Below, piece by piece: positions 1 to 64,000 of a DNA stretch of 64,000 nt. A model generated the notes under the pieces. That model made no database searches and was not told the origin of the DNA. It worked only from the letters and a program-made list of their open reading frames with translations. The first letter of the stretch is position 1. Every line of letters begins with the position of its first letter. The translations under genes were made by a program, and so were the position numbers. Source of the stretch: Pedinophyceae sp. YPF-701 (Eukaryota > Chlorophyta > Pedinophyceae); assembly GCA_916048055.1 (NCBI GenBank), contig CAJZHL010000010.1, positions 124,001 through 188,000 on the forward strand, read 5' to 3'.

Positions 1-197
1 GTGGGGGGACTGAATGGTATAAACCATCAACGCGATGCAGTCTACGTCGAGTGCAGAGCAGCTGGCTGCGCGCGTGCGTCCACAGAAGTGGCTCCAAGTA
101 CAGCAGCTGACGATGACCTATGGTTGGATGTCTTAGCTTGGCTCCACCGGCTCGATTGCAGCGGCAAGGGGCACGTGCGGCCGTTCGCGGCGCTCAC

Positions 198-606
198 CTT
201 CCGCAGACTGGTTCGTCTGGTACCCTCCGATGTACCCGATCGTGAGCGGCAGCACGGACAGCGTGCACGGGCTCAAGCTCGTTGCCAGCCCCGCACCCAG
301 CAAAGCCGCGAACGTGACCGGCGACAGCGTCTTGAGCTGCTCTTCGATCAGCGTCGCGGCCGACTGCCCCACGCTGAAGCTGTTCCCGGAGTCGAGGTCG
401 GCGAGGACCGCCGCGGACGACGCCCACGACGGCGCGAGAGCTGCAGCCTGCTGGCCGGCCTCAGTGACCGCTGTCGCCAGCTCCTGGGCGCCCGGGACCG
501 CGCGCGGCGCGTGAGAGCACAACCGAGCACTCACGGCGCCGCGGGGCGCCAGAACACGCGGCGCGAGGCCGGCAGCGCCCTTGGAGGGGCACAGAGTGGT
601 GTTCAT
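198..606 (-). CDS. CCDA: Plastid cytochrome c biogenesis protein CcdA, first exon (partial)
   Basis: This is the 5' exon of a CcdA/DsbD-family membrane protein, which passes reducing equivalents across the thylakoid membrane for cytochrome c assembly. Translation starts at the ATG at 606. About 85 residues rich in Ala, Ser and Arg form a plausible plastid and thylakoid leader. The first transmembrane helix follows, with the family signature SPCTLSVLPLTIGYIGGY; its Cys is the first of the conserved redox pair. The exon ends at 198 with a clean donor (AAG|GTGAGC). Bases 1-197 are therefore intron, and the rest of the gene lies left of the window. The leader suggests a plastid rather than a bacterial copy. 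Identification is firm from the signature; the length of the leader is an inference. Confidence 0.82.
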
Positions 607-951
607 GGCTTGGGTTTCCTCGCTCGATGTGCAACGCGCTCCTGACGCAAACGCGCTCGCAAACGCACTGACGCGGCGGGAGAAGGTCTGAAGTAGTCTT
701 CTGTGCCGCTGGAGAGTGCGGAGAGGACCGCATGAGCCCGCGGGGGGCGTCTGACCCTCTCAGCCACGTACGTCATACCCCCGTCGTCAGGCGGACGCGC
801 GGCGTGCCCCGCCCCGCCAAAGGCTATCTGCGCGCTCGCGCGGCACGCACCGCACCGCGCGCCCGTGGTGAGAACCCCAACCAGTTGGACGCAGCGAGGC
901 ACCAGCAACCACGGATTCTCCCAACGCCCTCACAGCGCGTCTCCGCGCCGC
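607..951. other. Intergenic spacer, no gene seen
   Basis: This stretch lies between the start of CcdA and the 3' end of the hydrolase, which are in tandem on the minus strand. It is GC-rich with only unconvincing frames and presumably holds the CcdA promoter. No clear TATA-like element was recognised. Confidence 0.4.
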
Positions 952-3504
952 TCATTCGAACGCGCGCCCGAGCCACGAGTCGATCACGTCCTCGGACCCG
1001 TACCACCGGTTGCTCGTCCCCTCCTCGAAGGTCCCCACCCTGCTCATACTGTGGAACACCCCGTCCAGTAGAACATTGGTGGCCCCCGGGAGGAACGAGC
1101 ACCGCGTGGGGACCACCGCGTCGCCCTCGACGCCCTCGCCCTCTCCGCACACCTCCAGGTAGCTGCACTCATACACACAGACGTACACAGCAGCATTGAA
1201 GAATAAACAGTTCCGTCAGGCGCGCAGGCTCAGCAGCACGGCGCGAGGCGGTTCATGCGGCGCCCGCGGCCCAGCGAGCAGCGTAGCGCCACGTCCGCGA
1301 GCGCGCGCCGCGTCTGCGCAGCGGTCGCACACACAACACGTGGTGTTGTTGCGCGCGCGTGTCGTACCTGTTGTGAGCGTACAGCTGCACCTGCCCCTTC
1401 TCCGCCGCCTGCCGCCCGCGCACCGCGCGCCCCGCGACGCACACGTACCGCACGCCCTCCCCCGCGAACCTCGCCCCGGGGGACTCCGCGTCAACACTCC
1501 CCAACAGTCCCCCCGTCCGGTCCGTCCCCACCATGTCGCGGAACGTGTTGCGGTGCGGCGACCCGAGCGTCACGAGCGCCCGCACGTTCGGGTTCGGCCC
1601 CTCCGCGCCGTCGTCGCGGTACTTCGGGTCCGCGAGGTACGCGCGCGCCAGCCACCCCCCGGCAGAGTGGCCCAGAATGGTCACGGGACGGCCGTCCGAG
1701 GCTGCGACGGCCTCGCGGACGGCGGCGTCCGCGCGGTCGAGGTACCAGCGGTAGCCCGGGTCGACAGTGGCCTGCAGCGAGGCCGCGGGCGAAGCGTCAC
1801 GGTGCGCACCGGGGGCGTAATGCGGGGGGAGTCGCGCGTCGCTGCGCGTGGGCGCGGTTTGGGCAAGCGCGGGAGTGGCGCACACAGCTGCGGGTGCGAA
1901 ACGTCTGCTGAGCGCATGCCACCGCCTGATGGGGCAGAAAGACGAACTCCGACGCGAAGCATGGTTGGCGAAAGGAACACAGACTGTCAACGACACGTCG
2001 CCGACTGGATGTTGCATCGGTAGGATATGCGAGATCCGATGGCGTTCCGTCAGATCGGCCGCTATCCGATCTCGCACATCCTCCTGATGCAACACCCCGT
2101 CGACCACGCACGTGTCCAAGTGCCTGGTGCTCGAGAACCTCGACGTCAGGCATACTCGTCAAGGCGAAACTTTGTCTGCTGCTGTCGACCCGAGAGCAGT
2201 CGCCACGTCCGCACGGGCCTCCCTACAGGCTGGCTGAACTCACCATACGTGTTCACCAAGCCGCTCCGGCCCGCAACGTAGCGCACAACGGGCCGGAGCG
2301 GCTTGGTAAACACGTAGCGAGTTCAGCCAGCCTGTAGGAAGGCGCCCGCGCGGACGTGGCGGGTTCCCACGCACGAAAGAACAAAAGTCATACATAAGCA
2401 GTTACGGTGGGTTGCTTGCCTTCTTTTGCCAGAAGGCGAGGCTCAGGAGGCCCTTGGCGACCTGGAACCAGTCCTTCCGCTCGACCTGGAGGACGTGCAC
2501 GGAGAACCCGCGGCGGCGGAGCGCGGTGGCGATCGCGGCGTCCACGACCCCAAACGGCGCCTCGTAGTCGCCCGTCTCGTTCCCGAACCCCGGAAGAATC
2601 ACGATGGGCTCCCCGGGCGACGGCGCCTCGACCCTGCGCAGCCGGTGAGCGAGCTCGGGGGGTCGCGGCCCATCAGACGAGCAACTCGAGCCACTTCAAG
2701 ACTCTTTCCATATATTCTCGGCACCGCAGAGGGACGCCGCGGCCGTGGTGGTGGCGGGGCGGTCCGCGCGCACCTCGGGAACGCGCCGTAGAGGTCCGGG
2801 TTGAACGGCATGACGTCGTTGGCGGGCCAGTCCTTAGTGACGGGCTGCGTAACGTGGAGCAGCGTCCCCTGCGCGGTGGCCTCGTCGACGCTGAGCGACG
2901 ACAGCTCCACGCCGGTCGAGTCGAGGTACTCGCGCGGGAACTGCGCGGCGGGCGGCGCGGGCGGCGCGGTGAGGCGGCGGCGCGACGCGTGCGTGAGATC
3001 TTAGACGACGCACGCCATCTCTCGGGGGGGAGTCGCACAGACCCCCCCGTGGACCGAGCGGCGGCTGTCGCTACTGCGTTGATACTGCAGGAGACAGCGC
3101 GGCGCAGGAGAGGGGCGGTTCGGTCCAGAGGACGGCGCGCAGCCCGACCCAGCGTGCTCCTTCTCTGCAGTAGCTTTGCTGGCCCAAGGGTCGTCCGAGG
3201 CCCCACTCGCGGCGTCTCGAGCGCTTCGCCGGAAAGAGGAGAGTGTGCGCTTCGATCCGGGCGTGGGCCTCGATCTGAGATGCGCTCAGCGATCCGCACG
3301 GGCTCTGTGGTGCTGAGCACGAGGCCCGCAAGCAAGGCTGTGCGGGTTTCGCACCTCGATCGGGACCCTGATCTCCTTCTCATCCTGCAGCGCCCGCGTT
3401 CGCGGCGCGGCTCGCGCTCCCGCGACCGGCCGGCGCGTGAACGCACCCCGCCCGGCACTGCACGGGCCCTGCAGGGCCGCACGCGCAGAGAGGCTGCACG
3501 TCAT
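952..3504 (-). CDS. Alpha/beta hydrolase of the plant PGAP1/lipase-like group, five exons
   Basis: Proposed exons are 3504-3367, 2940-2774, 2684-2420, 1771-1368 and 1162-952, giving 394 residues with consistent phases. The first exon (MTCSLSARAALQ, rich in Ser, Arg and Ala) would be an organelle leader and is the least certain part. The core reads PIVILPGFGNETGDY, then the nucleophile elbow GHSAGG (Ser about 226), then a GDAVVP strand (Asp about 339) and GVFHS (His about 362), which gives a complete Ser-Asp-His triad. Plant homologues end in the same way with a WYGS motif, seen here as RWYGS. It is probably a lipase or esterase; the substrate cannot be told. The third intron (1772-2419) uses a GC donor (AAG|GCAAGC) and contains two foldback elements. 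Confidence 0.72.
2011..2093. repeat. Foldback (inverted repeat) inside hydrolase intron, element 1
   Basis: Arms 2011-2040 and 2064-2093 are reverse complements at about 26 of 30 positions, separated by a 23-base loop. The left arm begins gttgcatc and the right arm ends gatgcaac. It lies wholly within the 648-base GC-AG intron. Confidence 0.85.
2201..2361. repeat. Foldback (inverted repeat) inside hydrolase intron, element 2
   Basis: Arms of about 73 bases (2201-2273 and 2289-2361) are near-perfect reverse complements around a loop of about 15 bases. Both outer ends carry the sequence cgccacgtccgc or its complement. The transcript of this intron would form a long hairpin. It resembles a small foldback or MITE-like element; no coding capacity is present. 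Confidence 0.9.
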
Positions 3505-3873
3505 AGCTCCGTCCCGCTCCCCTGTGCTCCGAGCGCGATGCCGCGGCCCGCAAAGGCGCCGGCAAGCCCCGTTCGGGAGCGCCACGAGCTAATTACCCCC
3601 CCAACACCCCTCTCGTGCCGTAACCGCCCTGACACGGCGCCCCGGCGGGTCACAACGGCCGGACGGCGTCGTGTGCGCTCCACAGTCTCGCGCAGGCGAC
3701 GCCGCTTTGATCGAGAGGGACCGTGGGGACCCGCACGGCGCACGCGTTCCACTAGCCCCTGGCGCACGGCCCGTGAGCCGTTGGCGCGGCTTCGCAGCGC
3801 GTCGATCGAGGGGTTTCGCGCGAGAAATAGATACATTTCGCCGCTTGGCGCGAGGCAACCCCCCCGCGCCCCG
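3505..3873. other. Divergent intergenic region, no gene seen
   Basis: This region separates the divergent starts of the hydrolase and the kinesin and presumably carries both promoters. No convincing coding frame or core element was recognised. Confidence 0.4.
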
Positions 3874-6800
3874 ATGACGGCGCCCCCGGCGTCCGGTCCG
3901 GTCGCCTCAACAACACCTCGGCCCCAGACGGCCCCGGAGGCGGCCGCGGCGGGCGGCAACCAGGCCGGTTCGGAGAACTTTTGGGTCGGCGTGCGCGTGA
4001 GGCCGCACCTGAGGGCCGAGAGGGAGGAGGAGCTCGTGTGGGAGTGCGAGGAAAACGAGACGGAAATCTCCTTCTGCGGCCGGGTCGAGAAAAAGGACAA
4101 ATACCTCCCGAAATCCTACGCGTTCGACAGGTCCGGGCCCCGCCACGCAAGCAACACTATCCAAGCATGCTGAGCGACCGCGCAACTCGGCCGATGTCGT
4201 CCCCCGCAGCGCGTGGGACGTTACGATCTGTGCAGAGTGGCTGTTGCGCGTCCCTTCCTCCGCAGCGCCCCAACGCGCCCCCAGCGTCCCGCATTCTTGC
4301 CTGATCTCGACGCACCGACATGATTCTCTCGTCCGACGCCGCGAGCCACCGCCCGCGCTCCCTCGCCGCACCGCGCAACGCCCCGGCACCTCCGCGCACG
4401 TCGCAGGGTGTTCGCGCCGCAATGCCCGACCGCGGACGTGTACCAGGCGGCGGCGCGGAACCTCGTGCTCTCCGCGATGGAGGGCGTCAACGGCATCGTC
4501 TTCGCGTACGGTCAGACCGGCTCCGGCAAGACGTTCACTATGCGCGGCGTCATGACGCAGGCCGTGCAGGAGGTGTTCGCGGCGATCCACGCGACGCCGC
4601 GGCGGGAGTTCCTGCTCCGCGTGAGCGCGCTCGAGATCTACAACGAGGTCGTGAAGGACCTGCTCGTCGGCGACGCGGCCACCGCGCCGCCGCTGCGTTT
4701 GCTGGACGACCCGCGGCAGGGCGTGCAGGTCGAGGGGCTGTCCGAGGTGGGCGTGTCGTCGGAGCAGGAGCTCGCGCACCTGCTGCGCCAGGCGGAGAAG
4801 CGCCGGCACGTCCGCGACACCGGCGCCAACGCGTCCTCCTCGCGCTCCCACCAGGTTGTGCGGCTCTACGTGGAGTCGCGCCCCGGCGGTCCGGTGCGCT
4901 CCCGACCCCCCGGAACGACGGCCTGTATTTTTTCTATTTATTTCGCCCGATGCGCGCGCCGCGGCTGCGCGAAATCCGTCGCGTTCGCGTCCGTTGCGTG
5001 CAGGGGTCGGGAGCGACGCCGACCGCGACCCCGCGCGCGCACTCCGCGAGCCAGACGCCGCGGTCCGGCGTCCCGAAGCTGCCGCTCGGCGCGACGGACC
5101 TCGACGGCATGGAGGACGCCGCGGACGCCGCGCGCGACGGCCCGAAGGGCGACGTCATATCTTCCAGGTTATACTTCGTGGACCTGGCGGGGTCCGAGCG
5201 CGCGCGCACGGCGGAGATCGGGGACCAGATGGACTCGGCGCGGCTGAAGGAGGGGTCGCACATCAACCGCTCGCTCCTCACGCTCGGGAGCATCATCCGC
5301 GAGCTCAGCAACGGCAACGGGCGCGGGCACGTGCCCTACCGCAACTCGAAGCTGACGCGGATCCTGCAGCCCTCGCTGTCCGGGAACGGCCGCACGGCGA
5401 TCATCTGCACCGTCGCGCCGGAGGCGTCGCAGGCCGACAACACGCGCAACACGCTGCACTTTGCGCAGACGGCCAAGAAGGTCACCACGCGGCCCATGGT
5501 CAACCGCGTCGTCGACAGCGAGGCCGTCATGCGCAAGCTGCGCAGGGAGATCGGGGAGCTCCGGCGCCAGCTCGCCGTGTACGAGGACGAGGGCTCGCTC
5601 ACCTCGCGGCTGCTGGATGCGCAGAATACGGCGCGGCTGACGGCGGAGCAGAGGGACGCCGCGCACCGCCGGCTGCGGAACCTCGAGCGGCTCATCCTGC
5701 GCGCGCCGCCGGGCACGATCAAGCGGCGCGCGTCGTGGTCGCCCGGGAACACGCCCGTGCACGTGCGGGAGGCGGAAGCCGCGGTGGATGCGGGGGGTGT
5801 CTCGCCGCCGCACGGGGGGTCCCCGGCGAACCTCTCGAACGTCCAGACGGCCGCGCTGCACGGCGCGTCGCGCCGCGGAGGCGCCGCCGCGGGTCTGCGC
5901 CGCTCGTGGAACCCGGGCGACACACTGAACGCGGCGGCCCTGCGAGCGGGCGCACGCGGCGGCGCGTTCCGGTCCCCGCTGGCGGCGCTGTCGGACGACT
6001 CGTCCGACGACGGGTCCGACGAGGACGGGCGCGCGGGCGGGCAGCGCGCCGGCAACGCGTCCGTGCGGCGCCGCCTCTTCCCCGGAACATTCTTCCTTGA
6101 CATCTTCTTGACTCCTGACGTGCAGAGGCGAATGAGGCGCCTCGGGGCGTCGAACGAGGGCCCCGTCCCCCACGTAGCCCGGCACGCGTCGGGGTCGATC
6201 TCGACGCCGTCCGCGGGGCAGTCCCCCGCGCGTTACGGCGCCGCGGAGGACGACATCGATGACGAGGATGACGGGGGGTCGAATCGCGTGGGGCGCACCG
6301 GGCTGCCGCGGGACCTCGCGGCGAACGCCGCGGCGGCGCTGGTGCAGACGACGCAGCTCGGGGACGCGGAGAAAGAGGCGCTGCAGGCGCTGCAGGCGGA
6401 GGTGCGGTGTATGAAGCACAGCAGGGTGCGCAGCTGGGCTCCTGACACGAGTTTGACGCAGGCGGCGGCGGCGCGGGGCGCGCGGACGCCGGGGAGGCTC
6501 AGTCGGCAGCCGAGCGGCGCGGCCGAGGGCGGGACGCCCGCGGACCAGCAGCAGCGCGAGCGCATTCGGGCTTTGGAGATGGAGGTGGAGCGCATGGAAC
6601 AAGAGAGGGTGATTGGAGAGTTCCTGGACAAGACGCACGAGTCGACGATCGAGGCGCTCCGCAGCGAGCTGCACCGGCTGCAGCTCGCGCAGCACGCCGA
6701 GGCGACCGCGTCGCGCGCGCTGGCGTCCCTGCAGCAGAAGATCACGCGGGGGGTGTCCATGTCGCTGACGCCGTCGCAGCTGCCGTCGCTCGCGGGCGGC

Positions 6801-8738
6801 TGCGGGCCGGGCAACACGCCGCTCTCGCCCGGCGGCGTGTCCGGCCGGTCGTGCTCCGTGCAGTGGCCCGCCGCAATGATTGATCGCACACGCTCGAACG
6901 TGACGGAGGCCGCGTCGCCGCTGCACCGGCAGCTGCACGGCGCCGGTGCGTCGCAGACGAGCGGCGGAGAGGCGTCGTTCGGGGTCGCGCCGCCACGTGG
7001 GGCGTACGGGGACGCGCGCACGTCGGAGGGGGGGGGGTCGGGGGCCAGCGTGGTGATCTACAGCGCGGAGGGGGGGGGTGTTGCTGCGGACGACGCGGAG
7101 GGCGTCGGCGACAGCATGGAGTTCCTCGAGCGGTCGCCGCGGAGCGCGCTCGTGTTCGCGCCGCTCACCGCGGCCGCGCGGGGCCGCCCGGCACACGGCG
7201 CGGAGGCGGAGGCGGGCGGCGGGGCGGCGACGCCGATGCTCGCGGAGTCCCCGACGGCGGCCGCGGTCGCGGCCTTCGCGGGGCTGCGCGGCGCGCGCCG
7301 GGCGGACCTGCTCAGCCCCTCGGAGGGGGACTGTCCGGCGACGAGTCAGGACGCGGGGGGTGTGTTGCGGGACTCGACGAACCGCTCGCCGAAGGCAGGC
7401 CCGAAGGTTCTGGACGCGTGCTCGGTCGGGGGCTCCGTGAGCGCGGGGCGCTGGGACGCGGAGGGGGGTCTCGACGGGCCCGTGTTGGACAACACCCCCA
7501 GCAACGTCCCGACACCCCCCGGGGAGGACCCGTGGGCGGCGGCGCAGGGGTGGTACGAGCGGCAGCTCGCGCAGGCGCAGGAGGACATCCAGAAGTCCTT
7601 CGAGGCCGACTTCTCGTCCATCAAACAGGCATTCACGGACTTCAACGAACAAATAGCAAGACTCGAATGCCAGAAGCGGCTGCTCCTCAACCAGGTCATC
7701 CGGCTGGAGATGGAGGCCGAGGACGCGGCGTCGCGCGAGCGCAAGCTGCAGCGGCAGGCGAAGAAGCGGGAGATGCAGCTGGCGGACGCGAAGCAACGGG
7801 CGTCGATGGCGGCGGCGGCGGCGAGCGTGCTGCAGCGGGAGCGCGAGCGCGAGCGCGAGCAGGGCGGCGGGAAGCTCGGCGGCGTCGCGGAGGAGGGCGC
7901 GGGCGGCGAGGCGGACTGGATGGAGGACCCGTGGGGGGAGTCCCGGCCCGACGACGAGTCGTGGGCGCTGGCGCCGTCGGCGGCGACGCTGATGCCGCGG
8001 ATCCTGCGGCTGTGGGAGGAGCTGCACACGCCGCTCGTGCACCGCTCGCGGTTCGTCCTGGGGTTCCGCGGGAAGGAGACGTTCTACTTTGAGGTAGAAC
8101 ACCGGCGCCTGACGTGGGAGCGGTCCAAGCTGGACGGGCCGGGGCCGGAGGCGCGGGAGGCGCGCCGGGCGCTGCAGCACGCGGCGACGGTGCTCGAGGA
8201 GGTGCGTGCCTGCGTGCGTGCAGCGCTGCACGAGCCCCTTGACCTTTCGTCTTGTTGCACGTGAAGTTTGCCGCTTCTTCTCGCTGTGCCGCTGTTGCGA
8301 CCTTTGTCTGTGTCGATCGTCGCCCGTGTGTGTGTTTGGCGTGTGCGCGCACGCGCATGTGTGTGTTTGTGTCATCTTTGGTCGCGATGCAAACGCGGGG
8401 GTGTGTCGGCGCCGGTGACGACGCAGGAGCGCAAGTGGCTCGCGGGGGAGATCCGCCGGCGGTACCCGCGCGGCGAGGCGCGCGACCAGCTGTACCGCTC
8501 CTTCGGCGTCGACCTGTCGGACAAGAACCGCAAGGTACAACTGACAGCGAGGCTCTGGAGTCGGACCACGACCTCCGACGCCGCGGGCGTGCACGCGACG
8601 TGCCGGCTCGTCCTGCGGCTGTACGGCGAGCGCCCGAGCGACCACATGTTCGAGGCGGTCTTCAACAGCAGCCGCGCGGACGAGGCAAAGCCGCGCCGTG
8701 CGGGGTGGCTAGCGAAGCTCCTCCCCATGTTCGGGTGA
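3874..8738 (+). CDS. Kinesin-7, NACK/CENP-E-like, with plant NACK C-terminal domain
   Basis: Exons 3874-4130, 4407-4893, 5004-8201 and 8427-8738 encode about 1417 residues. The motor domain is N-terminal: P-loop GQTGSGKT at about 121-128, switch I in SSSRSH, switch II VDLAGSER, followed by HINRSLLTLG and YRNSKLTRILQ. A neck and broken coiled coils follow, mixed with long low-complexity stretches rich in Gly, Ala and Ser. The last 200 residues match the NACK C-terminal domain (DUF3490): LWEELHTPLVHRSRFVLGF, then an EVEHRRLTW strand, then ERKWL with LYRSFGVDLSDKNRK. In plants, NACK kinesins carry a MAP kinase kinase kinase to the phragmoplast during cytokinesis. The same role here is an inference, since some prasinophytes divide without a phragmoplast. 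The second intron contains a T-rich island at 4920-4945. Confidence 0.88.
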
Positions 8739-8969
8739 GCGCGGGCGCGCGGAGCCGAGCTGCCGACGTTGCATCCGGCAGCTCGTGTGAGCGGACGGGC
8801 GCGCACGGAACGGGGTCGCGCGCGCGCCCAAGCGACAGCGCCACACGCGATGTCATGTGTCATGGGCCGTGGTACGGTGGCTAGTACGGGCCGAGACGCG
8901 GGCGCGGCGGCGGGAATGGACGGTGTCGTCGATGCAGAGAGTCACAGGGGCGGGGTTGCGCCGGGGGCG

Positions 8970-9538
8970 TCAGTCGGCGCTGCCCCCTCCCTCGGCCTTG
9001 CGTGCCCGCTCCTGTTTGATCCACTCCTTGGACTCCGTGAGGTGCACGTCCTCGAGGTCCATGCCCTTGGCGGTGTACGCGCTCATGTAGGCTAGCCGGA
9101 GGGCCGTGCAGTCCTCGATGTGGTTGCGGTCGACCGCCCCGGCAAAGCGGTAGCACCACTTGAGGCGCTGCTTGAGCTGCTCGAGGAACGCGCGCTGGAC
9201 CGCCCGCTCGGTCCGCTCCGTCATGATCTGGTGGGCCCGCCGGTACGTGATGGGCAGGCTCTCATCCTCCAGGTCCACCTGCACCGCAAACGACCGGGGT
9301 CCTCGTCGGAAACGCGTCGCCCGGGGCGGCACGCGGCGCCTCGCGCCCAAAACTCGCATGATGGGTACATATTCTTTGCGGACCCGGCGCGCGGGCGCCT
9401 GAGACGCCCCCACGCGGCGGCAAGAGGATGCCCTGTGCCCCCACGGCCGCGCACGCGTCGCGCCGGCCGCGCGCGCGGCAGCGGCAACCAACTGACCTTC
9501 TTGGCAAAGTCGGGAACGCCCTGCTTGCCCGACGACAT
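8970..9538 (-). CDS. NDUFB10: Mitochondrial complex I subunit NDUFB10-like
   Basis: Two exons, 9538-9497 and 9278-8970, encode 116 residues, close to the 106 of the plant subunit. Exon 1 gives MSSGKQGVPDFAKK, resembling the plant N-terminus, and ends at a good donor (AAG|GTCAGT). Exon 2 carries a long charged helix and the diagnostic KWCYR followed by a downstream Cys (IEDC), the paired cysteines of the family. There is no cleavable leader or membrane segment, as usual for this subunit, which lies on the intermembrane face of complex I. It is convergent with the kinesin gene. The identification rests on length and the WCYR...C pattern, so it is good but not certain. Confidence 0.7.
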
Positions 9539-9911
9539 CCTGCTCTGCGCCCCTCGGGCCCGTCAATCCTTTAGAAAAGACCACGCCCACCCTTCAGAGA
9601 CTCAGCAACGCCGCCTGCCTCGCGCACACCTCGCCCACGCAGATGGCCTCGACGCTCTCGGGCGATAACCAGCCAACGGAGTCCTTTTCGTCCCGACCGC
9701 CCGGCCCGATGGCCCGCCGCGGACCCGGGTCCTCATCACGCCCCCCCTGACACCACAACTTCGCGACAGGGGGGCCGTCGGGGTTGTGGGGAGCCGCCGG
9801 CGGCCGCCCCGGACCATCGGCAGGCGCACGGGTCGCGGCTCGGCTGGTTTTCGCCCGCGCTGCGCCGATTCCATGCCGTGCACGCAGCAGTAGTCGCGTG
9901 CGCGAACCGCG
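9539..9911. other. Divergent intergenic region
   Basis: This spacer separates the divergent NDUFB10 and NLR-like genes. A minus-strand frame ending near 9600 reads WLSPESVEAICVGEVC but has no start or splice context that I can support. I call nothing else here. Confidence 0.35.
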
Positions 9912-12900
9912 ATGGGATGCGGCGCCTCGGCCCCCGCGGGGCAGGCGGCGGTCCCGCCAGAGCATGGCGGAGGCGGGAGGGGCGCCGGAACGAAGCCCGC
10001 GTGGGCGACGACGCCGGTGCAGGCCTGGGAGCGCGCGATGCTGCAGGTGCGCGGCGGCGGGCGTGTGTGCCGGGTGGGGGCGTGTTTTGCGCCACACAGG
10101 GTCTTTCAAGCTCTGAATTATGAGATAGATGCAGTGGTTGTGCGTGCGGCTGTCCGGAACGCCGCTGGCGCCCTGTTTTGTGCAACATGCATGCCCTGCG
10201 CTTTCCCACGGCGCCGCCCGGGGCGGTCCGCGTGCGCTTTCGCGGTATCAGTGGGCGCGGTGGGATCGTAGCTGCCTGATACGGGACGCGTGCGGTTGTA
10301 GGTGCTCTGATCGCGCATCCCCGGCATCACACGTGCAGGCTTGGCTTCGTAGCCTCGAGATGCCGGACTCGGTCCAGGATTTCTTCAAACCGTTCGACGG
10401 CCGGTCTCTGACCATGATGTACGAGCAGGCGAAGGCGGCCGGAGGGTGCGTGATGCGCCGGACGCGGCCCTGAACCAGTCGCTTGCTAGGAATCCTATCT
10501 CACGTTTCCTCGTCTCCGCTTTCCCTCGCAGCGCCGAGGGCATTCAGGACCCGTCGAACATGCTCGGCGTCTTCAAGCTCCCCCTGTACGCCGCGCTGGA
10601 CGACCTCATGCGCTCCGAGGACGCGAGCGGCGTCGAAAAGCCCCCGGCACTAGATGTCGCTGGTGCCGTAGACACAGCGGCCGGGGCGGTGGAAGAGTTC
10701 ACAGGTACAGCGCCACTCCGAGGACGTTCCAGTGCGTCAGGGCGCGAACTCGATCGACTCTGAGCTCGCTCGCGCCCTGTCTTGCTTCTACAGAGAATCT
10801 GGAGGCGGCGAAAGACGTCGTGGGGCACGTGACGGACGTCATCGCGGCGACGGGCAAGGGGGCGGATTTCCTGGAGAAGGTGGGGTCGCTGGTGACGCCC
10901 CTGGCGACCTGCGTGACCAGCGTGATGGAGTCAGCCCCGTGGCTCGGGCCCGCAGTAAAGCTCTGCGCCAAGCTAGTCGAGGGCGTGCAGGCGGTGCACG
11001 CCGCCAAGGGGAGCTGCCTGGAGCTCGCGGAGATCGCCAGGTACGCGCCGCGCCACGCCGCGGTCCCCCGGCTGCCTTGCTCAGCTGTCACGCATCCATG
11101 CGCTCTCGCTCCCCACACCGCACCTGTGATCGTCGCCATCCTGCTCGGAATCATCGTCAAGGCGCCGATCACAGCGCCGTGGCTCGAAACGCGTCCTCTG
11201 TCTCGCGCAGCACCGTCGCCTCGACCCTGGACAAGCACAAGAGCAAGATCAAGCAGGGCGCGAAGACGTCGCAGCAGGTGCAGGCGCTAGAGGGCGCGCT
11301 CGAGGAGGCGATCGAGCTGGTCGAGAAGTTTGGGAAGCGGTCGTTCCTGGTGCGCTCTCTGCCCGGAGGAGCCCGCGCCGCTGTGCAGCCCCGCATGGTT
11401 GCGACGGAGGAACGAAGATTGCAATTTCATATGTGTTGGAGGCGTCTGACGTCGCGGTCCGACGGCCGTCGCGCATGTGCAGGTCAAGCTGTACTTCTGT
11501 CGGAGGACGACGGAGGAGTTCGAGGTGCGCCAGCCCCCGGGGACACCTGGTTTCGATGGCCCCATGATGCAGCAAAACCCAAGCCTTGCCACGCGTCGTC
11601 GGCGGTGGTTTGGCCGCGCCACCGGCCAGCAGAACGAGCACTTGTCGTCCGCACGCTTCTCCGCTCGCGCCTCGGATTCTCAGTCGCAGGGCTGCGCGTG
11701 CGCCCGGCAGCGCACACGCAGCTCCCTGGACGCTGCGTCACCTCGCGCGCCGGCCCGCGTCCCCCGCAGGGCGTGACGGCGAACATTCTCCGCCAGGTCG
11801 ACCTGATGGAGTTCGACATCGTCGTCGACACCGGCGCGGACGTCCAGGACGTCAAGCAGATGGTCGCGGCCCTGCAGGCACAGATCTCGTCCGGGAAGGT
11901 GTTTCGGAACGACGAGAACGAGGCGCTGCGGAGGAAGATCGAGGACCTCGGCGGCATGAGCGCCGTCCTGAGCAGCGACGACGCCCTGGGCGACGTCATC
12001 GCCAGCATGGGTGCGCAGGGGCAGGTGGTGGCGGGGCTGACGCGGGAGGTGGCGGCGTCGATGCAGCAGCTGATGGAGTTCCACCGGAAGGGCACGCACA
12101 GCATCATCCGGAACGACGAGCTGCGGGTGTTCTGGAGCGAGGAGATCAAAGAAAGCGAGGTGCACATACACGATACAAACATGATACAAACATAACGTAT
12201 ATTATTATATTATTTTTCATCGTTCCACAAAGGCTCGATACTTTTCGCACGCATGACGGCAGAAATCCCCTCAGCGGAGCGCGCGCCGCGGCGACACGAC
12301 CGCTGACTCCGGCCGAACCCCCCCCCCTCCCCTGCGTGCAGGTTGACGCCATGCTCTTCGTGCGCAAGCTCGAGTCCTGGCTGCGCGAGACGTCGTTCGA
12401 GCCGGCGCTCGCGGACAGGCTGGCGAGCAACGCGAAGGACTTCGCCGTGGAGCTCAACATCGGCGAGGCAGCGTCCACGACAGTCAACCCCAACGTCGTT
12501 GACGGCGTGTTCCTGGCCGACAAGACGCTGCCTGAGCGCGTGGGGGAGATCCTCGGGGGCGGCGTGCGCTTCTGCACGGTGCCTGAGCTGCCGGACCCGC
12601 TGTACCCGCGCCAGGACGACGTCGACCGCATCGTCGCGGCGCTGGACGACTGGCCGGTCGCGGTGGTGCACGGCGCGCCCGGGTCCGGCCGGCGCGTGCT
12701 CGCGCAGACCGTCGCGCGGAAGCTCGCCAAGGACCACCCCGCGGGCGTATTCTACGTGGACCTAGAGGACGCGTGGCGGTCCGAGGAGGACATCGTGTCT
12801 GATTTGGGGATAAAGCTCGGAAGAGACTGGTGCACGTCGCGGGACGTGGCGGACTTCGCGGAGACGGCGACGCGCGTGCACCGCGGCGCGATGCTGCTGG

Positions 12901-15561
12901 TCGTTGCGGGGGTGACGTGCGCGACGTGGGCCAAGGCGCGCCAGGGCGACCACCGCGGCGTGCGGCCCTTCCTCGTGGGGCTGCTGCAGAAGTTCAAAGC
13001 AGAGAGCATGCAGGGCCTCGGGCAACGCGACGGGCTCACCGTGGTCGTCACATCCGAGGTGCGCCCCGAACCTCGCCTCACAAGCGCGCGTGCTCGTCTT
13101 GTCACCCCGACCCCCCTGCATCGCCGTTGACCAGACGATAACGCACGTGCCGTCGCTGGTGCGCGTGCAGGGCGAGCTGGACGTTGCCGCCGTGGATGAC
13201 GACATCCGCAGAGCTGTGCAGCAGATCAGAGTGAAACCAGTGGACGAGAGGGCGCTGAAGATGCTGCGCACGCAGACCCGCCGCCGTGGTCGCAGCGCGG
13301 ACGACGCGCTGCCTGCGCACCTGCGGGAAGCGCTGGTCGGCCTGGCGGTGTTTCCGTCGACGTTTGACGCCGAGGCGGCGACGAGCGTGTCGGGCAAGCT
13401 GGACGCGACGGCGCTCCTGCGCGAGCTGAAGGACGCGGGGTACGCGCGGTACCTCAAGGAGGGCGGGCGGTGGGAGATCGTGGAGGACGGCAGGGCCTTG
13501 GCGAAGCAGTTGCGCGGCAAGGGCGATGCCGACGAGAGCGTCGCTGCTTCCGCCGAGAAGCGCTTCGTGGAGCACATGACCCGCGTGGTGATCAAGCTCG
13601 AAGGTTCGACTAAGTCGGACGAGCAGCTGCAGGCGCGTGTCGTCGCCAGTCGGGAAAACAAGAACATCGACCGCGCCCTGGAGCTGTGCGACGACGACAG
13701 CGTGCTCGTGCGGCGCGTGGCGGCCATCGAGGACCACTTCGGACGCTACGGGCGTGCGGCGGAGCTGGCCGAGCGCGCTCTCAAGGGACTGCAGCGCAAA
13801 CACGGCGAGGACAATCAGCAGGTCGTACAGGCGATGAAGAACCTGGCAGTGTTTCGTGGGCGGCAGGGGAAGCATGGCGAAGTGGCAAGCCTGTTTGAGC
13901 GCGCACTGGCGATCCAAGAGAGGCTGTTCGGCCCCGACGACGCGAAACTTGTGCCAACGCTCCGCCGTCTCGGGGGGGTAAAGGAGACGCTGGGCAAGTA
14001 CGACGAGGCGCTCCGCGTTTTCGAGCGGGCGGCAGCAATTGCGGAGACGTCCGACGAATCTCGAACCCTACTGCCTCCCGTCTTGGGACTGATCGCTGAG
14101 TTCAGGTCCAGGGAGGGGCGGCACGGCGATGCCATCGCCCTCTACGAGCGCTGCCTGGCCATGCGCGAGGAGACCGATGGCCCGGAGAGTTTGATCGTAG
14201 CGTCGACGCTCAGAAACCTCGGGCGAATGAAACAATTCGCGGGCAACTGGTCGGAGGCGTTGGAGCTGCACTCTCGTGCGCTTGCCATCAAAGAGAAGGT
14301 CTTGGGGCCGGACCACACGGACGTCGCGGCCTCGCTCTACTCGATGGCCGACATTCCCAAGTTGCAGGGCAAGCGCGAGGACGCGATTGCGATGTTGCAG
14401 CGCTGCCTGCGAATCGAGGAAGCGGCCCTGGGGTCGGAGCATCCTCGGGTGGCGAAAACGTTGATGTTCATGGGCGACATCATGTCGTTGATGGAAGGAC
14501 CGAAGCGGAGGAATGAGGCCATGAAAGCGTACAAGCGCGCGCTCGAGATTCGCGAGAGCGTTCACGGTGCAGATCACACACACGTGGCCGACTTGCTGGT
14601 CAACATGGCCAAGCTGCGGGCGGAGCGGGAGAACCCGAGCGAGAAGGCTCTGCGGAAGTGCGTAGAGCTGTGCGAACGCGCCTTGCGGATACGCGAACAG
14701 GCCCTCGGTCCGGACCACAATTCGCTGGCCAGTGTATTGGAGACGTTGGGTGGCGTCAAGGACAAGTTGGGCGAGCACCTGGAGGCGAAGCGGCTGTACG
14801 AGCGGGCGCTGGAGATCGAGCGGGCGGTCGGTCCGGAGCGGGAGGAGGTCGGAGATCTGCTCTTCGGGCTCGGAGGCCTGATGCTTTCAATGCGCAAGAA
14901 GCCTCAGCTGACAAACATGAACACCGAACAGGCGATCGCGGAGGCGAAGGACTATTTCGTCCAGTCTGTCGAGATCTATGACAAGCACGAGAGCAATCTG
15001 CGAATCGTCAGTAAAATACCCCGAAAGCTGGGCCTGATCGCACTCTGCTCTTCACAGCTGGGCAAGCTGGACGAGGCGGCGAAGGCCCTCGAGCGCGCGA
15101 TCCGCATCAGAGAAAAGCTCCAGGACAGCGGAGAGGAGAACATCGATATCGAACACCTCGTCGAACTGCTGATCGACCTCGGAAAAGTCAGGAAGCAGCA
15201 AGGCTCGCTGCAGGAGGCTGTCCGACAGTACGAGCGCGCCCTCCGGATCGCAGAGGAGTCCCTCGGGCCGGAGAAAGCGGATGAAGTCCGGAAGAAGCTG
15301 GAGGAGCTGCAAGCAGAAGCCTCTGACGACGAGCCTGACGCACCCGCACTGCCCGCCACCCGCAAGATCGACGCGCGACAGCAGCCGGAAGATTCCTCGG
15401 ACGACGAGCCCGAATCATCCGCGCACGCCGCTCGCCCACGGGTGCCACGGCGCCGGGTCAACAGGCGACGTGCGCGGCAGGAGGCCTCGGACGACGAGGG
15501 AGAATCCCAACACACGTACACTCCACGTGCCACTCTATGTCGGGTGATTACGCCCCGGTAA
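9912..15561 (+). CDS. NLR-like protein: myristoylation site, SAM-like, HeLo/MLKL-like bundle, degenerate NB domain, TPR array
   Basis: Nine exons (9912-10046, 10339-10445, 10532-10704, 10794-11040, 11211-11349, 11483-11524, 11770-12159, 12342-13058, 13135-15561) encode 1458 residues, with matching phases at every junction. The N-terminus MGCGAS is an N-myristoylation plus palmitoylation signal, implying membrane anchoring. A SAM-like segment (AWLRSLEMPD...FDGRSL) follows. Next is an all-helical region of about 100 residues that resembles the MLKL/HeLo four-helix bundle (LEGALEEAIELVEKFGKRS). An NB-ARC-like domain has its P-loop at 522-529 as GAPGSGRR, lacking the catalytic Lys and Ser/Thr. 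The Walker B position reads LLVVAG without acidic residues. From about residue 780 there are kinesin-light-chain-type TPRs (for example FERALAIQERLFGPDD), then an acidic tail. By architecture it is a candidate immune or cell-death receptor; function is inferred. Confidence 0.8.
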
Positions 15562-15891
15562 GGACGGACGGACTGACGGACCTCACAGCTCGCATGCATT
15601 CGACACACTTGTACGCGTCAGAGGCGTGCAGCCAGGGGCGCCTGACGGACGTGTGTGACGCTTTCCTGCATCGTGATGCGCCTCAGTGCCGCCCGTGTGC
15701 ACCGTTACGGGGTCGCCCGCGCTGGCGTTCATACAATTTGATTCAATCAAATTGTTAAACAAGAACAAGAACGGCATGTTTGGGACACCCCCGCAATCGC
15801 CAGCACGCGTCCAGCACCACACGCGATTGCCCTGCTCGTCTCCAGCTGCCTCCGCTGTCGTCGCCGCGGCACCGCAGCCCCCCGGCGCCGC
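15562..15891. other. Convergent intergenic region with AT-rich palindrome
   Basis: This is the 3' spacer between the NLR-like gene and the LRR gene. Around 15735-15755 it contains caatttga-ttcaa-tcaaattg, a short perfect palindrome in an AT-rich patch that is likely to mark transcript ends. No coding frame is convincing. Confidence 0.45.
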
Positions 15892-17982
15892 TCACGCGGC
15901 TTGTGCAGCGCCCCGAGCCGCACTGCCCTGACTCCCCCCCCCGTCCGAGCGCAGCGTCCGCAGGCGCTCGCACGACGTCTTCGGAAGCAGCGCCCCGTCC
16001 GGGCACGCGCAGTCCCGCACGTCCAGGTCCCGCAGCGCCGTCAGCCCGGAGGGAGGCCTGGGGAGCTTGCTGCGCGCCGCGCGTAGGACCCGCACGTGCG
16101 CCGCGCTGGACGCCGGCAGGAAGTCGTCGGCCAGGAGCGCGCAGTCGCGCACGTCGAGGTAGGCCAGGACGGGCACCTTGGGCGGGAGCCGCACGAGGGA
16201 GCTGCGTGCGGCACGCAGCGTCCGCAGCTGCGCGCAGGACGACGCCGGGAGGAAGTCGTCGGCCAGGCGCGCGCAGTCCCGCACGTCGAGCTCCCGCAGG
16301 TGCGCCATCCGTTCGCGGAGCCGCGTCATCGAGCTGCCTTTTGCGACGAGTGTGCGCACGTTTGCGCTGCTGGAAGCAGGGAGGAAGAACGGCCCCGCGA
16401 GCTCCGTGCAGGCGCTGACGTCGAGGTTCCGCAGCGCTGCGAGGCCGCGCGGCACGTGCCTCAGCGGAGTGCGCGCCGCCCTGAGCGTCACGACGCGCGC
16501 AGCACTCGACGCAGGCAGCCAGTCCCGGACCAGCTTCGCGCACGAGCTCACGTCGAGCTCCTCGAGCGACACCATCCCGCCGGGGAGCTTCCGCACCGCG
16601 CTGTTCCGCGCACGCAGCACGCGCAACCGCCCCCGCGACGACGCTGCTACAAAGTCCTCCGCGAGGTTCGCGCAGTCGCTGACGTCGAGCTCCTCGAGCG
16701 CGGCCGTCCCGACGGGCACGCGGCGCAGCGCCGTCGCCTCGACCGCGAGCCGGCGCAGGCGCAGGCACGACGACTGCGGGAGGAAGTCGCCGTCGAGCGC
16801 GGGGCAGGAGGAGGCGTCGACGTCCTCGAGAGCCGCCATGCCGCCGAGGAGCCGCTGGACGGAGCTGCCGCGGGCGCGCAGCACGCGCAGACGCCCGCAC
16901 GAGGACGCCGGCAGCCAATTAGGCAGCAAGTTGCAACAGCCACTTATGTCTAGCTCGACTAGCGACGCCATGCCCTCAGGCACCCGCTGCTGCTGCGTCC
17001 CGCGCATCACCAGCCGCGCCAGCTTCCCGCAGCACGACCGCGGCGCGAAGTCCTCGTCCAGGCAGACGCACCCAGCGACGTCCAGGTCTACGAGCGACGC
17101 GAGACCTTCCTTCGGAAGCTTCCGGAGCGCGCTGCCCTGCGCCCGCAGCGTGCGAACGCGGCCGCAGCTCGATGGAGGGAGCCAGTCGAGCACCAGTCCG
17201 GCACAGCCGCTCACGTCGACGTGCTCGAGGGCGCACATGCCGCGCGGCAGGCGGTCCACGGTGGTGCCCGCGACGTCGAGGTGCCGGATGGCGCCGAGCA
17301 CACCCGGCGGCGTCCGCGCGAGCCAGTCCGCTACCTGCACGTCCGCGCGCGGCGAGGGCCTCGCCGACACGGCAACCCTTCGCAGCGCAGTCATACCGGG
17401 GGGGATGTCGGGGGGGGGTGTTGTCTCGCCGCCGACGAGTTCCACGGCGACAACGCCCGCGACGTCCAGCGACTCGCCGCCGGCGTCGCAGTACACCCGC
17501 CACCCGCTCTCCGCCCAACCGACGTACGACGCGGCGTCACGCGCGACCTTCCCTCGGAGCTTCCCCGCGACCGCCGAGCACGTCCCCTGGCTCCGCGCGT
17601 GCCACCTCGCGCCGCGGCAGCCCTCGAGGACGGCCGCCATCATCGTCGCCGACGCCGCGGCCAGCGCCGCGCGGTCGCCAGCGGGGAGCAGCGCGCATAC
17701 TGTGTCAAATGGGGCGTGAGCGCCCGGACAGGACGCAAGGCGGTCGAGGGTCGCGGCCGGCGCCTCGGGCTTCCCTGGCGCGTCGCGAGCACGTCCGGCG
17801 GCGCGACGTTCCGGGCGCCGCGTCGCCTGAACGTGCCGCGCAGCGCACGCGGCGCCGAGCGCGACGACCGCCGCCGCCGCAGCCTTTAAGAGTAGATGTC
17901 CGGGACGGCTGATCTGCGTATCGTCAATGGTGGGGCCCTTCTGGGCGTCGCGGGCACCCGATGACGGCCTGAAACGGGCCAT
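15892..17982 (-). CDS. Leucine-rich repeat protein with N-terminal membrane segment
   Basis: A single-exon gene of 697 residues, taking the ATG at 17982 (MARFRPSSG) as start; the frame is open further upstream but has no earlier ATG. Residues about 28-50 (HLLLKAAAAAVVALGAACAA) form a membrane anchor or signal anchor. A segment near 85-115 (FDTVCALLPAGDRAALAAAS) is faintly F-box-like. From about residue 215 come ten units of about 44 residues. Each pairs two LRRs of the pattern LPxGMxxLxxLDVSxC and DFLPASSxxxLRTLRA. Cys and Ser recur at fixed places, typical of algal LRR expansions. Binding partner and location are unknown. The gene is convergent with the NLR-like gene and intron-free, unlike most neighbours. 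Confidence 0.8.
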   Translation of the reverse strand: MARFRPSSGARDAQKGPTIDDTQISRPGHLLLKAAAAAVVALGAACAARHVQATRRPERRAAGRARDAPGKPEAPAATLDRLASCPGAHAPFDTVCALLPAGDRAALAAASATMMAAVLEGCRGARWHARSQGTCSAVAGKLRGKVARDAASYVGWAESGWRVYCDAGGESLDVAGVVAVELVGGETTPPPDIPPGMTALRRVAVSARPSPRADVQVADWLARTPPGVLGAIRHLDVAGTTVDRLPRGMCALEHVDVSGCAGLVLDWLPPSSCGRVRTLRAQGSALRKLPKEGLASLVDLDVAGCVCLDEDFAPRSCCGKLARLVMRGTQQQRVPEGMASLVELDISGCCNLLPNWLPASSCGRLRVLRARGSSVQRLLGGMAALEDVDASSCPALDGDFLPQSSCLRLRRLAVEATALRRVPVGTAALEELDVSDCANLAEDFVAASSRGRLRVLRARNSAVRKLPGGMVSLEELDVSSCAKLVRDWLPASSAARVVTLRAARTPLRHVPRGLAALRNLDVSACTELAGPFFLPASSSANVRTLVAKGSSMTRLRERMAHLRELDVRDCARLADDFLPASSCAQLRTLRAARSSLVRLPPKVPVLAYLDVRDCALLADDFLPASSAAHVRVLRAARSKLPRPPSGLTALRDLDVRDCACPDGALLPKTSCERLRTLRSDGGGSQGSAARGAAQAA

Positions 17983-19459
17983 CGTTGGGATTGTGGTGGA
18001 GGCGTCGCTGGAGTCGCGCCCGGGACGTATAGGCAACGTCAACGCCGCACACGTGCTCTGTGATGTCGAGCGGTGGTCGCTCTGCTGTGTGTTGGCGACG
18101 ATGTCCTCCCCGTAGGCTGCGCACGGCAAGGGTGGGTGCGCTACAACGGTGAGGAGGCGCGGCTGCAGGGCCTGCCTGGGCAGGATTTTGCGTTCTCGAG
18201 AAATCCGTTGCTCAGGGCCGTAACGGCTTGTGCCACAGCGACTGCGTCGCGGTCCTATCAACCTCCCATACGCTGCGCCGGGGCACACGACCTAGGCCGG
18301 GTGCTCGCAGCGCGCCCGACCACGCGCCGGGCCGTGACGTGCACGTTCGACCCCCCACGGGCACGGACCGAACGTGTTACTGCTTGGAAATCGCGGCCAG
18401 GAGGCTGAATCTCATCGCAAGAGAGAGGGGGCCTTGCCTGCACTATCACGCGCCCCACTCGTAATGCGCTTCGCCGCGGAACTCGGGACGGCGACTCGGG
18501 CGAGGATCGTCCTGCCTCACATGCCCTCGGACGCGGCGCCGGCGCGCCGGTCAGCGCCGGAAGCGCCCGGACGGGGCCGCCGGGCACTGGTCAGCACACC
18601 TCCGGCGACCTAGGGGCCACTCGTGCGCGACGCCTCGCTCCGCACCTCAAATCCGCTCCAAACCACCTGGCCCCCCTATTCCGTGCATGTATAGACCGCA
18701 GATACCCGCGGATTAGCGTTGCGCGGCCGTCCAGCGCGCCGGCGGGGCGTTCGCAAAGACGAGCTGCATCACCTCGCTCTGTGCGTCAGGAGTCTAGTCT
18801 GACCCAAACAGCGCGTCTGACGCACTCCTCGAACAGGTAACGACGCGGCAGGAGCGTTACACGCGCCTGAACACCCCCCCTGACTCCGTCGAGGGCCTCC
18901 TGCCTGCCGCGTAGGGTACTGCGCAGTGACAGCGTCGCTGCGGCAGCGCAGCGGACAAGCGCCGGCGGCGCGGCGGACTGGCGCCGCGTTTGCCTGCACG
19001 GAGGGGTAGGCCGGCACGCGAGAGACGATCGGGCCAGCTGGACGTGCGGATCGCTGTGCGGGTCCCTGCCTGTGGTGGATGCCTCCTCGCTGCGCGCGTG
19101 CCGGACGGAGGTGTTCCGCCGTTTTACGACGGAACATCGAGCAGAAATAACACGATCATGCAGCCGCTGCGCCGTGCGGCCGTCGAAACCCGTCCTCGAG
19201 GCGCGGTCCGCGATCGCTGCGCCGAGAGGGCACCTCTGGCCATCTCTCCCGCTGCGCCTCCCCGGGCGCATCTTTCCGCGCAACGACCCCCGCGAGCGCG
19301 TTTCCCGAGCCCATCCGCAGCAGCGCCCACGTACAGCGCATTCCCCCCCGCACACCCCCTCCAGCGCCGGTGCAACAGCAGCTGCGGCGTCACACCCGGC
19401 GCGCAGCGAATGCGACCACCCACGCTCCCCGCCGCCCCCCGCCGCAGATCCACGGAACC
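17983..19459. other. Long spacer without a recognisable gene
   Basis: About 1.5 kb between the divergent LRR gene and the small membrane protein. Several open frames of 80-240 codons occur on both strands. None shows domain character, helical periodicity or consistent splice context, and their length is expected from the base composition. The LRR promoter presumably lies in the left part. Confidence 0.4.
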
Positions 19460-19762
19460 ATGGCGGAGACGATGGAGGACCGCGTCCTGCGGGGGGCCCC
19501 GCCGGCACCTGCCGTCAGCCGCAAGCCGTCGACGACGGGGGCGCTCAAGGCGGCGGGGCTGGCGCTCGCCGGGCTCCTCGCCGCCTGCGCGCTCCTCGCC
19601 GGCGCGTTCCTGCTCTCTCTCGGCGAGCTCTACCAGGGCCGTCCCCTGCCCGAGACGCTCCCGTGGTTCCTGCGCGTCGTGACGGGCGCGCCGTGGGTGC
19701 TCGTGAAGGCGCCGTTCGGGCTCCTGGGCGACCTCGTCGTCGCCCCCATCTTCTCCCTCTGA
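19460..19762 (+). CDS. Small single-pass membrane protein, unknown function
   Basis: A 100-residue reading frame that starts at an ATG in good context (accATGG). The N-terminal 30 residues are polar (METMEDRVLRG-type). They are followed by a strong transmembrane helix at about 31-53 (ALAGLLAACALLAGAFLLSL) and an amphipathic segment with LPWFLRVV and further hydrophobic residues up to the C-terminal IFSL. I do not recognise a family. Size and layout would suit an organelle inner-membrane subunit, but nothing in the sequence proves this. It is convergent with the COX6A-like gene. Confidence 0.5.
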   Translation: MAETMEDRVLRGAPPAPAVSRKPSTTGALKAAGLALAGLLAACALLAGAFLLSLGELYQGRPLPETLPWFLRVVTGAPWVLVKAPFGLLGDLVVAPIFSL

Positions 19763-20248
19763 TTCAGCCCGGGCCGCGAGCCGCTAGTTACTAATTTTGC
19801 TGCAACGGCAACAGCAGCCGGTCGCTGCAGGGTGTAATCGAGACGACCCCACCCCCCTTGCGCGCGCAAACGGCGCGCAGGGCCCCGCCAGCTGCTCTAC
19901 GCGCCCAGCCGCCCCCGTTCCCGCCCGGCGCGGACATCGCACCCGCCGGCGGGGCGGTGCAGGCTGCGGAGCCGGAACGCCGCCCGCCCCTGCGCCGGCC
20001 GACCCGCAGCTCGCGTCTGCGCATGCCAGCCACCATGCCAGCGCGGACATCCTCGCCCGAGCGCCGCAGCACAGCACGCCGCCAGTAGCACGACACGACC
20101 ACCGTAGGCGAGCAGGTGAGGGCGCGAGGGCGCGAGGGCCCTCCGCACGAGCCGCAGCAGTCTGCGTGTCACACAAGGAGTCTCTCCGCCCACCCCGCGC
20201 ACGGAACGGAACCAAACCAAACCGAACCGAATCCCGCCAATACACCCC
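19763..20248. other. Convergent intergenic region, no gene seen
   Basis: This spacer holds the 3' ends of the small membrane protein and the COX6A-like gene. A short purine/pyrimidine-biased run (accaaaccaaaccgaaccga) lies just beyond the COX6A-like stop. No further structure was recognised. Confidence 0.4.
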
Positions 20249-21614
20249 CTACTTCTTCTTGGGAGCCTCGCCCTTGAGGCCGTGCACGTAGCTCTCGTCG
20301 ATCGGCGCGCCCTCCTCGTACTCGAGCGGGAAGGGCCAGACCTTGCCCTCCTCCTCGAGCTGCTCGGGCGTCTTCTTCCAGTCGGGCAGGCCGAACGCCC
20401 AGTCCCAGAAGTTCTGCTCGCCCCATGACAGACCCGGGCGCGTGCGGTACGTCATGTACGGGTACTCGGGGTCCGGCTGGCGGCGCAGCTTCTCCGCGAT
20501 CTTCCACGTGTGCGCGTACTCGTGGCTGCGCGGGCGGAGAGACACGAGACGAGACGAGATGAGACGAGCGCCAGGGTGCAGTGCAGGAAAAGTAAAAGCA
20601 GCGCAGTGCGGGAACGCGGTTGGTGCCCGCAGCTAGGCCGGCGCGCGGCCGGGGAGGCCGAGAGGAGCGCTGGGGAGGGCGGCTGCGGCGGGCGTTCGCG
20701 GCGAGCAGCGCGGTGCGGCGTTGTGCCAGTGGGTAGGCAGGGCGGTGGCGCGGTGGTGCAGCTACGGCGGTGCGCGGTCCGCGAGGGTGCAGGAAGCACG
20801 GGAGGGCGCAGCTGCGGCGGGACACCGCGGGAACAGGCACGGGCGCGCGGGGGGAGCGAGGCGGGGGTACTCACTCGACAGCGTAGAGGGTGCCGAAGAT
20901 GCAGAGCGGGATGGAGGCGTACATGACCCACTCGTACACCTTGACCTTGGACTTGGTCTCGTTGAAGAGCTCGCGGAACCGGAACCAGAAGAACGAGTCG
21001 TCCAGGCCGTCCATGCCAAAGCGCGGAGCAAACTTGTTGATGTAGTCGCGCTGGGCGCGCTCGCGCGGGCCCGGGAACCCGCGCGGGACGTAGTTCACGG
21101 GACCCCACTTCGTCATCAGGCCCGTGGACTTCTCGTTGCGCACGCTGCGGACGCGGAGAGCGGCGGCGGGGCGAGGTGGGGGGCTGTGCGGCGGTGTGCG
21201 GCGGAGCCCGGCGCGCGGAGAGACGCAGAGAGGGCCGGGGGGCGTGCGGGGGTGGGGGGGGCGCGCGGGAAGGACGCGGGGCGCGGTGGGGAGGGTGCGT
21301 ACAGGTTGTTGACGTAGGCAGGCCACTTGCGGACCTCCCGGGCGTGGCCCGCGACGTCAGTGGTGGCGTTCCGGGACTGCTGGGCGAACTGGGTCGCCAG
21401 CCATAGCCTGCCGAGCGCGGCCCTGCAGCGTACGGGGCGGGGAGCTGGTGCTTGAGGAGTGGGGCCGCGGGCGTTGCTGCGGGGCGCTCTGGGGCCAGGG
21501 TGGCGCTGGCGGCGTGAGGGCGGAAGTGGTGTGCGCGGGGTCGGGCGGCGCGGCGGTCCGCGGGGCGCCGCAGGGGTCGGCGCGGGGCGAGGAAAAGGAG
21601 TTGGGGAAAGACAT
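20249..21614 (-). CDS. COX6A: Cytochrome c oxidase subunit 6A-like, N-terminal exon uncertain
   Basis: Three exons are clear: 21422-21303, 21144-20875 and 20525-20249, all joined in phase 2. They encode about 220 residues. The middle exon ends in a membrane helix (VMYASIPLCIFGTLYAV). The last exon continues with HEYAHTWK and the COX6A signature PEYPYMTYRTRPGLSWGEQNFW, equivalent to the YPHxxIRxKxFPWG block of the family. It is a subunit of mitochondrial complex IV. It is oddly long: about 110 residues precede the helix and about 40 charged residues follow the signature, whereas the plant protein is about 100 residues. The first coding exon could not be fixed; candidate ATGs are at 21614 and 21829. 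An ESSS-like complex I subunit was considered but fits worse. Confidence 0.62.
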
Positions 21615-21829
21615 GGCGCGAACGGGCGCGCGGGGCGCACGCGGGCGCGGCTGTACGTATCGTAGGTGAGAATGGAAGAGGAGGTCGCGAGACGAGGGTG
21701 CCGCTCCGCGTGGGCTGCGGCTGCGCGGGCAGGAGACACGTCGCGAGGCAACAGGGGTGCCCGCAGCGCCCCCGCGTCGCGCGTGCCGCCACTCCACGCG
21801 CCGTTCGGCCGTGAGGTCGGTGCATACAT

Positions 21830-22277
21830 GCCGGCGCGCGTGTCACGGACTCGTTTGTACCGCCGGGCGCGCGGGAGGCAAAGTGCCGGTTACGACGTGG
21901 ACCTGGCCCCGCGCCCACAGCGGCGCACGGCCAACGAACGCGCGACGACGCAGACGCCAACGAGAAACCACGGCGCAACGCACCTCGACTCGCCCGCGGC
22001 CCTCTGCATCCTGCCTCAACCTCTCTCCTTCTCAGCACTCCTCGTCCCCGCCTGCGTTCCCTTATTCCAGAGCGCAGGCAGTCCACCGAGGGCACCTCCG
22101 ACACCAGAGTGCCCCACCCGCCAGCCCCGGCCCGCCCTCCACGCCACCGAGCGACCGCGGGCCCGGCCGGCGAGCTACTCGCACACGCCTCCGGCGCCCC
22201 CGACACACCCCCGCAGGGCCCGTCCCGGCCGCCCCTGATCGCGGAGGCGCGCCCGCGGGGCCCTCCAAACCAGAGGG
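21830..22277. other. Divergent intergenic region
   Basis: This is the upstream region shared by the COX6A-like gene and ATAD3, both for mitochondrial inner-membrane proteins. A C- and T-rich stretch (22010-22070) precedes ATAD3. No TATA-like element is clear. Confidence 0.35.
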
Positions 22278-24755
22278 ATGCTCGGGAGACTCGGAGCGCG
22301 CGCGGCTGGCCGCTGGGCCACCGCGGCAGCGGCCGCTGCAGCCTGCGCGGCCGGTGCGGGCGGCGTCGCGCTCGCGAAGGACTCGTTCAAGGACTACTTC
22401 GACCCCGAGGCGCTCGAGCGCGGCGCGAAGGCCCTCAAGGAGATCGAGAAGTCCAAGAATGCCAAGTCGGTGCGCGCCCGCGACCCACGCCCCAGGTCGC
22501 ACGGAGCACCCTGAACCCTCCAGGCGCGCATCGCGCCGCGCTGAGCCCGCGTCGAGGCCCCTGCGCGGCGTACCCGTCTCCCCGATCCGCTGCACCAGCA
22601 TCTGCGCCGCGGCATCGCGCCGCGCGGCCCGTCCCTCGCGCGCAATTCCGAGAGCCCTGAGGCGGCGCGGGCACCACGGCCGCGGACCGGCGTCACGGGG
22701 CGGGTTTCTGCGTCGCGCGCAGGTCCTGGAGCTCGCAAAGGAGCAGGAGAAGGCGCGCGCCGCGGAGGCCGGTCTGAAGGCGGCGCAGTCGCAGGAGCAG
22801 GCTGCGCGCATCAACCTGGAGTCCGAGAGGGTGCGCGCAGAGGAGCAGAGGAAGACAAACGACCAGATGGCGCAGCGGCAGGCCGAGATCAAGCGCTACG
22901 AGGACGAGCTCGCGCGCAACCGCGCCGCCGCGCAGCACGAGAAGGAGCGCGAGCGTCAGGTGGGGCCCGCGCGACCTACCCTGTGCGCCCGCCGCGCCGC
23001 GCACGCACCGCTCGGCCGCGCGCCCGCGCCGCGAACTCGCCTGGCCTCCGCGCCACCGCCCCGCGCGTCGCGCCGACGCCCCCCCGCCGCCAGCCGCGCA
23101 CACGTGCGCCGACCGCCGTCGCCGCCCGCGCCGCGCCCGCAGGTCGAGCTGGTGCGGCTGCAGGAGGAGAGCGAGCGGCGGCGCGAGGCCGAGAAGCTGC
23201 GCATTCAGCAGGAGATCGAGGCCGAGCGGCGGCGCACGGAGGAGTACCGCGCAGAGCAAAAGCGCAAGGTGCAGGCGCAGCGGGCGCTGGCGGAGGCCGA
23301 GGGGCGCATCAAGGAGCGCCGCGAGAACGAGGACGTGTACCGGCGCGAGATGGTGCTCAAGTACGGCGAGGAGACGAAGAAGGCGATCGCGGTGGCGCAG
23401 GCGTGGTTGTCGGGGCTGGGGTCGGGCGTGAACGAGCTGATCGAGCACGCGGACAAGGGGCTGGTGTTCGTGTCGGGGCTGGGGCTCGTCGCGGCGTTCG
23501 TGTACGGCGCGCGCGAGGGGACGCGCGTCGCGGGGCGCGCTATCGAACGGTACCTCACCATTCCCAGTCTGGTGCGCGAGAGCAGCTACACGCGGCCGTG
23601 GGACTTCGTCAAGCGGTCGAAGCAGGTGCGCGGGCGCCCGCGGTATCGATCGCTGAGGGGCGGCACCGGCGCAGCTGCGCATGAACGTGGACACCGCCTC
23701 GCTCTCGATCTTGAACACTGAACTGAATTGAAGGATATCAATTGATTGAACAACATGGTTTCGATGAATGAAAAATGAGAAATGGTCCGATTCGTCGCGC
23801 AATCGACCGGCGCCCGAACCGCCTTCCTAACAATAACTCCCCAACCCTCCTTCCCGTGCAGGCCAACATGGCCAAGCCCGAGGCGATCTCGCGCGGCTTC
23901 AGCGACGTCGTGCTCCCCGCGCCCCTCAAGGAGCACGTCCAGCGCATGGCCGCGTCCACCGCCAACACCCGCGTCCACCGCGCCCCGTTCCGCCACATGC
24001 TCTTTTACGGCCCCCCCGGCACCGGCAAGACCCTCGTGGCCAAGAAGCTCGCGCGCACCTCCGGCCTCGACTACGCCATCATGTCCGGCGGCGACGTCGC
24101 GCCCCTCGGCGGCCACGCCGTCACCGAGCTCCACAAGCTCTTCGACTGGGCCGAGTCCTCCACGCGCGGGCTCATGGTCTTCATCGACGAGGCGGACGCG
24201 TTCCTCGGGCGGCGCGGCGCGGGGCAGTCCGAGGGCCTCCGCGGCGCGCTGAACGCGCTGCTGTTCCGCACGGGCGACCAGTCGCGCGACTTCGTGGTCG
24301 TGCTGTGCACGAACCGGCCGTCGGATCTCGACGCCGCGGTGCTGGACCGGATTGACGAGGCGGTGGAGTTCCCGCTGCCGGGCGAGGCGGAGCGGAAGCT
24401 GATGCTCGAGCTCTACATCGACCAGTACATCGCGAAGGCTGGGACGGAGGCGGGCGGCGCGGGGAGCGAGTCAGGGGGGGGGCTGTTGAGCAAGATCGGG
24501 ATCGGGCGCGGCGCGCCGGTGGCGATCAAGGTGGCCGGGGTCGAGGACTCGCACATCGCGGAGGCGGCGCGGCTGTGCGACGGGTTCAGCGGGCGCGAGA
24601 TCGCCAAGATGGTTGCGTCTGTGCAGGCGGCGTGCTATGGGAGCCACAACCTGACGCTGACGCCGGAGCTGCTGCTGGAGGTGGTGAAGCGGAAGGTGGC
24701 CGAGCACGGGAAGCGCGACCTGATGAAGGAGGAGGGCGCGGTCGTCTTCGGCTGA
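22278..24755 (+). CDS. ATAD3: Mitochondrial AAA ATPase ATAD3
   Basis: Four exons (22278-22469, 22723-22959, 23143-23625, 23862-24755), all phase 0, encode 601 residues, the usual length of the family. The N-terminus is short and Ala/Arg-rich, followed by KDSFKDYFDPEALERGAKAL, the conserved ATAD3 start. Residues about 65-235 form the long charged coiled coil. A transmembrane helix lies at about 249-268 (GLVFVSGLGLVAAFVYG). The AAA module has Walker A GPPGTGKT at 354-361, Walker B MVFIDEAD near 410-416, sensor region LCTNRP and the arginine-bearing LDRIDE. ATAD3 spans the mitochondrial inner membrane and is linked to nucleoid and membrane organisation. Residues 455-500 hold a Gly-rich insertion. 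The last intron contains an AT-rich island (23695-23790). Confidence 0.93.
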
Positions 24756-25405
24756 GTGTGACAGAAAAATGGAACATCAAGTTGCACGGTGCACAAAGAA
24801 CTCGAGTTGTGGCGAACGCGTCGGACAGCGCACGTCGTCTTCGAGGCCAGCACGGCAACAGCGACTCGAGTCTGAACTGACCTGTTTGAACTGACACAAC
24901 AAACTCCCCCTTTATGCGGAACGAGAAAAACGCGCCTGCAACGTGGCCGACGAACCTGCCACCGCGCATCGCGCCGTGCACACAGACAAGCAGACCAAGG
25001 GCGCCACGCAAACAGTGATCGGGTGACAGCCACTGCGCGTTCCCGGCGTCGTAAGTCACAGGCACGTGGGCGGGTCCCGGCGCCCCGCCGCGGGCCAAGA
25101 GAGCGGCGGTGGGGGAATCACCGCCGCTCAAACCCGCGCCGAAGGCACCGCCCACGGCCCTGCGTCGCTGCGCGGCCGCTCGCCTGCGCCAGGTTCCCGT
25201 TCCTAGCACACGCATCGCCCGCGCAGCACCACGCCGCTACATCACTCCTCGTCGCATGCATCTAGTGTATCGTGCGGCCGTCCGCACCCTCCCGCCGTCC
25301 CCGGGAGTCCAGGCCGCCGCCGGCGTCCCCTCCGGTCCGCCAGCGCTTGGATGGTTCTATGTAGTGTGTAAACAGTAAGGGGAGGTGCGTGGGATCGCGG
25401 GGCGC
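24756..25405. other. Convergent intergenic region, no gene seen
   Basis: 650 bases between the 3' ends of ATAD3 and GOGAT. No convincing coding frame or repeat was seen. The part next to the ATAD3 stop is locally AT-richer, as expected for 3' untranslated sequence. Confidence 0.4.
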
Positions 25406-28400
25406 TCAGAGCGCGGCGCCGGCGCCCTCGAACGACTCGATGCCGCCGACGACGCCGTTCGGCACGTGCTGCACGCCCTTCTTCGCCTTGAGGAACGCAT
25501 TGATCTTGTCGGCAGCGCCGCGGCCCTCGTTGATGGCCCACACCACCAGCGACTGCCCGCGGCGGCAGTCGCCCGCCGCGAACACGCCCTCGACGCTCGT
25601 CGCGAACTCGCCGTACTCGGCCGCGAAGTTCGACCGCTGGTCGCGCGACAGCTCCAGCGCGTCGGCGAGGCGGTCCTCCGGCCCCAAAAAGCCCAGCGCG
25701 AGGAGCGCCATGTCGGCCTCGAGGACCTCCTCCGAGCCCGGGACCTCCTTCATGTTCATCCGGCCCGTCTCCGCGTCCTTCTCCCACTGCACCTCCACGA
25801 TCTCGATGCCCCGCAGGTTGCCCTCGCCGTCGCCCAGGAAGCGCTTGGTCATCACGTGGTAGCGGCGCGGGTCCTTCCCGAAGCGGTGCGCGGCCTCGGC
25901 GTGGCCGTAGTCCACGCGGTAGATGCGCGGCCACTGCGGCCACGGGTTGTCCTTCGAGCGCGACGGCGGCGGCATGTCGAGCAGCTCGAGGTTCACCACC
26001 GACGCGCACCCGTGCCGCAGCGACGTCCCGATGCAGTCCGTGCCCGTGTCGCCGCCGCCGATCACCACCACCTTCTTCCCCGCCGCCGAGATGAACTTCC
26101 CGTCCGACAGATTGGAGTCGAGCAGGCTCTTGGTGTTGGCCGTAAGGAACTCCATGGCGAAGTGCACGCCGCCGAGGTCGCGGCCCTCGATCGCGAGGTC
26201 GCGCGGCTTCGTCGCGCCGGCGGCCAGCAGCACCGAGTCGTACTCGGCGTACAGCGCCTTCGGGTCGACGTTCTGGCCCACGTGTGCGTTGGTGAAGAAC
26301 CTGACGCCCTCCGCGGCCATGAGGTCGACGCGGCGCTGCACGACCTCGGTCTTCTCGGCCTTCATGTTGGGCACGCCGTACATCATCAGCCCGCCGATGC
26401 GGTCCGCGCGCTCGTACACGTGCACCTCGTGGCCCATCTTGTTGAGCTGGTCCGCGGCGGCCATGCCAGCGGGCCCGGAGCCGACGATCGCGACCTTGAG
26501 GCCCGTGCGCGTCGCGGGCGGGCGCGGCCGCATCCAGCCCTCCTCGTACGCGCGGTCGATGATCGAGCACTCGATCGACTTGATCGACACCGGGTCCTGG
26601 TTGATGCCCAGCACGCACGAGCCCTCGCACGGCGCGGGGCACACGCGGCCGGTGAACTCCGGGAAGTTGTTCGTCTCCATCAGCCGGTTGAACGCCTCCT
26701 GCCAGCGCCCCTTGTGCACCAGGTCGTTCCACTCCGGGATCCTGTTGTTCACGGGACACCCGGTGTGGTCCTGGTGGCAAAAGGGCGTGCCGCACTCCAT
26801 GCAGCGCGCCGCCTGCGTGTGCAGCTGGTCCGCGGCGTCGCCCGTGCGCGTCGTCGAGTGCTGCTGCACCTCCTTCCAGTCGCCCAGGCGCTCCTCCGGC
26901 GCGCGGTAGTCGAGGGCCTTGCGGTTGTACTCCAGGAAGCCGCGCGCCTTGTTCGCGGAGCCAGACGGCACGATCTGCGGGCGGCTGGCCTCCCAGGTCG
27001 CCGCGAAGCCGCTCACCGACTGCCCGGAGACGGCGCGGGCCTTGAGGGTCTCGAGGTCGCGCGCGGGGTCGCCCGAGGACGCCGGCGCGCCGTTGCCGCC
27101 GCCGTTGGTCGCGGGGGCCGCGGGGGCGTCCGCGGCCGTCGGCGGCGGCGCGGCGAGGCCCTTGGCGACCGAGTCGTTCGCGAGCTTCTCCGCGGCCTCG
27201 CGCAGCGCGCGGCGGTAGTCCCGCGGGAAGACCTTGGTGAACATCGGGAGGTACTCGTCCCAGTTCGCCAGGATGCGCTTGCCCTTCTCGGAGCCCGTCC
27301 AGCGCACGTGCTGCTGGATGTGCGCGCGCAGCTGGCTCGCGTCCGCGCTGCCGAACTCCGCCGAGTCGGCGTCGAACTTGAAGTGGTCCACGAGCTCCAT
27401 GTTGCAGAGCTTGGCGAAGCCGGGGGAGTCCTCGTCGGGCTCCTCGAGGACGTACGCGACGCCGCCGGACATGCCGGCCGCGAAGTTCTTGCCCGTCGTG
27501 CCCAGCACGATCGCGGTGCCGCCCGTCATGTACTCGCAGCCGTGGTCGCCCACGCCCTCCACGACGGCGATCGCGCCCGAGTTCCGCACGCAGAAGCGCT
27601 CCGCGGCGACGCCCGCGAAGTACGCCTCGCCGCTCGTCGCGCCGTACAGCGCCACGTTGCCCAGTACGATGTTCTTCTCCGCGGCAAACTTACTCCCCGC
27701 GGGGGGGTAAATCGCGATCTTCGCGCCCGACAGGCCCTTGCCGACGTAGTCGTTCGCGTCGCCCTCGAGCTCCAGCGTGATCCCGCTGCACGTGAACGCG
27801 CCGAACGACTGCCCGGCGTGCCCGTTGAACTTCAGGTGAATGGTCCCGTCGGGCAGCCCGGGCTTGCCGAAGCGCTTGGTGACCTCGTGCGAGAGCGTGG
27901 AGCCGACGGCGCGGTCGACGTTGACGATCGGGAGGTCGAGCGCGACGGGCAGCACGCGCGCGTCCTCGGGGCGCCCCGAGCGCGGCTTCGGTCCCTCGTG
28001 CGTCATCACCATGTCCGGGAGCGCGGGCTTGCACAGGTCGATGAGCTTGTGGTTGAGCGAGGACTCGAGGTCGTGGTTCTGCTTCTGCACGCACACCATC
28101 GGCTCGCCCGGGCGCAGCGTGCGCGAGTCGAGCAGCAGCTTGGAGAAGTCCAGCGATGCCAGCTTCGGGTTCGCGGCCTGCGCCTCGGGGTCGAGCTGCA
28201 GCGCGTCGGCGCGGCCGACCATCTCCTCGACGGAGCGGAAGCCCAGCTGCGCCATGATCTCGCGCATCTCCTCGGCCACCATGAAGAAGTAGTTGACGAC
28301 GTCCTCCGACACGCCCTCGAACTTGGCCCGCAGCTGCGGGTCCTGGGTCGCGATGCCGACGGGGCACGTGTTCGTGTGGCACTTGCGCATCATGATGCAG

Positions 28401-31400
28401 CCCATCACGATGAGCGGCGCGGTCGAGAACCCAAACTCCTCCGCGCCGAGCAGCGCGCCAATGACGCAGTCGCGGCCCGTCTTGAGCTGGCCGTCGATCT
28501 GGAGGACGGTGCGGCCGCGGAGGCCGTTGGCGACGAGCGTCTGGTGCGTCTCCGCGATCCCGAGCTCCCAGGGCAGGCCGGCGCCCTTGATCGACGTCCA
28601 CTTGGCGGCGCCGGTGCCGCCGTCGTGGCCCGAGATGAGCACGTGGTCGGCGTGGCCCTTGACGACGCCCGACGCGACGACGCCGACGCCGTTCTCGGAC
28701 ACCAGCTTGACGCTCACGCGCGCCGACGGGTTCGCCGACTTGAGGTCGTAGATGAGCTGCGCGAGGTCCTCGATCGAGTAAATGTCGTGGTGCGGCGGGG
28801 GCGAGATGAGCCCGACGCCCGGCGTCGACGAGCGCGTCTCCGCGATGTCGCCCACGACCTTGTGCCCCGGGAGCTCGCCGCCCTCGCCCGGCTTCGCGCC
28901 CTGCGAGATCTTGATCTGGATCTCGTCAGCGTTGGTGAGGTAGTGCGCCGTGACGCCGAAGCGCCCCGACGCGACCTGCTTGATCGCGGAACGCTCCGGG
29001 TTCTGCGAGCCGTCCGGGAGCGGCATCAGCCGCTTCGGGTTCTCCCCGCCCTCGCCCGTGTTGCTCTTCCCCCCGAGCTGGTTCATCGCGCGCGCCAGCG
29101 TCGTGTGCGCCTCGAGCGAGATCGAGCCGTACGACATCGCGCCCGTCACGAAGCGCTTCACGATCTCCGAGGCCGGCTCGACCTCGTCGAGCGGGAGCGG
29201 CTTGTTGCCCACGCTCTTGAACTCCAGGAGCCCGCGCAGCGTGATCTTCTTGGCGAGGTCGTTCGTGACCTTGGCGTACTCGTTGTACGCGGCGTACGAC
29301 TTCTTCGACGCGGCCTCCTGGAGCTTGGCGATCGCGCGCGGGTCGTTCAGGTGCAGGTCGGTCTTGGCGGCGTCGCCGCGGCGGTGGAAGTACTCGCCCA
29401 CGTGCGGGATCGCGTCGCTGACGGCCTCGCCGTACGCGTCCGCGTGCAGCCGGAGCGCGTCCGTCGCGAGGCCCTCGAAGCCCGCGCCGCCGATGCGCGA
29501 CGGCGTCCCCACGAAGCACACGTCAATCACCTCCTGCGCCAGCCCGAGCGCCTCGAAGATCTGCGCGCCCTTGTACGACTGCAGCGTCGAGATGCCCATC
29601 TTCGAGAGCACCTTCTGGATGCCGTGGTCGACGGCGTACAGGTACTTGTCGACCACCGACGCGCGCGTGGCGTCCTTGGCCACCAGCCCCTCGTCGGCGC
29701 CGCGCATGAGCACCTCGTACGCCATGTACGGGCAGATCGCGTCCGCGCCGTAGCCGACCATGCAGCAGAACGCGTGCACCTCGCGGGGCTCGCCGGACTC
29801 GACGATGATGCCCGCGTGCGTCCGCAGCTTGTCCTGGACCAGGCGGTGGTGCACCGCGCCCGTGGCGAGCAGCGGCGGGATCGCGACGCGCGCGGGCGAC
29901 GTCGCGCGGTCCGAGAGGCAGATGAGGCGGTTGCCGGCGTGGATCGCGTCGACGGCCTCCTGGCAGACGCGCTCGATGGCCTTGCGCATGCCCGCGGTGC
30001 CCTCGGCCACGTCCCACGTCGTGTCGATGACCTGCGTCTTCCACCCGCGCGGGCTCGACTTCTTGATCGCGTCCAGCTCGGGGATCGTCAGCAGCGGGCG
30101 CTCGAGCTCGAACCGCCCCGCCTGCTCCGCGTAGGGCGTCGGCGTCGTGATGTCCCCCTCGGGGCCGATCATGCACCGCAGCGACGTGACGACCTCCTCG
30201 CGGATGGGGTCGATCGCGGGGTTCGTGACCTGCGCGAAGAGCTGCTTGAAGTAGTCCGGAATCATCCGCGGGCGGCTCGACATGAAGGCCGGCTGCGCGT
30301 CGTTGCCCATCGAGCCGAGCGGGTCGTTCGCGGTGCGCGCCATGGGCAGGAGCTGCACGTCGAGCGTCTCGCGCGAGAACCCGAACGCGCGCATCTCGTC
30401 CTGGATGTCCTCGAGCGTCTGCGGCGCGGCCAGCTCCGGGATGGCCAGGTCCACGCCGGCGTCCCTGGCGAACTCCTCGAGCGTGATGGTGTGCTGCTTG
30501 ACCCACTCGCCGTACGGGAACGCCTCCGCGACGCCGGACTTGAGCGCCTTGTCGCGCACGACCTGCGCGTTCTCCAGGTCCACGAGCAGGATGTTGCCCG
30601 GGCGCAGGCGCCCCTTGTGCTTGATGTCCTCGGGCTTGATGTCCACGACGCCGACCTCCGAGGCCATGATGATGCGGTTGTCGTACGTCTGGTAGTACCG
30701 CCCCGGGCGCAGCCCGTTGCGGTCGAGCGTCGCGCCGATCGTGCGCCCGTCGGTGAACGTCACCAGCGCGGGGCCGTCCCACGGCTCCATCACCGCCGAC
30801 ATGAACCGGTAGTAGTCGCGGCGCGCCTGGTCCATGTTCTCGTTGCGCTGCCACGCCTCGGGGATCATCAGCATCATCGCCTCCGCGGGCGTTCGCCCCG
30901 ACCGCACCAGCAGCTCCAGGACCGTGTCATACGACCCCGAGTCCGACGTCTCCGGGGGCACGATCGGGAGGATCTGCTTGAGCTCGTCGTCCGAGAGGTG
31001 CAGCGAGGAGGGGCGCATGTTGCCCTCGCGCGCGCGCATCCAGTTCTTGTTCCCGCGCAGCGTGTTGATCTCGCCGTTGTGGCCCATCATGCGGAACGGC
31101 TGGGAGCGCGACCAGTTCGGGAAGGTGTTGGTGGAGAAGCGCGAGTGCACGAGCGCGAGGTACGCCTTGCAGTCCGGGCGCCGGAGGTCCGCGTAGTACT
31201 CCGAGACCTGCTGGGGCGTGAGCTGGCCCTTGTACACAATGGTGCGGCTCGAGAGGGAGCAGAAGTAGACGTCGTCCTCGCCCCAGCCGTGCTCGCTCCT
31301 CAGGCGGCCCTCGGCCATCTTGCGCGCCACGTACAGGTCCCTCTCCACCGTGGTCTCGGCCTGCGCGCGCAACGAGACAAAACACAAGAACATTAATTAA

Positions 31401-33331
31401 TTAAGTAAAACAAGTCTCGTGAGAAACCGGTGCCGTTGACATCGGCGCGCACGGTACGCCCCGCACGGCACACCGCGGCGAGCGAATCCACGCACGACAT
31501 TTGCCCCGCATCGCGCGCGTGACCCTCACGTTGGGAATGGCGACGTAGAGCTGCTTGATCGTGGGCTCGACGTCGAGCGCCGACTTCCCGAGCATGGAGC
31601 CGTCGACGGGGACGTCGCGCCACCCGAGGACGTCCATGCCGCGGCTGGTCAGCGTCTCGTCAATCACGCGCTGCGCCGTGGCAGCCTCCTGCGCGTCCTT
31701 GGGGAGGTACACCATGCCCACCGCGTACTTGCCCTGCTCCGGGAGGTCGATGCCGAGGCCCTCCTGCGCGCGGAAGGGGGGGCGGAGGGCGCCCGCGTCG
31801 GCGGCGGAGCGGGGCGCGAGCGCTGCGTGGCAGTTGAAGCCCGTTCCGCGGCGTCCGGCGAGATATTCGTTGCGTGTTGCAGGCGCGACGTGGATGAGGT
31901 AGTGTCAGAGGGGGTCGCACCTTGGCGAGCGTGGAGAAGAACTCGTGGTCGATGGAGAGCATGATGCCGGCGCCGTCGCCGGTCGCCTCCTCGCAGCCGC
32001 ACGCGCCACGGTGCGACATGCGGACGAGCATCTCCAGGGCCTGCGTCACGCACGACCTGCGAGCACGCCGCCAGCGCGGGCGCGAATCAGCGACGGACGC
32101 CCGCAAGATCCGCCCTGGAACCACCGCGGCGCTACACACGCAGCGGGCCGCTGCCGCGGCACCGCGCGGCCGGCGGCGGCCGCGGCCGCGCGTTCCGCAC
32201 AGACCGCGGGCTGCGCGAGCCGCGGCGGCCGCCGCCGCGCCGTCTCAGCAACGGCCGCCTTCATGTAACGGCGGTGGTTGGTCATTAGGCAGCCGCCGCG
32301 GCGGCGGGACGGGCCGGGGGCGTGCGCGGCGCTCGGAGGCGAGGAGGTGCCGCGGCGGCGCGGGGCCGGCGCGAATAGGGCGCGGGAGGGCGCGCCGCGG
32401 CGCGTTGCGGGGCGAGACAGGGCGCGGCGGCGTGGCCACGCACCGGTGGGGCTTGCGGTCCATGTGGGCGATGAATCCGACGCCGCAGGCGTCGCGGTCG
32501 TTCTCGGGATTGAACAGACCGGCGGCGTCCGGGGTGCCGTTGTGAGCCTCCGCCACGGGAGCCTGCGGAAGAAGGGTGAGCAAGTGGTTGATGGTGAGAT
32601 TCCAGAGGTGGCGGGCGAGGGCGTGGGGGCGCGGACAGGGGAGTGCGCGCGCCATGCGGCGCGAGGCGTGTCAGGGGCGGGTGTTGCGGGGCGGTTGGCG
32701 CGGCGCGGGGCCGGGGGCGCGGCGCGTCGAGGGCTGCCCTACGGGGGAGGTGGGGCGGCCGCGCGGGCTCGTGCGGGGCGCAGGGGGCGGTTGGCGCGGC
32801 GCAGGGTGGAGTGTGGGGGAGATCGCGCGCGGGGAGTGGGGAATGCTGGTGCCCGCGCGGCCGCGCGGCCCGCGCGACGGGCAACCGAGTGGTGCAGCCG
32901 CATGGTCCCGAATCGCGTCGTGGGCGTGAATGTGCCTTAGCTGGCGCTGGGCGGGGGTAGCTCAGATTCAATGCGATGGGATTCTCGCGGAATAGGGAGC
33001 ACCCGGGCCGCGAGGGCGCGGCGCTCGCCTGCCCTCACGCCCTCTGTGGGTGCCTGCCGAGCCGGCTCGCGCGTCGTGTGTTGCGGGCGGCGCTCACCTG
33101 GCGGGCCTCATTATCGTTGGCGATCTTCTTCTGCACGAGGGTGCCGCCGAGCGGCGTCGAGGCGCCCGGGACGCGCCCCTTGGCCGCAAGGCCGCTCAAC
33201 AGCTCACGGGCGTCGCGAGGAGCCTTTCCCCTGCTCCCCGCGACGCGCACGCGCGTGTTGCGGTTCTTCGAGATCCTGGGACGCCCGATCCCGGGCGCCC
33301 CCGCCGTGACGTTTCCTGTCGTCGCGCGCAT
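25406..33331 (-). CDS. GLT1: NADH-dependent glutamate synthase (fused GOGAT)
   Basis: Exons 33331-33098, 32562-32444, 32056-31921, 31763-31530 and 31360-25406 encode 2225 residues. Exon 1 is a 78-residue Arg/Ala/Gly-rich targeting leader. Cys104 in DACGVGF is the nucleophile of the class II glutaminase domain (about 104-510). The central and FMN-binding synthase domains follow, with the 3Fe-4S cysteines in [13 protein letters not shown] near 1228-1240, then the GXGXG-rich beta-helix. The NADH-oxidising small-subunit part begins near 1710, with [17 protein letters not shown] and [12 protein letters not shown] for 4Fe-4S clusters. Dinucleotide folds are at [13 protein letters not shown] and [12 protein letters not shown]. 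It makes two glutamates from glutamine and 2-oxoglutarate in the plastid GS/GOGAT cycle. The final exon of nearly 6 kb has no interruption. Confidence 0.96.
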
Positions 33332-33378
33332 TGCGTCGATGCCGTCCAGCGCACGGGAATGAGCCGGAACGACACGAA

Positions 33379-33412
33379 GTAACCCTTGATAGGTTACCAC
33401 ACACGTATATAA
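33379..33412 (-). promoter_or_regulatory. Possible GOGAT core promoter element
   Basis: About 75 bases upstream of the GOGAT start, the minus strand reads cttatatacg (TATA-like, 33405-33412). Between it and the ATG lies a palindrome-like gtaacccttgataggttac (33379-33397). Both are AT-rich against a very GC-rich background. The role is inferred from position only. Confidence 0.35.
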
Positions 33413-34571
33413 GATTTGTTGCAACGGCCGGGAATGCCGCAATGCCGCCGCCGCGCCGCGACGCGCCCCCTTGGCCGCCCGCAGTCGCTGACCTACCTGG
33501 CAGCTGACACTCCTCCCGCCCGCGCCGCCGCTCAGCGGCCAAACCCACGCCGCGCCCCCGCCCGCACGCATGCGCACGCCCAGGACGCCTCAGCCGCACC
33601 ACCCGCCGCCACGGCCCCCCTGACGCCACGTCGCACGCGCCCTCCACACTGCTGAGTACCAGACAGCTCGCACAGGCGCCCCGCGACGCGTTCTCCGCCA
33701 ACACCCGGGCCTCTCTCTCACGTCTCGTGCTGTCATCTCCGTGAGAACCTACCTCGTGGTACGAAAAACGCCCGAACGCGACGGGAGCCGCCGGTGCACC
33801 GCGTCAAAGCGACACACGGACACGCGTGCTGCTGCTCGCGCCAGTGCGCCCCCCGCGCGGCCCGGCGCGGCATCGCCCCCGGGCACCGTGCGCAGTCCCG
33901 TCCCCGCCGCCACCGGCCGCACGTGCCCTCCCGGCACCACATGACGCATGACATGTCAACTGCGGTCCATTGCGGCCCACGAGCCTCCCGTGAGAGATCC
34001 GTCTCCGCGCGCACCCGGCAGCCGGGCGCCGCGGCGGTCGCGCGCGGCCGTTCGCGTCCCCTTACGCGCCGCGCAGGCGCCGCGAATGCCACCTGGAGGA
34101 ACACGCGAACGCGAGATAGGAAACCAGGGTTGCTGGTGGCGCGCTGGCGCTTGGACGGCGGCGCGAGCGCAGCGGGCGAGTCCGGGCGCCTGGTGCGGGC
34201 AGCGGCGGGTGTCTCGCGGCCGCCACGTCCGCGGGCACGTGGGCAGGTGGCGTCTGACAGCAACGACAGCGGTGCGTGTGTCAAGTCGCGACAGCCGGGG
34301 CGGGGGTGTTTGCGTTCGATCGCGCGGGCCCCGCGGTGGGGCGTGGAGGGCGCGGGCGGTGGGGTGGTGCGGGAAGTTGCGCGTTTGTGAGCAGCGGGTG
34401 AGAGTGGTCTTGGTGTTGCGTGGAGGATATTGATATCTGGGGATCGAGGTTCGTGGGGCCGAGCAGCCTCGACTAGCTGGTGCGGCCTCGCGCGGGCCCG
34501 TCGATGCGTTTCGCGGGACCTGCGGCGCTGCGGGAGACAGTCCGTGGACGGTAGGGCGCGGAGGAGGCAGG
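33413..34571. other. Divergent intergenic region between GOGAT and U2SURP
   Basis: About 1.2 kb without a supportable gene. Long frames exist on both strands but show only Arg-, Ala- and Pro-rich composition. The short AT-richer patch just before 34572 (gatattgatatctggggatc, itself palindromic in gatatc) may belong to the U2SURP promoter. Confidence 0.4.
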
Positions 34572-37500
34572 ATGAAGGGGACGCCGATCTCTTTTTCCAT
34601 TGGCAAGCGGAAGAACACGCTGGCGGTGCGCTCCGGCCCTCTCGCCCGCGCGCCAGAGCCCGTCCGCCGCGTCCGGCGGCGTTGGTCGCCGCGCGAGGGT
34701 TCCTCGGATGCCAGTCCTGCTCATCGTCCGAAAAAGAGCGCGTCTCGATGCGTGCGGCGGCCGAGCCACGCGCGCGAGGCGCAACTGCGCTCCTGTGCTG
34801 CGCGCTCACGCTCGAGCGCCGGCGCGGTCGCCGGGTCGCCGCAGCTGTACACCCAGGAGAAGAAGAAGCGGGAGGAGAAGCAAAAGGCCGAGGCAGATAA
34901 GGTTTTCGAGTCCTTCGTGGAGGCCTTTGGAGGCCCAGAGGATGAAGACCCCGCACCGAAGCGCCGGCGACGGTACGCGACCGCGGTTCCCGCCGCCCGC
35001 GGCCTCCATGTCCGCTCCATGGCGCTCGAACGGAGCATTGCGGCAGATCTGCGTCGCGCGGCGCCCACGGCCCGCACAACGCACCAGTCCGCTCACGGCC
35101 GCCCCTCCCCGCCTCCCGCCGCGCGCAGGGACACCGCTCCGCCCCGTCCCCCGCCGGGGCACCACCACCACACCGAGAGGTCGCCTGCTCCGACGCTCAC
35201 GCCCAAGGTCGCCCGCCACGCGCCTCCGCCCGAGCCGCCTCAGACCGCGCCAGCGCCCATGGCGAAACGCAGCAAGAAGGGCGGCAGCCGCGTCCTGGAC
35301 GAGATGCTCCAGGAGCTCAAGCAGAACCAGCAGCGCCGCGAGGAGCGCCGCGCCATGGGCCTCGACGACGCCGAGGATTTCGCCACGCTGTCGAGCGGCG
35401 ACCCCGCGACCACCAACCTCCACATCAGCAACCTCGCGCCCGACGTCGACGAGGGCATCCTGCTGCGCGAGTTCGGACACTACGGCCCTATCGCGAGCGT
35501 CAAGGTCATGTGGCCGCGGTGCGAGGAGGAGGTCCGGAGGGGACGCAACACGGCGTTCGTTGCGTTTATGCGACGGGAGGACGCCGAGAAGGCGCTCGAG
35601 GGGCTGAACGGGTGCCGGCTGCACGACATGGCGATCATGCTCGGGTGGTCGAAGGCGATCACGATCCCGCGGGCGCCCGTGTGGCCCGCGCCGGGCAGCG
35701 GCGCTGCGGCGCAGCCGCTGTACCGGCCGCACAAGGCCGACATCCGGACCGCGCCGACGACGACGGCGGAGATCAACCTCCAGGTGAGGGCTGCGGTGGC
35801 GTCCCGCGCGCGCGCGCGGCCGTGCGGTCGCCCGGCAGGGTGCTTTACCGTTTCAACAAACATCTTTGTTTTATATTTGTTTTTTTTCTTCACGCATGGG
35901 CGCAATGTGCGCGACCGCCGTGCCGTGGACCGTGCAGGCAATTCTGGACGAGGGCGGGCGCGAGGTGAAGCTCCCCGCGGACCCGCGCGTCCGCTACCTC
36001 GCGGACACTGCCGCCGCCTTTGTTCTGGAGCTCGGCCCCGTGTTCGAGCACATGCTGGCCCAGGAGCACAAGGACGAGCCGGCGTACCAGTTCCTGACGG
36101 ACCTGGCGTCCGAGGACCACGCGTACTACCGCTGGCGGCTGTACAGCCTCGCGCAGGGCGACACGCTGTCGCGGTGGCGCGTGGAGCCGTTCGAGTTCAT
36201 CGAGGACTCCCCCCGCTGGCTCCCGCCGACGATGACGGCGCACAAGGTCGTCAAGGACAGGTGCGCGCCCTGCGCTCGCCCCCGGAACACCACGGCACCC
36301 ACACCGTCTGCGCTGCTTCGCGCGTCTCCGCGCACGGAACGGCCACGCGCTCCGCCGCAGATAATCCGCGGCATTCGGTGCTCCTCATTGCCGCTCCGTC
36401 ACGCACGCACACGACGCCAGCCACGTGACCGATCGACCCCGTGCGTCCACACGCGCCACGTGCAGGCCCGAGGCGGACGCGACGCTGCCGGCGGCGGACG
36501 CGGCGCGCATCCGCGCCGCCCTGGACGACCTGCTCCCCGCGCCGGACCGCGAGCTCATCGGCGACGTCACGATGCTGTGCCTCGACTCGGCAGCGCACGC
36601 CAAGGACGTGGCCGCGCTGCTGCTCGGCGCGCTCGCGGACGCGTCGGCCAGGGCGCCCGCGCGCGTGGCGCGCCTCCTGGCCGTGTCGGACGTCCTGCAC
36701 AACGCGCACGCGACGCGCTCGGACCAGACGGCGGCGCTGCGGCGCGCTCTCGAGGACGGGCTGCCCGACGCGTTCGAGTCCCTGGCGGTGCGTGTTCGCG
36801 CAGCTGCGTTCGCTCTCTTGCTCCGTCTAGCGATTTCCCACACTGGCTCTTCGTCTCGTTGCGTGATGTGGAGCAATTTCGTTTCTTTTACATTTGTTTG
36901 CTTTGACGGCGACGATCGGCCGTGGTTTCTCGTCGCTCCCTGCGCAGAAGTGCTACCGCGCGTCGGGTCCGCGCGGCGCCCGCGCGCTCGGCCGCTACGT
37001 CGCGGACGTCCTCGGCGCCTGGCAGCACTCCATGGTTATACCCGCGGAACTCCTCCGGGGCCTCCACGCGACCTTCGCGTGCGCCGTCTACGACCTCCCG
37101 AAGCACCTCGTCGACGACGCCGACCAGCGGCTGCGTCCCGGGCTCGTCGAGATCGGCGAAGATGGCGCCGTCGCACGGTGTCGGCGGCTGGGGCTGCCGC
37201 GGTCCGGGGGCTTCGAGGCCATGGTGTCGCGCATCGTTGCCGCGGACGCGTTCCAGCGCGCGGCCGAGAGCGGCGCGAAGCTCCCGCACGCGGCGACGAC
37301 GGGCCGCGACGACGACGACGGCGCGCAAGTGCCTGCGCTCGCGGGGGGCGCTCAGGGGCTCCCCGGCGTGGAGGACGCGGTGGCGAAGGCGAAGGCTGCT
37401 GCGGCGGAGCGCGCGCGGGCCGCGACGCAGCGGCGCTCCGGCACGATGACGATGCAGGAGCGCGCGGACGCCGCCGTCCTGGCGAGCAAGTGGGCGGACA

Positions 37501-37913
37501 GCGACGACGAAGACGGCGACGAGCGGCGCGGCGTCGGGCGCGGCCGCGACGGCGGCGCGAAGGCGCGCCAGGGCGAGGCCCCGACGGTCGCGGACGTGCT
37601 CGCGACGGCCGCGCACGCGCTCCGCGAGGCGCAGGCCGCTGCGGTCGAGGGCCGCACCGCGGGCCCGCCGCCGGCGGAGGCCGCGGAGACGCTGCGGGCG
37701 GAGCTGGTCGCGGCGGGCGTGGAGGAGGCGGAGGCAAGAGAGCATTCGCGGCGGCACCGGCGGAAGCTCGAGGATTTCGAAGACGAGGCGCGGCGGTGCC
37801 CGGAACGCGCGAGGGCGCGGTATGGGTCCGGGGACGACCGGGACGCTGGGCGGGACGCGCACGATCGGCGCGGCCGGCATGATGAGCACCGGTACTATGA
37901 GGAGCGGCGGTGA
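34572..37913 (+). CDS. U2SURP: U2 snRNP-associated SURP-motif protein (SR140)
   Basis: Six exons (34572-34625, 34845-34972, 35129-35783, 35938-36260, 36466-36787, 36948-37913) encode 815 residues with matching phases. The N-terminal PISFSIGKRK and the following acidic VFESFVEAF segment are typical of SR140. An RRM lies at about 154-235 (TNLHISNLAPDVDE, then NTAFVAFM as RNP1). A SURP domain begins near 295 (FEHMLAQEHKDEPAYQFL). A CTD-interaction-type CID domain occupies exons 5-6 (ALDDLLPAPDRELIGDVT to LRGLHATF). The tail is rich in Asp, Arg and Glu with the conserved HSRRHRRKLEDFEDE. The protein works in the nucleus at U2 snRNP and branch-site recognition. Introns 3 and 5 hold T-rich islands. 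Fragments of exon 5 recur in the tandem array downstream. Confidence 0.9.
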
Positions 37914-37991
37914 TGGGCCTGGGGGGGCGGTGTGACTGGTTCCGCCGCAGCGCTGAGACCGTGGCCAAAGTGTGGCTGCGCTGCGTCGCGC

Positions 37992-38334
37992 GTCCTTCTC
38001 CGACCTCGAGTCCAGCGAGCCGCTCTCCTCGTGCAGCGCGCGCTCCTTTATCGCCCACCAGCAGCGATCACGGCCTCAACACGCAGTCAGACCGCCATCC
38101 GACCACGCACCCTGCCTGGGATCGAGCCGCCCAGGGCCAGGCAGCCCCCCCGAGCGTGCGGTTCGGCCCGTTGTGCGGGTTGTACACATGGTTGTATACA
38201 TGGTGACAGTGCAGTGCTGCCTGCAACACGGGGCCGAGCGGGCGCTCCACGGTCTGTGGCTCGCTCTGCCCGCCTCCAGCCCCGGCATCAGGCTCCTTGC
38301 ATGTGATCCGACCCCTCTTGTGCTTCTTGGGCGT
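37992..38334 (-). pseudogene. Decayed copy 1 of the small acidic protein gene
   Basis: Compared with the intact copy at 47360-47938, the start codon has changed from ATG to ACG (38334-38332). The readable N-terminus continues as PKKHKRGR and then departs from the intact protein after about 40 residues. The 3' two-thirds is mostly deleted, leaving only a remnant at 37992-38080. It lies head-to-head with membrane-protein gene 1, in the same arrangement as the other two units. Confidence 0.7.
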
Positions 38335-38654
38335 GATCGCGCCGCGTCGCGCCCGCTGGGGCTCCCCGCAGAGCCGCGCGCCGCTGTTTGGTGGGTGGCC
38401 GCCCTGCGACTGTGTGCGGGCTTTGGCGCGCGATGAGCGTCCACACGAAGACATCAAGCGCATGTGCGGCCGCGGCGCGCGATCGGACGCCCGCATGGAG
38501 CGCGATTAGCGGCGGTCGCGCCGGGTGGGGCACCCGACACATCGCACTCCCCCAATCCGTGCGGGGCTCAAGGCTCCTGCAGCAGGCGACCGAGCGCCTG
38601 ATTTCCAGGGTGTTCGCCACCGCCTCGTGCTAGCGAGGCTCCTTCGGACCCGCC

Positions 38655-40562
38655 ATGCGGTCACGTTACGGCAATTCTGCTCTTGCCCTAGGACTAGGGT
38701 CCGTGGCATGCCTTCTCCTGGTGGCGCTGTGCGTCGTGCCGCCTGCCCACACGGAGACCATGCAGGAGCGGTTCGGGAACCTGCGCAGTGAGAAGTCTGC
38801 GATGCCGAGCAAGTGGGTCGGCTACAGCGCGCTGATGGACCGTGAGGTCAAGGTCTGCTGCGATCGTGCCGCCGTCCAGTCCAGGTGCGCACGTCTGCGG
38901 GTGAATTGACGGTTACAATGCCAGGAACGACCCGTCGGTCCCGATGCGGTCGGTGTTCGAATCGCACACGAAGGCTGTCGCGCACCGCTGTGTGTGGCTC
39001 TAGCATCATGGGTCTTCTCTGCGGGTTGAGGCCGATACGGGCCAGAATCTGCGATGCTGCCGCGCGTGATGTCTCGACAGCGCCACATGTTGCAGCGGCG
39101 GCACGGCCAGCACGACGACACGCAGCGCGGCAGGCTGGACCCGTTGCGCAGGCACGAGACGCCGCTGACTGACCTGCCTCGTGTGCTCTGCGTCGCAGTG
39201 CGGCGGAGGTCTGCGTGGGACAAACGAAACAGAACGTCATCGCAGACACTCTTGACGCGATCGGGCAGGCTGCCTCTTTGCTTCCTCCACGACGGTCACT
39301 TTTGTTCGACGCCATCACAGCACCTTTTAGAAGCGACGAAGGGTCCCTCGAGTTCCTCGCGTGCAAGCTCTACGGAACGTGCGGCGGTCGCATCTGCAAG
39401 CCCGTGGACGTTCCTGCCGACTCGCTCTCGCAACTCGAGACGCCAACTGGACACAAACAGTGCGTGTCCTTCGGGGCGAGCTCGATCGCAAACACGACGG
39501 TAGACGCGCAGTTCGCGTTGTCTAGCCGCGCGTGGAGGTCGCTGACGAGCCTTGGGAAAGGCGCGGGGCCAGCGGAACAGACGTGCGAGGTGACCTACAC
39601 GGCCAGGCCCAGCGCGCAGCAAGTGTGCGTCGTACTGGCGCTCATACTTCTGATCGGGCCGGCAGTGCGGCGTGCGTGGTGGTTCTTTCGGCATCCGGAG
39701 GATTTCGTCTCGCAGGACCTAGCTCTGCTAGTCAAGATCTCGTTCTACCTGACAGCGTTCGCGATCTTCGTCTGTCTGACACATCTGCAAGAGAACAAGA
39801 CAATATCCTGGGACGCAGAATTCATCGTGAATGTGGGTCATTGCTGCGTACACCTGACTAAGGTGCTGGTTCTGATGGCTACGTTGTATGCTTGCACTGG
39901 GATTGAGGTACGTTTTTTCCATGTGGCTGCGGTCGTTCTCTCGGTGTTCTGGTGGCATGGCCTTCGCGACGGGTTGGGTCTTGTCACCATGCGAGCCCCT
40001 GTGCCATGCGCACAACTTGAGTTCTACCTCGGGCTCGTGGGCTTCGGCTGGGCGCTGCACAACAGCCCTCAAACCTTCTGGGCCCGCCCAACCGCTGAAG
40101 AGCTACGTCTAAGGCCTTTCTCTCTGTCGACCATCTTCGCCAAGACGGCTGCGGTGAGCCCCCCCGCCCCTGTTCGGCACACACGAAGCTGCAGCACTGC
40201 TGGCAGCCGTGGCGAGCGACAGCCGTTGCGGAACCAAAAAGCCATTTGCGTTGAAACTCACAGCTCCCTTGACACCGCAGGCGTACATACTGAGCTCAGC
40301 CATCTGCTTCCTCACCGAGGACACCGGCAGACGACGTTGGGCGATAGCGGTGTGCGTTGCCATCACGGTCCTTTTGCGAATTCCAATTCCATCGGAGAAA
40401 GACGACCGCAAAGCTGCCTCTTCCGCCGACGTCGATGCCGGCGCATCGGCCGGCCGCGCCGCCGCCAGCCAGGAGCGGCCCGCCCGTCCGTCAAGCCCCG
40501 AGCCGAGGGGGACGTCAAGCGTAGCCACGCGCCGTTCTTCGAGGGCCGCGACTGCGTCCTGA
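38655..40562 (+). CDS. Cys-containing multi-pass membrane protein, family copy 1
   Basis: Exons 38655-38884, 39199-40153 and 40281-40562 encode 488 residues. A signal peptide (hydrophobic core VACLLLVALCVVPPAHTE) is followed by a conserved MPSKWVGYSALMD block with VKVCC. An ectodomain holds further cysteines (VEVCV-like, LACKLYGTCGGRIC, KQC, EQTCEVTY) and one clear NTT sequon. About five hydrophobic segments follow (about 219-240, 249-270, 292-312, 312-330, 350-366), and exon 3 adds another pair near 396-428 before a Ser/Ala/Arg-rich cytoplasmic-type tail. I do not recognise the family. Its layout implies a secretory-pathway or surface membrane protein. Two paralogues lie downstream with the same intron positions. 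Confidence 0.78.
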
Positions 40563-42052
40563 GCCAGTTCGTGCTTCACGCGCCCGGCCGAGCCTCGGCA
40601 CGCCCCGCCGCGAGACTGTGTGAGGGCGACAGTGCTGCGACCTGCGTTCGGGCCTGCCAGCGAGTGCTGCGCGTGCGTGCAAAGGCAACGCAGCTGTCGC
40701 TGACGCCGCGCCCGCGCCCCACCTGCGCGCACAACGCGCGTCACTCTCCGTCACGCCCGCACCAGCTCACGAGCGTCGGGAGCATGTGGCTTGCCGCAAT
40801 CGTGGCAAATGTGTGCTGCTGCAAGCGTCGCACCTGCGCAGCACCGCCCGTCCACGCCCCGCTCCGCACCTCGCGCACGCCGTCGCGCCTCCGCTGCGAC
40901 ACTCGGCGACCCCCGGGCCGGCACCGACGCTCGTTCGGGCTGGCCACTGTCAGCGGCGCGCTCGCACTCGCAGACGTCATGACATCGCCGTCGTGCACGG
41001 ACCGCGTGCGGCGCCGCGGCCAGTCTGCCCGGTCGTGCCTGGTGCAGCTGGTGGGCTCTCGGCCGTGGCACGACGCAGGCAGCGGCGGCGGGAGCCGACA
41101 GACGCAGGGGGGGGGCGCGACACAGTCCTGCAGAGACGGGCCTCCCGGCCGACCTGCGCACCGCACACCAGGGACACCGACGCTTCCCTCAGGGCGCTGG
41201 ACGACATCACGCGACGCTCCTGTGCAGTGGCGCGCTCTGAAAGCATCAACGCGGAACGCTGTCGATCAACGGGGCGTGGGACGCGTGTCAGCTCACCCGC
41301 TGCCCTCTCCGGCACGTATCCCTCGCTGTCACCGGCCACCCGACGCGTCGCCCCTACGCCCGTGGACCGCAACCTCTGCGCGTGCCCACCACCGCACACA
41401 GGCTGGCCTGAAACCGCCCGCTCCCTGGCGCTCCGTCGCGCTACTCGCGCCGTTCTCGCTCCGGTGGCTCCCTCAGCTTCAAGTATATCCGTTCCTTGCA
41501 TGCAGCCGCACCATGATTCGTGCAGCCGCCCCGAGGGCAGCCGTGTGCAACATAGCAGAGCTCCGGCCGCACCCCGACGTGTCAGCACGCGCTGCGCCAT
41601 CTCCATACCCCCGCCGTGCTTCCTCAGCTCATCAGCCAGGTCTCGGACACGCAAACGGTGTCGCCCGCGCCCAGCGCGCCCCCCTCGGCCTGCACCTCAA
41701 GGCCCGCTGGCGCTCTCAACCGCCGCTGCACCGCGCTCGCTCCCCGAGCCGTGACCGCAACATCGTGACGGCACAGCCCTCGCCGCAGCACGTGCACCCG
41801 GCCTCCGCGGGGCGCGCCCGAAGACGCACGGGCGCATGGCGGGGGCGGGCTGTGTCGGGCGGGGTAGAACACCCCCCCTGACACGGTCTCAGGCCCCGAC
41901 CTGCGTCTCGCTCACGCGCACAGGCCTGCTGCTGCCGCTCCTCGCGTCAGGCTCGAGGCAACTGACCGCCGACGTGCACGCCGACGCACAGGCGGGATCA
42001 CACGCTGACACACACCCTCCAACACAGGGCCTGGCTCGTCTGCGTGGTTCCT
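40563..42052. repeat. GC-rich 3' flank of unit 1, repeated in units 2 and 3
   Basis: This flank is closely matched at 45480-46970 and more loosely at 51000-52420. A minus-strand frame preserved in all three copies contains ALGAGDTVCV or TLGAGDT. A second contains EMAQRVLTRR or a near match. No gene model with start, stop and splice sites could be built. The flank may be a decayed gene or a non-coding part of the unit. Confidence 0.55.
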
Positions 42053-42171
42053 TCTCGGCGCGATCGCGGACGACGCGGCCAGGATGCCCGTGCGCGCGGC
42101 GCGCCTACAAGTCGCAGCGGATGTCCTGCACGACGCGCACACGACGCGGTCGGACCAGACGGCGACGGTGT
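42053..42171 (+). pseudogene. Fragment of U2SURP exon 5 (CID domain), copy A
   Basis: This stretch aligns without gaps to 36624-36742 of U2SURP at roughly 80 percent by eye. The conceptual reading still gives ADVLHDAHTTRSDQTA against SDVLHNAHATRSDQTA. It lies at the junction between units 1 and 2, far from any other U2SURP sequence, so it is a duplicated remnant. Confidence 0.8.
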
Positions 42172-42435
42172 GGCAGAGGCCGGCAGTGGTGGGTCGCCGG
42201 GCCGAAGCATGACTCCTCCTCCGCTCAAGGGGTGCCCGCGGTGCGGCTGCGCTGCGTCGCGCGACGCTCGTCGACCGCTCACTCGCCATGCAACGTCACA
42301 TTCCATCTGATGATCAAACCGCGATTTCGCCTCCAGGCGCCACAGCGACCGCGCAACGCAGCGCACCACCGACGCAGCGCCTCCTCGCGCCGACGCCCCG
42401 CCCTCCCCAGCCCCGTCCCGTCGCGTCCGACCGAG

Positions 42436-43029
42436 TCAGCCGCGTCGCCTCTCCTGCGCTGCCTGCCACTGCTCGTACTCCCCCCCCGCGGCCGCGATGG
42501 CCCACATGTCCCTGAGCGCGCGCGGGTCGGTCTTCGCCATCGCCGCGAACGTCGCCCGCAGCGCCTCCGGCACGTACGCGTCCGCCCACGTGTCGATCTT
42601 GACGTGCGCCGGAACACTCGGATCCTCGAACACCGCGCCCACGTGCCGGTCTATCTCGTCCTCGGAGCCCGACGCGTCCACGTCCTCGTCGTCCTTCTCC
42701 GACCTCGAGTCCAGGGAACCGCTCTCCTCGTGCAGCGCGCGCTCCTTCTCACCCAACTCGGCATCAGCAGCGATCATGGCCTCAACACGCAGTCAGACCG
42801 CCATCCGACCACGCACCCTGCCTGGCATCGCGCCGCCCAGGGCCAGGCAGCCCCCCCGAGCGTGCGGTTCGGCCCGCTGTCCTGGGTTGTACACGTGGTG
42901 GCAGTGCAGTGCTGCCTGCGACACGGGGCTGTGCGAGCGCGCCACGGTGTCTGGCTCGCTCTGCCCGCGTCCAGCCCCGGCATCAGGCTCCTTGCATGTG
43001 ATCCGGCCCCTCTTGTGCTTCTTGGGCGT
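42436..43029 (-). pseudogene. Decayed copy 2 of the small acidic protein gene
   Basis: The C-terminal 110 residues are almost identical to the intact copy at 47360 (DASGSEDEIDRHVGAVFEDP, APEAL-type helices, ERRRG end). The start codon has become ACG (43029-43027) and the middle third is replaced by sequence shared with copy 1, breaking the frame. An internal ATG at 42777 could still give a 113-residue C-terminal product, but loss of the NLS-like N-terminus argues for a pseudogene. Confidence 0.7.
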
Positions 43030-43349
43030 GATCGCGCCGCGTCGCGTCCGCTGGGGCTCCCCGCAGAGCCGCGCGCCGCTGTTTGGTGGGTGGCCGCCCT
43101 GCGACTGTGTGCGGGCTTCGACGCCCGACGAGCGTGTTATCGAGGATGTACGGCGCATGTGTGACCGCGTCGCGCGATCGGACGCCCGCACGGAGCGCGG
43201 GCAGCGGCGGTCGCGTCGGGTGGGCACCTGACACATCGCACTCCCCCCAATCCGTGCGGGGCTCAAGCTTCCTGCGGCAGGCGACCGGTCACCTGTTGCA
43301 CAGGGTGCTCGTCAGCTCCTCGTGCTAGCGAGGCTCCTTCGGACCCACC

Positions 43350-45030
43350 ATGCGGTCACGTCACGGCAATTCTGCCGCTGCCCGAGGACTAGGGGCGATG
43401 CTAGGCTTTCTCCTGCTGGCGCTGTGCGTCGTGCCGCCTGCCAGCGCGGAGAGCATGCAGGAGTGGCACGGGAACCTGCGCAGTGACATACCTGCAATGC
43501 CGAGCAGGTGGATCGGCTACAGTGCGCTGATGGACTGGCAGGTCAACGTTTGCTGCGACAGGGCCGTCGTCCAGTCCAGGTGCGCATCTGCGGGTGGACT
43601 ATCGATGACAGTACCAGAGACGATCTGCCGGTCCCGATGCGGTCGGTGTTCGGATCGCACACGAAGACCGCCGCGCGACACTGTGTGGCGCTGGCATCAT
43701 GAGGCACTCCCGGCGCGTTGAGGCCAGTGCGGGCCAGAATCTGCGATGCTGCCGCGCGTGAGCGCGCATGATATACAGAGCCACATGTTGCGACGGCGGC
43801 ATGGCCGGCACGACGACACGCAGCGCGGCAGGCTGGACCCGTTGCGCAGGCACGGGATGCTGACTGACCTGCCTCGTGTGCTCTGCGTCGCAGTGCGGTA
43901 GAGGTCTGCGTGACGCCAACTGCCGACGACGCACAACTCAAGACCGGCGGTCGCATCTGCAAGCCCGTGGACGTTCCTGCCGACTCGCTCTCGCAACTCG
44001 AGACGCCGACTGGAGACAAGCACTGCGTGGCGTTCGGGGTGAGATCGATCGCAAACACGACGGTGGACGCGGAGTTCGCGCTACCCAGCCGCGCGTGGAG
44101 GTCGCTGACGAGCTGGGTTGGAGGCGCGGGGCGAGCGGAACAGACGTGCGAGGTGACCTACACGGCCAGGCCCAGCGCGCAGCAGGTGTGCGTCGTACTG
44201 GCGCTCATACTCCTGATCGGGCCGGCAGTGCGGCTCGCGTGGTGGGGTTATCTGGGTCTGGAGGGTGTCTTCTTGCAGGGCCTTGCTTTCCTGCTCACGG
44301 GCCTTGGTCCAGTACTACCACTACTAGTAGTACTACTACTCACGGGCCTTGGTCCACTACCACTCTTTGCTATATTCGCGATCTTGGATAGTTTCGAGCG
44401 TCTGATTAATGACTTCAACAAATGGGCCCCGATGGATATCGCAAAACAAGTGGGTTCTGATTGCTTGCTCGTGCTTTGGGTGTTGTTCCTGATGGTTATG
44501 GTCTATTTATCTGTTAAGGCATCTTTTTTCAATGCTGGGGCGATCATTCTTTCGATATTTGGGTTCCGGGGCCTTGTCGAGGGGATAGGTCTCGCAACCA
44601 TGCGAGCCCCTGTGCCATGCCCACAACTTGGTTTCTACCTCGGGCTCGTGTTCTTCGGCTGGGCGCTGCACCACAACCCTCAAACCTTCTGGGGCTCCCC
44701 AACCGCTGGAGAGTTTCGTCTGAGGCCTCTCTCTCTGTCCACCACCCTTTCCAAGACGGCTGCGGTGAGCCCCCCCCGCCCCTGTACGGCATGATGGCAC
44801 ACACAAAGTTGCAGCACTGCTGGCGAGCGACAGCTGCAGAACCAAAAAGCCGTTTGAGATTGAGTCTCACAGCTCCTTTGACACCGCAGGCGTACATCCT
44901 GCCCTCAGCCATCTGCTTCCTCACCGAGAACGTCGACGGACGATTTTGGACGAATGTGGCGTGCATCGCAATCACGGCCCTTGTGCGAAACGAGGTCGTC
45001 AGCGTCTCGCTTGGTCCGAAGTTCGCTTAA
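43350..45030 (+). CDS. Cys-containing multi-pass membrane protein, family copy 2
   Basis: Exons 43350-43579, 43894-44764 and 44890-45030 encode 413 residues. Signal peptide, MPSRWIGYSALMD block, CC pair, GGRICKPVDVPAD ectodomain and EQTCEVTY match copy 1 closely. Two differences stand out. About 60 residues of helical ectodomain present in copies 1 and 3 are missing after VCVTPTADDAQ. The C-terminus also stops early (SLGPKFA), because about 270 bases separate it from the Ser/Ala-rich tail sequence that resumes near 45310. A hydrophobic expansion (LPLLVVLLLTGLG) arises from a local duplication at 44295-44357. It is probably still expressed, since every splice junction and frame is intact, but it may be diverging in function. 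Confidence 0.72.
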
Positions 45031-46972
45031 TATCCCGCGGCTCCACCATGTCAGGGCACTGACCTATCCGGGCAGTACCCTGGCCAGCAGATGCTCGGCT
45101 CCAGCGGACCGAGCGAGCCAGGAGAAGCCTGGTCTTAGTCTGCTGAGGGCCCGCAACCACTCGAATAGATGTGATGTCTCACAAGTGTGTCGAACTGCCC
45201 CGGCACGGGTGCCGCGCGGCCCTATGGGCTGGCGCGCCTGGAGCCTCTCAGTTGGGATACTCCCCCTGACGTAGCAATCTCCTGATTCTGTCTGTGGAGA
45301 CAGCCTAGGACAAACCTGCCTCTTCCGCCGACGTCGACGCCGGCGCGTCGGCCGGCCGCGCCGCCGCCAGCCAGGAGCGGCCCGCCCGTCCGTCAAGCCC
45401 CGAGCCGCAGCGGTCGTCAGGCGTGGCCACGCGCCGTTCTTCGAGGGCTGCGACTGCGTCCTGAGCCAGTTCGTGCTTCATGCGCCCGGCCGAGCCTCGG
45501 CGCGCCCCGCCGCGAGACTGTGTGAGGGCGACAGTGCTGCGACCTGCGTTCGGGCCTGCGAGCGAGTGCTGCGAGTGCGCGCAAAGGCAACGCGGCCCTC
45601 GCTGACGCCGCGCCCGCGCCCCTCCTGCGCGCACAACGCGCGTCATTCACCGTCACGCCCGCGCCAGCTCACGTGCGTCGGGAGCACGTGGCTTGCCGCA
45701 ATCGTGGCAAGTGGGCGGTTGCAAAAGTCGCACCTGCTCAGCACCACCCGTCCACGCCCCGCTCCGCACCTCGCGCGCGCTGTCGCAGCCCCGCTGCGAC
45801 ACTCGGCGACCCCCAGGCCGGCACCGACGCTCGTTCGGGCGGGCCACTGTCAGCGGCACTAGCACACGTCACCCGCGGACCCGTCAAGACATCGCCGTCG
45901 TGCACGGATCGCGTGCGGCGCCGCGGCCAGCCTGCCCGGTGCGTGCCTGGTGCAGCTGGTGGGCTCTCGGCCGTGGCACGACGCAGGCAGCGGCGGCGGG
46001 AGCCGACAGACGCAGGAGGGGGGCGCGACACAGTCCTGCAGGGACGAGCCTCCCGGCCGACCTGCACGACGCATACCAGGGACACCGACGCTTCCCTCAG
46101 GGCACCGTACGGCATCACGCGACGAAACCTCGCGCTCCTGTGCAGTGGCAAGCTCTGAAAGCATCAACACTGCGCACGCTGTCGATCAACGGGGCGTGGG
46201 ACGCGTGTGAGCTCACCCGCTGCCCTCTCCGGCACGCGCCCTTCGCTCCCCTGCCACCGGCCATCCCGACGCGCCGCGCCCATGCCCGTGGACCGCAGCC
46301 TCTGCGCGTGCCCACCACCGCACACAGGCTGGCCTGAAACCGCCCGCTCCCTGGCACTCCGTCGCCGCGGCCCCGCCGTTCTCGCTCCGGCGGCTCCCTC
46401 AGCTTCAAGTATATCCGTTCCTTGCATGCAGCCGCACCATGATTCGTGCAGCCGCCCCGAGGGCAGCCGTGTGCTACGCAGCAGAGCTCCGGCCGCACGC
46501 CGACGTGTCAGCACGCGCTGCGCCATCTCCATACCCCCGCCGTGCTTCCTCAGCTCATCAGCCAGGGCTCGGGCATGCAACCGGTGTCGCCCGCGCCCAG
46601 CGTGCCCCCCTCGGCCCGCACCTCGAGGCCCGCCGGCGCTCTCAACCGCCGCTGCACCGCGCTCGGGCCCCGAGGCGTGACCGCAACATTGTGACGGCAC
46701 AGCCCTCGCCGCAACACGTGCGCCCGGCCTCCGCGGGGCGCGCCCGAAGACGCACGGGCGCATGGCGGGCTGTGTCGGGCGGGGTAGAACACCCCCCCTG
46801 ACACGGTCTCAGGCCCCGACCTGCGTCTCGCTCACGCACACAGGCCTGCCGCTACCTCATGTTGCGTCAGGGGCCGCGACGACGGATCAGCCACCTCGAG
46901 CCCGACACGAAGATGGGATCACACGCTGACACACACCGTCCAACACAGGGCCTGGCTCGTCTGCGTGGTTCC
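45031..46972. repeat. GC-rich 3' flank of unit 2, with private insertion
   Basis: Bases about 45030-45310 have no counterpart in units 1 or 3. From 45310 the sequence resumes the tail and flank of unit 1. No gene could be built. Minus-strand frames conserved with unit 1 persist (ELRKHGGGMEMAQRVLTRR near 46545). Confidence 0.55.
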
Positions 46973-47091
46973 TTCTCGGCGCGATCGCGGACGACGCGGC
47001 CAGGATATGCGTGCGCGCGGCGCGCCTCCCGGCGGCGTCGGACGTCCTGCACGACGCACACACGACGCGGTCGGACCACGCGGCGACAGTT
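46973..47091 (+). pseudogene. Fragment of U2SURP exon 5 (CID domain), copy B
   Basis: Second ungapped remnant of 36624-36742, at the junction of units 2 and 3. It reads ASDVLHDAHTTRSDHAA, slightly different from copy A. Its position relative to the unit is the same as in copy A. Confidence 0.78.
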
Positions 47092-47359
47092 TGGCAAACG
47101 CCGGCAGTGGTGGGTCGCTGGGCGGGAGCATGACTCATCCTCCGCGAGCGAAGGGGTGCCAGCGGTGCGGCTGCGCTGCGTCGCGCGACGCTCGTCGACA
47201 GCTCACTCGCCATGCAACGTCACATTCCATCTGATGATCAAACCGCGATCAAACCGCCAAGCGCCACAGCGACCGCGCAACGCAGCGCACCACCGACGCA
47301 GCGCCTCCTCGCGCCGGCGCCCCGCCCTCCCCAGCCCCGCCCCGTCGCGTCCGACCGAG

Positions 47360-47938
47360 TCAGCCGCGTCGCCTCTCCTGCACTGCCTGCCACTGCTCGA
47401 ACTCCCCCCCCGCGGCCGCGATGGCCCACATGTCCCTGAGCGCGCGCGGGTCGGTCTTCGCCATCGCCGCGAACGTCGCCCTCAGCGCCTCCGGCACGTA
47501 CGCGTCCGCCCACGTGTCGATCTTGACGTGCGCCGGAACACTCGGATCCTCGAACACCGCGCCCACGTGCCGGTCTATCTCGTCCTCGGAGCCCGACGCG
47601 TCCACGTCCTCTTCGTCCTTCTCCGACTTGGAGTCCAGGGAACTGCTCCCCTCGTGCAGCGCGCGCTCCTTCTCCCCCAACTCGGCATCGGCAGCGATCA
47701 CGGCCTCCAGGTACGCGGCCAGGCCGCCCTCGGGGAACGGGCGGTCCAGCACTTCATCAGGGTGAGGGAAGCCCCCGCGCGTGCCGGTCGGCCCGTCGTC
47801 GGGGTTGAAGCGTGCCCGCAGTGCTTGCGACACGGGGCTGAGCGGGCGCTCCGCGGTCTTCGGCTTGCTCTGCCCGTTTTCGGCCCCGGACGCGGGCTTC
47901 TTAGATGACCCCCGACCCCGCTTTTGCTTCTTCGGCAT
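47360..47938 (-). CDS. Small acidic protein with N-terminal basic NLS, unknown function
   Basis: 192 residues starting at the ATG at 47938. The N-terminus MPKKQKRGRGSSKK is a strong basic nuclear-localisation type signal. Residues 40-90 are polar, then GGLAAYLEAVIAADAELGEKERAL is helical. A Ser/Asp/Glu-rich acidic block (SLDSKSEKDEEDVDASGSED) follows, and a helical C-terminus with EALRATFAAMAKTDPRAL. I do not recognise the family. It may bind chromatin or nucleoplasmic partners, but this is only composition-based. It is head-to-head with membrane-protein gene 3 across 322 bases, and the same pairing is repeated with decayed copies in units 1 and 2. Confidence 0.65.
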   Translation of the reverse strand: MPKKQKRGRGSSKKPASGAENGQSKPKTAERPLSPVSQALRARFNPDDGPTGTRGGFPHPDEVLDRPFPEGGLAAYLEAVIAADAELGEKERALHEGSSSLDSKSEKDEEDVDASGSEDEIDRHVGAVFEDPSVPAHVKIDTWADAYVPEALRATFAAMAKTDPRALRDMWAIAAAGGEFEQWQAVQERRRG

Positions 47939-48260
47939 GATTGCGCTGTGTCGCGTCCGCTGGGGCTCCCCGCACGACGGTACAGCGCTGGTTTTGGCGG
48001 GTGGCCTCTGCGCGACCGTGTGCGTGATTTGACGCGTTAAGCGCGTCACCGCGAGGATGTCAGGCGCATGTGTGGCCGCGGCGCGCGATCGGACGCCCGC
48101 ACGGAGCGCGGGAAGCGGCGGTCGCGTTGCGTGGGCACCCGACACATCGCACTCCCCCCTGATCGCGCGGGGCTCAAGGCTCCTGCGGTGCCTGCAGCGC
48201 GCCGTTGGACACTGGCGTGCAAGGCGTCTGCGAGCGCCGGACGACGTCCGTGGGCCAACG
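47939..48260. promoter_or_regulatory. Shared divergent spacer of unit 3
   Basis: 322 bases between the divergent acidic-protein and membrane-protein genes. The equivalent spacers are 38335-38654 and 43030-43349 and are similar in sequence, including a cgcgcgatcggacgcccgca block and gggcacccgacacatcgcactcccc. It is probably a bidirectional promoter, inferred from position and conservation. Confidence 0.45.
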
Positions 48261-50963
48261 ATGGGGTCACGTCACGGCTATGTTCCCACCCTAGGGCTCA
48301 GGGCCGTGGGTTGCGTCCTCCTGCTGGCGCTGTGCGCCGTGCCGCCCGCCAGCGCGGAGAGCATGCAGCAGGGGTTCAGGAACCTGTACGCCGAGGTACC
48401 GGGAATGCCGAGCAAGTGGGTCGGCTACAGCGCCCTGCTGGACTTGGAGGTCAAGGTCTGCTGCGAACACGGCATCCACGAGCCCAGGTGCGCACATCTG
48501 TGGGTCGGGCACCGTCCATCAGCTCAAAACCAAGCTGGCGGGCTAGCTCGGCGGACGATGTCCGTCGTCGCCACGCCGTGTGGCGCGCGTCTCTCTGGTG
48601 AGGGTTCAGCTGCGCCTGTTGGCCGACGCGGGCCGGAATCCGCGTGGTTCAGCGCACGGGCTGTCATTCATGTCCACGAAGACCGATAATCTTCCTCTGC
48701 GGCTGATGCGCTCCGCGGCCTCGCCAGCAGGGTGCTCTCCCTGACCGCTAGGGATTCGCGCGTGTCGATTCGGCCTCCGCGAACAGACAGACTGATCTGC
48801 GCTCCACGGCTTGCCAGGCACGCTGCCGTCCAGCACGAGACGACAACCACCAGGGCAGGCCGGACCTGGCCCGCTGCGCCGGCTTGCGGCGCCGCTGCTG
48901 AGTTGCTCGCGTCGTGTGCTCTGCGTCGCAGCCCGGTCGAGGTCTGCGTGGAGCAAACGAAGAAGAGGGAGCGCTCGTTCAGCTACGCCGTGCTGGCGAT
49001 GACGCCGCAGGTCTACCGCGACATGATGACGTTCTCGCTGACGATGATCGACCACGTCGCCGCAGCCGTCGGAGCCGGGCCCAGCGTGCAGTCCGCCAAA
49101 GCAGTCCTGGCGGCACAGGTCTACAAATACGGCGGCGACGTCGTCGAAGAGTTCGCGCAGGGAGCGAACTCTGACACCGAGCCCTTCGGCCGGACGTGCG
49201 CGAGCGTCGACGTCGCTCCTGTCGACTCGCTCGAGGCGGCGCCGCTGGTCGGCGCGAAGCAGTGCGCCGTGCTCGGGGGGTTCAGTGCGATCCCGCGCAC
49301 GCACGTGGACGCGCGGTTCGAGGGAACGAGCTGGACGGGTCATGCGTGGAGGTGGCTGGCGAGCCGGCGGCCGGGCGCGCGGCGGACGGAGCAGTCGTGC
49401 GAGGTGTCCCACCGCGCGAGGCTGAGCGCGCGGCAGCTGTGCGTCGTCTTGCTGCTCATGCTCGGGCCCGTGGTCCCAATTATGCGGTGGTTGTGGAAGT
49501 TGAGTTACTGGAAGGTTAGATCCGCGTTCGGCGACACGCGGTGGGACGTCACGCACTGGGACGGCTCCAGCCTGCTCGACATCTTCAGGGTGGTCTCGTG
49601 GGCAGGGTCGGCGTCCTTCAATTGGGTTTCCGCCACGTCGAGACATGCTGCTAGTGCATCCTTCAGGTTCGTATGCAGGACGTTCGCCCGGGGCGTGGAC
49701 TACGTCGTGCCCAGGTGCGTGCACGTGACGCAGCGCCGACTGTGCAAGTTCGCGTCGAATAGATCCACTCGCAGACCCGCTACATACTCTGCACGTGCGC
49801 GCGTTTCCGAGTCGTTCGTTTCCAATGTTGTTACGCAGTTTGAGGCTGCGCACAGCGATGGAGCACTTCTGCGCGGCCGTGGAAGAGACGTGCGCGCGCG
49901 TCGTCGCGTTGGCGCTCATATTCCTCGCGCCCTTCGTGCTCGCGATCTCGTGCGTGGGCCTGGCCATGGCGTGCGCGTTCGCACTCGTCATGGTCGCGTG
50001 GTTCGCGGCGGCGCCTGTCTACATCATGTCGTGGTGGACGGACACGATCCGCAACGTGCTCGGCCGCTTCGTCATGGGCACGCTCGAGGAGTGCGCACAC
50101 GTCGAGTTCTATCTCGGGCTCGCGGGCTTCAGCTGGGCGCTGCGGCACTGCGTCGGACCCGCTCCACGCGCCGAGGAGCCGAGCTCGAGGTTGCTCTTGA
50201 GCTCGCTCCCGGGCGCCCTGACCACGTTGAGCTCTCCCCGCGCGCACGTCGCGTTCTACCGCGGGCTTGCGGGCTGGGCGCTGTGGTACCTCATCGGATT
50301 CCCTCGACACCCCGAGGAGCGGAGCTGGAGGTCGTTCTCGCGCTCGCTGTCGAGCACCCTGGCGAAGCTGACCGCGGTGAGCCCGCCTGTCTATCGCATG
50401 TCACATGCCCGGAATTCGCGGTCAAAGGCGTCCCGGCATTCCTCTCGGTGTCGCGAGGAGGTCGTCGAAGTCCACCGCGTCTACGATGAGCGGTGGATTT
50501 CGACGACCGCCTCGCGACACCGAGAGGAATGCCGGGACGCCTCTGACCGCGCGTTCCGGGAGGCGCGCCGCGCGTACCGCCACGTTGACGGGTGGTCGGT
50601 GCTCTGGCGTCGGGGCCGCACACCTCATGCAGCGGGCGCCGCACTGTTCGCCAACAGGGCCGGTCACCAGCGAAGCTCACGACTCCCTTGACACCGCAGG
50701 CGTACATCTTGCCCTCGGCCATCTGCTTCCTCGTCGAGAACACCGTCGGACGAGTCGCGACGATGGTGGCGTGCATCGCGATCATCGGCAACACGCGGGA
50801 GGCAATGGCCGAGGCAGCGGCTTCTGACGCCGACGTCGACGCCGGCGCGTCGGCCGGCCGCATTGCCGCCAGCGAGGAGCAGCCCGCTTGTCCGTCAAGC
50901 TCGGACTCGCGTCGGAGGTCAGGCGCGGCCCGTGCCGCCCGCCGCTCTTCGAGGGCTGCGTAA
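48261..50963 (+). CDS. Cys-containing multi-pass membrane protein, family copy 3
   Basis: Exons 48261-48487, 48932-49714, 49839-50376 and 50700-50963 encode 603 residues, the longest copy. Signal peptide (GCVLLLALCAVPPASAE), MPSKWVGYSALLD block and VKVCC are conserved. The ectodomain keeps the helical segment (TPQVYRDMMTFSLTMIDHVAA) and the cysteines FGRTC, KQC and EQSCEVSH. About 100 extra residues follow the first membrane helix, interrupted by an intron absent from copies 1 and 2 (49715-49838, donor CAG|GTGCGTG). Further helices include ALALIFLAPFVLAISCVGLA. The motif HVEFYLGLAGFSWAL is duplicated in exon 3 as HVAFYRGLAGWAL. The tail is again Ser/Ala/Arg-rich. The last intron contains a foldback element. 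Function is unknown. Confidence 0.75.
50408..50560. repeat. Foldback (inverted repeat) inside membrane-protein gene 3 intron
   Basis: Two 71-base arms (50408-50478 and 50490-50560) are reverse complements at about 66 positions, with an 11-base loop gtctacgatga. The ends read cccgga and tccggg. The corresponding introns of copies 1 and 2 lack it, so it inserted after the duplications. Confidence 0.92.
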
Positions 50964-53027
50964 CAGCGGCTGCGTCCTGAGCAAGTTCGTGCTTCACGCG
51001 CCCGGCCGAGCCTCAGCACGCCCCGCCGCGAGACTGTGAGGGCGACAGTGCTGCGACCTGCGTTCGGGCCTGCGAGCAAGTGCTGCGCGCAAACTCAACG
51101 CAGCCCTCGCTGACACCGCGCCCGCGCCCGCCCTGCACGCAGCACACGCATCACTCTCCGTCACGCCCGCGCCAGCTCACGTGCGTCCGGAGCATGTGGA
51201 TTGCCGCAATCGTGGCGCATGTGGGCTACTGCAAGCGTCGCACCTGCGTAGCACCGCCCGTCCACGCCCCGCTCCGCACCTCGCGCGCGCTGTCGCAGCC
51301 CCGCTGCGCTGCCGCAATCTCGAGCGACCCCCGGGCCAGAGCCGACGCTCGTGCGGGCTCGCTGCCGTTCGCGGCGCACTCGCACTTGCACACGTCACCG
51401 GCGGACCCGTCTCGACATCGCAATCGTGAAAGGACCGCCTGCAGCGCCGCGGCCAGCCCGTCCGGTGCGTGTCTTGCGCAGCTGGCGGGCCCTCGGCCGT
51501 GCCGCGACGCAAGCAGCGGCGGAGGGCCGGCAGAGGTGCCCCGCGTGCAGCCTTGGAGAGGCGAAAGCTCGTGACTGGCCTGCACACCGCACACAGAGGG
51601 ACTCGACGCTTGAGTGGACATGACTGAGGTCTGCCTCCGTGCCGGGCACAACATTCTGCGACGAAACGTCGCGGTCTTGCGCAGAAGCGCGCTGAGAGCA
51701 TCAACACAGCGCCCGCGGCTGGCCATCAGCGCGTGAGACGGGCCCAGGCTCGCCCGTGACCTCTCCATGACGCCTTCTGCGCCGTCGTGCCACTCACCAC
51801 CCCGTCGCGCCGCTCATCCTCGCGGCAAAGCACTGGTTGCCTGAAACCGCCCGCTTCCCGGCGCACCGTCGCGCTGACCTCACCGTTTTCGCTTTGTTGG
51901 ACTGTTATTGCCTTCAAATACCCGTCACGCGGGCGTAGCCGCACCCTGGGCCTTCCCAACCGCTCTGGGAGGCGTGTGCAAAGCAGTCGAGGCCAGGCTC
52001 CACACCGACGTGTCCGCAGGCGCTGCGCCATCTCAGTGCCCCTGGCACGCTTCCTCAACAATCAGCCAGGGCCCTGACACGCAAACGGTGTCGCCCGCGC
52101 CCAGCGTGCCCCCGCCAGCGCCCACCTCATCATGCGCCGGCGCTCTCAACCGCCGCTGCACCGCGCTCGGGCCCCGAGGCGTGACCGCAACATTGTGACG
52201 GCGTTGCGCTGACAATGGCACGTGCGGGCGGTGCGCGCGGGGCGCGCCCGGTGACCCAGGGGCGCGTGGCGGGGGCAGCCTGTGTCGGGCGGGGCTCGAT
52301 CGACCCCCCCTGACACGGTCTCAGGCCCCGACCGGCGGCTCTCTCGGGCACACGGGCCCACCGCCGCGCTCCACGGATACAGTTCCGCGACGACCGATCA
52401 AGATACTCCACTCCGACGCACAGGTGAGATCACACTCCGGCAGATGCCGTCTGGTAGAGGGCGCGCTCGCGTGCGTGGTCCTCTCTGCGTGACGTCGCAT
52501 TATGTCGCTTCAGCGGGTCGTTCGCTATCGTTACATGGGATCTGCGTAGATTATACGTGCCAGTATGCCGCGAGCGCCGCTCGAGGGGCACCAGCACGCA
52601 GCGCCTCCAACAGCCCGCTCGTTCGGCCTCGGAGTGGGCTTTCCGCGACATCCTGCGTTGCCGAGGGGGTCTCCATTAATAATTCTGGGGGCGAGGTTGC
52701 GCGATGACCCGCGTTTCGCCCGCCACGATGTCCACGACGCCCCTGCCCTCGACCACAGAGCTGTGCCCAGCCACGCCGCGCAGCTCACACACACGATCCC
52801 AACGAGACTCTCAGCGACTCCGATGCGCTCCTCCATAGCAAGAGACCGCACCGCTTGACGCAGATTCCTCGAAACGCTGCATTTCGATGCGCCCGGGGCC
52901 ATCAGCACCCCGTTACAGATTCCCTGCCGCGGCCCGTCTCCTTACGACGCCCCCCCCTCTCGTCGCTCCGCAGACAACCTACTGAACGACTGACGCCGCA
53001 GCGACGGCAAGCACGGCCCCCGACACC
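50964..53027. repeat. 3' flank of unit 3 and spacer before the DGTPDMRY gene
   Basis: To about 52420 this is a diverged version of the unit 1 and 2 flanks. From there to 53027 it is single-copy within the window, with several short frames but none supportable. It presumably includes the promoter of the next gene. Confidence 0.45.
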
Positions 53028-54710
53028 ATGGCCACGGCCACCCGGCAGCAGACGCAGTGGCAGTCGAGTTTCCTCGACTGGCAGGGCGGCGCCGACATCT
53101 CGACTACCGGCGCCCTCCGCATGAACGGCCGGGCCGACGTGCTGTCCATCCCGGGCAAGGACGACGCCCACTGGCTCGACCTCGAGGTCGTCGCCGACAC
53201 CATGAACAAGCTGACTCAGGCCGAGCGTCAGACCGTCACCGTCGACGACATGCGCGCGCTGCGCGACCTCCTGCGCAGCAAGGACAACCTGCGCCCGCTG
53301 TCGCGCGCGCGCAACCAGGACGAGGGCCTCACGGAGCGCGTCACGGCCGCGATCGTCAACGGCAACGTCGCGTCGGACGGCGACCGCACCCTGCGTGGCC
53401 ACAAGCTGACTAAGGTCAAGCACCAGGTCGAGTTCGTCGTCAAGCACAAGAACGAGATCCCGCAGCCGATCCTCAAGGGGCTCGCGGACAAGCTCGCGGC
53501 GCTGCGCGACGGCGAGGCGGGCGGCAGGAGCGTGATGGACCGCCGGCGCCTCGGAGGGGCGCACCTCCCGCGGACGACGGGCGGCACGGAGGCCGCCGCG
53601 GGCCCGCTGAAGCAGGACGGCACGCCGGACATGCGCTACAAGGCCAACAGGGAGGCCGCGGCGAAGGAGGCCGCGGGGAGCAGCACGGCGCCCAACACCC
53701 CCCTCAAGAAGGACGGCACGCCCGACATGCGGTACAAGGCCAACAGGGAGGCGGCGGCGCGGGAGGCGTCCTCGGGGACGTCGACGCCGGTCAACACGCC
53801 GCTGAAGAAGGACGGCACGCCCGACATGCGCTACAAGGCCAACAGGGAGGCGCGCAACGCGGCGGCGTCCTCGCCGACGGCGTCGTTCCAGACGGCGTCC
53901 AGCACGGGCCCGCTCAAGAAGGACGGCACGCCCGACATGCGGTACAAGGCCAACAGGGCTGAGGACGGCGCGGGGACCTCCTCCCCGGCCGCCTCCTCGG
54001 CCTCCTTCTACACCGCAACCAGCACGGGCCCGCGGAAGAAGGACGGCACGCCGGACATGCGCTACAGGGCCAACAGGGCCGCGTCCGGCGCCGGCGCGGC
54101 GACGTCCTCGCCCGCTGCGTCGTTCCAGACGGCGTCGAGCGCGGGCCCGCTCAAGGAGGACGGCACGCCGGACATGCGGTACAAGGCCAACAAGGCCATG
54201 TACGGCGCCGCGACCAGCGACACCGCGTCGTCGGCGGGGCCGTCGCAGTTCTCGTTCCCGGTCGAGCAGCAGCGCGACTACGCGACGCCGCAGCTCCGCC
54301 GGCCCACGCGCGTCGTGTCCTCGTCCGCTGCGAGCAGCAGCGCGGGTGCGGCGCTGCGAGCCGCTGCGCCGCGGGCGGCCCCGGCGCGGGCGTCGTCGGC
54401 CTCGCTCAACGTGTCGGGTCCGCTGAAGAGGGACGGGACCCCGGACATGCGGTACAGCGTCAACAGGACCACGTACGCGCCGGCGGCGCCGTCGCACACG
54501 TACACGTCGGCGGCGTACGCGCCCGGGCCGCTCAAGTCCGACGGGACGCCGGACATGCGCTACAGCGCCAACCGGACCGCGTACGCGACCCCGACGTCCT
54601 CGTACACGTCGGCGTCGTACGCGCCGGGCCCGCTGAAGATGGACGGCACCCCCGACATGCGCTTCAGCGCCAACCGGGCGGCGTTCGGGGGCTCGCGCGG
54701 GCGCAGGTGA
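53028..54710 (+). CDS. Protein with nine DGTPDMRY repeats, unknown function
   Basis: A single-exon gene of 560 residues with ATG in excellent context (caccATGG). The first 185 residues are mostly helical and charged, with no family I can name. From about residue 190, nine copies of a 17-residue motif (GPLKKDGTPDMRYKANR) are spaced by 15-60 residues of Ala/Ser/Thr-rich linker. Only the DGTPDMR core is invariant; position 4 varies (Q, K, E, R, S, M) and the last three copies change YKAN to YSVN, YSAN and FSAN. Such motifs suggest a multivalent linear binding module. I have the impression that similar repeats occur in scattered algal and large-virus proteins, but this is memory and unverified. 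There are no signal peptide or membrane segments. Confidence 0.78.
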   Translation: MATATRQQTQWQSSFLDWQGGADISTTGALRMNGRADVLSIPGKDDAHWLDLEVVADTMNKLTQAERQTVTVDDMRALRDLLRSKDNLRPLSRARNQDEGLTERVTAAIVNGNVASDGDRTLRGHKLTKVKHQVEFVVKHKNEIPQPILKGLADKLAALRDGEAGGRSVMDRRRLGGAHLPRTTGGTEAAAGPLKQDGTPDMRYKANREAAAKEAAGSSTAPNTPLKKDGTPDMRYKANREAAAREASSGTSTPVNTPLKKDGTPDMRYKANREARNAAASSPTASFQTASSTGPLKKDGTPDMRYKANRAEDGAGTSSPAASSASFYTATSTGPRKKDGTPDMRYRANRAASGAGAATSSPAASFQTASSAGPLKEDGTPDMRYKANKAMYGAATSDTASSAGPSQFSFPVEQQRDYATPQLRRPTRVVSSSAASSSAGAALRAAAPRAAPARASSASLNVSGPLKRDGTPDMRYSVNRTTYAPAAPSHTYTSAAYAPGPLKSDGTPDMRYSANRTAYATPTSSYTSASYAPGPLKMDGTPDMRFSANRAAFGGSRGRR

Positions 54711-55167
54711 AGCGCGTGATGCAGCAGCGGAGGTGCAGGACGGGGCACGCGGGCTCAGTGCAGCCACCTGCCTCGAACTGACTCAAGTCTGACCGGCATG
54801 TTGTTGCGGCGGTGGCAGCGGCTGTCGGACAGTGCGGGCGAGGGACGCGGGTCTTCGCTGCTCGGAAGGGCAGGCTTTGGACGGAGAGCAACATTTCTTG
54901 CGTGCAGCGCACTCGATGTGGTGATCAGAAGGTAGCAAAAATCAACGACTTGTAAATCCAATATTTGTATTTGTTCCTGATCAACCCCGCGTCGGCGGCC
55001 ATGCGCGCCTCTCCCTCTGGAGCACGAAGCCATTCGCATAACACCCCATCCACGGGTCCTGCGCGACCTGTCTCCGCACGACCGTCACCACTCGCCGCGC
55101 TGCATCATGCCAGCAGCGTTGCCCTCGCACACCCACAACGCGCCCCCGCCCCCTCGCCACGCCCCCC
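54711..55167. other. Convergent intergenic region
   Basis: This spacer separates the 3' ends of the DGTPDMRY gene and UPF1 copy 1. An AT-rich patch at 54890-54975 contains ttgtaaatccaatatttgtatttg. The TGTAA within it matches the green-algal polyadenylation signal and would fit the plus-strand gene. Confidence 0.45.
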
Positions 55168-58100
55168 TCACGCCACCACCACCACCTCGCCGCCCGCCAC
55201 CCGCGCCGAGACACCCCCCCCTTGCAACTCTCCCAGCCCCAGCCTCGCCACAGCCTCCGCCGGCAGCGCCGGCAGCTCGCCCTCGGGCGTCAAGGCGTAG
55301 TTCGCCCGCGCCCAGGCCTGCAGCATCTCCGCGGCCTGCGCCTTCGCGACCCCGAGGCAGCTCCCGTGCAGCCGCGCAAAATGCTTCATGATAGCGAAGT
55401 ACGCATTTGTCTTTCTTTGAAAGTCGACGCCGGGCAGCGCGCAGGTGACCTTCGCGTCCGATCCGCACTCGACCGAGGCCGCCGCGTCCACGACGCCGAA
55501 TCGTCCCAGCCTCCTCAGCACGCGCTCCCGTTCGCCGGGCGTGACGATCACGACGCCGCAGCTGCACCCCCCCGCCGACCGCGGCACCGCCCGCGCCATC
55601 CGCTGCTCGTACAGCGCACTCCCTGTACGGCCGACCTGCACCACCAGCGTGACGTCCCTGCACGTCACTCCCGGCAGCTGAGAGTCCCCCACCAGCAACA
55701 CCCCCCTGTCGGCGTCATCGAACGCCCGCGCCGCCGCCTCCCGCTCGCCCTCGCCGATCCCGTCCGCGTGCGCCTCGAGCACGCGGATCCCCACCGCGCA
55801 GCACAGCTCGCCGAGGAAGCCCAGGTACTCGTCGCCGAACGCGCTGCACACCAGCACCTTGTGTCGCGGCTGCTGCGCCGCCGTGGCGACGTACGCCATC
55901 ACCGTGTGCGTCTGCCGCTCCAGCGGCACGTCGACGAGCGCGCCGGGCGCGAGGTCCTGGACGCCGACCTGCGCCTTCGCAGGCGGCCCGGCCGGCGCCG
56001 CAGCGCCGTCGAGTGGCGGCGGGGGGGGGTATTCCTGCTGGTCTTGGAACACGGCGTGGTTCTCCGGCACGTACTTGTACGGCGCCGTACGGCGCTTGAA
56101 CGGCGCCAGGCTCTCGCGCAGCCGGCCGCGCGTGAGGGGCCCGTCAACAAAACACCCCTGCTCGGACATGTGCGTGAGGAACCCCGACCACACCGCGCTC
56201 TTCGACAGCGCCGTCGGGTTCCCGATCACCACCAGGCCGTACCGCGCGCGCGTGAGCGCCACATTGAGCCTTCTCGGGTCCTTCACGAACCCGATCGTGT
56301 TCCCTCCGCGTTGCGCATTCGACCGCACGCACGACAGGATGATGTAGTCCTTCTCGCGCCCCTGGAACGCGTCCACCGACGCTACCTCTATCAACGCCGC
56401 GCGGACACCCCCCGGCCGCGCGAGGACCATCTCGATGTGCGTCCGCTGCCCCGCGTACGGCGTGATCACGCCGATCTCCTCCGGCTGCACCCCGCTGTCC
56501 AGCAGCTGCATCACGGCCTCCTCCACGACCTTCGCCTCGTGTCGGTTGACGTACGACGTGCCCGCGCCGGCCATCTCCTCGAAGCCCGCGCACGCCACGA
56601 ACATCATCGGCAGCCGCGGCCCGGGCCACGGAAACGCCACCGCCCGCCGCGTGCGCTCCTCCTCGGTCACGCCGTTGCGCAGACAGCCCTCGTAGAACGC
56701 CTCGCTCGACCACTGCGCCAGCGCCGGGTGCATGCGGTACTGCACCGCGAGGAGGTGCGGCCGCATGCCCATAAACAGCAGCCGCTCGAACAGGCTCACG
56801 TTCAGCCCCGCGCGCGCCGCGGCCTGACTCAGGCACACGGGGCCGAGCTGGCAGTGGTCGCCGACGAGCACGAGCTGGCGCGCGCCCTTGACGATCGGCA
56901 GGAGGCACTCGGGCTCCGTGGCCTGCGTGGCCTCGTCGACGATGACGCGCCGGAAACAGATCTGGTCGAGGCGGGCGTCGCCCGCGCCCGCGCACGTGCA
57001 GCACACCACCTGCGCGTCCGCGAGGACCTCCTTGTGCGCCTCGCGCTCGCTCTTGCGCAGCTTCTGCTCCTGCTTCTTCGACAGCGCGTGCCCGCCGTCC
57101 CGCAGCTCGCGCAGCGTGCGCGCGCGCTCCGCGGCGACCGAGGCGCTCTGTGCCGCGACCACGTGCGTCATCAGGTGCCGCGTCCTGGGGGAGTTTTCCT
57201 CCAGGACCGACTCGCGGGACCGCGCGCACATCCGCGACACGCGCACGCCCGTCCGGCTGATGCGCTCCGCCAGGTGGTCCACCGCGACGTTGCTCGGCGC
57301 TGTCACCAGCAGCTTGCCGTCGTCGAGCTGGCACAGCTGGTACACGAGCGTCGCGGACGTGACGGTCTTGCCCGTGCCGGGCGGCCCCTGGATGAGCGCG
57401 AGCGGCGCGGTGACGATGGCGCGGAGCGCGTCCTGCTGCGGGCCGTTGAGCGGCGGCAGGCCCGGCGCGGCGATCGCGGCCGGAAGCGGCGCTGGGAGCG
57501 CAAGATCGGACACGTCGTTTCGAAGCAGCTTGTCTTGTAGCACCGTCGAAATGCACTGTTTGTCGCGGACGAACTGCGCGAGCGCCTTTTCCATCCGCCG
57601 GTACGTCGCGTCGATCCACGTCGGCTGCGCGCTGTACCCTTGCGTCGTCCCCGGCGGAGACCCCCCCTGTTGCGTGATGCGGAGCTTGACGTGGCCGAGG
57701 CGGTCGACGCTCACGATTGAGCCCGTCGCCGTCCAGCCCGGCACCGCCGCGTGGGTGAGCGTGAGCTGGTCGGCGACGTGGAGCTTCGTGCTGCTATCGT
57801 CGGGCGGGAGGACGAAGGTTGCAATGCCGCGGCCGTTCGTCTGCGCCCACGTGACGGTGAGGTTGCACACGCGCTTGGCCTTGGTCTGCTGGTGTGCCGC
57901 GCGGCAGTCCAGCTCCAAGAGACGCCTCCAGGAGGTCTCGTAGCTCGTGGCGTCGGCGTACCGCAGCGGGACCTGGAGAAGGGGGTGTTTGGGAGGGGGG
58001 GGGTGTGGGTGTTGTGGGTGGTCGAGGATTCAAGACCCCCGCCGCACACCACCACCACAAGACCGACAAAGCGACTTGTAAGATCCACGTGATAAAAGCA

Positions 58101-58870
58101 ACAACAGCAAGGAGTGTGTGGGCATGGAACAGACAAACAACGGCGGCGGACGCGCGCACCGGCTCCAGCGTCGCGGCAGGCGCGCACTCCTCCTCCGCCT
58201 TCGGCAGGTCCTCCACGCGCGCGTTCGGGTCCACCTTCCACGCCGCCTCCAGCGCCCGCATCTGCCCGTGCGTCAACCTACGCGCGCCCATCACCTGCTC
58301 GTGCGACGGCCGCGCAACGAGCGCCCGCGCGAACTGCCGCTCCACGACCGCCGGCTCCCAGCTCCCGGGGTCCGCGCGCACGCCCGGCGGCAGGCCCACG
58401 CCCTCCACGAGATCCTGTGCTCGTGCGTGAACCACGGACCGCGCAACCACGATGGGCCGTGTTGTACGCCGGTCGAGCACGAAGCCGAGGTTGAACGCGT
58501 TGCGCGCGCCCGTGACGCAGCACTCGAGGACGCTGTCGCCCAGGGGCGAGGAGCGGTGCAGCCGGACGTCCTTGTGCTGCCCGCGGAGCATGTGGTGGAC
58601 GATGCAGGCGTGCCCGGTGCCGACGCGGCCGTTGCAGAACCATTTCTGCGTCGCGACGCACTGCACGAGGCAGCGCGGGTCGCCGATGCCGCAGTACGCG
58701 CACTCAACGGGCGCCTTGGGGGGGTGTGAGGGGCCTGGGGGGGGTGTTGTTGGGGGGGTGTTGTCCCGTCGTGTTGCGGAGGTGGAGCTGGCGACGCGGA
58801 GGGGGATCCGGCGGCTCGTGACTTCGTCGTCGTCCACGTCCATGTCCTCGTCGACGCTGAGGTGACGCAT
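55168..58870 (-). CDS. UPF1: UPF1 RNA helicase with added DEAD-box-like C-terminal module
   Basis: Two exons (58870-58142 or 58139, then 57972-55168) encode about 1177 residues. UPF1 is the ATP-dependent helicase of nonsense-mediated decay. The Cys/His-rich domain starts at Cys57 (CAYCG, then KWFCNGR, GTGHACIVHH, SVLECC). The stalk and 1B domain follow (VPLRYADATSYET). The SF1 core has GPPGTGKT, VDEATQATEPE, GDHCQLGPV, QYRMHP, DAFQGREKDYI and RLNVALTRA, all intact. After a Pro-rich linker comes a module of about 260 residues not normal for UPF1: KVLVCSAF, AHADGIGEGERE, LVVQVG and a tail ending PALPAEAVARLGL. This resembles RecA2 plus C-terminal tail of Mss116-type DEAD-box helicases, with motifs V and VI eroded. 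The third zinc site of the CH domain also looks degenerate. Confidence 0.9.
57973..58141 (-). other. UPF1 intron
   Basis: Donor GTTGTT or GTTTGT near 58141-58138, acceptor ctccag ending at 57973. It holds an AT-richer stretch in its 5' half and a long C-run before the acceptor. Both donor choices keep the frame and differ by one Val. Confidence 0.7.
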
Positions 58871-59944
58871 GCCTGCGAGGCGGTGGTTGGGTTGCGCCAG
58901 CTCGACAGTTTGATCGTCGTGAGCATCGCTTTGATACTAAGTCGCTGATACATGCTTTGTGGGCCCGGCGGAGCCAAATTCAGGGTCGATTACGAAGGGA
59001 GAGGGACGCACGGTGCGCTGGTAGTTGCGCACCAGGTGCATCGCGAACGTCGTGTCTGGCGCCCACGACGTTGCCGTTCGCGGGCCCAGGACACCACATC
59101 ATCTCATCATCCTCTTCCGGCGCATCTGCATAGCTCGCGTTCGAGGCCTGCGTGCAGAAGCGAGACCTAGTGATGCCATGAGCCACGGGCGCCCTCAGCT
59201 CGCCCCACGAGCCTCAAAGCAATCATGTTGCGACCGTAAGCAAACGCCCAGACATCCATCCCTGCGGTACGCATCAGAAAAGCGGACAAGTCGCCGCACT
59301 GACCTGCCCCTCGCCCCCGCCTTGAGCGACGTCGCGCATCGAGCTGTCCGTGGCCGCGCCGTTCATATCCGGATCCTGCGCCGCGTTCTCGCGGGCCCCG
59401 TCGCCGCTACCGTGTCTAATTGCGCCGAAAAGACTGCGCACCATGATGCTTGCCCATGGAGGTGTCGGCTACAGGCCCAGCACGCACTGCATGGGACACG
59501 GCAACAGCGTATGTGAGCCCGAGCGTCCGTGTGGGGGCCGCTGCGCACGTCTCGCGCGTAGCACTTGATGTCCGGGTGGTGTGCCCCGCCGGCCGGTCAT
59601 GTCCGCCGCGGCCTGGCGGGGGCGTGGAGCGACACACGCCCCCAGAGGACTTCTAGCCGCGGCAGTCACGTCTCCTCGACTCCAAGTGGCACCACGAACC
59701 AATATCTGCACTGTTGCACGAGCGCGTGCAGCAGGGAGGGTCATGCGCCAGTGGTTGCACGTCCCCCTCCTCTCCGCCACACACGCCGCAGACTGTTCAC
59801 GCGAGCTCGATCTAAGAGCGCCTCGGGCGCATTGGGTCCTATCTCCGCATACGATGATGATGGCATTCGACAGTTGCGCCGCACTGCATCACACCCGCAG
59901 CGCCGCCCCCCGCCAGCCCAGCCCGCCTCTACGCCGGGACACCC
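58871..59944. other. Spacer between tandem UPF1 genes
   Basis: About 1.07 kb from the end of copy 2 to the start of copy 1. No supportable gene was seen. It must hold the terminator of copy 2 and the promoter of copy 1. Confidence 0.4.
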
Positions 59945-62900
59945 TCACACAGCGGCCACCGTCCCGCTCCCCACCACCCGCGGCGCGACACCCAACCCAT
60001 GCACTCCCGCGAGGCCCCACTTTGCCACTTTGGCTGCTGGCAGTGCCGGCGGATGGCCCTCTGACGTCAGCGCGTGGTTCGCCGTCGCCCAGCCCCGCAG
60101 TACCTCTGCGACCTGCGCCTTGTCGAGCCCGACGCTCTCCCGCGGCAGCAGCAAGAGTCCCATCAGTGCAAAGTACGCCTTTTTCTTTCTCTCCAGGTCG
60201 ACCCCACGCAGCGCCTCGTCGATCTCCGCGTCCAGCTCGGGCGTTGGCTCGCAAACGCGATGCCGGCCATGCTCGTCCGATCCGTCAAAGATGTCAAACG
60301 TCTCCAGTCTCTTCAGCACATCTGGCTTTTCGCCGGGCGTCACGATGACAATACTTTGGCAGTCCTCCGCGCTCGACAGCGGTTCCGCCAGTCGCTGCTG
60401 GTACTTGGTCTCCTTCACGCGGCCGATCTGCAGCACCAAGTCGACGTCCTTGCACGTCAGCGCCGGCACCGGACCGGCGTTCCCAAGCAGCACGCCGCTC
60501 TCAGCCTCGTTGAACGCCTCAACAGCCGCCTGCTGCTCATCCGTGCCCATCCCATCCGTGTGCGCCTCTAGCACAGGGATCCCCAGCCTCCGGCACAGCT
60601 CGCCCAAGAATCCCAGGTGCGCATCGGTGAAATACGTAAACACCAGCACCTTGCGCCGCTGACTCACCGCCTCCTTCAGGTATGCCACCACCGCGTGCGT
60701 CTGGCGCTCCAGCGGCACGGCAACCAGCGTCCCGCGCGCGGGCTCCCTGACAGGAGCATATTCTGGTAGCAAGCTGTCCTCTGGCTTCAGCGCCTGGTTC
60801 GCCACTGCCCATCTCTGTGTCATCACCAGGACCTGCTTCTTGTCGAGCCCGACGCTCTCCCGTGGCAGCTGCAAGAGTCCCATCAGTGCAAAGTACGCCT
60901 TTTTCTTTCTCTCCAAGTCGACCCCGCGCAGCGCCTCGTCGATCTCCGCGTCCAGCTCGGGCGTTGGCTCCAAAGCGCCAGCAAGCGTGTCCGATCCGTC
61001 CACGACGCCCGACGTCTTCAGCCTGTTCAGCATGTCTGGCTTTTCACCAGGCGTGACGATCACGACACTGCTGCTGCTGCTGGACTCTCCCGTCGACAGC
61101 GGTTTCGCCGCCGCCAGCCGCTGCTGGTACACCTTGGTTATGACGCGGCCGATCTGCAGCACCAAGTCGACGTCCTTGCACGTCAGTGCCGGCACCCGAC
61201 TGCCGGTGTTTCCAAGCAGCAGCACGCCGCTCTCGGCCTCGTCGAACGCCCTTGCAGCCGCCTGCCGCTCCCCCATGTCCATCCCATCCGAGTGCGCCTC
61301 GAGCACAGGGATGCCTAGCGCCCGGCACAGCTCGCCCAAGAATCCCAGGTGTCTGTCGCTGAAGGCCGTGAACACCAAAACCCTGCGCCGCTGATCCACC
61401 GCCTCCTTCAGGTACGCCACCACCGCGTGCGTCTGCCGCTCCAGCGGCACGGCAACGAGCGACCCGGGCGCGACACCCGTCCCCTCCAGCCCCACCCCCT
61501 CCAGCCCCCACTTCGCCACCGAGGCCGCTGGCACTGCCGGCGGATGGCCCTCTGACGTCAGCGCGTGGTTCGCCACCGCCCATCCGCGGATCATCTGCAC
61601 CACCTGCGCCTTGTCGAGCCCGACGCACTCCCGTGGCAGCGGCCCTATGATATTCATTAGCGCGAAGTATGCCTTTGTTTTTCTCTGCAAGTCGACCCCG
61701 CGCAGCGCCTCGTCGATCTCCGCGCTCAGTGTGGGCGTCGGCCTGAAAGCGCTAGCGAGCGAGTCCGACCCGTCAACGACGCCCACATCCCCCAGTCTCT
61801 TCAGCATGTCTGGCTTCTCACCAGGTGTGACGATCACGACAGCGCAGCCGGGCTCGCCCGCCGACCGCGGTTTGGCCGCCCCCAGCCGCTGCTGGTACAC
61901 CCTGGCCGTCACGCGGCCGATCTGCAGCACCACGTTGACGTCCTTGCACTTCACTGGCATCTGACCATCACCGGTGTTCCCAAGCAGCAGCACGCCGCTC
62001 TTGGTATTATTGAACGCCCTTGCAGCTGCCTGCCGCTCCTCCGCGTCCATCCCATCCGTGTGCGCCTCAAGCACAGGGATCACGAGCGCCCGGCACAGCT
62101 TGCCCAAGAAACCCAGGTGCACATCGCTGAACGCGGTGAACACCAGCACCTTGCGCCGCTGACTCACCGCCTCCTTCAGGTACGCCACCACCGCGTGCGT
62201 CTGGCGCTCCAGCGGCACGGCAACCAGCGACCCGGGCGCGAGGTCCTTGACGTCGTGAACTTGCACCGGATCCTGCCTTGAAACAGGCATTGCAACAACC
62301 TTCTGTTTCTTCTTCTGTTGAGTTGCTTGTTTGGTGGGCTGTGCCGTTTGAGGTGCCTGCGCACCCACGGCCTTGCGCGGCGGCGGCGGCGGCGGCGGGT
62401 GGGAAGCACTCGTTTTCAGTTGCTCCCGGAACACGGTGTGGTTCTCCGGAACATATTGATACGGGGTCGTCCGGCGGGTGAACGGCATCAGGCTCTCGCG
62501 CAGCCGGCCGCGCGAGAGCGGCCCGTCGACGAGGCAGCCCTGCTCGGACATGTGCGTCAGGAACCCCGACCACACCGCGCTCTTCGACAGCGACGTCGGG
62601 TTCCCGATCACCACCAGGCCGTACCGCGCGCGCGTGAGCGCCACGTTGAGCCGCCGCGGCTCGTTCACGAACCCGATGGCCTTGCTCTTCCGCTCGTTCG
62701 ACCGCACGCACGACAGGATGATGTAGTCCTTCTCGCGCCCCTGGAACGCGTCCACCGACGCCACCTCCACGCGCGCGCACTGCGCCGCCCGCGCCGCGTT
62801 GCCCGGCCGCGCGAGCACCATCTCGATGTGCGTCCGCTGCCCCGCGTACGGCGTGATCACGCCGATCTCCTCCGCCTGCACCCCGTTGTCCAGCAGCTGC

Positions 62901-64000
62901 ATCACGGCCTCCTCCACGACCTTCGCCTCGTGTCGGTTGACGTACGACGTGCCCGCGCCCGCCATCTCCTCGAAGCCCGTGCACGCCACGAACATCATCG
63001 GCAGCCGCGGCCCGGGCCACGGAAACGCCACCGCCCGCCGCGTGCGCTCCTCCTCGGTCACGCCGTTGCGCAGACACCCCTCGTAGAACGCCTCGCTCGA
63101 CCACTGCGCCAGCGCCGGGTGCATGCGGTACTGCACCGCGAGGAGGTGCGGCCGCATGCCCATAAACAGCAGCCGCTCGAACAGGCTCACGTTCAGCCCC
63201 GCGCGCGCCGCCGCCTGACTCAGGCACACCGGCCCGAGCTGGCAGTGGTCGCCGACGAGCACGAGCTGCCGCGCGCCCTTGACGATCGGCAGGAGGCACT
63301 CGGGCTCCGTGGCCTGCGTGGCCTCGTCGACGATGACGCGGTGGAAGCCCATCTCGTCCAGGCGGGCGTCGCCCGCCGCTGCGCACGTGCAGCACACCAC
63401 CTGCACCTGCGACAGCACCTCCTTGTGCGCCTTGCGCTCGATCTTGCGCAGGTTCCGCTCCTGGTTCTTCGACAGCTCATGGCCGCTGTCCCGCAGCTCG
63501 CGCAGCTTGCGCGCGCGCTCCGCGGCGACCGAGGTGCCCTGCGCCGCAACCACGTGCGTCATCAGGTGCCGCGTCCTGGGGGAGTTTTCCTCCAGGACCG
63601 ACTCGCGGGACCGCGCGCACATCCGCGACACGCGCACGCCCGTCCGGCTGATGCGCTCCGCCAGGTGGTCCACCGCGACGTTGCTCGGCGCCGTCACCAG
63701 CAGCTTGCCGTCGTCGAGCTGGCACAGCTGGTACACCAGCGTCGCGGACGTGACGGTCTTGCCCGTGCCGGGCGGCCCCTGGATGAGCGCGAGCGGCGCG
63801 GTGACGATGGCGCGGAGCGCGTCCTGCTGCGGGCCGTTGAGCGGCGGCAGGCCCGGCGCCGAAATGTCGGCCGGCAGCGGCGCTGGGAGCACGAGGTCCG
63901 ACACGTCGTTGCGCAGGAGCTTCTTCTGGAGCACCGTCGACATGCACTTCTTGTCGTGCGCCAGCTGCCCGAGCGCCTTCTCCATCCGCCGGTACGTCGC
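59945..64000 (-). CDS. UPF1-like helicase with three tandem DEAD-box-like modules (5' partial)
   Basis: The gene enters from beyond the right edge; 1346 residues are visible from a Met at 63985, plus five further codons. The SF1 core is nearly identical to copy 1, with GPPGTGKT, VDEATQATEPE, QYRMHP, DAFQGREKDYI and RLNVALTRA intact, so it should be an active helicase. After a Pro-rich and Lys-rich linker, three modules of about 240-265 residues follow at visible residues 578, 837 and 1080 (near 62250, 61475 and 60745). Each starts LVAVPLERQTHAVVAYLKEAV. The first two keep KVLVFTAF or RVLVFTAF and the third KVLVFTYF. All three have an EAHTDGM or EAHSDGM box, a VLQIGRV strand and a conserved tail with SEGHPPA-type or related endings. 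Their helicase motifs V and VI are missing, so they are probably non-catalytic. Stop is TAG at the left end. Confidence 0.88.
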   Translation of the reverse strand, partial: ATYRRMEKALGQLAHDKKCMSTVLQKKLLRNDVSDLVLPAPLPADISAPGLPPLNGPQQDALRAIVTAPLALIQGPPGTGKTVTSATLVYQLCQLDDGKLLVTAPSNVAVDHLAERISRTGVRVSRMCARSRESVLEENSPRTRHLMTHVVAAQGTSVAAERARKLRELRDSGHELSKNQERNLRKIERKAHKEVLSQVQVVCCTCAAAGDARLDEMGFHRVIVDEATQATEPECLLPIVKGARQLVLVGDHCQLGPVCLSQAAARAGLNVSLFERLLFMGMRPHLLAVQYRMHPALAQWSSEAFYEGCLRNGVTEEERTRRAVAFPWPGPRLPMMFVACTGFEEMAGAGTSYVNRHEAKVVEEAVMQLLDNGVQAEEIGVITPYAGQRTHIEMVLARPGNAARAAQCARVEVASVDAFQGREKDYIILSCVRSNERKSKAIGFVNEPRRLNVALTRARYGLVVIGNPTSLSKSAVWSGFLTHMSEQGCLVDGPLSRGRLRESLMPFTRRTTPYQYVPENHTVFREQLKTSASHPPPPPPPRKAVGAQAPQTAQPTKQATQQKKKQKVVAMPVSRQDPVQVHDVKDLAPGSLVAVPLERQTHAVVAYLKEAVSQRRKVLVFTAFSDVHLGFLGKLCRALVIPVLEAHTDGMDAEERQAAARAFNNTKSGVLLLGNTGDGQMPVKCKDVNVVLQIGRVTARVYQQRLGAAKPRSAGEPGCAVVIVTPGEKPDMLKRLGDVGVVDGSDSLASAFRPTPTLSAEIDEALRGVDLQRKTKAYFALMNIIGPLPRECVGLDKAQVVQMIRGWAVANHALTSEGHPPAVPAASVAKWGLEGVGLEGTGVAPGSLVAVPLERQTHAVVAYLKEAVDQRRRVLVFTAFSDRHLGFLGELCRALGIPVLEAHSDGMDMGERQAAARAFDEAESGVLLLGNTGSRVPALTCKDVDLVLQIGRVITKVYQQRLAAAKPLSTGESSSSSSVVIVTPGEKPDMLNRLKTSGVVDGSDTLAGALEPTPELDAEIDEALRGVDLERKKKAYFALMGLLQLPRESVGLDKKQVLVMTQRWAVANQALKPEDSLLPEYAPVREPARGTLVAVPLERQTHAVVAYLKEAVSQRRKVLVFTYFTDAHLGFLGELCRRLGIPVLEAHTDGMGTDEQQAAVEAFNEAESGVLLGNAGPVPALTCKDVDLVLQIGRVKETKYQQRLAEPLSSAEDCQSIVIVTPGEKPDVLKRLETFDIFDGSDEHGRHRVCEPTPELDAEIDEALRGVDLERKKKAYFALMGLLLLPRESVGLDKAQVAEVLRGWATANHALTSEGHPPALPAAKVAKWGLAGVHGLGVAPRVVGSGTVAAV
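59948..62255 (-). repeat. Three in-frame module repeats of about 730-800 bases
   Basis: Direct repeats within the coding sequence of UPF1-like copy 2. Units run approximately 62255-61480, 61478-60750 and 60748-59948. Blocks such as gtctggcgctccagcggcac and tgcgcctcgagcacaggg recur in each. The third unit keeps the AKWGLAGVHGL end of the ancestral tail. Confidence 0.88.

What the first reader, a model, noticed from the sequence alone, without database searches (positions are those of the whole stretch)
59945..62255. UPF1-type helicase fused to three tandem degenerate DEAD-box RecA2 modules
Seen: after an intact UPF1 helicase core, the same open frame continues into three repeats of about 240-265 residues. 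Each has the order expected for the second RecA domain of an Mss116-like DEAD-box protein: VPLERQTHAVVAYL start, VLVF strand, EAHTDGM-type box with ERQAAARAF, VLQIGRV strand, YQQRL, VIVTPGEKPDML. A tail follows that resembles the PPALPKKxxxKMGLKG end of that family. Motif V (ARGLD) and the arginine-finger motif VI (HRxGRxGR) are not recognisable. Known: UPF1 is an SF1 helicase and normally ends in a disordered SQ-rich tail. Inference: the modules are non-catalytic RNA or protein binding units that extend or redirect decay activity. I know of no described UPF1 of this form.
Basis: partly seen in the sequence, partly recalled or inferred. Interest (0 to 1): 0.88.

Follow-up and report, generated by a model that had tools for sequence, protein, structure and literature searches.

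The report
UPF1 helicase with DEAD-box-derived tail
A green alga carries two extra copies of the mRNA-surveillance helicase UPF1 whose tails are built from one or three worn-down copies of the second half of a neighbouring RNA helicase, an unusual domain combination whose use to the cell is still unknown.

Summary
The frame ending at 59945 (-) codes a UPF1-type SF1 helicase core followed, without a break, by three ~250-residue modules (61451-62218, 60719-61450, 59948-60718). Pfam finds Helicase_C three times in the protein (E 9.4e-15, above cut-off), though each module alone falls just below it. Template-free models of two modules, of modest confidence, have Mss116 domain 2 (RecA2 plus C-terminal extension) as best solved match. 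The organism is almost certainly the pedinophyte alga YPF-701 (Akinorimonas japonica). A second UPF1 copy next door (55168-58870) has one module; a canonical UPF1 on another contig has none. Just upstream, outside the window, lies a DEAD-box gene of Mss116/Has1 type with all motifs, whose RecA2+extension aligns with nearly the whole of every module (29-34%), far better than the other DEAD-box loci tested: the likely donor. Motif V, most of motif VI and most RNA-contact positions are lost, so the modules cannot be half of a working DEAD-box ATPase; they show signs of weak purifying selection. Best reading: catalytically dead docking modules. Partner and expression unknown.

The parts
62480..64000 (-). 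UPF1 SF1 helicase core of copy 2 (part inside the window; exon 2 continues to contig position C10:188360 = window position 64360)
   Evidence: Pfam AAA_11/AAA_12, PDB UPF1 E 7e-159, six of six core motif patterns found
62219..62479 (-). end of the core and linker rich in P, Q and K between core and module 1
   Evidence: translation
61451..62218 (-). module 1: degenerate RecA2 plus C-terminal extension, 256 aa
   Evidence: Helicase_C 3e-4 alone; 33.6% to neighbour DEAD-box residues 507-749, E 1e-25
60719..61450 (-). module 2, 244 aa; its extreme C-terminal end has diverged
   Evidence: Helicase_C 0.0012 alone; 29.5% to neighbour, E 1e-19; model md58a8c868baa
59948..60718 (-). module 3, 257 aa, followed by the stop codon 59945-59947
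   Evidence: Helicase_C 2.3e-4 alone; 32.3% to neighbour, E 1e-26; model mc716716ab1e8
58160..58870 (-). copy 1, exon 1 open frame with the UPF1 CH (UPF2-binding zinc) domain; true start codon not settled
   Evidence: UPF1_Zn_bind 5.1e-41; splice donor
57973..58159 (-). copy 1 intron, 187 nt, GT..AG, at the same place as the 157-nt intron of copy 2 (predicted, no cDNA)
55930..57972 (-). copy 1, exon 2: UPF1 helicase core and linker
   Evidence: Pfam AAA_11/AAA_12; 58% to the canonical UPF1 of the same genome
55168..55929 (-). copy 1, its single module (253 aa) and stop codon
   Evidence: Helicase_C 2e-4 alone; 30.3% to neighbour, E 4e-22; 53% to module 2, 50% to module 3

Best explanation
A pair of tandem, lineage-specific UPF1 paralogues in a pedinophyte green alga acquired, as their tail, the second RecA domain plus C-terminal extension (D2) of a DEAD-box helicase of Mss116/Has1 type whose gene still lies immediately upstream on the same strand. 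One copy has one D2 module, the other three. The UPF1 motor and CH domain look intact at the sequence level, so the protein most likely still translocates on RNA and can meet UPF2. The modules have lost motif V, the motif VI histidine and last arginine and most RNA-contact positions, and have no RecA1 partner, so they cannot hydrolyse ATP; the most likely role (inference) is as tandem docking surfaces that tie this UPF1 to a partner protein or particle, in the way that the RecA2 domain of DDX6 and the dead second cassette of Brr2 act. Shown by computation: architecture, homology to D2, presence of the candidate donor, loss of catalytic motifs, signs of purifying selection. Inferred: splicing, the direction of the transfer, expression, and the docking role.
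For: Architecture. Fold: Foldseek best hit for both models is 4db2, Mss116 domain 2 bound to RNA duplex (E 1.4e-6 and 8.7e-7, probability 1.00), from alignments that hold only the four modules; a profile of the four modules against PDB sequences also gives MSS116 first (E 4.9e-4). Donor: a three-module query finds, besides the UPF1 copies, one place in the genome, C10:190653-191435, E 2e-24; the module profile scores 108.6 bits on that gene across profile positions 1-249 and at most 18.0 bits on the other loci (loci of 30 of the 96 Helicase_C matches were tested, the neighbour among them); each of the four modules aligns with neighbour residues from 507 on at 29-34%, E 1e-19 to 1e-26; the neighbour has GTGKT, PTREL, TPGR, DEAD, SAT, ARGVD and HRLGRTAR in one frame and its own RecA2 part matches MSS116 D2 best (E 6e-17). 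Function kept: two copies with the same design; observed pN/pS 0.63-0.85 lies below the means of neutral simulations (1.05-1.25), with 0-1 of 120 simulations as low in 11 of 12 comparisons and 7 of 120 in the other. Charge: neighbour D2 pI 9.6; modules 8.9, 5.8, 5.5 and, in copy 1, 6.6. Analogues: DDX6 RecA2 hub (PMC11239181, abstract and passages), Brr2 dead cassette (PMC11498004, passages).
Against: No transcript or protein evidence. Models have mean pLDDT 60 and 58 and the extension is below 50 in large part; lower Foldseek ranks include SNF2, RapA and XPB domains, so the fold match by itself says SF2 RecA2-type rather than Mss116 in particular. A single module by phmmer reaches MSS116 only at E 0.11, and a single module is under Pfam's Helicase_C cut-off. 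In the reverse search with the neighbour's C-terminal half (which includes the end of RecA1) the modules rank 8th, 10th, 12th and 16th of 47, behind intact DEAD-box genes. ATPgrasp_N also just passes its cut-off at 1082-1142 of the whole protein (27.6 against 27 bits), though not in module 3 alone nor in the exon-2 piece scanned. No partner is identified. Constraint on modules (dN/dS 0.55-0.81) is weaker than on the core (0.37). Module 1 (pI 8.9) keeps basic character. Neither fused copy's own annotated protein was among the listed protein hits, so public gene models may differ.
Confidence: 0.6

Rival explanations
1. The modules still bind RNA, as isolated Mss116 D2 binds 12-bp duplexes without nucleotide, and serve as extra RNA grips that raise UPF1 affinity or steer it to structured RNA.
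For: Best fold match is the duplex-bound D2; isolated Mss116 D2 is a duplex-binding domain (PMC4383044, sections 4, 8 and 9 read); the QxxR arginine is kept in 3 of 4 modules; module 1 has pI 8.9.
Against: The glutamine of QxxR and the motif V threonine/serine position are changed in 4 of 4 modules, the motif IV lysine is arginine in 1 and lost in 3 (the assignment of the DDX3X duplex contacts K451, G473, R480, T498 of PMC6626043, passages, to these motifs is recalled). pI has fallen from 9.6 to 5.5-6.6 in 3 of 4.
Confidence: 0.2
2. The fusion is a by-product of tandem duplication: the tail is translated but has no function, drifting while gene conversion keeps the core intact.
For: dN/dS of modules is high (0.55-0.81); in the cores of the two copies 100-base blocks of 96-100% identity alternate with blocks of 73-94%, a sign of conversion that does not reach the modules (68-71%).
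Against: All four modules stay open, the tail is kept in both copies, pN/pS lies below neutral expectation, and blocks such as PLERQTH and VIVTPGE are invariant in 4 of 4.
Confidence: 0.2
3. The core and the modules belong to separate transcripts, and the open frame joins two genes only on paper.
For: No cDNA was available to test it.
Against: One frame without a stop in two copies, with a like junction (LAPG[SA]LV[AD]VPLERQ), and no DEAD-type RecA1 half in front of any module.
Confidence: 0.05

Closest known systems
UPF1 / NAM7 (SF1B, nonsense-mediated decay)
   Same: CH domain and helicase core with all six motif patterns looked for; 58% identity to the canonical UPF1 of the same genome
   Different: Tail made of one or three RecA2+extension modules; the 1B domain is not recognised by Pfam in either copy although it is in the canonical one
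Mss116 / Has1-type DEAD-box helicase, domain 2 with C-terminal extension
   Same: Fold and order of elements; co-linear homology over about 230-250 residues to a gene of this kind next door
   Different: No RecA1 domain; motif V, much of motif VI and most RNA contacts lost; repeated in tandem on a helicase of another superfamily
Brr2 C-terminal cassette (dead second helicase cassette)
   Same: A helicase-derived, non-hydrolysing unit on the same chain as an active helicase (PMC11498004, passages)
   Different: Brr2 has a whole, similar cassette; here only the RecA2 half, from another superfamily, up to three times
DDX6/Dhh1 RecA2 hub
   Same: A DEAD-box RecA2 acting in mRNA decay as a protein-binding surface (PMC11239181, abstract and passages)
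   Different: DDX6 RecA2 is part of a working helicase; the FDF-binding pocket was not tested in the modules

Membership tests
UPF1 | N-terminal CH (UPF2-binding) domain | tested here: met
   PF09416 in copy 2, E 8.5e-46, and copy 1, 5.1e-41; four matches at three loci in the genome
UPF1 | SF1 helicase core motifs | tested here: met
   six of six motif patterns found in copy 1, copy 2 and the canonical protein; best PDB relatives UPF1
UPF1 | 1B domain | tested here: inconclusive
   PF18141 in canonical 7e-13, in neither copy at E <= 0.5, though the stretch aligns with the canonical protein
UPF1 | disordered S/TQ-rich C-terminal tail | tested here: not met
   4 S/TQ in about 850 residues of the copy 2 tail, 1 in about 317 of copy 1; the canonical copy also has 0 in 70, and such sites are lost in other lineages (PMC5709506, passages), so this does not exclude membership
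DEAD-box helicase (modules) | RecA2 fold / Helicase_C | tested here: met
   three stretches, whole protein over cut-off, single modules just under; Foldseek on modest models
DEAD-box helicase (modules) | RecA1 domain with Walker A and DEAD | tested here: not met
   no DEAD-type RecA1 between core and modules or between modules; the only DEAD (PF00270) match lies in the SF1 core and is under its cut-off
DEAD-box helicase (modules) | motif V (ARGxD) and motif VI (HRxGRxxR) | tested here: not met
   4 of 4 modules lack ARGxD; H and last R of motif VI lost in 4 of 4, first R kept in 4 of 4, second R kept in the copy 1 module only
DEAD-box helicase (modules) | ATP hydrolysis, RNA binding or unwinding | not testable with these tools
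   needs purified protein

The most novel reading that the evidence does not exclude
In pedinophyte algae a duplicated UPF1 has been turned into a dedicated decay or remodelling factor whose targeting is done not by a phospho-tail but by an expandable array of dead DEAD-box D2 modules that mimic the neighbouring helicase's docking surface, so that UPF1 is sent to that helicase's partners or substrates.
Probability: 0.25. Interest if true: 0.8.

Novelty: new variant of a known kind. Interest (0 to 1): 0.6.

Why it matters
It is a clear case of a domain moving between two helicase superfamilies, with the probable donor gene still beside the product, a one-module and a three-module version side by side, and an unmodified UPF1 elsewhere as control. 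That makes it possible to test how a dead helicase half is reused and what a UPF1 tail does. Of the 1242 proteins found with the fused protein as query, the 120 listed show no Helicase_C among their precomputed domains.

Tried and rejected
Relatives of the modules outside this genome: two protein searches with module words (8000 candidates scored, none at E <= 0.001, but the region held low-complexity words that may have filled the list; module 1 only, 5516 candidates, none at E <= 0.01, and since not even ordinary DEAD-box proteins rang, the sensitivity for distant relatives was low); scans of viral contigs (20 pattern matches, none confirmed) and genome contigs (73, none confirmed), which hold viruses, bacteria and archaea, not algae. 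Absence elsewhere is therefore weakly supported.

A viral origin was considered; nothing seen supports it. NCBIfam names for modules (DpdE) score far below their cut-offs and were dropped. Pfam side hits on modules: Portal_Mu, AmiR_N and ALGX are under their cut-offs; ATPgrasp_N is just over its own (27.6 against 27 bits) but did not appear for module 3 alone and is far weaker than Helicase_C, so I set it aside. dN/dS of modules against the neighbour is saturated (0.89-1.08) and was not used. Rfam gave 0 matches in the window. Prasinoderma was my first guess at the organism and was given up when the canonical UPF1 matched a Pedinophyceae sp. YPF-701 protein on a contig of the same length, 873497.

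Full report
What is there. The finding lies at the right end of the window, on the minus strand. The window is C10:124001-188000 of a 27.9-Mb, 32-contig genome. The open frame that stops at 59945-59947 reads 1351 residues to the window's end and goes on to C10:188360, where a predicted 157-nt GT..AG intron separates it from an exon with the UPF1 CH domain (CH domain E 8.5e-46). Exon 2 alone codes 1471 residues. Its first part is a UPF1 helicase core (human UPF1 E 7e-159 in the PDB; six of six motif patterns). A P/Q/K-rich linker leads to three modules that begin at residues 595, 851 and 1095 of the in-window frame.

Organism. Among the 120 protein hits listed, the one of highest identity (64%) is from Pedinophyceae sp. 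YPF-701, on a contig of 873497 bases, which is the length of contig C13 of this genome; 78 of 90 sampled 30-mers of that protein are found verbatim in the C13 stretch, the rest presumably crossing introns. The strain was described as Akinorimonas japonica in 2025 (PMC12574857, passages). The identification is inferred, but strongly.

What the modules are. One module by phmmer reaches MSS116 in the PDB only at E 0.11; a profile of the four modules puts MSS116 first at E 4.9e-4. Two models were made, for modules 2 and 3, with only the four module sequences as alignment and no templates: mean pLDDT 59.8 and 58.0, for the most part best in the first 80 residues. For both the best Foldseek match is 4db2, Mss116 domain 2 on an RNA duplex, with TM-scores of 0.56 and 0.53 by module length; lower ranks include RecA2 halves of SNF2, RapA and XPB proteins. 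These are modest models, and the match should be read together with the sequence evidence.

Where they come from. Beyond the window, 1.5 kb upstream of the CH-domain match and on the same strand, is a DEAD-box gene with GTGKT, PTREL, TPGR, DEAD, SAT, ARGVD and HRLGRTAR in one frame (Pfam DEAD 8.6e-33, Helicase_C 7e-20; best PDB relatives Has1 for the whole, and MSS116 for the RecA2 part). Its residues 507 to 734-753, from about the RecA1-RecA2 linker into the extension, align with each of the four modules at 29-34% (E 1e-19 to 1e-26). Searched with the three modules, the genome returns only the two UPF1 copies and this gene. The module profile scores 108.6 bits on it and 18.0 bits on the next best; loci of the 30 strongest of 96 Helicase_C matches were tested. 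In the reverse search with the neighbour's last 395 residues, intact DEAD-box genes rank above the modules (8th, 10th, 12th and 16th of 47), but the matches reaching beyond residue 300, into the extension, are, besides the gene itself, the four module places and two others (C31:651272, C19:158973). The neighbour, or its immediate ancestor, is thus the likely donor; direction is inferred from the degenerate state of the modules.

The pair of copies. A second gene, window 55168-58870, has the same predicted intron place, CH domain, core and one module. Both copies are 58% identical to the canonical UPF1 of the genome over about 645 residues; that protein shows no Helicase_C at E <= 0.5. Modules 1-3 are 71-72% alike; the copy 1 module is 53% like module 2 and 50% like module 3, so the amplification followed, or was homogenised after, the gene duplication. 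The cores are a mosaic: 100-base blocks of 96-100% identity alternate with blocks of 73-94%, and synonymous divergence per 60 codons runs from 0.04 to 0.55, which points to gene conversion in the core that does not reach the modules (68-71% at DNA level).

State of the modules. In the alignment, ARGxD of motif V is absent in 4 of 4; in motif VI (HRxGRxxR) the histidine and the last arginine are lost in 4 of 4, the first arginine is kept in 4 of 4, the second in the copy 1 module only; the glutamine of QxxR is lost in 4 of 4 and its arginine kept in 3 of 4. (Motif names are recalled.) The pI falls from 9.6 in the neighbour to 8.9, 5.8, 5.5 and 6.6. Observed pN/pS of 0.63-0.85 is below that of neutral simulations (means 1.05-1.25): 0 or 1 of 120 simulations reach it in 11 of 12 comparisons, 7 of 120 in the other. 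dN/dS is 0.37 in the core and 0.55-0.81 in modules. So the tail appears constrained, though loosely.

How it may work. With no RecA1 partner and broken motifs V and VI the modules cannot form an ATPase. Isolated Mss116 D2 binds duplexes without nucleotide (PMC4383044, sections 4, 8 and 9), which would make an RNA grip attractive, but most contact positions and, in three of four, the basic charge are lost. RecA2 domains are also known as protein hubs in decay: DDX6 RecA2 binds EDC3, LSM14A, PATL1, 4E-T and NOT1 (PMC11239181, passages); a non-hydrolysing helicase cassette regulates Brr2 (PMC11498004, passages). I therefore put docking to protein first (about 0.55 for the role itself), RNA grip about 0.2, no function about 0.2. 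UPF2 has one place over the cut-off and EST1 (the SMG5-7 family, recalled) one; UPF3 and SMG1 gave no match, which does not show absence, as nothing rang in the controls either. UPF1 terminal S/TQ sites are preferentially lost in species without SMG1 (PMC5709506, passages); the canonical copy here has none in its 70-residue tail, so there is no sign that the modules replaced a phospho-tail in the immediate ancestor.

Novelty. With the fused protein as query 1242 proteins were found; the 120 listed cover 32-42% of the query, about the length of the core, and none lists Helicase_C among its domains; the other 1122 were not shown. Literature searches (20 of 120 papers listed; 12 of 47; 10 of 1265; 4 of 4) showed no title or abstract start on a UPF1 of this form; the library lacks most subscription journals, and the paper describing the nuclear genome was not found there or read. 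I call it a new variant of a known kind: known domains, new combination.

Noticed in passing
55168-58870 against 59945-64000 and beyond: The two UPF1 cores are a mosaic of near-identical and diverged tracts, suggesting gene conversion that stops before the modules.
   Followed up: partly
53028-54710 (+): 560-aa open frame with nine GTPDMR[FY] repeats; Pfam gives only a sub-threshold PP1_bind match. Its 3' end faces the end of UPF1 copy 1.
   Followed up: partly
exon 2 N-terminal part of both copies (57400-57972; 63800 to beyond the window): The UPF1 1B domain is not recognised by Pfam in either fused copy, but is in the canonical UPF1 of the genome.
   Followed up: partly
L005:5563-7917 (-), C10:190563-192917: DEAD-box gene of Mss116/Has1 type directly upstream of UPF1 copy 2; an arginine-rich N-terminal stretch in a neighbouring frame could be an organelle-targeting signal, judged by eye only.
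   Followed up: partly
L042 (C13), canonical UPF1: The canonical UPF1 ends about 70 residues after the core without any S/TQ, unlike many plant and animal UPF1 (recalled). Its frames suggest an intron near the one shared by the two fused copies (not checked base by base).
   Followed up: no
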